Part shown: positions 1 to 33,926 of the stretch, in pieces
Position numbering within the stretch: position 1 is the stretch's first letter
Layout: every line of letters starts with the position of its first letter
Origin: Desulfocapsaceae bacterium
GTDB lineage: Bacteria; Desulfobacterota; Desulfobulbia; Desulfobulbales; Desulfocapsaceae
Direction of reading: 5' to 3'
Assembly (NCBI GenBank): GCA_030653035.1
Contig: JAUSAB010000074.1
Coordinates: 1 to 33,926 of the forward strand
Length of the DNA: 33,926 nucleotides
Translations under genes and position numbers: made by a program
The notes under the pieces: generated by a model
What the model saw: the letters and a program-made list of their open reading frames with translations, nothing else
Database searches by the model: none
Told to the model about the DNA's origin: nothing

Positions 1-450
1 TGCTTTCTCTCTTCCCACCAAAGAAGAAGGCCGTCAACAATAAAATCGCTGGTTTTGTAGCTGGTGCCGAAAAACTGCTTTCGCCGTCATGTTTGTATAC
101 AGCAAGGTGGTACGCAAATGAGATTCAGCCTCACTGTGAGGTCCCATAATGGTATGTATCTCGGCAAGCAGTTCAGTATTTTTCTCTTCTGTTCTCGGCT
201 TAACCCGCGTGGATATCTCATTTACACATGAAATGCCGGTTTTGAATTCATTGATTCCAACTTGCACTACGGATCGCCCCCAGCCAAATACATCCTCAGC
301 TACTCGATACTTGCCGTCCAGCAATACCAGCGCTACATCTCCCATTGCACGACGCCGTCGAGCAGGCCAGGGAATCAAGTCAACCAAACGAGAAACCAAA
401 TCTACTATTTCTGTTGTTACACCCTGTTGAGCCAAAATCGATGTTTTCAT
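1..450 (-). pseudogene. ISAzo13-type transposase, internally deleted and frameshifted
   Basis: The leftward frame from an ATG at 450, preceded by a strong AAAGGAGGAA ribosome site at about 457-467, reads as the N-terminus of an ISAzo13-like transposase (MGDVALVLLDGKYRVAED, then FKTGISCVNEIS and LLYTNMTAKAVF). After about residue 126 it runs into a stop at 34-36. In a neighbouring frame, positions 75 down to 1 encode FGTSYKTSDFIVDGLLLWW, a block that in this family lies well over a hundred residues further on, close to the catalytic core. The two conserved pieces therefore meet at an internal deletion that also shifts the frame. The element continues past the left edge. It cannot make an active transposase. 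Family assignment is from memory of conserved blocks. Confidence 0.72.
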
Positions 451-515
451 ACGCAGTTCCTCCTTTGCTGTATAAAAACACTATATGCGGTAATTTGGTA
501 TTTTCCAAGTCCCTT

Positions 516-732
516 AGGTACTAAACACGGGAGTTGACTGAACATAGCAGAAATTGAACTCAGCGCTTTGAAGCGACAATGCCTTGCGGGTCGAATTGAC
601 TGTATTGAGAAGATGCGAGCCGAAGTGGCGGCATGGAATACCGATCGAAACAACCGTCAAACCAAAATTGATTGGCAGTTCAGCACGAATGATGCACGAA
701 TCAAACTGAAACGACTATATCCGAAACTTTAA
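516..732 (+). pseudogene. IS630-family transposase, C-terminal remnant
   Basis: One rightward frame gives TKHGS, a TGA at 535-537, then LNIAEIELSALKRQCL, a short helical stretch, and WQFSTNDARIKLKRLYPKL before TAA at 730-732. This is the usual C-terminus of IS630 (DDE_3) transposases, where the motif reads GSWLNIAEIE. The TGA sits exactly where the conserved Trp codon TGG is expected, so a single base change made the stop. No catalytic DDE region is present upstream, so this is a 3' fragment only. Confidence 0.75.
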
Positions 733-797
733 AATATACACTGTACTAGTCCGCTGATACTCGGACCTATTTCACTACCATTGCTAGATTCATTTCC

Positions 798-834
798 TCC
801 ATGGACAAAAGGAGATCATCCTTCTGTCCATGGA
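798..834. repeat. 15-bp inverted repeat between IS remnants
   Basis: Arms at 798-812 and 820-834 (TCCATGGACAAAAGG and its near-exact reverse complement, one mismatch) flank a 7-base spacer. No T-run follows directly on either strand, so it may be an old IS end or a weak terminator. It lies between the IS630 and IS1182-like fragments. Confidence 0.55.
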
Positions 835-840
835 TATTTT

Positions 841-948
841 GCTGATCCCTGGTCTGTGACGACCTGGGTCTGGTCGGCAGGGAGATTATTTGCCATCGAC
901 GGCAGCAAAATGCCTGCCAATGCCGGCAAGGAATGGGTCAGGGGGTGA
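841..948 (+). pseudogene. IS1182-like transposase fragment
   Basis: The rightward frame ending at TGA 946-948 reads GRLFAIDGSKMPANAGKEW near its end. This resembles the F-A-x-D-G-x-K-x-x-x-N-A-x-K-E-W block that follows the first catalytic Asp in IS1182-type transposases. Nothing on either side continues the protein. Its 3' end overlaps the last codons of the histidine kinase gene on the other strand, so the kinase's C-terminus may have been altered when this debris landed there. Only about 19 residues are diagnostic. Confidence 0.5.
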
Positions 949-2098
949 CTGTCTCTAAATTGCAGGGGCAGCGGAAGCAGAAGGTGGTGCCTTTTTCCGG
1001 CGAGGAGGTGAAGCTGACCCGGCCTTTCAGATAGCGCTCGCCCAGCAGTTTGATGCTGTAGGTGCCCAGGCCCCGGCCCGAGCCCTTGGTGGAGAAGGAG
1101 CGCTGGAAAATCTGCAACTGCACTTTCTCAGGCATGCAACTCTGGTTGTGGATCCAGAACTCCAGTTCGTCTTCGACCTGCTCGCAGCCGAGACGGACCA
1201 CAGCCCCCCCGGGGGAGGCCTCAATGGCATTCTTGGTCATATTGATCAGGATGCGGTGCAAAAGACGTGGGTCGGTGAAAAAATCCGTTACCACGGCATC
1301 GGCGGCAATTTCCACCCTAATGGTTTGATCGTTGCCTCCATTATTGTAAAAAGCAGCAACCTCATCAAGCAGGGAAAGACTTTCGCAGGGTTCTACCTGC
1401 AGGCGCAGATCGTTGTTTTCCGCTGCATCCAGGGCGCGCTGCGCCTCGACCTCGTCGGCCAGTCGATGCGCATAGCGGTGCAGAACATTCTGAAACTGCT
1501 TCTCTTTTTCCGCACTCAGTTCTTTTTCGCAGAGAGTTCGACTTAAGCCCACCATGCCGTTGGCAATATTGGCCACATCGTGAAAGAAGATGCGCTCCAG
1601 AGCCTGCCGCCTTTTTTCATGGGAGATATCGGTGAGAAAGAAGAGAGAGAGGCTGGTGTCAGGGCCGGGGAAGGGCGCAGTCTGTACCCGGAAGTCAAAA
1701 GACTTGCCGCTGCCCTCATGCCTGATCCGGCATTCCTGAGCTGCTTCGTTTGCCGACTGGTACAGGAGGGAAGTGATTTTGCTCGCGCCGCATGTGGTGC
1801 AAAAGACACTGGAGCCGCAGCCTAAGGCACTTTGCACGGCATTCTCACAGGTCAGGGCGTCCCCCGGTTTTTTCCCAAGCACCTCGGCAAGGCATGTTGC
1901 GCCGAGGAAATGCAGAAAGGAATGATTGGCGAAAACGATCTGCCGGGCATGATTGAGAATCAGGACAAAGCCGGGAAAAGCGTCCAGGACGCCCAACAGC
2001 TGATGATTGCTACTGATCGCCTTACTCTGGTTTTCGATTTCAATCTGAGAGCTGCATAGTTGCAGGGATATTTCGGAAGGACGGAGAGGGTCGATCAT
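938..2098 (-). CDS. Orphan PAS-domain sensor histidine kinase (cytoplasmic)
   Basis: A 386-residue kinase without membrane segments. Residues 33-158 form a PAS domain carrying a Cys set (C84, C94, C100, C103) that could bind a metal or act as a thiol switch. A divergent phosphoacceptor helix has FFHDVANIANG with His173 as the likely phosphorylated residue. The ATPase domain has the N box NMTKNAIEA (286-294) and the G box GSGRGLG (339-345). The H box is unlike typical HisKA and resembles small families in which H-D-x-x-N is used. No response regulator is adjacent, so it is an orphan. The ATG lacks an obvious Shine-Dalgarno sequence. The stop overlaps a transposase fragment on the opposite strand. 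The stimulus is unknown; a redox or metal signal is an inference from the Cys residues. Confidence 0.85.
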   Translation of the reverse strand: MIDPLRPSEISLQLCSSQIEIENQSKAISSNHQLLGVLDAFPGFVLILNHARQIVFANHSFLHFLGATCLAEVLGKKPGDALTCENAVQSALGCGSSVFCTTCGASKITSLLYQSANEAAQECRIRHEGSGKSFDFRVQTAPFPGPDTSLSLFFLTDISHEKRRQALERIFFHDVANIANGMVGLSRTLCEKELSAEKEKQFQNVLHRYAHRLADEVEAQRALDAAENNDLRLQVEPCESLSLLDEVAAFYNNGGNDQTIRVEIAADAVVTDFFTDPRLLHRILINMTKNAIEASPGGAVVRLGCEQVEDELEFWIHNQSCMPEKVQLQIFQRSFSTKGSGRGLGTYSIKLLGERYLKGRVSFTSSPEKGTTFCFRCPCNLETVTP

Positions 2099-2433
2099 AT
2101 TCGGAGGAAAGATGTTTAACCGGTTGGGGGTTTAGATACGGACGAATTTGTCCGGCATCGTGAATTGTTGGATGCCGATTTCAATCCTGTAATATTATTG
2201 GCATTGCCCAGTTCTGCAATGTTTTTTTGCAGCTTAATAGATTTAGCAGCTCAACACGGGGACTGCTGCGCTTGGCACATCACTCCCCGCTGCCTTATCT
2301 CCCAATAAAATTCTCGCATAACCCGCAAATTCAGGTTACGGAAAAACATGCGAGGCTTCTGCCAGCAATTGATCGGCCCGTATCTGGCTCAATCATTTTT
2401 CCACACTATAATTTCAGAAAGGAGTAAACAACC
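2099..2433. other. Intergenic region, no gene recognised
   Basis: This 335-base stretch lies between divergent genes. A possible rightward ORF of 66 codons (2227-2427) has no recognisable motif, no good ribosome site and a composition unlike the neighbouring proteins, so I do not call it. The AAAGGAG at 2418-2424 belongs to the next gene. Promoters for both flanking genes should lie here, but I see no clear -35/-10 pair. Confidence 0.5.
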
Positions 2434-2889
2434 ATGATTCTGGATGTACTTGAAAATGCACACCGCTATCTGACCCTGCACAAAGGATTTGCCCAGGCAT
2501 TTGAGTTTCTTGGACGCCCGGACCTGAAGGAACTGCCGGTGGCCACCTATAAGATAAACGGAAAGCGGGTCTATGCGATTGTGTCCAAGGACCCTGGCTG
2601 CAAGAAAGAGGATTCCCTCCTCGAAACCCACGAAAAATACATTGATATCCAGTTGGTCTTGGCAGGAACCGATACTATGGGATGGAAGACTAAGTCATTA
2701 TGTAAGCAGCCATCCACAAAATATGACCCTGAAACTGACCTGCAATTTTTCATGGACGAGCCGGATGTCTGGCTGCCCACTCCCGGCGGAGCCTTTGCGA
2801 TCTTCTTTCCGGAAGATGCGCATATGCCACTGATCTCGTCAGGGCAGATCCATAAAGTTGTTGTCAAGATTGCCGTCAACCAGGCGTGA
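2434..2889 (+). CDS. YhcH/YjgK/YiaL (TabA-like) cupin-fold protein
   Basis: A 151-residue protein of the usual length for the YhcH/YjgK/YiaL family (DUF386), which has a cupin-like beta-barrel with a metal site and includes E. coli TabA. Seen directly: the family block ETHEKYIDIQLVLAG (about 64-78), and near the C-terminus FFPEDAHMP followed by HKVVVKI, which supply likely metal ligands. A good ribosome site AAAGGAG lies 9 bases before the ATG. Family members are linked to sugar-acid or sialic-acid handling and to biofilm control, but the substrate is not known here and no sugar-catabolism genes are nearby. Monocistronic by context. The family call is confident; the function is not. Confidence 0.9.
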   Translation: MILDVLENAHRYLTLHKGFAQAFEFLGRPDLKELPVATYKINGKRVYAIVSKDPGCKKEDSLLETHEKYIDIQLVLAGTDTMGWKTKSLCKQPSTKYDPETDLQFFMDEPDVWLPTPGGAFAIFFPEDAHMPLISSGQIHKVVVKIAVNQA

Positions 2890-3023
2890 AAAACAATTTC
2901 GGATATTATTGATATATGATATAAGTATTTTTCGTGTAGGCCGTGAACAATTGCCATTATCCAAATTGAACCCCCGGCCATAGTCGCCAACCAGTTATCC
3001 ATCCACCACAAGGCGTCTTTTTG

Positions 3024-4763
3024 ATGAACGGCAGTAAAAGAAAACTGATACTCATTGCAATGACTTTCTGGCTTTGCATCCTGGGCAGTTTTGCCTACTG
3101 GTTTGCAGTAGACACCAGAAACGAAGAAAAACAACGGGCGCTGATTACCGCCAACGCCTTTTTCCAGCAAGTCGTAATCAGCCGTCAGTGGAATGCCTCA
3201 CACGGTGGAGTTTATGTCCCTACCACCAACACAACTCAACCCAACGAATATCAGCCTGTTCAAGACCGAGACCTTATCGCCGACAACGGTCTCAAACTAA
3301 CCAAAGTCAATCCTTCCTACATGACCCGGCAGCTAGCGGAAATAGCTAAAAAAAATGAGCGCGGCATTCAGTTCCACGTCACCAGCCTCAAGCCAATCAG
3401 GCCCGAGAACAAAGCAACAGAGTGGGAAGAGACGTGGCTCAAATCCTTCGACAAGGGGAGCAGGGAGCAGGGTGAATTCTTCGCAGATGGCACAACCACC
3501 TGGTTCCGCTACATGGCTCCTCTTCCTACCGGACCCGAATGCCTCAAGTGTCACGCCCAGCAGGGATACAAGGAAGGTGATATCCTGGGCGGTCTCAGCG
3601 TCTCCCTGCCCTATCCCACCCGCACTCACATCCACTATTTTACTGGCTATGCTTCGGTGGCAGTCATCGGCCTCATCTTCATCTTTATCGGCGGCACCTT
3701 TTATGAACGGAAACAGCGCCTGCTTGAAGCAACCTTCGACAGCCCGGTTCCGATTTGCGTTACCGACAAAAATCATACGATTCTGATGGCGAACAAATCA
3801 TACTGGGCCGAGTTCGGCGCCCTCCCTGACGATCAAAAAACAATCAAGTGCTATGAACACCGTCCGGGTAAATCTTGTCACACCGAAAATTGCCCACTCA
3901 CCCGGATCAGGGGTGGAGCGGAAAAATACGTCTGCGAAACCAGCATGGAAAAGAACGGGATAACCCACCACTTCATTGTCAGCACCAAACCGTTGTTTAA
4001 CACCAAAGGAAAAGTGATCGGAGTTATCGAAAGTTTTCAGGAGATAAACGAGCGCAAGCGGGCGGAGGAGGCGCTTGAGGAATCCAACCACAAGCTTGAA
4101 GCCCTGAGCAACACTGATGGGTTGACGGGGATAGCCAATCGCAGGCGTTTTGACGAGGTGCTGGCCCAGGAGTATTCCAGGCTTGCCCGTTCAAGGGCAG
4201 AACTGTCAGTGATCCTGTTGGACATCGACATCTTCAAGTCGTTCAATGATTGTTACGGACATGTCGCCGGCGACAAGTGCCTGCAACAGGTTGCCCAGGT
4301 GATGGCAGATTGTGCTGCCCGCCCTGCTGATCTGGCCGCCCGTTATGGCGGCGAAGAATTCTCCTGCATCCTGCCGGAGACAGATAGCAATGGTGCGGTT
4401 GCCATCGCCGAGAATATCCGGCGGGAGATCATGGCCCTTGCCATCCCCCACAAAAAGTCGAAAATAGCTACCTGCGTCACTGCCAGTCTGGGAGTGATAA
4501 CAGTGCAGTGCACTGTCGGCGGATCGATTGTGGACATTCTTACCCAGGTGGACAAGCAACTCTACCGGGCCAAATCCTCTGGTCGCAACCGGGTGAAATT
4601 CATCACTACCCACAATGTTGGGGACGAAATCGAAGACAAGTGGATGCGGCGGCCAGCTAATCGACTCACAGGCCCTCTTTCACAACTCCGACGAGCTACT
4701 CGTAGCCGTTCTCTCGGCTCGTCCATCCACGGAGATTTTCATGATCAATACACAACATCTTGA
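3024..4763 (+). CDS. Haem-c sensor (DUF3365/Tll0287-like)-PAS-GGDEF diguanylate cyclase
   Basis: Predicted inner-membrane c-di-GMP synthase. A TM segment (about 7-28) leads into a periplasmic DUF3365/Tll0287-like domain with a single CxxCH haem-c site (C173, C176, H177). A second TM follows (about 209-226), then a cytoplasmic PAS domain with a Cys cluster (C276, C285, C290) and a GGDEF domain with the active-site variant GGEEF (442-446) and an intact RxxD inhibitory site (RPAD, 433-436). The domain ends near residue 528. The last 50 or so residues are a basic, low-quality tail read out of frame over hemerythrin-like coding sequence, so the original protein was probably longer. The ATG at 3024 is preferred over the TTG at 3021, with AGGCG at 3011-3015 as a weak ribosome site. 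The likely role is converting periplasmic redox state or a gas ligand into c-di-GMP. Confidence 0.87.
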   Translation: MNGSKRKLILIAMTFWLCILGSFAYWFAVDTRNEEKQRALITANAFFQQVVISRQWNASHGGVYVPTTNTTQPNEYQPVQDRDLIADNGLKLTKVNPSYMTRQLAEIAKKNERGIQFHVTSLKPIRPENKATEWEETWLKSFDKGSREQGEFFADGTTTWFRYMAPLPTGPECLKCHAQQGYKEGDILGGLSVSLPYPTRTHIHYFTGYASVAVIGLIFIFIGGTFYERKQRLLEATFDSPVPICVTDKNHTILMANKSYWAEFGALPDDQKTIKCYEHRPGKSCHTENCPLTRIRGGAEKYVCETSMEKNGITHHFIVSTKPLFNTKGKVIGVIESFQEINERKRAEEALEESNHKLEALSNTDGLTGIANRRRFDEVLAQEYSRLARSRAELSVILLDIDIFKSFNDCYGHVAGDKCLQQVAQVMADCAARPADLAARYGGEEFSCILPETDSNGAVAIAENIRREIMALAIPHKKSKIATCVTASLGVITVQCTVGGSIVDILTQVDKQLYRAKSSGRNRVKFITTHNVGDEIEDKWMRRPANRLTGPLSQLRRATRSRSLGSSIHGDFHDQYTTS

Positions 4764-5209
4764 CGATGTCAGCCAGCACTTCCACAACAAAGAATGAATT
4801 TTTGAGGCAGTTAGGTTTCCCACCATGGTGTCAACACGTCGCCTAATCTAATTGTCTGGACTTCCTTACAAGCTACTGCCCAGCAGATAACAAAAACAGC
4901 AACCGGAGACAGACTGGCGGATATCAACCTGCCGCACGTACGGTGTTCACAGATCTCCTTCCTCATACAGCCGGATCATTCAACGCCGCCAGCCGGCAGC
5001 CAGCCCCCCCTGTCCGTGCTGGGCCTGCTGATCATTATCGACTGGGGCCTCTGTGTTAGGCGAGATCTCGCGGGATTGGCATTTTTACATAAGCAGCCCT
5101 CCTCGGCAATGCCTTCATCTGTGACGCTCTGTCCAATCCCCATGACTGTTCTCAAATTCGTCTTATATGACTACTCGCCACTGGTGGTCGGCCTGGCAAC
5201 GTTGTGGTA
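4621..5209 (+). pseudogene. Decayed bacteriohemerythrin-like 3' extension of the GGDEF gene
   Basis: Beyond the GGDEF domain the +1 frame reads LFHNSDELLVAVLSARP, then DDVSQHFHN, matching the helix starts of hemerythrin tails often fused to GGDEF proteins (the HF...EE helix). It hits TGA at 4795-4797. A further frame change gives EFLRQLGFPPW, then VWTSLQATAQQI (4853-4888), and at about 5149-5208 KFVLYDYSPLVVGLATLW, which resembles the last hemerythrin helix (V-x-G-H-L). Several frameshifts and stops and about 200 unassigned bases (roughly 4940-5140) separate the pieces. I read this as a degraded O2/diiron-binding domain. The first two blocks are fairly convincing; the last is tentative. No other gene is visible between 4764 and 5266. 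Confidence 0.5.
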
Positions 5210-5266
5210 GCAGCAACATTGAACAAAGAAGCAACACCTTGATCAAATCAAACGGAGCTTGAAGAC

Positions 5267-6412
5267 TTGACCTCTTTTCTCATTATTTATCTATCGGTCT
5301 ATTCCCTTGCCCACTACTACATCTTGCGGAAGATCAGTGCGGCCTTCCCTCCGGGCAGAACAGCCAACACAGGGATAGTTTTGTTTATGGCGGTCATGAT
5401 CATGGCACCAATAATGGTCCGGCTGGCCGAAAAAAACGGCATGGAAGCAGTGGCCAGATTCTTGGCCTATACAAGCTACAGCTGGATGGGGCTGCTTTTC
5501 CTTTTCATCACCCTTGCCGGCACAGTTGATGTGGTCCGTTTTCTAATCCCGGCTGCGGAAAAATTTCACAAGCAAAAGTTTGCCAGGGTAAGGGTGTTGC
5601 CACGGCAACTATTTGCTATACAGGCAATGCTGGCGATTGCCGTTTACGGCTACGGACTATTCGAAGCAGCGGATATCCACCTCGAGCATATCAAAATCGT
5701 CAGTCCCAAAATTACGGAAAAAACCGGCAGAATACGTATTGCCCAGATCTCGGACGTTCATCTGGGTCTCATTATCAGGGAGGGAAGACTTAAAAAAATT
5801 ATTGCCGCAATAAATGAGGCAAATCCCGACATTCTGGTATCCACCGGCGATCTGGTTGACGGCCAGCTCAACCACCTCATCAAAGAATCTGGCCTGCTGG
5901 CTACGGTCAAGCCCCCTCTGGGTAAGATCGCCATTACCGGCAACCATGAATTCTACGCCGGCCTGCCGGACGCCTTGGATTTCACGAAAAAATCAGGGTT
6001 CACCATGCTGCGCGATCAAGGGATGGTGATCGGCGGCATCAATATTGTCGGGGTGGATGACCCGGTAGTCAAGTCATTGGGCACAGGGAGCGCAGAGTCA
6101 GAGCACAATCTTCTTCTGGCCCAACCCAAGGGGAATTTTACACTCCTCCTCAAACACCGGCCCGATATTAATCAAAACAATATAGGCCTTTTTGATCTCC
6201 AGCTTTCCGGCCATACCCACAAGGGTCAGATATTTCCATTCAACCTGCTGACCTGGTTCTTTTACCCCCAACAGGCCGGTCATCTCACCAGGCTGCAAAG
6301 TGGTTCTCTCTACCTGAGCCGCGGCACCGGTACCTGGGGCCCGCCCATCCGCCTTCTGGCGCCGCCTGAGGTGACCATCATCGATCTGGTACCTGAAAAA
6401 AGAATGGAATAA
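5267..6412 (+). CDS. Membrane-anchored calcineurin-like metallophosphoesterase (YkuE/YaeI type)
   Basis: A 381-residue protein with four predicted N-terminal membrane helices (about 2-20, 36-52, 72-93, 112-131) and a C-terminal phosphoesterase domain. All dimetal motifs are visible: D163-x-H165, GD195 (STGDLVDG), GNHE (225-228), H297 in LKHRPD, and GHTH (315-318). The architecture matches the YkuE-like group, proposed to act on UDP-linked lipids or phospholipids. The start is a TTG 9 bases after GGAG (5254-5257). The first in-frame ATG, near 5387, would delete the first helix, so TTG is preferred. It stands alone, followed by a structured intergenic region. Substrate unknown. Confidence 0.9.
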   Translation: MTSFLIIYLSVYSLAHYYILRKISAAFPPGRTANTGIVLFMAVMIMAPIMVRLAEKNGMEAVARFLAYTSYSWMGLLFLFITLAGTVDVVRFLIPAAEKFHKQKFARVRVLPRQLFAIQAMLAIAVYGYGLFEAADIHLEHIKIVSPKITEKTGRIRIAQISDVHLGLIIREGRLKKIIAAINEANPDILVSTGDLVDGQLNHLIKESGLLATVKPPLGKIAITGNHEFYAGLPDALDFTKKSGFTMLRDQGMVIGGINIVGVDDPVVKSLGTGSAESEHNLLLAQPKGNFTLLLKHRPDINQNNIGLFDLQLSGHTHKGQIFPFNLLTWFFYPQQAGHLTRLQSGSLYLSRGTGTWGPPIRLLAPPEVTIIDLVPEKRME

Positions 6413-6522
6413 GCAAAAGGGGGGTTCCAAAAATTTTCTTCGACAGCAGAGAGAAAACATATAAACTGTAGCCACTTTTGTTGGCCCTAGCTCATTTTCT
6501 CACGATAAAAACGAAAACGTTC

Positions 6523-6628
6523 CCCCGGATGAGTAGCGCGTTGTTTGCGTCTACCTCGATCCATTTGATGTCCCGGAGTTTGATTTACCTTGATATTGGA
6601 TCGTAGCAAAAGCGCTACTCATCCGGGG
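6523..6628. repeat. Long imperfect hairpin with perfect 17-bp ends
   Basis: Arms at 6523-6539 and 6612-6628 are exact inverse complements (CCCCGGATGAGTAGCGC). Inside them further pairs can stack: TTTGC with GCAAA, and CGATCCA with TGGATCG around the apex. The 106-base unit could fold as one long hairpin with internal bulges. It contains no ORF. It could be a MITE-like or REP-like mobile element, or a structured RNA. Confidence 0.7.
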
Positions 6629-6629
6629 C

Positions 6630-6652
6630 GATGTCCCGCGAAGCGGGACATC
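6630..6652. repeat. Perfect 10-bp stem, 3-base loop
   Basis: GATGTCCCGC (6630-6639) pairs with GCGGGACATC (6643-6652) across a GAA loop, directly after the 17-bp palindrome. The core GATGTCCCG also occurs inside the preceding hairpin (at about 6567), tying the two structures together. Without a T-run it does not look like a simple terminator. Confidence 0.7.
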
Positions 6653-6666
6653 AAGTTATTATCCAG

Positions 6667-6703
6667 TTTCTGTATACCACTCTAAATGAGTGATATACAG
6701 AAA
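6667..6703. repeat. 16-bp stem hairpin (one mismatch)
   Basis: TTTCTGTATACCACTC (6667-6682) faces GAGTGATATACAGAAA (6688-6703) around a 5-base loop. It is the third consecutive hairpin in the 6413-6820 intergenic region. It might terminate transcription of the metallophosphoesterase gene, but no U-tract follows. Confidence 0.6.
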
Positions 6704-6795
6704 GATGGCAATATTTCAGACCCCTTGATCGGAGTCCTGCTATGGTCAACATACTTCAAAATTATTGACAGCGAATAACACCGTCCCCCGGAACC

Positions 6796-6826
6796 CTGTG
6801 ACAGGATGACACGCGTCCTGTCACAG
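6796..6826 (-). terminator. Hairpin at the 3' end of the HNH gene
   Basis: CTGTGACAGGA (6796-6806) and TCCTGTCACAG (6816-6826) form a perfect 11-bp stem with a 9-base loop. The stem overlaps the stop codon of the leftward HNH gene (6821-6823). No U-run follows leftward, so it may protect the 3' end rather than terminate intrinsically. Confidence 0.45.
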
Positions 6827-7126
6827 CCCCCTTTTCAGCGTCTCCAGGTATTCCTCCCATTCCAGAGGAAGCATGTTTTTTTTTCTGGTATTGCACTCCT
6901 TGCAGGAAGGCACCAGGTTGTCTCTGGTGCTGCGCCCGCCACGGGTCAGAGGGACCAGATGATCCATGGTCAGTTCCTGGAAAGAAACTATCTGCAGGCA
7001 ATAATAACACTTGCCGGAAGCGGTCTTCTGCTGCCACCATCGGGTCTTGCGCATCTCCCTGGCCTTGGCCCGCTCGGTGCGGATTTCAGCCTCGTCCATC
7101 CCATCAAAACCAAAAAAATCCATCAT
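6821..7126 (-). CDS. Small HNH endonuclease-domain protein
   Basis: A 101-residue protein with a charged helical N-terminus (1-35) and a zinc-supported HNH domain: C40-x2-C43, D55-H56 in MDHLVPLTRGG, N70, and C75-x2-C78-N. These are the beta-beta-alpha metal motif and its structural zinc knuckle. Its ATG overlaps the folC stop in an ATGA, so it is translationally coupled to folC and belongs to the helicase-folC-HNH group. Many stand-alone HNH proteins are non-specific or nicking nucleases; nothing shows the target here. The three-gene arrangement hints at housekeeping DNA metabolism rather than a phage or homing element. No intron or intein boundary is visible. Confidence 0.88.
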   Translation of the reverse strand: MMDFFGFDGMDEAEIRTERAKAREMRKTRWWQQKTASGKCYYCLQIVSFQELTMDHLVPLTRGGRSTRDNLVPSCKECNTRKKNMLPLEWEEYLETLKRGL

Positions 7127-8466
7127 CCGCTCACCAGCTCGCCCACCAGGATCTTGCGCACCGCCCCGACCAGATATAAAGAACCGGCCACCACAATCAG
7201 GTCTCCGACCTCGGCCAGGGCCTCAGCCCTGGCCAGGGCCTGATCAACCCGGGCAATACACTCGCAACGTTTCCGCGTCTCGGCATCAAGATTTTCCAGC
7301 AAGTGCTCAGGCGTTGCGGCCCGTTCTCCCTCCGGCTGGGTCAGCAGCAGAATCGCGGCCAACTCGGCAATCAGCGGCAGGGTATTACCCAGATCCTTAT
7401 CCAGCATGGCACCCCAGACCACGATCAGCCGTTTATACTCATATTCCTGGCGCAGAGTGAGCACCAGGCTCTCCACCCCCGCCGGATTGTGCGCCCCATC
7501 AAGGAGATAACAGATGGTGTCTTTATCCGTTGCCTGCACCTGTGCAACCACGTCCCTGCTTTGCCGGTCCAGGCAGATATGCTCCAGACGGCCGGGCCAC
7601 CGCACCGCCGCAAGACCTGCGCGAATCGCCTCTTGCGAAAGCAGAAACCCGTGCGACCGCAGCAAGGGCAGCACTGCCAAGGCCAGGGAGGCGTTTACAA
7701 TCTGATAGCTGCCCCGCATGGAACAGCGCAAAGAATCAAGACGCTCACCGGGCATGACACCACTCCCCGGCAGCCACGACCAGAGGCGATCACTGCCCGG
7801 CTCGGCATGAAAATCCTGACCATACAGATACAGGGGGGCGCTGCGCTCCTGACAGGTCCGCCGCACGACATCCAGCCCTTCATCCGCCGCCACCCCGGCC
7901 ACCACCGGCACAGCGTCCTTGACAATCCCGGCCTTTTCAGCCGCCACTGCCGCCACGGTTGTACCCAGATAGGCCTCATGATCCATGGTCACATTGGTGA
8001 TCACCGAGACCAGCGGCACAACCACGTTCGTGGCATCCAGCCGACCGCCAAGCCCTGTTTCGAGTATCACCAGATCAAGTCCTGATTCGGCAAACCAGAG
8101 CAGGGCCAGCGCCGTGGTAAACTCAAAATAGGTTATTTTTTCCGCACCCAGCACCCCTTTGATCCGGGTGGCCAATTCCGCAAATTTTTCCCTGCTGATA
8201 AATTCGTCGTTGATCCGAAACCGTTCCCGCACCGAGCTGAGATGGGGCGAGGTATAGAGGCCAACCCGGTACCCGGCTTGCGCCAGAAGAGTCAAAAGAG
8301 TGACACTCACCGAGCCCTTGCCGTTGGTGCCGGCCACATGCACATATCGCAACTGCTGCTCGGGATGACCGACCCGGGCCAGAAACATGCGCATGGAGTC
8401 AAGGCCCAGCTTTATTTTATGAAACTGCAGAGATTCAAGGTAGGTATGTGCTTCCTGGTAGTTCAT
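7123..8466 (-). CDS. folC: Dihydrofolate synthase / folylpolyglutamate synthase
   Basis: Adds glutamate to dihydropteroate and to reduced folates with ATP, in the cytoplasm. The 447-residue length is typical. Visible motifs are the P-loop AGTNGKGS (45-52), TSPHLSSVRERF just after it, LETGLGGRLDATN, the TMDHE metal site, and DGAHNPAG in the C-terminal domain. The first ATG (8464-8466) is used; a TTG lies directly before it, and no strong ribosome site is visible. The stop overlaps the HNH start. In the likely ancestral arrangement its ATG lay about 20 bases after the helicase stop, as shown by the duplicated helicase tail at 8485-8523, so the two were probably co-transcribed. PabBC at 19794-21800 serves the same pathway. 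Confidence 0.95.
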   Translation of the reverse strand: MNYQEAHTYLESLQFHKIKLGLDSMRMFLARVGHPEQQLRYVHVAGTNGKGSVSVTLLTLLAQAGYRVGLYTSPHLSSVRERFRINDEFISREKFAELATRIKGVLGAEKITYFEFTTALALLWFAESGLDLVILETGLGGRLDATNVVVPLVSVITNVTMDHEAYLGTTVAAVAAEKAGIVKDAVPVVAGVAADEGLDVVRRTCQERSAPLYLYGQDFHAEPGSDRLWSWLPGSGVMPGERLDSLRCSMRGSYQIVNASLALAVLPLLRSHGFLLSQEAIRAGLAAVRWPGRLEHICLDRQSRDVVAQVQATDKDTICYLLDGAHNPAGVESLVLTLRQEYEYKRLIVVWGAMLDKDLGNTLPLIAELAAILLLTQPEGERAATPEHLLENLDAETRKRCECIARVDQALARAEALAEVGDLIVVAGSLYLVGAVRKILVGELVSG

Positions 8467-8484
8467 CAAGGTTCAATCCACTGA

Positions 8485-8727
8485 TTCAATCAGTTACAAT
8501 CGTCAATTTCGCGTAATCAAGATCTCTGGTTCCCATGCGCCGCATGGGAACCCATTTCGGCCTGCGTTGCAGGCCGTTGTTTTCCAATGTCGTGCAAAGA
8601 GTTATACTGGATGCGACGCATCCAGGCTGCATTCCCATGCGGCGCATGGGAACGAGATGACAATTCAATCATCACTTCAATCAGTCACTTCAATCAGTCA
8701 CAATAGTCAATTTCGCATAATCAAGAT
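8485..8727. repeat. Four-palindrome array flanked by a 39-bp direct duplication
   Basis: A 39-base segment at 8485-8523 recurs at 8689-8727 with three differences, exactly 204 bases apart. On the minus strand each copy encodes LDYAKLTIVTD-stop, the helicase C-terminus. Between them are four near-perfect palindromes: 8528-8552 (12-bp arms), 8558-8576 (8-bp arms), 8607-8625 (9-bp arms) and 8632-8652 (10-bp arms). The first and last share the TTCCCATGCG arm. A 13-base tandem repeat (CACTTCAATCAGT twice) sits at 8673-8698. The array resembles dispersed REP/tandem-palindrome families. It separates the helicase gene from folC. Confidence 0.8.
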
Positions 8728-10876
8728 GCAGGGTTTTCAGGCCATGACGCTCAAAGAGGACGTCAACCGTGCGCACGCTGCCGAGCGTCACCACCGTTCC
8801 GGTGCCAAAAAAAGGATGACTGACTTGGGTACCTTTCGCCAGATCGGTCATCGAGACCTTGGTTCTGCTTTTTCGCAATGGGGGAACACCTGCGCCTCTG
8901 GCAAACACCCCTGCCGGAGAAGACGGCCGCTTCTCTTCCTCAATCCGCTCAAAAAGCCCGCCTTTGAGCTCAGAGAGAAAAGGCGACAGCGAAACCCGCC
9001 GAAACTGCCGGTCCGGGGTCATCAACTCTTTGGGATAACTCAGATAGAGATATTTTTTGGCCCGGGTGGCAGCCACATAGAGCAGCCGCCTTTCCTCTTC
9101 CCATTGCTCACCCATCTCAGCCTTGGCATGGGGAAATCTCCCCTCCGCCAGACCAATGACAAAGACCGCCTCCCACTCCAGCCCCTTGGCGGAATGGATC
9201 GTCGAAAGAATCATCCGATTCGCGTCCTCCTCCCGATGCGAGGTGGCAGAGTCGGGCGGGTCAAGGGTGGTATCATCGACAAAGGCCTGCAGGTCCGCAT
9301 ATTCACTGATAATGCCCTGCAACTGTTCCAGATCCTTCTGCCGTTTGGGATAATCATCATGATACAATCGCTCAAAGATTGGCTGATAGTAGATCATGAT
9401 CAATTCGTACATGATAGCAGGCGACTTTTCCTGGAGCAGATCACCAAAAAGCTTGGCCAGACGCCGCATCCCCTCTTCCCAGGTCTTGCCCGCCGGATAG
9501 TCGACCAAGAGCTGAAAGGGCTCCGTCGACTGGCCAATCTGGGCGGCAATCTTCTGGGCGGTTTTGGGTCCCACCTTATCCAGATGCAACAACACCCGGT
9601 TCCAGGAAAGATTATCCCTGGGGTTGGCGAGGAGGCGCAAAAAAGAAAGGACATCCTTCATGTGCGCCGCCTCGGTCAGCTTCAGACCGCCCCGCTTCTC
9701 AAAATCCACCCCGCCGCTGGCCAGCTCAAGCTCCAATTTATAGGAATGAAAACCGGAGCGGAACAGCACCGCGATATCCTGCAAACGGACACCGGAGACA
9801 ACCAGCTCACTGATCTTGCCGGCCACGAATTTGGCCTCCTGCCGCTCATCATCAGCGGCAAAGAGCAGGGGCTTGCGCGTCCCTTCCAGACGGGTAAAGA
9901 GGGTCTTGCTGTATTTTTCCGTGGCATGACAGATAATATCATTGGTCAGCGCCAGGATCGGCTCGGTGGAACGATAATTTTCTTCCAGCTTGATGATGTG
10001 GGTATCAGGAAACAACTTGGGGAAGCGCATGATATTATAAAAATCAGCGCCGCGAAAGGAGTAGATCGACTGGGAATCATCACCCACCACCATCACATTA
10101 TCATGGCCGGACGCCACGAGCCGAACGATCTCCGCCTGCACCAGATTGGTATCCTGATACTCGTCCACCATGATATGGGTAAAACGCGAGGCAATGGCCT
10201 GCCGTGCCTCCGGGACCTCGGCCAGCAGCCGTTTCCAGTTGACCAGCAGGTCATCATAATCCATCAGACCATGGGTAAACTTGAATTCCTGATAGTGCTT
10301 CTGCAGCCTGAGCAGATCATCTGTATGCTCACTAAGATGGACATAGTGGGCAAAGACCAGATCCTCCAGGGCTATCGACTTATTGACCGCCCCGCTGATC
10401 ATATTAATAATGACCCGCTTGGAAGGAAACTGCAGGTCACGTCCGGTAAGGCCAAGAGAAGACTTCAACAGATTGATGATTCCTTCGGCATCGGAGCGAT
10501 CAATGATGGTAAAAGAAGAGCCGAAGCCAAGGGCCGCGCCATGACGCCGGAGCAGCAGATTGGCGGTACCATGAAAGGTGCCGCCGACTACTCGACTGCA
10601 GGAATCATTCAGGAGCCTGCCCGCCCGCCACAGCATCTCCTGGGCCGATTTCCGGGTAAAAGTCAGCAGAAGGATATTTTCGGGGGCCACCCCTTTTTCA
10701 AGGAGATGGGCGACCCTGTAGACAAGGGTCCTGGTCTTGCCGCTGCCGGCCCCGGCTATGACCAGAACCGGCCCTTCAGTCCTAATCACCGCCTCATGTT
10801 GGGCAGGATTCAGCTCATCCAGGTCTATGACCGGAAGGACATGATTGATTTTATTGGTAGAGATATCAGATTGCAT
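8690..10876 (-). CDS. pcrA: UvrD/PcrA-type superfamily 1 DNA helicase
   Basis: A 3'-5' helicase of repair and replication-fork rescue. With the chosen ATG (10874-10876) it has 728 residues and starts shortly before the Q motif LNPAQHEAV. Walker A is AGAGSGKT (41-48), followed by LTFTRKSAQEM (Ia), VDEYQDTN (II), GDDSQSIYSFRGAD (III), STIHSAKGLEWE (V) and LYVAATRAK (VI). The C-terminus has the Tudor-like RNA-polymerase-binding fold of PcrA/UvrD (VSHPFFGTGTV to LDYAKLTIV). A 38-codon upstream extension is possible, but it is Cys/Arg-rich and crosses a consensus promoter for the divergent gene, so I reject it. No strong ribosome site is seen. PcrA versus UvrD cannot be settled here. Confidence 0.92.
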   Translation of the reverse strand: MQSDISTNKINHVLPVIDLDELNPAQHEAVIRTEGPVLVIAGAGSGKTRTLVYRVAHLLEKGVAPENILLLTFTRKSAQEMLWRAGRLLNDSCSRVVGGTFHGTANLLLRRHGAALGFGSSFTIIDRSDAEGIINLLKSSLGLTGRDLQFPSKRVIINMISGAVNKSIALEDLVFAHYVHLSEHTDDLLRLQKHYQEFKFTHGLMDYDDLLVNWKRLLAEVPEARQAIASRFTHIMVDEYQDTNLVQAEIVRLVASGHDNVMVVGDDSQSIYSFRGADFYNIMRFPKLFPDTHIIKLEENYRSTEPILALTNDIICHATEKYSKTLFTRLEGTRKPLLFAADDERQEAKFVAGKISELVVSGVRLQDIAVLFRSGFHSYKLELELASGGVDFEKRGGLKLTEAAHMKDVLSFLRLLANPRDNLSWNRVLLHLDKVGPKTAQKIAAQIGQSTEPFQLLVDYPAGKTWEEGMRRLAKLFGDLLQEKSPAIMYELIMIYYQPIFERLYHDDYPKRQKDLEQLQGIISEYADLQAFVDDTTLDPPDSATSHREEDANRMILSTIHSAKGLEWEAVFVIGLAEGRFPHAKAEMGEQWEEERRLLYVAATRAKKYLYLSYPKELMTPDRQFRRVSLSPFLSELKGGLFERIEEEKRPSSPAGVFARGAGVPPLRKSRTKVSMTDLAKGTQVSHPFFGTGTVVTLGSVRTVDVLFERHGLKTLHLDYAKLTIVTD

Positions 10877-10919
10877 GGGGCCAGACTTTACCACAGTGGC
10901 GCATCCGCCGCAACGTCGG

Positions 10920-10947
10920 TTGACAAAGACGCAACGCCGCTTATAAT
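10920..10947 (+). promoter_or_regulatory. Consensus sigma-70 type promoter
   Basis: TTGACA (10920-10925), a 16-base spacer and TATAAT (10942-10947) match both consensus hexamers exactly. The expected start is near 10954, giving a leader of about 80 bases before the ATG at 11035. It lies just upstream of the divergent helicase gene. Confidence 0.8.
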
Positions 10948-11034
10948 AAAGCCCTCTCAGATAACTTGCGCGACAGACATCATCCTGCATGTTTTGCGCA
11001 ACAATCCGTTAACTCTCAACAACAAGAGAACATC

Positions 11035-11430
11035 ATGGACACCAAGACTATCGACGCCCTCTTTACCCCCGAGACCCTGCGACAACTCTTCCCCAAAGAA
11101 CGTTCCAATGAGTTCTTTGACGCCCTGTTCGGCGATGCCAGCGAAGGGGCCTATGACATTGAACTGGCCTATAATGGTACCGATGGCAAGAGCATCACCC
11201 TGGAGTTGCGCCTGCACGAACGTCCTGGCTGCTGTCTGGTCTGCAACCTGACCCAAGGACTGCCCCAGGTCTTTGCCCGTCATCCTGTCATCAATTTGGC
11301 AGGATTGGTTGAGGATGTCGACAAGATGCTGGCCGGTCAGGCCAAATGCCGGGAATGGTCACTGGGGCGCACCGAACAGCGGCGCAAAGAGATGCATCTC
11401 ATCCCGCTGATTATCAAACTGGAGAACTAA
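11035..11430 (+). CDS. Conserved small deltaproteobacterial protein of unknown function
   Basis: A 131-residue soluble protein with no membrane segment or signal peptide. I recognise the pattern (N-terminal DTKTIDALFTPETLRQLFP, then FFDALFGDASEGAYDI) from deltaproteobacterial genomes, where, to my recollection, it carries the misleading name pancreas/duodenum homeobox protein 1. There is no homeodomain here. It has a Cys cluster in HERPGCCLVCN (C66, C67, C70) and C105. The central LxLRLHERPG stretch looks like beta strands. The ATG at 11035 is preferred over an upstream extension because it leaves a proper leader behind the consensus promoter. Transcription ends at a strong bidirectional terminator. 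The strong promoter suggests a highly expressed housekeeping protein. Function unknown. Confidence 0.82.
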   Translation: MDTKTIDALFTPETLRQLFPKERSNEFFDALFGDASEGAYDIELAYNGTDGKSITLELRLHERPGCCLVCNLTQGLPQVFARHPVINLAGLVEDVDKMLAGQAKCREWSLGRTEQRRKEMHLIPLIIKLEN

Positions 11431-11485
11431 GCACGACAGCCCCAAGGAAAAGGTTCCCACCCCGAGCTGTTTTCAAGATTCAGGC

Positions 11486-11542
11486 CTCTTTAAAAACAAA
11501 AAAGCCGACTCATGATGAGTCGGCTTTTTTGTTTTTAAAGAG
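11486..11542. terminator. Bidirectional terminator, perfect 28-bp palindrome
   Basis: Arms 11486-11513 and 11515-11542 are exact inverse complements around a single base. The GC-rich core (GCCGACTCAT) is flanked by A-runs and T-runs, giving U-tracts on both strands. It serves the convergent genes ending at 11430 (+) and 11562 (-). Confidence 0.92.
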
Positions 11543-11561
11543 ATTTTCAAACAGATTTTGA

Positions 11562-12575
11562 TCAGACCAGACTCACCTGAGAGCGGCCGTTGGCCTTGGC
11601 ATGATACAGAATATCATCGACCCGTTCCATCCACGCGTTCAAGTCTTCATCTTTTCCCCACTGGGCAAGACCAATAGAGATGCCAAGTTTGGTTTCGCTG
11701 TCGGCCCAGACTTCCAACTGATCAACGGCCAGACATAATCGCTCTGCCAAAATCCTGGCACTTTTCTGATCGGTATCATCCATAACCAGCAGGAACTCAT
11801 CTCCACCCATCCTGACCAGGAGATCTGTGGAACGAACCGCCTCAGCCATGACTACTGCCACCTGCTGAAGCACCTGATCCCCGCGTTGATGACCCATATT
11901 ATCATTGATCTGCTTAAAACGGTCCAGATCCATGGAGGCCATGGTCAGGGGGCGGCCAGAGCGCCTGGCACTGTCCATCATTGATTTGATTCGCTCGTCA
12001 AAAACCCGACGGTTGGCAAGACCAGTCAAGGCATCGCGACGTGCGCTCTCAAAAAGTTCTTCATATTCCAAAGCCCGGCGCAATGACTCACTCAACACCA
12101 GCAGGGACTCATTGATCAGATCAATCTCCCCGGCATCCAAAGCCCGTCCGCCCTTTAACACCAAGAGCAGCCCCGCATTATCAACCGTTTCCATCAACCA
12201 TTTATGGGCATAATGGCCATCTTCACTGACAAAGCAGGCGACATTGTGATCCTTCGCTTCCATCAACTGCTCGGCAAAGGCAATCACACTGCGCCTGAGC
12301 GGCCCATGACCGGAACAGAAGAGGTGCTTTTTACTGCGAATCGCATTACTGTAGCCAATCAGTTCATGCTCCACATAGGGAGTCAACCAAACCGAATAGG
12401 TCTCAATCATTCCGGCAAGATCAAGAACAGCCGCCAAACGGATATGAAGCTTGTTGATCAGGTCCAGGCGCTCCGTTTTCCGCCTGAAATGATCAAGCTC
12501 AACCATAACCTGATCAATCTCAATTCTTGACTTGCCGGCTATATTCTCTATGGATATCGACGCTGGTATGGTCAT
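11562..12575 (-). CDS. GGDEF diguanylate cyclase with an N-terminal unassigned sensor region
   Basis: Soluble c-di-GMP synthase of 337 residues. The N-terminal 165 residues look like a GAF-like or related input region but show no clear ligand motif; possible ligands include C87, H90, C114, H121 and H124. A short helix leads into the GGDEF domain (about 177-337) with DALTGLANRR, an intact GGDEF (257-261) and an RxxD inhibitory site (RSTD, 248-251), so the cyclase should be active and product-inhibited. The ATG at 12575 follows GAGGAAGAG; an 11-codon upstream extension has no such site. It stands alone, convergent with the small protein gene across the strong terminator. It is the second diguanylate cyclase of the window. 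Confidence 0.9.
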   Translation of the reverse strand: MTIPASISIENIAGKSRIEIDQVMVELDHFRRKTERLDLINKLHIRLAAVLDLAGMIETYSVWLTPYVEHELIGYSNAIRSKKHLFCSGHGPLRRSVIAFAEQLMEAKDHNVACFVSEDGHYAHKWLMETVDNAGLLLVLKGGRALDAGEIDLINESLLVLSESLRRALEYEELFESARRDALTGLANRRVFDERIKSMMDSARRSGRPLTMASMDLDRFKQINDNMGHQRGDQVLQQVAVVMAEAVRSTDLLVRMGGDEFLLVMDDTDQKSARILAERLCLAVDQLEVWADSETKLGISIGLAQWGKDEDLNAWMERVDDILYHAKANGRSQVSLV

Positions 12576-12657
12576 TATCTCTTCCTCATAAAAATTATCA
12601 AAACACATTTGGACTTAAGAGTATATCGACAAATCAGCCAATATCTTTATCCTTTTT

Positions 12658-12686
12658 TTGACAATTTTAACAAAGCAAGAATAGTG
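12658..12686 (+). promoter_or_regulatory. Possible promoter for nagZ
   Basis: A perfect TTGACA (12658-12663) is followed after 17 bases by ATAGTG, a poor -10 box. It is the only candidate in the 170-base divergent intergenic region. It would give a leader of about 115 bases before the nagZ ATG. Confidence 0.35.
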
Positions 12687-12806
12687 CCAGAATCATAACA
12701 CTTGTCACACCTATCTTCTCTTGCAATTCAGCGACAAGAAGAGTAAAGGCAAAAAAGTTCAGCTCTTAACCGCCCTTGATTGACAGACAAACTCAACAAA
12801 CACCCT

Positions 12807-13853
12807 ATGAACCTCGAACAAAAAATCGGACAGCTTTTTCTCATTGGATTTCAGGGCGACAATATTGATGCGTCCCATCCCATAGCCGCAGATATCACCC
12901 AACGCAACCTGGGCGGCGTCATCCTCTTTGACCGATCCCTTGCCACAAAGCAGGCCCACAACAACATCCAATCAGCCGATCAGGTCAAGCTCCTCACCGC
13001 TACGTTACAGGGACTTGCCCGCACTCCTCTGCTCATCGGAGTAGATCAGGAAGGAGGGAAAGTACGCAGACTCAAGCCGGAACTGGGTTTTCCGGCAACG
13101 GCAAGCGCCGCCGAGCTTGGTCAAAAAAATGACATGACGTTGACTGCAATCCATGCGGCAACCACTGCCGACACCCTGCAAGCACTCGGCATCAACCTGA
13201 ACCTGGCGCCGGTGGTTGACGTCAATTCCTTTGCAGCAAACCCGGTCATCGGCAGACTCGATCGCAGCTTTTCACCATCTCCTGAGACGATCAGCGCCCA
13301 TGCCAGTGAGTGGATCAAGGCACACAGGACACGGGGCGTCCTCAGTTGCCTCAAACATTTTCCTGGTCATGGCAGCTCGCGGACGGACTCCCACCATGGA
13401 TTCACGGACATTACCGAGACCTGGAGTCCCGAAGAACTCCAGCCCTATAAAGACCTGATTGCCGGCGGTCTGGCCGATGCGATTATGACCGGGCATCTTT
13501 TCCACAAGGAACTGGACCCCACCTATCCAGCCACCCTCTCAACCCGAATCATAGCCAATCTTCTGCGCCAGAAACTGCAATTTTCTGGCGTGGTCATCTC
13601 GGATGACCTGCAGATGAAGGCCATAACCGACCGCTACGGCCTGGAAGAAGCAGCATGTCTGGCCCTGGCAGCCGGCGTTGACCTGCTTATTATCGGAAAT
13701 AATCTCGATTACAACCCGGATATTCTGGCGCGAATCATTCCCGCCATTCTACAGGCAATCCGCTCAGGAAAGCTCCAGGAAAAAATGATCCATGAGGCCT
13801 ATGCCCGGATTCAACAGCTGAAAAAGAAGGCTATAAGGAGCTATACAGAATGA
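12807..13853 (+). CDS. nagZ: Glycoside hydrolase family 3 beta-N-acetylhexosaminidase
   Basis: Cleaves N-acetylglucosamine from muropeptides during cell-wall recycling; no signal peptide, so cytoplasmic. The 348-residue single-domain length fits NagZ. Motifs: GVDQEGGKVRRL (78-89), NLAPVVDVN (132-140), KHFPGHGSSRTDSHHG (183-198) with the catalytic Asp-His pair D194/H196, and VISDDLQMKA (263-272) with the nucleophile at D266/D267. The ATG at 12807 begins at the conserved NLEQKIGQLF. A TTG at 12780 would add nine residues; neither start has a clear ribosome site. The stop overlaps the start of the TM2 gene (ATGA), so the two are translationally coupled. No other recycling enzymes are nearby. Confidence 0.92.
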   Translation: MNLEQKIGQLFLIGFQGDNIDASHPIAADITQRNLGGVILFDRSLATKQAHNNIQSADQVKLLTATLQGLARTPLLIGVDQEGGKVRRLKPELGFPATASAAELGQKNDMTLTAIHAATTADTLQALGINLNLAPVVDVNSFAANPVIGRLDRSFSPSPETISAHASEWIKAHRTRGVLSCLKHFPGHGSSRTDSHHGFTDITETWSPEELQPYKDLIAGGLADAIMTGHLFHKELDPTYPATLSTRIIANLLRQKLQFSGVVISDDLQMKAITDRYGLEEAACLALAAGVDLLIIGNNLDYNPDILARIIPAILQAIRSGKLQEKMIHEAYARIQQLKKKAIRSYTE

Positions 13854-14263
13854 CCCAGTCAATGACCCAACCACAAACACAGACCCACACCCCGTTAATG
13901 GGCTACATCCTGTGGATCTTCGGTTTTATTGGCGCCCATCGTTTTTATTATGGCAGGCCCATCTCCGGCACCATCTATTTTTTCACCCTGGGGCTCTTCC
14001 TGATCGGCTGGCTGGTGGATCTTTTTCTCATCCCTTCAATGAACAGAGAAGCAGAGATCCGCTTTCATACAGGGGCTATTGACTACAACCTGGCCTGGAT
14101 ACTTCTCACCTTTCTGGGGCTGCTTGGCATCCATCGCCTGTATATGGGAAAATGGATTTCAGGGCTCATCTACCTCCTGACGGGAGGAATTTTCGGGCTG
14201 GGATACATCTATGATTTCTGGACTCTCAATGACCAGATCAGTCTCTTAAATGGCAGCAACTGA
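13850..14263 (+). CDS. Tandem TM2-domain membrane protein
   Basis: A 137-residue membrane protein made of two consecutive TM2 units. Each has the signature of a helix, a G-x-H-R-x-Y-x-G turn and a second helix: GFIGAHRFYYGRPISG (about 25-40) and GLLGIHRLYMGKWISG (about 85-100). Most bacterial TM2 proteins carry a single unit, so this looks like an internal duplication. The polar Gln/Thr-rich N-terminus is cytoplasmic or disordered. It starts inside the nagZ stop codon, implying coupled translation. The TM2 family has no settled function. The gene runs into an AT-rich palindromic repeat that begins at its stop codon. Confidence 0.9.
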   Translation: MTQSMTQPQTQTHTPLMGYILWIFGFIGAHRFYYGRPISGTIYFFTLGLFLIGWLVDLFLIPSMNREAEIRFHTGAIDYNLAWILLTFLGLLGIHRLYMGKWISGLIYLLTGGIFGLGYIYDFWTLNDQISLLNGSN

Positions 14264-14345
14264 TTCAATTACGAATTATGAATTACGAATTATCTTGCTT
14301 TTAATTCGTAATTCGTAATTCGTAATTTCAAATTCGTAATTGAAT
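14263..14345. repeat. AT-rich iterated AATTCGTAATT palindromes
   Basis: AATTACGAATT and AATTCGTAATT units repeat in inverted orientation around a short centre. The outermost arms, 14263-14277 and 14331-14345, are perfect 15-bp inverse complements. The block fills the whole gap between the convergent TM2 and hybrid-kinase genes. It may act as a bidirectional terminator, or it may be a simple-sequence expansion. Confidence 0.75.
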
Positions 14346-14346
14346 A

Positions 14347-16308
14347 TTACTTCCGGTCAAGGGCCTGACGCACGACCTGAGCCAGCCCTTGCAATGTTAC
14401 CGGCTTCAAGAAAAATTCATCCACACCTGCCTGTTTCAAAATCTCGTCATTAACCTGTTCCGAATATCCGGTACAGAGGATAACCGGCATATCGGGCCTG
14501 ATCTTCTTTACCTGTGCGCACAGGTCAACCCCGGTCAGCGAGGGCATAATGTAATCCGTAATCAACAGATCAAAATTATCCTTAGCCTCCATGAAAAGCG
14601 ACAAGGCCTCCTGAGAAGAAGACTTGCTGGTCACTGTGTACCCCAACCCTCCCAGAATACTTGATATAAGATTAAGCACTTGCTCTTCATCGTCAACAAC
14701 CAGGACATGCTCCTTGCCGCGAGCGGGCAGAGGAACTGCCAGCACGCTCTCCATAGGACTGGATTGAGAATCAACAACGGGCAGATAAATAAAAAACGTC
14801 GTCCCAACGCCAACCTCACTTTGCACCTCCACTCTGCCGCCATAGCCGCCGATAATACCATGCACCACAGCAAGTCCCATTCCAGTGCCCCGGCTTTTAT
14901 CCTTGGTGGTAAAATAGGGTTCAAAAATCCGGGGCAACACATCAAGCTCAATACCGGATCCGGTATCAGCGACACTGATGACCAGCCATTCACGGCCATC
15001 CTGATCGACTTCACCCTTAGCAAGACGCACAGTCAAAATTCCGACACGCCCTTCCATGGCATGAAAACTGTTGGTACAAAGATTCATCAAGACCTGATGC
15101 AACTGCACCGGATCCATCAGGACCTGTCCACAGTCCGTATCAATCTCCTGATGAACCTCAATGGTGCTGGGCAGGGCCACCTTGATCAGACCCATCACCT
15201 CCTTGACGATGGGATGGACATAGAGGGCGACACTGTTCTGTTCCTGACTCCTGGCAAAGGTCAAGATCTGACCGACCAGACTCTTGGCCCTTTTGGCAGC
15301 TGTCAGAATTTCGCCAATAGATTTTTCAAGTTCTTGATCCTGCTGCCCGCTTTGACGCAGACGAAAACGCATAATCTCGGCATGACCAATGATCGGGGTC
15401 AAGACGTTATTAAAATCATGGGCAATCCCACCGGCCAGCGAACCTATTGCCTCCATCTTCTGCGAATGACGCACTTGCCTTTCCAACTGCATCTTTCCGG
15501 TAATATCCCGCGAGATGGCTACTACACTCGTAACCTTCCCCGAGGCATCCTTGATCGGGGCCGCGACCACATCAAAAAACTCCCCCTCCCCACTGCCTGA
15601 GTCTATCCGCGTTTCATGTATTCCCGACTCAATCTTCCCGCTCATGATACTGCGGCGGACGGCGCAATCCGCACAGTGGGCTTTTCGACCATACAAGAGC
15701 TGATGACAGCTCTGCTTCTCCGACTCCCGGCAGTTTACATCTTCCTTCTTGTTGTCTTTATTGGACCAAATAATCTGCAAGTCACGATCAAGCAAAGCCA
15801 ATGTCCCTGGAAATGCGTCAAGGATTGCCTGCTTCTGCAACTCGATCTCTCCCAGATTTTTCTGGGCCTCTTTCAATGCTGAGAGATCAAAGAGGGTAAT
15901 CATAAGCCCTACCCCCCGGCCATCTCTATCATGCACCGCAGCCCTGGTGAAAAGAACAGACTGCTCATGCCCTCCTCTTCCTGCAACCAGCCCCTCAAAA
16001 GAGTCCCGACCACCTATGGCCAACAACTCCGCATCTTTCTGCCGATATTCTTCTGCCAAACCATGTACCAGAAAAGGATACACTCCCTGCTCCAAGAGTA
16101 TTTCTCGCTCGACCCCCAGAAAATCAACCAAGGCCCGATTCACACAAAAATAGCATCCATCGGCATCCTGGAAAAAAGCGGGGAGAGGAATCGCATCAAG
16201 AAGCTCTTGCTCAAAGACAAGACAGTCCTCATGGGTTACTGCCCGCTTCACCAGAATATCCTCAAAGAGAGAATGAAAGTCTGCAGGTACCTTTTTTATA
16301 TCAGACAT
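14347..16308 (-). CDS. Hybrid sensor histidine kinase (PAS-PAS-HisKA-HATPase-REC)
   Basis: A soluble 653-residue hybrid kinase. PAS 1 covers about 32-145 and PAS 2 about 158-272. PAS 2 carries a Cys set, C193, C201 and C212-x2-C215, placed like those in the other Cys-PAS proteins of this window. The H box is GGIAHDFNN with His297. The ATPase domain shows N413 (NLCTNSFHAM), DTGSG (448-452) and GTGMGLA (474-480). A C-terminal receiver (534-651) has D539/D540, phosphoacceptor D585 in ITDYIMP, and K635. Phosphate would pass within the protein; an HPt or further partner is not adjacent. It has a weak ribosome site. It is convergent with the TM2 gene and divergent from the DUF493 gene. Confidence 0.93.
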   Translation of the reverse strand: MSDIKKVPADFHSLFEDILVKRAVTHEDCLVFEQELLDAIPLPAFFQDADGCYFCVNRALVDFLGVEREILLEQGVYPFLVHGLAEEYRQKDAELLAIGGRDSFEGLVAGRGGHEQSVLFTRAAVHDRDGRGVGLMITLFDLSALKEAQKNLGEIELQKQAILDAFPGTLALLDRDLQIIWSNKDNKKEDVNCRESEKQSCHQLLYGRKAHCADCAVRRSIMSGKIESGIHETRIDSGSGEGEFFDVVAAPIKDASGKVTSVVAISRDITGKMQLERQVRHSQKMEAIGSLAGGIAHDFNNVLTPIIGHAEIMRFRLRQSGQQDQELEKSIGEILTAAKRAKSLVGQILTFARSQEQNSVALYVHPIVKEVMGLIKVALPSTIEVHQEIDTDCGQVLMDPVQLHQVLMNLCTNSFHAMEGRVGILTVRLAKGEVDQDGREWLVISVADTGSGIELDVLPRIFEPYFTTKDKSRGTGMGLAVVHGIIGGYGGRVEVQSEVGVGTTFFIYLPVVDSQSSPMESVLAVPLPARGKEHVLVVDDEEQVLNLISSILGGLGYTVTSKSSSQEALSLFMEAKDNFDLLITDYIMPSLTGVDLCAQVKKIRPDMPVILCTGYSEQVNDEILKQAGVDEFFLKPVTLQGLAQVVRQALDRK

Positions 16309-16398
16309 TTTTCACCAGTTTTTCACCACATGGAGGTTGCAATTTCTCTATCGGGTTAACGCATCACAAACCAACGTACAAGCTGCTTCCTGTTCCCC

Positions 16399-16427
16399 TT
16401 GACTCTTGGCCGTCTCCTCGGTAAAAT
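16399..16427 (+). promoter_or_regulatory. Sigma-70 type promoter upstream of the DUF493 gene
   Basis: TTGACT (16399-16404), a 17-base spacer and TAAAAT (16422-16427). The predicted start near 16434 leaves a leader of about 35 bases containing TAGGAG (16451-16456) before the ATG at 16469. Confidence 0.65.
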
Positions 16428-16468
16428 TGCATGAAAATCATTCAAGAATGTAGGAGCACCAACAAATC

Positions 16469-16750
16469 ATGCAGATTAATACACAAAGACCACAACAATG
16501 TACGGCAAAAACACCCGAAATCACCTATCCCTGCCTCTGGCTGTACAAGGTTATTGGAGAAGATGCCACCGCCCTGGTCAGGGCCATCAATATGGTCTGC
16601 CCGGTTTCCGCCGCCATCGTCCCTTCAAAAACCAGCTCTGGCGGCAAGTACTGCAGCCTGAATGTAGAAGTTGAAGTTGCTAACGAGGCCAACCGGCTTG
16701 CCATCTACCAGAATCTCAAGAACCATCTTGCCGTCAAAATGGTTCTTTAA
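16469..16750 (+). CDS. DUF493 (YbeD-like) small ACT-fold protein
   Basis: A 93-residue protein with the family hallmark YPCLWLYKVIGED (about 20-32), followed by a ferredoxin-like/ACT-type pattern and a KYCSLNVEVEV strand (65-75). E. coli YbeD belongs to this family and is linked to lipoate metabolism only by gene neighbourhood; no lipoate genes are seen here. It starts behind a good promoter, with a ribosome site slightly further than usual (12 bases). The next gene begins 10 bases after its stop, so they form a two-gene operon. Confidence 0.85.
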   Translation: MQINTQRPQQCTAKTPEITYPCLWLYKVIGEDATALVRAINMVCPVSAAIVPSKTSSGGKYCSLNVEVEVANEANRLAIYQNLKNHLAVKMVL

Positions 16751-16760
16751 CACGCTGAAC

Positions 16761-17285
16761 ATGAATACCAAAAAATCAAAAAAGCCTGAATCACGATTGA
16801 TACCTGTCTTGCGCGAGGGGATCTGTGTGGTGCAAATGGTCCTGTTTAAGGAACTGCGCTCTCTGCTGACCAGAAAATACCCTCACAGGGACTCGTCCTC
16901 GATTGCCATGCTCACCGGTGCTATCACCAACGAGCTGTTCGGTACCTTGAACCAAGAAGAGAGATTTCAGAATTTTCGCCGACAAAACCAGGCAGATATT
17001 GAGCAGGAACTGCTCGGCCTTGCCCACGAACTTCCTTCCCTGACCGCACCGCTCACCGATGCCCTGCGCATGCTGGCACTGTGTGACCTTCAGGAGGAGA
17101 AGGATAGCGGCAATAACACCAGACTGCTGGCCCAGGCTACCGACATCGGCCTGCTGATACCGGAGCGAGAGTTGCCGCTCCCCTCCACCTTTATGATCAT
17201 GGCCCGCAATCTTGGCGACGCCCATCATTTGATTATCGCTCCGGCAGAGATCCGTCCAAATGATGCCCAAGGCCTTGTTCAGTAG
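16761..17285 (+). CDS. Unknown 174-residue helical protein
   Basis: I do not recognise this protein. It has a basic N-terminus, then mostly amphipathic helices with a motif-like stretch SIAMLTGAITNELFG (about 51-65) and a more hydrophobic C-terminal third (LPSTFMIMARNLG). No membrane span, signal peptide, Cys cluster or nucleotide motif is visible. The ATG at 16761 lies 10 bases after the DUF493 stop and is preferred over an in-frame start inside that gene. Sharing an operon with the DUF493 gene suggests a related regulatory or accessory role, but this is only inference from context. Confidence 0.72.
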   Translation: MNTKKSKKPESRLIPVLREGICVVQMVLFKELRSLLTRKYPHRDSSSIAMLTGAITNELFGTLNQEERFQNFRRQNQADIEQELLGLAHELPSLTAPLTDALRMLALCDLQEEKDSGNNTRLLAQATDIGLLIPERELPLPSTFMIMARNLGDAHHLIIAPAEIRPNDAQGLVQ

Positions 17286-17319
17286 GAAACTGCCCTTGCC
17301 CCATCAACCAGAGAATAAA

Positions 17320-17361
17320 AATTGGGACATATAGAACTTATACAATCTATACGTCCCAATT
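17320..17361 (-). terminator. Terminator after the chemoreceptor gene
   Basis: AATTGGGACATATAG (17320-17334) and its inverse at 17347-17361 (one mismatch) enclose a 12-base loop. Read leftward, the stem is followed by TTTTATTC, a usable U-tract for the minus-strand chemoreceptor. It may also slow transcription of the convergent gene. Confidence 0.7.
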
Positions 17362-17405
17362 AATACGAATACGCAAAGGCACCCACCGTTTGACGGCGCT
17401 CCCGC

Positions 17406-19577
17406 TTACTTCACTCCATGCTGACGCAGAAAGGAGCTATACTTCTTGTCTGTTCCCTGAATATGATTGACCAGCCAATCTTTAAGAAAAGACATCAGCT
17501 CCATGGAAATCATGGCATTTCCAGCCTTGAATTTTTTCTGAATATCGACGACCTGGGCCACCAGTTTGCGATGGAGCTCCACATGGGCCTTCTCTTCGGG
17601 ATAGCCATACTGGGCAAAGAGCTTTTCTTCAGTGGCAAAATGGGTGACCGTATAGTCGGCCAACCGGTCAAGGATCGAACCCATGGCACTGTTGCTCTTT
17701 TTGAGCTTCATCGCCTTATGCAGTTCATTGATCATCCCGATCAGCTTTTTGTGCTGGTCATCAATTTGCTTGATATTCACGCTCAGACTGGCGCTCCAGG
17801 ACATAAGATCAGAGATATTCCCGGATACAGCCCCAGCAGCAGATGATGATGACGATGCACTCTTTCTGGCCAGCCCCTCTTCACCACCCGTTCCCGCAGC
17901 CGTTTTGAAATGGGCCACCAGCCCTCTCAAGGCCTCAGCCACACTCACCAGATCCTGGGCATTTCTCTCCACATCATGACCGCTATCGGAAAGACTGCGG
18001 GCGACATTGCTGACCTCGGCAATATCACCGGCGATCTCACCGGCCACGGTCGAGCTCTGGGCCACATTTTCATTGACCTCGCTGATTCCCTGGGCTGCCT
18101 GCATGACACTTTCGGCAATCTCGGAGGTAGTGGCCGTCTGCTCTTCAACGGCCTGGGCAATTTCAGAGACAATACCATTCATCTGGTTGATAACCTTGGT
18201 AATCTGTTCAATCTCACTGACCGTCTGGTTGGTGGAGCCCTGAATGGATTCAATCTTGGCCTTGATCTCACCTGTTGCCGCTGCCGTCTGCTTGGCCAGG
18301 GCCTTAATCTCATTGGCCACCACCGCAAAGCCCTTGCCCGCCTCACCGGCTCTTGCGGCCTCAATGGTGGCATTCAAGGCCAGTAGATTGGTCTGACTCG
18401 AGATCTCGGTGATGACCTCGGTGACCTTGCTGATTTCATGGGCCGCTAGTCCCAGGGCATCCACCTTCTCAGTGGAACTTTGCGCCAGCAGCACCGCGCC
18501 ATGAGTGATCTCTTTCGCCTGCTCTGTTTTTTCAGCAATCTGATGAATAGTCGAGCTGATTTCCTCAGCCGCCGTGGCCACAATATTGACATTGGTGGCG
18601 GCCTGCTCACTCGCCGCGGCCACCGAATTCATATTGGCGCTCATCTCTTCTGTCGCCGCGGCAACAGATGCGGAAATCTCAGCAGCGTTTCCAGCCCCTG
18701 CCGACAAACTGCGGGAGGTAGTGGTCAGCTCCTGCGAGGACGAGGCCAGAGAGGCCACTTCTTCCCCCAGACCATCAATAATCCGCCGCCACTGATCACC
18801 CATGTCATTCAGGGCTCGGCCCACCTGCCCGATCTCATCATTCTGAAGTTTATCCAACTTGCCGGTGAGATCCCCTTTGGCCATTTTTTCCGCAAACACC
18901 ACCATTTTGTTCAGACCACTCGTAATCAACCGGATGAGATTAAAACCAAAGACAAAACCAATCACTAACGCCAAACCCGTCACTATCAAGATGATTTGAA
19001 AGGCATTATGCACATCCTGCTCGGCACGCCCATCAATCTCTTTAACGTTCTTATCAAGAAAGTCTCCAGCATTATTCAATATGGTGACGACCTCTTGTAC
19101 GGCCACTGCTGTTTTCTGTTGAAAGATATCCTGCATGGCAGGAAGGGAGGCCGCCTTATTTTCTGCCTTGGCCTGGATCTGTTTCATCTCAGAGACAGAG
19201 TCATGCAATCGGGTATGGGGGGCCTCAAGCTCTTGCAGCAGTGGGATCAGACTGGGATACTGCTGCTCCACCTGCTTACGTTCTTCACCATACAGCCATT
19301 TCCCGAGTCTACAGTTATGATCATCAGTCTCGACCTCCAGGGTCTGCATGGAGGGGTCCTGAAAAAACGCATTGATCTTCTGCAAAAAACGCAGATGATC
19401 GTTTTCACGCTTGGCAAGGTTCGTATTCAGGGTATTGACCGCCAGAGCCTGGTTCATAGCGGAATTCACCTTTGATAATTTGAGCAGCCCTACGCCCCCA
19501 ATCACCACTAACATCAGCGCTGCAAGACCAAAAGACACCCCAATTTTTATTCCAATCGACCAATCCTTCCAATTCAT
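17406..19577 (-). CDS. Methyl-accepting chemotaxis protein with CZB-like sensor and C-terminal hemerythrin
   Basis: A 723-residue chemoreceptor. TM1 spans about 10-33. The extracytoplasmic domain holds a zinc-type CZB signature, HNCRLGKW (87-94), with H61, H121 and H125 as further ligands. TM2 spans about 194-216, then come a HAMP domain and a methyl-accepting coiled coil with the conserved tip EISSQTNLLALNATIEAA (391-408). A bacteriohemerythrin domain fills 593-716 with the diiron ligands H609, H646, E650, H665, H669, H705 and D710. Hemerythrin fused to a chemoreceptor recalls DcrH of Desulfovibrio, an O2 sensor for aerotaxis away from oxygen. The ATG at 19577 follows GGGGGAGAG; a 25-codon upstream extension is less likely. 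No other che genes are in the window. Confidence 0.94.
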   Translation of the reverse strand: MNWKDWSIGIKIGVSFGLAALMLVVIGGVGLLKLSKVNSAMNQALAVNTLNTNLAKRENDHLRFLQKINAFFQDPSMQTLEVETDDHNCRLGKWLYGEERKQVEQQYPSLIPLLQELEAPHTRLHDSVSEMKQIQAKAENKAASLPAMQDIFQQKTAVAVQEVVTILNNAGDFLDKNVKEIDGRAEQDVHNAFQIILIVTGLALVIGFVFGFNLIRLITSGLNKMVVFAEKMAKGDLTGKLDKLQNDEIGQVGRALNDMGDQWRRIIDGLGEEVASLASSSQELTTTSRSLSAGAGNAAEISASVAAATEEMSANMNSVAAASEQAATNVNIVATAAEEISSTIHQIAEKTEQAKEITHGAVLLAQSSTEKVDALGLAAHEISKVTEVITEISSQTNLLALNATIEAARAGEAGKGFAVVANEIKALAKQTAAATGEIKAKIESIQGSTNQTVSEIEQITKVINQMNGIVSEIAQAVEEQTATTSEIAESVMQAAQGISEVNENVAQSSTVAGEIAGDIAEVSNVARSLSDSGHDVERNAQDLVSVAEALRGLVAHFKTAAGTGGEEGLARKSASSSSSAAGAVSGNISDLMSWSASLSVNIKQIDDQHKKLIGMINELHKAMKLKKSNSAMGSILDRLADYTVTHFATEEKLFAQYGYPEEKAHVELHRKLVAQVVDIQKKFKAGNAMISMELMSFLKDWLVNHIQGTDKKYSSFLRQHGVK

Positions 19578-19793
19578 ACTCTCCCCCTCTTCATTGATTG
19601 AATTAACACTTGATGATGCTTTTGCAATAATTTCAGCAAACAGAAACTTCATATAATGATAACAAACTTTTCAGATACTTCAAAGAACCATTCTTCCAAC
19701 CCGTCATCAACCTGCGGAACGCAGACAGGAAGGCGGGATAAATCCAAGATTATCGTATAACCTACTACAAACAATCACTCTTTACAGTAATGT

Positions 19794-21800
19794 TTACAGC
19801 GAGGCAAAGCTTCCCGTCACCTGAACAACCCCCCGCACTGAATTACAAAGGAACAGAGCATCCGCCTGAAAAAGATCCTCAAGCGTCAACACCTCTTCCC
19901 GCAAGGGAATGGACCGGTCCGTCAGCAACTTTTTCCTCATGATACCTGCCAGTAATCCACAATGCAAGAAAGGGGTAAAGTAATTTCCTTGCCGATAGAG
20001 GATAATATTGGAAATACAGCCCTCGGTAAGCTCGTTCCGTTCATTCAAAAAACAGCAATCAAACAATCCCTGTTCCCGCACCCGTTGCAACTCGTGGTCA
20101 TACACTTCCCGCCGTGTGGTTTTATGATATTGCCAGGGTGACGAGGAGTCTGTCGCAACCCTGGCAATATCAATCCGTGGCAGATCGGCACGCCGCAAAT
20201 CGGGATCACGAGGCAACTGGCGAGCAACGGGCAATTCACACGGCTGAGAGCTGATCGTAACCACTCCATCCTTGGAAAGTGTCAACCGAACCCGCATGGG
20301 AACGCCAGCAAACAGGCGACTTTCTTGTTGTAAGGCCTGTTCAATCAAGGAGGGATCACAGCAAAAATGAAAATAATCAGCAGAGGCACGCAGACGCGCG
20401 AGATGGTCGGCCAGAAGCCAATAACCTGCCCCCGTCTCCCACAGCAGGGTCTCGATAAGCTGGAACGATGGGACAAAAGAAGTCAAAAACTTACCCTTAA
20501 GCAGACATTCCTGCCACTCCTGTTCAGGGACCGAATCCGCGACAATACCGGAACCAATACCCATCTCCCCTTGCCCACCGCAGAGGGTGACAGTACGAAT
20601 CGGCACATTAAAGTGCGCCACCCCTGAAGGCGCCAGATAGCCAATAGCCCCGGTATAGACTCCACGCCGTCCCGGCTCCAGCTCATTGATAATTTCCATG
20701 GTCCGAATCTTGGGGGCGCCTGTCACAGAACCGCATGGGAAGAGGGCCCGGAATAGTTGCGATAAGGAAAGGGATGCCAGGGCATCACGTCCGCCACCAG
20801 CAACAACCGTGGAAGTCATCTGCAGCAGGGTCTCATAACGCTCCACATCAAAAAGCGAACGGGTTCGCACCGGGCTATCTCCCAGATCATGCATCAAACG
20901 CCCAAGATCATTGCGCAGGAGATCAACAATCATCACATTTTCACTGCAATTTTTTTCGTCATTTCGCAAACGGTGCACCTGCTCCTGATCCTCCTCAGGG
21001 AAGCGCCCCCTTTTCATGGTGCCTTTCATCGGCCGCACCATAATATGGTTCGCATCTTTTCTAAAAAAAAGCTCAGGGGAAAAGGAAAGGAGGCTGGACT
21101 CTCCAAGGCGCAGGTAGGCCCCATAGGCCACAGACTGATTCCGCCTGAGAATTTTATAGAGGGCCTCCGACGATCCACAAAAATCAAAGAGTAATTTCAG
21201 GGTATAGTTGACCTGATAGGTGTCTCCGGCCAGGATATATTGCTGAATGGCCTGAATAGCCTGAAGATAGGTATCACGCCCCTGACTGGGACGGATATTT
21301 TGCACCTGACAACCGCAGTCCAGGACTGAAGTCTGCGTTTCACTTCGTTTACCTGGCCCAGTGTCACGGGCTCCAGGGATAGCCCCGGCGGAAGAATAGT
21401 CAAAGACCCCAGCGGTCTGCACCAGTCCAGGGAAATCAGTCTTGCCCGAGCGATGGTCAAAAACACAGGGCTGAGTAAAAACCCCGAGATCAGCCAGCAA
21501 GAGCGAGGCATCACCTTCCCGACAGAGAAGCCCCTGCAAATTTTCCTCTAACAGATAGCCAAACTCATAACTGAACCAGCCTGCCACATAGTATCCAGCG
21601 GCCAAGGCTGATTCAATCCGGGCCAGAAACAATTGGAAGTCATCACCACGGCGGCATTGCAAACGACTGACCGGATCCAGGAAGAGGAATGAAGCAGTAT
21701 TCTCAGCATCGGGTTTTGCTGTATCCAGAAAGACAAACTGCTCCTTTTCGGCCAAAAACAAGAGCAATTGATTGAGATCCAGATCGGCGAGGACATTCAT
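19794..21800 (-). CDS. pabBC: Aminodeoxychorismate synthase component I fused to aminodeoxychorismate lyase
   Basis: One 668-residue chain for two steps of p-aminobenzoate synthesis. The PabB part (1 to about 440) is a chorismate-binding enzyme. It has RPMKGTMKRG, where Lys259 in PMKGT is the PabB-type nucleophile that separates it from anthranilate synthase (PIAGT); also DLLRNDLGR (293-301) and GSVTGAPK (357-364). The PabC part (about 445-668) is a PLP fold-type IV lyase with Lys560 in YHKTTRR and the LTEGCISNI block (591-599). The amidotransferase subunit PabA is not in the window. The product enters the folate pathway with FolC. There is no clear ribosome site, and the gene is probably single. 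Confidence 0.94.
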   Translation of the reverse strand: MNVLADLDLNQLLLFLAEKEQFVFLDTAKPDAENTASFLFLDPVSRLQCRRGDDFQLFLARIESALAAGYYVAGWFSYEFGYLLEENLQGLLCREGDASLLLADLGVFTQPCVFDHRSGKTDFPGLVQTAGVFDYSSAGAIPGARDTGPGKRSETQTSVLDCGCQVQNIRPSQGRDTYLQAIQAIQQYILAGDTYQVNYTLKLLFDFCGSSEALYKILRRNQSVAYGAYLRLGESSLLSFSPELFFRKDANHIMVRPMKGTMKRGRFPEEDQEQVHRLRNDEKNCSENVMIVDLLRNDLGRLMHDLGDSPVRTRSLFDVERYETLLQMTSTVVAGGGRDALASLSLSQLFRALFPCGSVTGAPKIRTMEIINELEPGRRGVYTGAIGYLAPSGVAHFNVPIRTVTLCGGQGEMGIGSGIVADSVPEQEWQECLLKGKFLTSFVPSFQLIETLLWETGAGYWLLADHLARLRASADYFHFCCDPSLIEQALQQESRLFAGVPMRVRLTLSKDGVVTISSQPCELPVARQLPRDPDLRRADLPRIDIARVATDSSSPWQYHKTTRREVYDHELQRVREQGLFDCCFLNERNELTEGCISNIILYRQGNYFTPFLHCGLLAGIMRKKLLTDRSIPLREEVLTLEDLFQADALFLCNSVRGVVQVTGSFASL

Positions 21801-21842
21801 GGATACTGCACACCAATCTCATTTATCAATTTCATTCATGCC

Positions 21843-21871
21843 TTGCATCAATATTTAAAATACCTTATACT
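21843..21871 (+). promoter_or_regulatory. Sigma-70 type promoter for the CBS-PFOR unit
   Basis: TTGCAT (21843-21848), exactly 17 bases, then TATACT (21866-21871). The predicted start near 21878 gives a leader of about 150 bases to the CBS gene ATG at 22032. Confidence 0.6.
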
Positions 21872-22031
21872 TGTAAATTGTTTTTATTAAATTTAATTTC
21901 AGATATGATGCATCTTTGTCTTGGCGCATTTCTTCATATCCTTGCTGCCGAGCGTACTCATCCAGAAGGATACTCATTATTCCATTTTCTATGATTTGCG
22001 CAACCATTTACGCGATCCAAAGGAGGCATTT

Positions 22032-22709
22032 ATGTTAATTAAGGACTGGATGGCAACCACGATTCTGACTGTGGATGCCAACACCTCGGTGATGCGGGCC
22101 ACCCGCACAATGAAAGAGAATAATATCAGACGCCTGCCAGTCCTGTCCCATGGCAAACTCGCCGGCATCATCACCGATCGCGACCTGAAGGATGCATCCC
22201 CATCCAGCAAGACCGACATGGATCTCCACGAGATGTATTATCTGCTCTCCGAGATGAAGGTCAAAGATGTCATGACCGGCTGTCCCATCTTCCTGAAAAA
22301 GGATGACACCTTGGAAAAAGCGGCGCTGGTCATGCTCCATAACAAGATCTCTGGGCTGGTGATCGTTGACGACAACAACAACCTGGTGGGCCTGCTTTCA
22401 GAATCAGACGTCCTCCGGGGATTCATCCATGCCACAGGGATCCAGGACGGAGCCTATCAGTTCGTCATTGACATGTCTGACGCCGGCGGTTCCGTTTCCT
22501 GGCTGGTTGATATCCTGCGCCAGCACAAAGCCCGCATCCTGTCGATCCTCACCTCTTTTAATGATGCCCCTCCCGGCTTCAAGCGAGTCTCAGTGCGGAT
22601 TCTTCCTGAACAGGGTATCGAGGCCCTGGCCAATGAGATTGCGGCAACGAGCGGCTATAATATCGTAAGCCAGAGCCTTGATGACCTCAGCAATCTGCCA
22701 AAAAAATAG
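22032..22709 (+). CDS. CBS-pair protein with C-terminal ACT-like domain
   Basis: A 225-residue soluble protein with two CBS motifs, about 5-60 (MATTILTVDANTSV to GIITDRDL) and about 78-135 (VKDVMTGCPIFLKKD to GLLSESDVL), then an ACT-like region (about 142-215). CBS pairs of this type bind adenosine nucleotides and sense energy charge; ACT domains bind small metabolites. The ATG at 22032 follows AGGAGG at 22021-22026; a longer frame starting at 21921 lacks such a site. The PFOR gene begins 64 bases after its stop with no visible promoter or terminator between, so the two are probably co-transcribed. A regulatory link to pyruvate oxidation is inference. Confidence 0.88.
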   Translation: MLIKDWMATTILTVDANTSVMRATRTMKENNIRRLPVLSHGKLAGIITDRDLKDASPSSKTDMDLHEMYYLLSEMKVKDVMTGCPIFLKKDDTLEKAALVMLHNKISGLVIVDDNNNLVGLLSESDVLRGFIHATGIQDGAYQFVIDMSDAGGSVSWLVDILRQHKARILSILTSFNDAPPGFKRVSVRILPEQGIEALANEIAATSGYNIVSQSLDDLSNLPKK

Positions 22710-22773
22710 CCAATAAATTCATAACTAGACAGAAACACATATTATTATTAAAGGAATAAAGGAGATTCTTTCC

Positions 22774-25700
22774 ATGTCACGAAAAATGGTCACCATTGAC
22801 GGCAATCAGGCCTGTACGCACGTTGCCTATGCCACCAGCGAAGTCATCACCATCTACCCCATCACCCCATCTACCCCGATGGCCGCTGAGTCAGATACCA
22901 AATCAGCCAGCCTGCAGGAAAACATCTGGAACTCCGTCCCTGTTGTCACCCAGATGCAGTCTGAGGCTGGCGTTGCCGGTTCCCTGCATGGCTCGCTTGC
23001 CACCGGTTCCCTGTGCACCACCTTTACCGCGTCGCAGGGACTGTTGTTGATGATCCCCAACATGTACAAGATCGCCGGTGAACTCACCCCCACCGTTTTT
23101 CATGTGACCGCCCGCTCCATCGCCTGCCAGGGACTCTCCATCTTCGGCGACCATGGCGACATTAACGCTGTCCGCCAGACCGGTTGGGGCCTGCTTGCCT
23201 CCCAGAATGTCCAGGAATGTATGGATATGGCCCTGATTGTGACCCAGGCATCTCTGGCCTCCCGGATTCCTTTTGTCCATTTCTTTGACGGTTTCCGCAC
23301 CTCGCATGAGATCCAGAAGATCGAGGAATTGAGCCGCGAAGATATGGCCGCCATGATTGACGAAGACCTGATCGTGGCCCATCGCGAGCGCGCCCTCAGC
23401 CCTGACCGTCCCACCATCCGCGGCACCGCCCAGAACCCTGATGTCTACTTTACCGGCCGCGAGACCGTCAACAAATATTACAACGCGTTGCCCGGTATCG
23501 TTCAGGATACCATGGACAAATTCGCCGGCATTACCGGCCGTCAGTATCACCTCTTTGATTATTATGGTGACGAGGACGCTGAAGATGTTGTGGTCATGAT
23601 GGCCTCCGGCTGCGAGACCGTAGCCGCCACCATCGATCACCTGATGGCCCAGGACAAGCGGGTGGGTATGGTTATTGTCCGTCTGTACCGTCCTTTTGAC
23701 TGCAAGGCCATGGTTAACGCCCTGCCACCAACGGTTGAACGTATCACCGTTCTTGACCGTACCAAAGAACCAGGTTGCGCCGGCGAGCCTCTCTATCTCG
23801 ACGTCCGCGCCGCAGTTGGCGAGGCCACCGAGAACAATATCGCCGCCTACCAGCCACTGATCCTCTCCGGCCGCTATGGCCTGGGATCTGCTGAATTTAC
23901 GCCGGCCATGGCCAAGGCGGTTTTTGACAACATGGCCACCATGGCCCCCAAAAACCACTTCTGCGTCGGACCCAACGATGACGTAACCGGCTCCAGTCTC
24001 GATTACGACAAGAATTTCAGCATCGAGGGCAAGGACGTTGTCCGCGCCATGTTCTACGGCCTTGGTTCCGACGGCACCGTTGGTGCCAACAAGAACAGCA
24101 TCAAGATCATCGGCACCGAGACCGACAACTCAGCCCAGGGCTATTTTGTCTACGACTCTAAGAAATCGGGATCAATCACCACCTCCCATCTGCGGTTCGG
24201 TAAGAATCCGATTGTGGCGCCCTATCTTATCAATAAGGCCAACTTTATCGCCTGCCACAATTCCAACTTTCTTGACCAGTACGACATGCTCCGTAACCTG
24301 GAAGAAGGCGGCACCTTCCTCCTGACCACCAGCTTCAACGCCAAACAGATCTGGGCTGAGCTGCCAAACCAGGTCCAGAAGACCCTGATCCAGAAGAAAG
24401 CCAAGTTCTACATCATTGATGCCATCGCCCTCGGCCAGGCCTTAGGACTGGGAGCCCGCATCAATATGATCATGCAAACCGCCTTCTTCCTGATCTCAGG
24501 CATCCTCACCAAGGAAGATGCAATTGCCGCCATCAAGGGCGCAATCAAAAAGACCTATGGCAAGAAAGGTGACAAGGTTGTGGAAATGAACTACAGCGCC
24601 GTTGATGCCGCCGTCAAGAACATCGTTGAGGTCAAGCTGGGTAAATCCACCAGTGGCCATGACATGCCGCCCACCGTTCCCGAAAATGCGCCTGACTTCG
24701 TCAAAGAAGTCACCGCCACCATGATTGAAGGCAGAGGTGATGAGGTCAAGGTCTCTCAGATGCCTGACGATGGCACCTGGCCAACCGGAACCACCCAGTA
24801 CGAAAAACGGAATATCGGCGTGCAGGTTTCCGAATGGATCCCTGAAAACTGTATCCAGTGCGGCAGATGCTCTCTCGTCTGCCCCCATGCCGCCATCCGG
24901 CTGAAAATCGTCCCTGACCTGAAAAAAGCGCCCAAGGCATTCAAATCTGCAGACGCTGTCGGCACGCAGTTCAAAGGCCAGAAATTTGTGGTCCAGGTCT
25001 TCACCGAAGACTGTTGCGCCTGCACCCAGTGCGTTGCTGTCTGCCCGGCCAAGACCAAGGCCCTGCAGATGGTAGCCAACAGCGAGGAGATCCGCGCCAC
25101 CGAGATCAAGAACGTGGAATATTTCCTCAGTCTACCCGAGGTTAATCCCGCCGAAATTGACCCATCCACCATCAAAGGCAGTCAGCTTTGTCGGCCGCTC
25201 TTTGAGTTCTCCGGCGCCTGTGCCGGATGTGGCGAGACCCCGTATATCAAACTGGTAACCCAGATGTTTGGCGACCGGATGCTGGTTGCCAATGCCACCG
25301 GCTGTTCTTCCATCTATGGCGGCAACCTGCCCACCACCCCGTACTGCAAACGCGCCGACGGACGCGGACCTGCCTGGGCCAACTCGCTGTTTGAGGATAA
25401 TGCCGAGTTCGGTCTCGGCATGCGGGCCTCGGTCAACAAGTTGGGTGCCCAAGCTGCTGAACTGATCAATCAGGCCGTGACCGCCAAACTGATCACCAAG
25501 AAGATGGCCGACGAGATCCTCAATGCCGATCAAAAATCTCAGACCGCCATTGAACAGCAACGGGATCGCGTGGCTCAATTGAAGAGCAAGCTTGCCGGCA
25601 GCAAAGATGTTATTGCCAAACGCCTCCTGCCGGTCGCCGATTATCTGGTGAAAAAATCAGTGTGGATCTTTGGCGGTGACGGCTGGGCCTATGACATTGG

Positions 25701-26310
25701 GTACGGTGGCCTTGACCACGTCCTGGCCTCCGGTGAGAACGTGAACGTCATGATCCTCGATACCGAGGTGTACTCCAACACCGGTGGCCAGATGTCAAAA
25801 TCAACTCCTCGTGCAGCGACCGCCCAGTTTGCGGCAGGCGGCAAGAAGATGCCGAAAAAGGATATCGGCATGATCTTCTCCACCTACGGTAATGTCTATA
25901 TTGCCAAAGTGAGCATGGGCGCCAATCCCATTCAGGTTGCCAAGGCCATTGCCGAGGCCGAGGCCTATGATGGCCCATCGCTCATCATCGCCTATGCCCA
26001 CTGCATCAACCATGGTATCAACATGACCAAGGGTCTGGAGCAGCAGAAGAAGGCGGTTGAATGTGGACACTGGCCGCTGTACCGCTACCACCCTGATCTT
26101 GAGGCCGCGGGCAAGAATCCGCTGACCATCGATTCCAAGGAACCCACCATCACCTTTGCAGAATACGCCATGGCTGAGAACCGCTATCGTATGCTCAAGA
26201 TGATGAATCCAGCCCATGCCGATGAGCTCATGGACCTGTCACAGAAAGATGTGACCAAGTCCTGGAAGTTTCTGAAGGCCCGGGCAGCGGCCCTTGAACC
26301 AGAAAAATAA
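22774..26310 (+). CDS. nifJ: Pyruvate:ferredoxin (flavodoxin) oxidoreductase, single-chain
   Basis: Oxidatively decarboxylates pyruvate with CoA to acetyl-CoA, CO2 and reduced ferredoxin; reversible in anaerobes. The 1,178-residue length is standard for the homodimeric enzyme. Domain I begins with YPITPSTPMA (about 28-37). A two-cluster ferredoxin domain has C693-x2-C696-x2-C699-x3-C703 and C747-x2-C750-x2-C753-x3-C757. The proximal cluster region has C816-x2-C819 (CAGCGETPY) and C1077. The thiamine diphosphate site shows GDGWAYDIGYGG (about 968-979) and DTEVYSNTGGQ. AAAGGAG at 22758-22764 serves the ATG. Codon use is strongly biased to C-ending codons (AAC, ATC, ACC), suggesting high expression. 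Followed by two strong hairpins. Confidence 0.97.
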   Translation: MSRKMVTIDGNQACTHVAYATSEVITIYPITPSTPMAAESDTKSASLQENIWNSVPVVTQMQSEAGVAGSLHGSLATGSLCTTFTASQGLLLMIPNMYKIAGELTPTVFHVTARSIACQGLSIFGDHGDINAVRQTGWGLLASQNVQECMDMALIVTQASLASRIPFVHFFDGFRTSHEIQKIEELSREDMAAMIDEDLIVAHRERALSPDRPTIRGTAQNPDVYFTGRETVNKYYNALPGIVQDTMDKFAGITGRQYHLFDYYGDEDAEDVVVMMASGCETVAATIDHLMAQDKRVGMVIVRLYRPFDCKAMVNALPPTVERITVLDRTKEPGCAGEPLYLDVRAAVGEATENNIAAYQPLILSGRYGLGSAEFTPAMAKAVFDNMATMAPKNHFCVGPNDDVTGSSLDYDKNFSIEGKDVVRAMFYGLGSDGTVGANKNSIKIIGTETDNSAQGYFVYDSKKSGSITTSHLRFGKNPIVAPYLINKANFIACHNSNFLDQYDMLRNLEEGGTFLLTTSFNAKQIWAELPNQVQKTLIQKKAKFYIIDAIALGQALGLGARINMIMQTAFFLISGILTKEDAIAAIKGAIKKTYGKKGDKVVEMNYSAVDAAVKNIVEVKLGKSTSGHDMPPTVPENAPDFVKEVTATMIEGRGDEVKVSQMPDDGTWPTGTTQYEKRNIGVQVSEWIPENCIQCGRCSLVCPHAAIRLKIVPDLKKAPKAFKSADAVGTQFKGQKFVVQVFTEDCCACTQCVAVCPAKTKALQMVANSEEIRATEIKNVEYFLSLPEVNPAEIDPSTIKGSQLCRPLFEFSGACAGCGETPYIKLVTQMFGDRMLVANATGCSSIYGGNLPTTPYCKRADGRGPAWANSLFEDNAEFGLGMRASVNKLGAQAAELINQAVTAKLITKKMADEILNADQKSQTAIEQQRDRVAQLKSKLAGSKDVIAKRLLPVADYLVKKSVWIFGGDGWAYDIGYGGLDHVLASGENVNVMILDTEVYSNTGGQMSKSTPRAATAQFAAGGKKMPKKDIGMIFSTYGNVYIAKVSMGANPIQVAKAIAEAEAYDGPSLIIAYAHCINHGINMTKGLEQQKKAVECGHWPLYRYHPDLEAAGKNPLTIDSKEPTITFAEYAMAENRYRMLKMMNPAHADELMDLSQKDVTKSWKFLKARAAALEPEK

Positions 26311-26318
26311 TCTAGCCG

Positions 26319-26351
26319 TTTGAGCCTGCTCTTTCAGAGAGCAGGCTCAAA
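26319..26351 (+). terminator. First hairpin after PFOR
   Basis: TTTGAGCCTGCTCT (26319-26332) and AGAGCAGGCTCAAA (26338-26351) form a perfect 14-bp stem with a 5-base loop, 8 bases after the PFOR stop. The U-tract is weak (AATCTTC), so it may chiefly protect the mRNA 3' end. Confidence 0.75.
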
Positions 26352-26364
26352 AATCTTCACCCAT

Positions 26365-26406
26365 AAAAAAGGGGTTTCGGAAACTGCTTTCCGAAACCCC
26401 TTTTTT
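26365..26406. terminator. Second, bidirectional terminator between PFOR and the Cys-cluster gene
   Basis: A perfect 19-bp stem: six A then GGGGTTTCGGAAA (26365-26383), loop CTGC, and the inverse arm ending in a T-run (26388-26406). A-tract and T-tract flanks make it functional in both directions for the convergent genes. Confidence 0.92.
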
Positions 26407-26419
26407 TATTATGCGCTTA

Positions 26420-26447
26420 CAGCTTTCAATTTTCAGCTTTCAGCTTT
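26420..26447. repeat. AGCTTTCA/AGCTTTTC simple repeat at the 3' end of the Cys-cluster gene
   Basis: CAGCTTTCA, TTTTCAGCTTT and CAGCTTTTTTT follow each other. Read leftward this is an iterated AAAGCTGA unit, and it supplies the final codons (KKAES) and stop of the minus-strand gene. It looks like a short-unit expansion. Confidence 0.6.
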
Positions 26448-27383
26448 TTTTTCCATTTCCCGCTGCTGTTTGATATTTTCATAATCCTGAACCGATTCCA
26501 AAACAGACTCATCCTGACGCTGCTTGATTTCTACTACCTTGGCCTGGATTTTGTCCTCTCGGATCTTCATGCCCTGGGCACCAAACAGGGTTGCGGCCAG
26601 ATATTTAAAGGAGAAGAGCATGAGTTCCACATCATCTTCTTTAATCTTGGCAACCGTCTCATCATCAATAACAAAGGTGTCAAGGAAAGAACTCTCAAAG
26701 ACAAAGGTACGAAAATGATCAAGATCGGTTGAAGCCATAAAGAACATGCGCTTGGCCTGCTCCGAGAGGGTGGCCTGATGCCCGAATGATTTACGGCGCA
26801 TTACCAGACGCAGCCACTCCTTGTTCATCTCATCACGCACATCAACGCCCTGATCCGCACGCCATTCACGGACCGTCCACTCCTTGTCTTCTTCAAATCC
26901 CTTACAGTGTTCTTCCTTGACGATAAAGAAAAATTTTTCTTCGTCGTTCTGGTCTCCATCCTTACTCTTGTTATCACCACCCTCATGGAAATCGGCCATA
27001 CCCACAGGATAATAACGACAGGCAGAAGGCCGATCACTATAGACCGTGCATCCCTCCGGGGTCACAAAAGGACATTTCTGATCATCTTCACGCAGCTTAA
27101 TAGCCACTCCTGGCATGTCGGTCTGTTCAAGATAGACAGGAGTGGCATACTGATGCAGAAACTCATGAGCCGGCAGATTCAACCGTTTTCTCAACTGCAA
27201 GATGTCATAAGGGGTCAAGATAATTTTGATTCCTCCACAACAGGCGGTAAAACATTTCACCCCTGGATGACAGCGAAACTTGATTTTGCTGTCCAAGGTC
27301 AGCTTTTGCGGCAGGATATTGGATGGATTTATTGCTTTACCAAAAAGAACCTTCTCTTTACCGCTCATATTTTGTTCATTCAT
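26433..27383 (-). CDS. YkgJ-family cysteine-cluster protein
   Basis: A 316-residue soluble protein with the YkgJ/CxxCxxCC-type zinc or iron-sulfur cluster motif. Cys residues are C38, C44, C48, C49 (KCFTACC), C104 and C112, C122 in SACRYYP, and C160. After the cluster domain comes an acidic, Asp/Lys-rich insert (about 134-150), then a helical C-terminal half of about 150 residues ending in a charged coil. Members of this family are widespread in anaerobes but mostly uncharacterised; metal delivery or Fe-S binding is assumed. The ATG is preceded by GGTGAGAG. The last codons fall in a simple repeat. It is convergent with PFOR, which is suggestive but not evidence of a link. Confidence 0.88.
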   Translation of the reverse strand: MNEQNMSGKEKVLFGKAINPSNILPQKLTLDSKIKFRCHPGVKCFTACCGGIKIILTPYDILQLRKRLNLPAHEFLHQYATPVYLEQTDMPGVAIKLREDDQKCPFVTPEGCTVYSDRPSACRYYPVGMADFHEGGDNKSKDGDQNDEEKFFFIVKEEHCKGFEEDKEWTVREWRADQGVDVRDEMNKEWLRLVMRRKSFGHQATLSEQAKRMFFMASTDLDHFRTFVFESSFLDTFVIDDETVAKIKEDDVELMLFSFKYLAATLFGAQGMKIREDKIQAKVVEIKQRQDESVLESVQDYENIKQQREMEKKAES

Positions 27384-27536
27384 ACTCTCACCCTATATCA
27401 AATTTTGGTTATCAGATTGCCAGATCAGCAAACGATAAAAAAAGGAAAAATGCATCCACAGAATTTTAGATAATAAACATATACCCTTTCACTGTCAAAC
27501 CTATTTCATGACCGTTACACAATGATATTCATCCCC

Positions 27537-27565
27537 TTGCAGTTTACTGCAAAAATCCTTATAGT
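27537..27565 (+). promoter_or_regulatory. Possible sigma-70 promoter for the small ORF-PHP unit
   Basis: TTGCAG (27537-27542), 17 bases, then TATAGT (27560-27565). The predicted start near 27572 leaves about 65 bases to the ATG at 27638. It is the best candidate in the 250-base gap after the divergent Cys-cluster gene. Confidence 0.5.
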
Positions 27566-27637
27566 CACTTCACAATACACACTGTACTAATGTTTACAAT
27601 TATCCATCATCGCTGTTGAGCAACACAGGTATATTCA

Positions 27638-27832
27638 ATGAAGCTTTTTGTCCGACCCATTAATTATGCTCAGGTTCAAACCCTGATCTACCATCTCCCA
27701 GATGGCCCTGCCTTGTCCTTGAACATTGGCGGCATCGGTGAGTTTCTTGATCTGGAACTGGACCTTGGCCATATCTGTGACACCTCCGAGATTGATGGCA
27801 TTGTCCATTTTTTCCCCAAGGGAAACGCCTAA
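27638..27832 (+). CDS. Small hypothetical protein upstream of the PHP gene
   Basis: A 64-residue ORF beginning MKLFVRPINYAQVQ and rich in ordinary protein-like composition (LPDGPALSLNIGGIGEFLD, then an acidic stretch and IDGIVHFFPKG). I do not recognise a family. It lies behind a plausible promoter and ends 21 bases before the PHP start, so it may be the first gene of a two-gene operon. Its ribosome site is weak. A 119-codon frame on the opposite strand overlaps it but has no family signature. It could be a real small protein or a leader ORF. Confidence 0.5.
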   Translation: MKLFVRPINYAQVQTLIYHLPDGPALSLNIGGIGEFLDLELDLGHICDTSEIDGIVHFFPKGNA

Positions 27833-27853
27833 GCACCAATTCATAGCAGCCAG

Positions 27854-28660
27854 ATGCCAAACACCCCACTGATTGATCTCTCTTTCGATGGTCATATGCA
27901 CACCCGATGGTGCCACCATGCCACTGGCACCATGGAAGAGTATGTGCTGTCTGCAATCGACAAGGGCCTGAGTCATATTGTTTTCCTTGAGCATATGGAG
28001 GCAACAGGTGTCAATTACTTTGAGACAACCTGGCTGACCGATCAGGATTTTGATGACTATTTCGCGGAAGGGCAGAAACTGCAGAAGAAGTATGACAACC
28101 AGTTACGAATCGGTTTAGGGGTAGAGGCAGGGTATAGTGTCACCCAACATCAGGAGCTGCAGGATCGCCTGAGCAGACGCTCCTGGGATCAAATCGGAAT
28201 TTCTTACCACTTCATGCCGGTTCAAGGTCAAGCATTTGACTTAAATCTGGTCAGCAGACAAAAGAGAAACGTGCAGGCTATTGCCGAAACAGGTTGTGAG
28301 GGCGTTCTTGACAACTACTTCAATACCCTTATCGAGGCAGTACGCGTCCTCCCCGGCACGGTACTCTGCCATCTGGACGCAGCCTTACGCTTTCAACCCG
28401 ATCTGCAACTTACCCAAGGACACTGGCAACAGATCGAAGAGCTGCTTGACACCGTCAAGACCAAGAACATGGCCCTTGAGATTAACACATCAGGATTTGC
28501 TGTCCGCGGCACGCCTTTTCCAGCACCGGCCATTATCCAGATGGCCATAACCAGAGGAATTCCTCTGGTTGCAGGCTCTGATGCCCACAGAGCAGAGGAC
28601 GTGGGCAGATTCTTTCACCAGCTTCCAAAACTTCTCGGGCAGTTCTCAGCTCTCAAATAA
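27854..28660 (+). CDS. PHP-domain phosphoesterase, histidinol-phosphatase-like
   Basis: A 268-residue PHP-family metal-dependent phosphatase of HisJ/HisK type. Metal-ligand motifs in order: DGHMHTRWCHHA (12-23; H14, H16 and H21/H22), LEH (45-47), a central E/H region (GLGVEAGYS and ISYHFM), CHLD in the second half, and SDAHRAEDVGRFF near the C-terminus. This type hydrolyses L-histidinol phosphate, but many PHP proteins have other phosphoester substrates and no his genes are nearby. The ATG has no clear ribosome site, so translation may be coupled to the small ORF before it. Its last 8 bases overlap the convergent HEAT-REC gene. Confidence 0.87.
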   Translation: MPNTPLIDLSFDGHMHTRWCHHATGTMEEYVLSAIDKGLSHIVFLEHMEATGVNYFETTWLTDQDFDDYFAEGQKLQKKYDNQLRIGLGVEAGYSVTQHQELQDRLSRRSWDQIGISYHFMPVQGQAFDLNLVSRQKRNVQAIAETGCEGVLDNYFNTLIEAVRVLPGTVLCHLDAALRFQPDLQLTQGHWQQIEELLDTVKTKNMALEINTSGFAVRGTPFPAPAIIQMAITRGIPLVAGSDAHRAEDVGRFFHQLPKLLGQFSALK

Positions 28661-30272
28661 ACTCGGCCATCGCCGCTTTCAAGGATACCGCATTAAAAGG
28701 CTTCTGAATAATCTTGCTCACCCCGGCAACGAAGGCAGCCTTGTTATCATTCGCCTCGTTTTGGGTAGTAACCATGATCACCGGCAACTCAGCAGGTGAA
28801 TATTTCTTCCGTATCTTGGCCGTCAGGTCTACCCCGGTGATCTCCGGCATGTTCAGATCAGTCAAGACCATGGCCGGTTTCTCTTTCTCCAGCCACTCAA
28901 GGGCTGATGCCGGAAATTCAAACAATACCGGTTCATAGCCCAATTCATGCAAGGTGGCCTTGTAGATGTTAAGAATCATCCGGGAGTCATCCACGGCCAC
29001 AATTTTTCGTTTAACCGATTCCTTTTCCGTGCCATCCAGCAGTCTTGCGAAATCATCCATCCCCGCACCTTTTAACAATGCATGGTAATGTTGTCTTGTA
29101 TCCTGATGGGCGTGAGGCAGATAGATCATGGCCATTTCCTGGAAGTATGCCTCACCGGCAAGACTCATGAAAATCTTATCAACCTGACTATTGACGATGA
29201 TCTTGGTGATATGCCGCGCATCATCATCCTTTTCCATCAACAGATTCTTGATACCCGCCACCAAAATATCAGAATAGTTCCGATCTATGGCCCTGGCAGC
29301 AGCCATACACACATGATCTTCTTTATCCGTCAAACCTGCGGCCAAGGTGTAGGCCCCTTTTCGTAGAGGCAGAAGGGCCAGGGACTCATAGGCCGCAAAA
29401 CGGACATTGGCACTCTTGGGCTCACGCCCCAGCAATTTTCTGATCGACGTAATTGCCGACTCATCGCCGATATCACCGAGAACATTCAAGGTATGAATCT
29501 GGAAATCCGCATCATCATCTCGTAAAAGATTCTCTATCAGGTTGGGTACAGCCTTGGCTCCGATGCGCACAATCTCCTGTTTCGCATAGGTCCGCATATG
29601 GGCATAGTGGGAGCGCAGGGTTTCATTCAATTTTTCCAGGGACACCTGATCCTGGACATCGGCAAAGATAGAGAGGATCATAAAATCAAGTTCATTATCT
29701 GTCCCCATCCGCTCGGCCAGACGATGCATGGCCGTCGGTGTTCCGACCTGGCCAAGCGCCTGAACTGCCGCGATAATCAAATCTCGATTGGCGGCATAAA
29801 GATAATCCGTCAGGAGATTAATAGCCTCAGGGTCGCCAATCAGGCCAAGGGTCTCCAGAACAAGTTTGATCTCCGCTTCATCCTGGGATCCGGCGACCAG
29901 CTCCATCAAGGCCAGAGTTGAATCATCAGAACGAAGCTCACCGGCAACCTGAATCAGATACTGTTTCCCTTTGATCTTTGGATTGACGAGAAAACCACTC
30001 AACAGCTCAGGATAGGCCAGCAGTTGTGAAATCAGTGTTTCCTTGATAATTGGCAGTTCAGCGGCCAACGCGGCATGATCGGCGAGCAGATACAGCAGCT
30101 GAGGAATACTGAATGACACTTCACCGCGGGTCAGCTCATAGATCAGACGATTCTGGGTCTTTTTATCAACATCACCCAGATGGGAAAGAACCAGCTGTGT
30201 CTTCATGGCGTCGCCGGTTTTTATATTATCCTGAATTTCCTCAATCATATGCTGGGGATTTAGATCAGCCAT
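28653..30272 (-). CDS. HEAT-repeat protein with C-terminal response-regulator receiver
   Basis: A 539-residue soluble protein. About 1-400 are helical HEAT/PBS-lyase-like repeats (for example GLIGDPEAINLLTDYL, GQVGTPTAMHRLAE and GDIGDESAITSIRKLL), a protein-binding solenoid. About 418-539 form a receiver domain with D428/D429, phosphoacceptor D472 in LTDLNMP, the TT switch region and K524 in QKPF. The usual order (receiver first, output last) is reversed, so phosphorylation could gate the solenoid's binding of a partner. It has a good ribosome site (GGAAGGA). No kinase is adjacent; the window's orphan kinases are candidates. It overlaps the convergent PHP gene by 8 bases. The partner is unknown. 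Confidence 0.88.
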   Translation of the reverse strand: MADLNPQHMIEEIQDNIKTGDAMKTQLVLSHLGDVDKKTQNRLIYELTRGEVSFSIPQLLYLLADHAALAAELPIIKETLISQLLAYPELLSGFLVNPKIKGKQYLIQVAGELRSDDSTLALMELVAGSQDEAEIKLVLETLGLIGDPEAINLLTDYLYAANRDLIIAAVQALGQVGTPTAMHRLAERMGTDNELDFMILSIFADVQDQVSLEKLNETLRSHYAHMRTYAKQEIVRIGAKAVPNLIENLLRDDDADFQIHTLNVLGDIGDESAITSIRKLLGREPKSANVRFAAYESLALLPLRKGAYTLAAGLTDKEDHVCMAAARAIDRNYSDILVAGIKNLLMEKDDDARHITKIIVNSQVDKIFMSLAGEAYFQEMAMIYLPHAHQDTRQHYHALLKGAGMDDFARLLDGTEKESVKRKIVAVDDSRMILNIYKATLHELGYEPVLFEFPASALEWLEKEKPAMVLTDLNMPEITGVDLTAKIRKKYSPAELPVIMVTTQNEANDNKAAFVAGVSKIIQKPFNAVSLKAAMAEFI

Positions 30273-30404
30273 ATCATTCCTTCCAAATTATGTTAGTGAA
30301 TTATTCACCTGTTCCAGTTTCATGGCAAACTGGTACGACACTGTTCGACAAACTCCTGTATCATGGAGGGAACACCATTTTTTTAAAAAAGTCACTTGTA
30401 AAAA

Positions 30405-30434
30405 TTTATAGCACAGAGAAACAAGAACTGTCCA
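30405..30434 (-). promoter_or_regulatory. Possible promoter for the HEAT-REC gene
   Basis: On the minus strand TGGACA (30434-30429), an 18-base spacer, then TATAAA (30410-30405). It would give a leader of about 125 bases. The sequence between it and the gene is AT-rich with no ORF. Confidence 0.35.
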
Positions 30435-30578
30435 CAAAATCAGAACAAAAAAGCTGGACTGCTGCCTGTCTTCTGTTCAGCAAATAAGAGAGGCAAATGG
30501 CGGCAGACAAATGACCAAAAATTCGTATCATTTATTTACCGCCCCCTTGCCCTATCCCTGATGTATCAACAGCAACTT

Positions 30579-30630
30579 AGGGGCCGTTAAGAAATAACCT
30601 TTACTTTTTATCCATTTCTTTACGGCCCCT
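30579..30630. repeat. 17-bp inverted repeat with 18-base loop
   Basis: AGGGGCCGTTAAGAAAT (30579-30595) faces ATTTCTTTACGGCCCCT (30614-30630) with one mismatch. It lies in the 406-base gap between the HEAT-REC and CoADR-rhodanese genes, 48 bases beyond the latter's stop. No U-tract follows either way, so it may be a small dispersed element as readily as a terminator. The rest of the gap holds no gene. Confidence 0.6.
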
Positions 30631-30678
30631 TATGCCGCGAATGATATTGGATTGTCTGAGTTATTTTTGAACAACGGC

Positions 30679-32412
30679 TTACTCAGGATACCAGTCAACC
30701 CCAATCTTACGCACCACATTAAAGCCACCACTCAAAACCAGACTGTTTTTCAAGCCAACACTGTCTAAAAAGCTCTGAATCTCAAAAGAACGGGTTCCAG
30801 CATCGCAAAGCACAATCATGATCTTGTCACTTGGCAGCTCATGATATCGAGCCCGCACCTCATTATACGGGATGCCCAACCATCGTTTGCCGCCAAATTT
30901 TTTAACAAAGGACACAACCTCTTTCGGATGTCTGATATCAAGAGCAACCCAATCCGGTTGCATGGCAAAATCAGTCATCCACTGCAAAAAAGAGGCTACG
31001 GAGAGTTTGCGCAGACGGCCATCACAAATATTATCCGCCACATAGGCCGCGGCATTGATAGAGTCGATGGCCGCTGAGAATGGCGGCGCGTAGGCCATCT
31101 CCAAAATTCCAAAATCATCAATGGTGGCCCCCATGCTGATATGGGCCGCAGCCGCGTCAATGCGTGCCGAGATCCCATCGCCCATCGGACCAAACCCCTG
31201 AAGTCCAAGTACCCGTCGTGTCCGCCGGTCAAAAACCATCTGAAAGACCACGTTGTCGACAGTGGGAAAAAAATGAGCCCGGTCAGACGGAGCTGTCAAG
31301 GCCACATCCGCATCATAGCCCTCAGCCAGGGCCACATCATGACTTAATCCGGTGGCGCCGATACAGACATCAAAGGCCTTCATGATAAAACTGCCCACCG
31401 CTCCCTTAAAGATGGAAGGGATACCGGCCATGTTATCACCAACCACCCTGCCCTCTTTATTGGCCAAGGAACCAAGAGGGGCATAAAATTTCTTCCCCGA
31501 AACCAGATGACGAACCTCAACACAATCTCCGGCAGCGTAGATCAACGGATCCGAGGTCTGCATCCGCTCATTGACCACAATCGCACCCATGGGTGAGACC
31601 TGAAGTCCGGCATCTCGCGCCAGTTCTGAACGGGGACGCACACCGGCGGCCATGATCACCAAATCAGCTTCAAGGGTGCGGGCAGCGGTGCGAACACCGG
31701 TTACCTTGCCCTCCTCCCCCAGAATCTCAGCCGCACCTTCACCCAGATATAGCGTTACTCCTTTGTCACGTAGATGCTTAGCCAGCATGGCAGCAAAGGG
31801 AAAATCAACGATGCGGGGCAGGAGCTGATCCATAAACTCAATCAGGGTTGTATCCACTCCCCACAAATCGGTCAGGGCCTCCGCCATTTCCACCCCGATA
31901 GCGCCACCTCCAATAACAACAGCCCGCGCCACCTTGCCACCGGCAATCCGTTTCTTGATCTCAATAGCCTTATGCAGATTGCTGATGGTAAAAACCCCAT
32001 CAAGATCTACGCCAGGGATCGGCAGGACAAAAGGACGACTGCCCGTGGCCAGCATCAGCTTATCATAGGCAATACTTTGCTGGACACCGGTCTCTACGTG
32101 CTCAACCTGCACCACTTTCTGCTTGCGGTCTATGGCCAGGGCCCGGGTCCGTGTAAGGGTATTCACTCCTTTGGCATCCTTGAAAAAGGTCTCATTACGT
32201 ACCATATGAAAACTAGTCGAACGCAGCTCTGACTCATCAGACACATCACCCGAAACATAATAAGGAATACCACATCCTCCATAGGAGATAAGACTATCCT
32301 CATCAATAATGGTAACCTCCGCATCCTGCATCAAACGTTTAACCCGACATGCAGCCTTAGGACCTGCTGCCACCCCGCCAACAATCACAATTTTCATACC
32401 CTTGTTGCTCAT
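30679..32412 (-). CDS. CoA-disulfide/persulfide reductase with C-terminal rhodanese domain
   Basis: A 577-residue FAD-dependent reductase of the CoADR-Rhd (Npsr-like) type, which reduces CoA disulfide or CoA persulfide and polysulfide with NAD(P)H. Seen: N-terminal FAD motif IVGGVAAG (10-17), catalytic Cys47 in SYGGCGIPYYVSG, central NAD(P)-binding GGGAIGVEMAEAL, and YAAGDCVEV before the dimer domain. The rhodanese domain (about 475-577) has its active Cys536 in LCDAGTRS, so sulfur transfer should work. The two-Cys arrangement supports sulfane-sulfur handling, fitting a sulfur-metabolising anaerobe. The ATG follows GGAG. An ISL3 element lies 186 bases upstream and may have displaced its regulatory region. 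Physiological substrate unproven. Confidence 0.92.
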   Translation of the reverse strand: MSNKGMKIVIVGGVAAGPKAACRVKRLMQDAEVTIIDEDSLISYGGCGIPYYVSGDVSDESELRSTSFHMVRNETFFKDAKGVNTLTRTRALAIDRKQKVVQVEHVETGVQQSIAYDKLMLATGSRPFVLPIPGVDLDGVFTISNLHKAIEIKKRIAGGKVARAVVIGGGAIGVEMAEALTDLWGVDTTLIEFMDQLLPRIVDFPFAAMLAKHLRDKGVTLYLGEGAAEILGEEGKVTGVRTAARTLEADLVIMAAGVRPRSELARDAGLQVSPMGAIVVNERMQTSDPLIYAAGDCVEVRHLVSGKKFYAPLGSLANKEGRVVGDNMAGIPSIFKGAVGSFIMKAFDVCIGATGLSHDVALAEGYDADVALTAPSDRAHFFPTVDNVVFQMVFDRRTRRVLGLQGFGPMGDGISARIDAAAAHISMGATIDDFGILEMAYAPPFSAAIDSINAAAYVADNICDGRLRKLSVASFLQWMTDFAMQPDWVALDIRHPKEVVSFVKKFGGKRWLGIPYNEVRARYHELPSDKIMIVLCDAGTRSFEIQSFLDSVGLKNSLVLSGGFNVVRKIGVDWYPE

Positions 32413-32543
32413 AATTTTTTCTCCATTCCTCGTAACTATTTAATATAAAAACCCAATCACAAACTCAAGCCCCAGCATATTCTCTTCAACAAAGGCGTGG
32501 CGCGCACTAACCATGAATGGCCAGACAAGCAAATAGAAGAAAA

Positions 32544-32571
32544 ACCGCAGAGAAAGACCTTTCTCTGCGGT
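32544..32571 (-). terminator. Terminator between the IS element and the CoADR gene
   Basis: ACCGCAGAGAAA (32544-32555) and TTTCTCTGCGGT (32560-32571) form a perfect 12-bp stem with a 4-base loop. Leftward it is followed by TTTTCTTC. It would stop minus-strand transcription from the transposase before the reductase gene. Confidence 0.65.
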
Positions 32572-32598
32572 CAATTCCTTAAAACTCCCAATTTTTTC

Positions 32599-33926
32599 GG
32601 TTCATCCGACTAAAGCGTACTTTGTTTCATGAAGGGCCATTATTTTCAGCTTAAAGAACTCCATGTCTCTGTAACCATAGGCTTTCCTCTGCATAGTCTT
32701 GATTTTATTATTGGTGCCTTCGAGAGGGCCTGTCGATAAGCAATCAAAATCAAAATAGGCCAATATGCCATCAACGTGTTCTTCCAAGGTCGTGGCAAAC
32801 TTTTTCAACATCGCTATGCCAGAACTTCGAGCCATGGCGATCCAGCTACGCAAATGCCATTCGGCAGCTTTCTTATCACCAGTCCAACACCAGAGTTGTC
32901 GCAAATCCTCTTTCATGTAGTACACAGTGGCCAGAGGTTTATTGATTTCCAAGGCTTGCTTCAGTCGCTTGGCTTGTTCTTCCTTGTCTTCAAGTTTCTC
33001 CTTCGCGGTCAGTAAAAGCCAACGGGTTCCCTTGATGACTCTTCTTTGCAGTATATCTGTTGTATTATTAAACAGTTGCCGCCTGAAGTCGGATACTTTT
33101 TCGTTAAACAATTTTATCACATGAAAATGATCGAAAACGATTACCGCCTTCTTTAAATTTTCACGAACTGCTTTCAAATATGCCGGTGACATGTCTATGG
33201 CAACAGCTTCAATCTTCACCTTTCGATATCGCCGTAATCTTTGCCAAAATGGCTCCAGAGCATCTCCTCCTTTGCCGTCGCCGACAAAAACCACCGCTCC
33301 ACTTAGGATGTCGAGGACTACCGTAAGATAGCGCTTCTTGCCGATATAGATCTCATCAATTGCTATCCGCTTCAATTTCTTGAGATCCGGTTGTTCATAT
33401 TTCTTTTGCAAATACTTCTTCTGGATGCCTTTTATGATATCCCAGCTCAACCCCAAGTGCCTGGAGATATCAACAATAGCCATATGTTTGACCAGATCGA
33501 GAACATATCGCCCAAGGGCTCTGGTGTAGGTCAAACGAGGATCAGCAAATCCAATATCTGATTGGCGAATTGTTTTGCAATCTTTACATTCCACACGGGC
33601 AATCTCAGTTTTTATATAGGTCGCTTTCTTGCCGATGGGTAGAGAATGAAACCATCGGAGATGTGAACCATGCTTTATGATCCTTTTGCTTTTACAAACC
33701 GGGCATTGAAGACTGAATTTCTTTCTGGATACGGTGAAAATCACGTCTCCTTCTCTGTACTCTGTGCGAATATAGCGATACCCAACAATACCAAAACCAT
33801 GATAGAGTAAACTCGTGGACATGTAGAACCCTCCTTATCTTTTGCTTGGTCGCATTGATAAGGACTACATGTCCATTCTTTTTACCACTCATTTTTCGGT
33901 ACAAGTACGCTTAATCCGGAAGAACC
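32599..33926 (-). mobile_element. Complete ISL3-family insertion sequence
   Basis: Terminal inverted repeats of 22 bp at 32599-32620 and 33905-33926 match at 18 of 22 positions; both begin GGTTC on their outer edge and end AAGCGTAC. The element is 1,328 bp and encodes one transposase whose stop lies inside the left repeat. The 8 bases before the left end are ATTTTTTC (32591-32598); ISL3 elements typically make an 8-bp target duplication, whose partner would lie just beyond the window. Ends and ORF are intact, so it looks recent and possibly active. Confidence 0.85.
32602..33822 (-). CDS. ISL3-family transposase
   Basis: A 406-residue transposase. An N-terminal zinc ribbon has C40-x2-C43 and C79-x2-C82 for DNA binding, followed by a helix-turn-helix-like region (about 115-135). 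The DDE core shows D156 (AIDEIYIGK), D210 (AVAIDMSPAY) followed by VFDHFHV, and the C-terminal GPLEGTNNKIKTMQRKAYG with the catalytic Glu. The length is typical and the frame is intact. The ATG at 33822 lies 7 bases after AAGGAGG. It is the only gene of the element, and its stop codon sits in the left inverted repeat. Confidence 0.95.
   Translation of the reverse strand: MSTSLLYHGFGIVGYRYIRTEYREGDVIFTVSRKKFSLQCPVCKSKRIIKHGSHLRWFHSLPIGKKATYIKTEIARVECKDCKTIRQSDIGFADPRLTYTRALGRYVLDLVKHMAIVDISRHLGLSWDIIKGIQKKYLQKKYEQPDLKKLKRIAIDEIYIGKKRYLTVVLDILSGAVVFVGDGKGGDALEPFWQRLRRYRKVKIEAVAIDMSPAYLKAVRENLKKAVIVFDHFHVIKLFNEKVSDFRRQLFNNTTDILQRRVIKGTRWLLLTAKEKLEDKEEQAKRLKQALEINKPLATVYYMKEDLRQLWCWTGDKKAAEWHLRSWIAMARSSGIAMLKKFATTLEEHVDGILAYFDFDCLSTGPLEGTNNKIKTMQRKAYGYRDMEFFKLKIMALHETKYALVG

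Follow-up and report, generated by a model that had tools for sequence, protein, structure and literature searches.

MITEs are short, non-coding sequences with terminal inverted arms, which occur in several copies and have a short target duplication of constant length. Some integrative elements restore the 3' end of the gene they enter, whereupon the gene end is found on both sides of the insert. According to two studies (PMC2817692, PMC3733652), REP and BIME sequences are short palindromes preserved through compensatory changes, which join into composite units and have a patchy distribution across species; the former gives a REP copy number of usually >100. According to a part of PMC5576700, precise excision of inverted repeats enclosed by direct repeats (20-30 bp) occurs in about 1e-5 of Salmonella cells.

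The window, i.e. the whole stretch of 33,926 nucleotides analysed here (an uncultured Desulfocapsaceae bacterium, contig JAUSAB010000074.1), contains a four-hairpin element of 134 nt between a helicase gene and a folC-like gene. Like MITEs, this element is short and non-coding, has terminal inverted arms and is present in several copies. Like 3'-end-restoring integrative elements, it has a gene end on both sides, but the 134-nt insert is without an integrase and the supplied end brings a spacer which resembles that in the chromosomes of relatives. As in REP/BIME, its palindromes show compensatory changes, are combined in composite units and are patchy among species. Unlike REP/BIME, the own genome has only 26 palindromes when up to 3 mismatches are allowed, and neither a tag at the ends of the aligned copies nor a Y1_Tnp gene beside the palindromes was found. 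As in the DIRex/MIRAGE-type cassettes outlined in a part of PMC5576700, inverted arms are enclosed by direct repeats of over 25 nt and the insert is predicted to excise leaving one repeat. It differs from the cassettes described there (PMC5576700) in being natural, in having arms of only 26 nt compared with the long published arms, and in having repeats which are 36/39 identical.

The duplicated helicase end

The junction consists of the following parts (window coordinates). Relatives of the same genus are designated G001 to G016; L050, L051 and L052 are the junction records of G004, G015 and G008, respectively.

8690..10990, minus strand: UvrD/PcrA-type helicase gene (ORF; Pfam PF00580, 8e-70, and PF13361, 2.4e-55)
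8689..8727, minus strand: helicase-side copy of the 39-nt helicase end, which is the end of the intact gene
8659..8689, minus strand: helicase-side spacer, type I, resembling the whole helicase-folC spacer of G008/G015
8525..8658, no strand: four-hairpin dispersed element, 134 nt, with 26-nt terminal arms (96% complementary)
8485..8523, minus strand: folC-side second copy of the helicase end, outside the gene and adjoining the element
8467..8485, minus strand: folC-side spacer, type II, nearly identical to the spacer of G004 (L050)
7123..8469, minus strand: folC-like Mur ligase gene (Pfam domains as expected)
6821..7126, minus strand: HNH ORF, overlapping the folC stop (PF14279, PF01844)

A sequence-only reading of this DNA had claimed two 39-mers, 204 nt apart from start to start (8485-8523 and 8689-8727), which both encode the last 11 helicase codons and the stop. 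This was confirmed: each copy reads LDYAKLTIVTD-stop on the minus strand, and the copies are identical at 36/39 positions. The three differences (TAT/TAC, ACT/ACG, GTG/GTA) are all synonymous third-position changes, affecting 3/11 sense codons; helicase codons for the same residue differ by 19, 19 and 23% from L050, L052 and L051, respectively. Judged from the codons, synonymous-only differences are as expected if both copies were gene ends until recently. The flank direct-repeat score of the window is 31.5 and was reached by 0/200 shuffles; the highest score among non-coding control positions (n=378) was 12.0. The duplication of the helicase end is far above chance.

The length of 39 nt holds for a real core, not for the whole duplicated stretch. 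Two BLAST pieces of the window overlap on the relative by 72 nt in G008 (6299-6370), 72 nt in G015 (7360-7431), 52 nt in G004 and 39 nt in G014; thus, the 39 nt are the best-kept core of a longer duplication. Against G008/G015 the stretch comes to about 72 nt because the helicase-side copy also carries the whole spacer. This type I spacer is made of 13-nt units resembling the helicase's own end, namely two further units like that end (GTGACTGATTGAA) plus TTGT. Across 8659-8702, GTGACTGATTGAA forms the last 13 nt of the helicase and is followed by the two like units, and a diverged form of this arrangement is present in L051 and L052. The type II spacer stops before the ATG at 8466, which is the one used by the relatives.

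Structure of the hairpin element

8632..8652, no strand: outer hairpin A, helix 1 of the aligned copies
8607..8625, no strand: inner hairpin B, CTGGATGCGACGCATCCAG on the plus strand, helix 2
8558..8576, no strand: inner hairpin C, CGGCCTGCGTTGCAGGCCG on the plus strand, helix 3
8528..8552, no strand: outer hairpin D, GGTTCCCATGCGCCGCATGGGAACC on the plus strand, helix 4

The outer hairpins A and D are built on GTTCCCATGC..GCATGGGAAC and are complementary to each other as well (26 nt, 96%), which gives the element terminal inverted repeats in the manner of MITEs. The minus-strand RNA of 8470-8690 has a predicted fold of -96.6 kcal/mol (z = -7.62), in which B and C branch off as arms from a single large stem. 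For the helix alignment, 10 of the 11 longest copies among those examined were taken (4 species), whereas the partial copy L144 was left out. All four helices are kept, with 92.2% of cells paired compared with 23.5-44.0% in slid versions of the alignment and 90.3% in shuffles. Two-sided (compensatory) changes of the REP/BIME kind were found in 5/36 pairs across the 10 copies, a modest covariation, and one slid version (+2) also gives five two-sided pairs. An Rfam search of 8300-8900 gave no match up to E = 1.

Distribution of the element

The longest other copies in the own genome are located at C85:52111 (interrupted), C13:38814 and C13:40367. Within the genus, counting the own genome, a match to the 134-nt query at E ≤ 1e-6 was obtained in 12/17 genomes, and full-length matches are present in G003, G010 and G012. 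G004, which has the most similar helicase, gives no match to this query, and the palindrome is likewise absent from it when up to 1 mismatch is allowed. Across the family, the palindrome is found at up to 1 mismatch in 19/93 genomes. Neither a GTAG nor a CGTC tag was found beside the palindrome in any of the 10 aligned copies, the C85 copy having been checked at its right end alone. A constant flanking repeat was not seen at the element copies in the own-genome and congener scans, which would miss duplications of 2-9 nt. The element is an untagged, REP/MITE-like family, non-coding and multi-copy. Thereby, a four-hairpin repeat family is recorded in a genus related to Desulfobulbaceae, and REP tags and a transposase partner were not found beside it.

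Concerning a RAYT link, all 7 Y1_Tnp loci of the own genome are without the palindrome in flanks of up to 1.5 kb (best match 6-8 mismatches). RAYT involvement was rejected on this ground. L105:1381-2442 encodes a protein that resembles Y1 transposases and carries a DnaA C-terminal helix-turn-helix domain, and an ISL3-family transposase gene is located at 32602-33822 of the window, near the contig end. Five hairpin-element clusters are found within about 4 kb at C13:38818-42834 of the own genome.

In open-licence PMC articles, the palindrome 21-mer was in none of the matches listed, which concerns those matches and not print in general. A comparable palindromic insertion was likewise in none of the matches listed there, judged by title and start of the abstract, and for homology-facilitated illegitimate recombination only plant work surfaced in the same collection.

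The junction in related genomes

Helicase and folC are on one contig in 12 of the 16 congeners (L021-L032); the other four (G001, G007, G010, G012) yielded no locus of this kind. All 12 have one helicase end and no element, therefore the array in the window is a real insertion. Insertion into the helicase-folC junction, as proposed from the sequence, is borne out by these empty junctions, and the helicase has indeed kept a complete end despite the insert. A second helicase end, as expected if relatives shared the spacing of the window minus the array, was found in 0/12 readable junctions. The observation is real and somewhat unusual.

The spacers of the congeners range from about 5 to 318 nt, with 19 nt in G004 (type II) and 32 nt in both G008 and G015 (type I). 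The junctions of G011 and G016 hold about 124 nt of other sequence. In L024, L025, L027, L030, L031 and L032 the spacers contain about 107-318 nt of other sequence, in some cases with inverted repeats (by eye).

Two spacer types and the origin of the insert

It had been claimed that the native upstream sequence of folC was kept. The folC-side junction is that of G004, which would fit this claim; the helicase-side tail and spacer match G008/G015, and either side may be the native one. The helicase-side 71 nt score 55 and 51 with L052/L051 vs 38 with L050, and the folC-side copy scores 68 with L050 vs 51.5 and 44 with L052/L051. For the spacers alone, the helicase-side values are 23.0/19.0 with L052/L051 vs 0.5 with L050, and the folC-side values 15.0 with L050 vs 0.5/-1.0 with L052/L051; the scores of the matching spacer pairs were reached by 0/2000 shuffles. 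In these alignments the two copies look like different alleles, the helicase-side copy being of the G008/G015 type and the folC-side copy of the G004 type. With two different alleles, slippage or a target duplication from one parent sequence would be insufficient by itself. A recent one-step duplication would give identical copies, hence, spacer types from different relatives speak against it.

The identity profile changes nearby. Between 6.4 and 8.0 kb, the identity of the window to G008/G015 amounts to 91.8-97.5%, compared with 85.0-87.2% for G004 (the latter from 6.8 kb on), whereas in the eight 400-base bins of 8.4-11.6 kb G004 is highest in 5 and G008 or G015 in 3. This indicates an ancestry shift within the 5' half of folC or close to it, at a distance of a few hundred bases from the insert.

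The insertion, the dispersed element, the two spacer types and the nearby ancestry shift are the observations from which the best explanation starts. It reads that homeologous recombination or template switching joined two diverged junction versions around the hairpin element, and we hold it to be slightly short of an even chance. A multi-copy hairpin element would thus sit in the helicase-folC junction at a join, with a helicase end and a type I spacer on one side and a helicase end, a type II spacer and folC on the other. The two versions would have been joined by homeologous recombination or by template switching stimulated by the hairpins, rather than by a transposase making a target duplication. 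Of the routes proposed earlier (slippage, recombination or a REP-associated transposase), recombination has a place in this explanation; slippage alone would not suffice and a RAYT link was not found. The locus would be a case of an insert joining two alleles of one gene end, with both neighbouring genes left complete.

Several points run counter to this joining of two versions. The compared stretches are short. Outside its end, the helicase shows no donor tract; over its last 250 codons L050 is the closest, if anything, and G008 or G015 is highest in 3/8 bins above 8.4 kb. Slippage in 13-nt steps at the helicase's own end could have created the type-I-like units afresh, and GAT in both window copies vs GAC in L050-L052 hints at a duplication inside the lineage of the window.

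An older event would dispense with a second parent. In this case, the element would have entered with a single target duplication of about 70 nt while the lineages of the window and G004 were still one. Drift would then have brought the folC-side copy to type II, and recombination between the repeats would have removed the element from G004, sparing the folC-side spacer. Vertical descent alone suffices for this course, and it agrees with the spacer type of G004 and a copy divergence of about species level. The layout is likewise that of a target duplication, as both copies extend inwards up to the element or to a few bases from it. However, the non-coding folC-side copy has 0 non-synonymous differences from L050 in 38 nt, where about 3 are expected (a weak estimate), and types I and II differ at about 10/25 positions with one unit removed (hand count), far more than the tails do. 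We consider this older insertion rather unlikely.

A chimeric assembly of two metagenome strains at the repeated hairpin would also bring two alleles together. The genome is in 118 contigs and the 28-nt outer hairpin occurs exactly elsewhere. Nevertheless, a false join still needs a template with the hairpin adjoining a helicase end, and all other junction-query matches fall within query positions 98-242 of 321, none of them reaching the helicase tail; such a chimera is very improbable.

Flanking repeats at other copies

The sequence-only reading would fall if array copies elsewhere lacked a flanking duplication, and the outcome differs between own genome and congeners. In the own-genome flank scan 24 clusters were scored, window included, and 0/23 other clusters have a comparable duplication (score ≥ 13). 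The best of these, C85:48195 (14/15 nt), scores 12.5, just above the control maximum and compared with 31.5 for the window. For C85:48195, C85:8135, C55:30100 and C85:52115 at most 12/200 shuffles reach the score, and their repeats are all short. In the congener flank scan 32 clusters were scored, and three were dropped at locus edges (L127, L128, L145). Long flanking direct repeats were found in 3/32 clusters, namely L138 (19 nt), L124 (28 nt) and L125 (43 nt); since the congener loci are the best-scoring element matches only, this is no genome-wide rate. With the window left out, a score ≥ 13 was reached by 3/55 clusters vs 0/378 control positions (p = 0.0020).

At L124:1480-1710 (G010), both repeat copies read KKKFPP-stop, which is the end of the ORF at 1684-2214, on either side of the element. 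The L138 locus (1470-1573) has a two-hairpin element which adjoins a 19-nt direct repeat on either side, with a 13-nt tandem repeat next to one of them. At L125:1345-1722, other palindromic repeats surround a four-hairpin element, one of them GTAG-like (GGTAGGTCGGGTTTCAACCCGAC; by eye).

The excess over controls favours the view that long flanking duplications of variable length result from the spread of the element itself, e.g. by staggered or template-switch insertion, the window being one case. The L124 copies are a gene-end duplication of the same kind as in the window, and this duplication beside an element in G010 is easier to reconcile with a general mechanism than with a single event. 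Against this view stand the other own-genome clusters, none of which reaches a score of 13, and peculiarities of each congener locus. At L124 the second copy begins 46 nt away, the gene end found at this site in congeners is a different one, and the repeat contains a CCCCCCTGATTCAGGGGGG-type stretch which may be another dispersed repeat (by eye). The L125 pair encloses another hairpin repeat (by eye), and at L138 no congener aligned over the repeats. The orthologous sites of L124, L125 and L138 gave no clean single-copy target, and the repeats are not shown to be target duplications. In the own genome, the gene downstream of L002 (C85) was matched in 5/6 relatives, with no matching upstream side across the element by BLAST (the spacer was read in L198 alone), and for L003 1/6 relatives was matched, partially. 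We regard duplications made by the element's spread as improbable.

A broader form of this view is that the elements spread by replication-linked template-switching insertion which duplicates long, variable target stretches, at times between two homeologous templates, so that a gene 3' end is carried across and the insertion is harmless and later excisable. This would be a somewhat longer shot; if true, it would offer a testable explanation of how hairpin repeats can enter tight gene pairs without harm. Returning to recombination between two junction versions, the match of the copies to two different relatives suggests a local recombination accident more strongly than the element's normal insertion mode, and recombination specific to this locus is the most likely source of the flanking duplication.

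Stability and possible effect of the insert

With the coding ends of both genes complete, the insert is likely to be nearly neutral; if it has an effect, this would come from RNA hairpins within the transcript. A terminator-like site on the transcribed (minus) strand was not found inside the insert; of the terminator-like matches in 8200-9000 (shuffle mean 1.0), one covers 8558-8576 of the plus strand and one is on the minus strand outside the insert.

Since precise excision is known for direct repeats around inverted repeats from a part of PMC5576700, the window insert should be unstable. Its inverted arms inside flanking direct repeats would make it prone to precise deletion, which would leave one helicase end and the folC-side spacer, the arrangement of G004. 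The G004 junction is compatible with a precise excision leaving one direct repeat.
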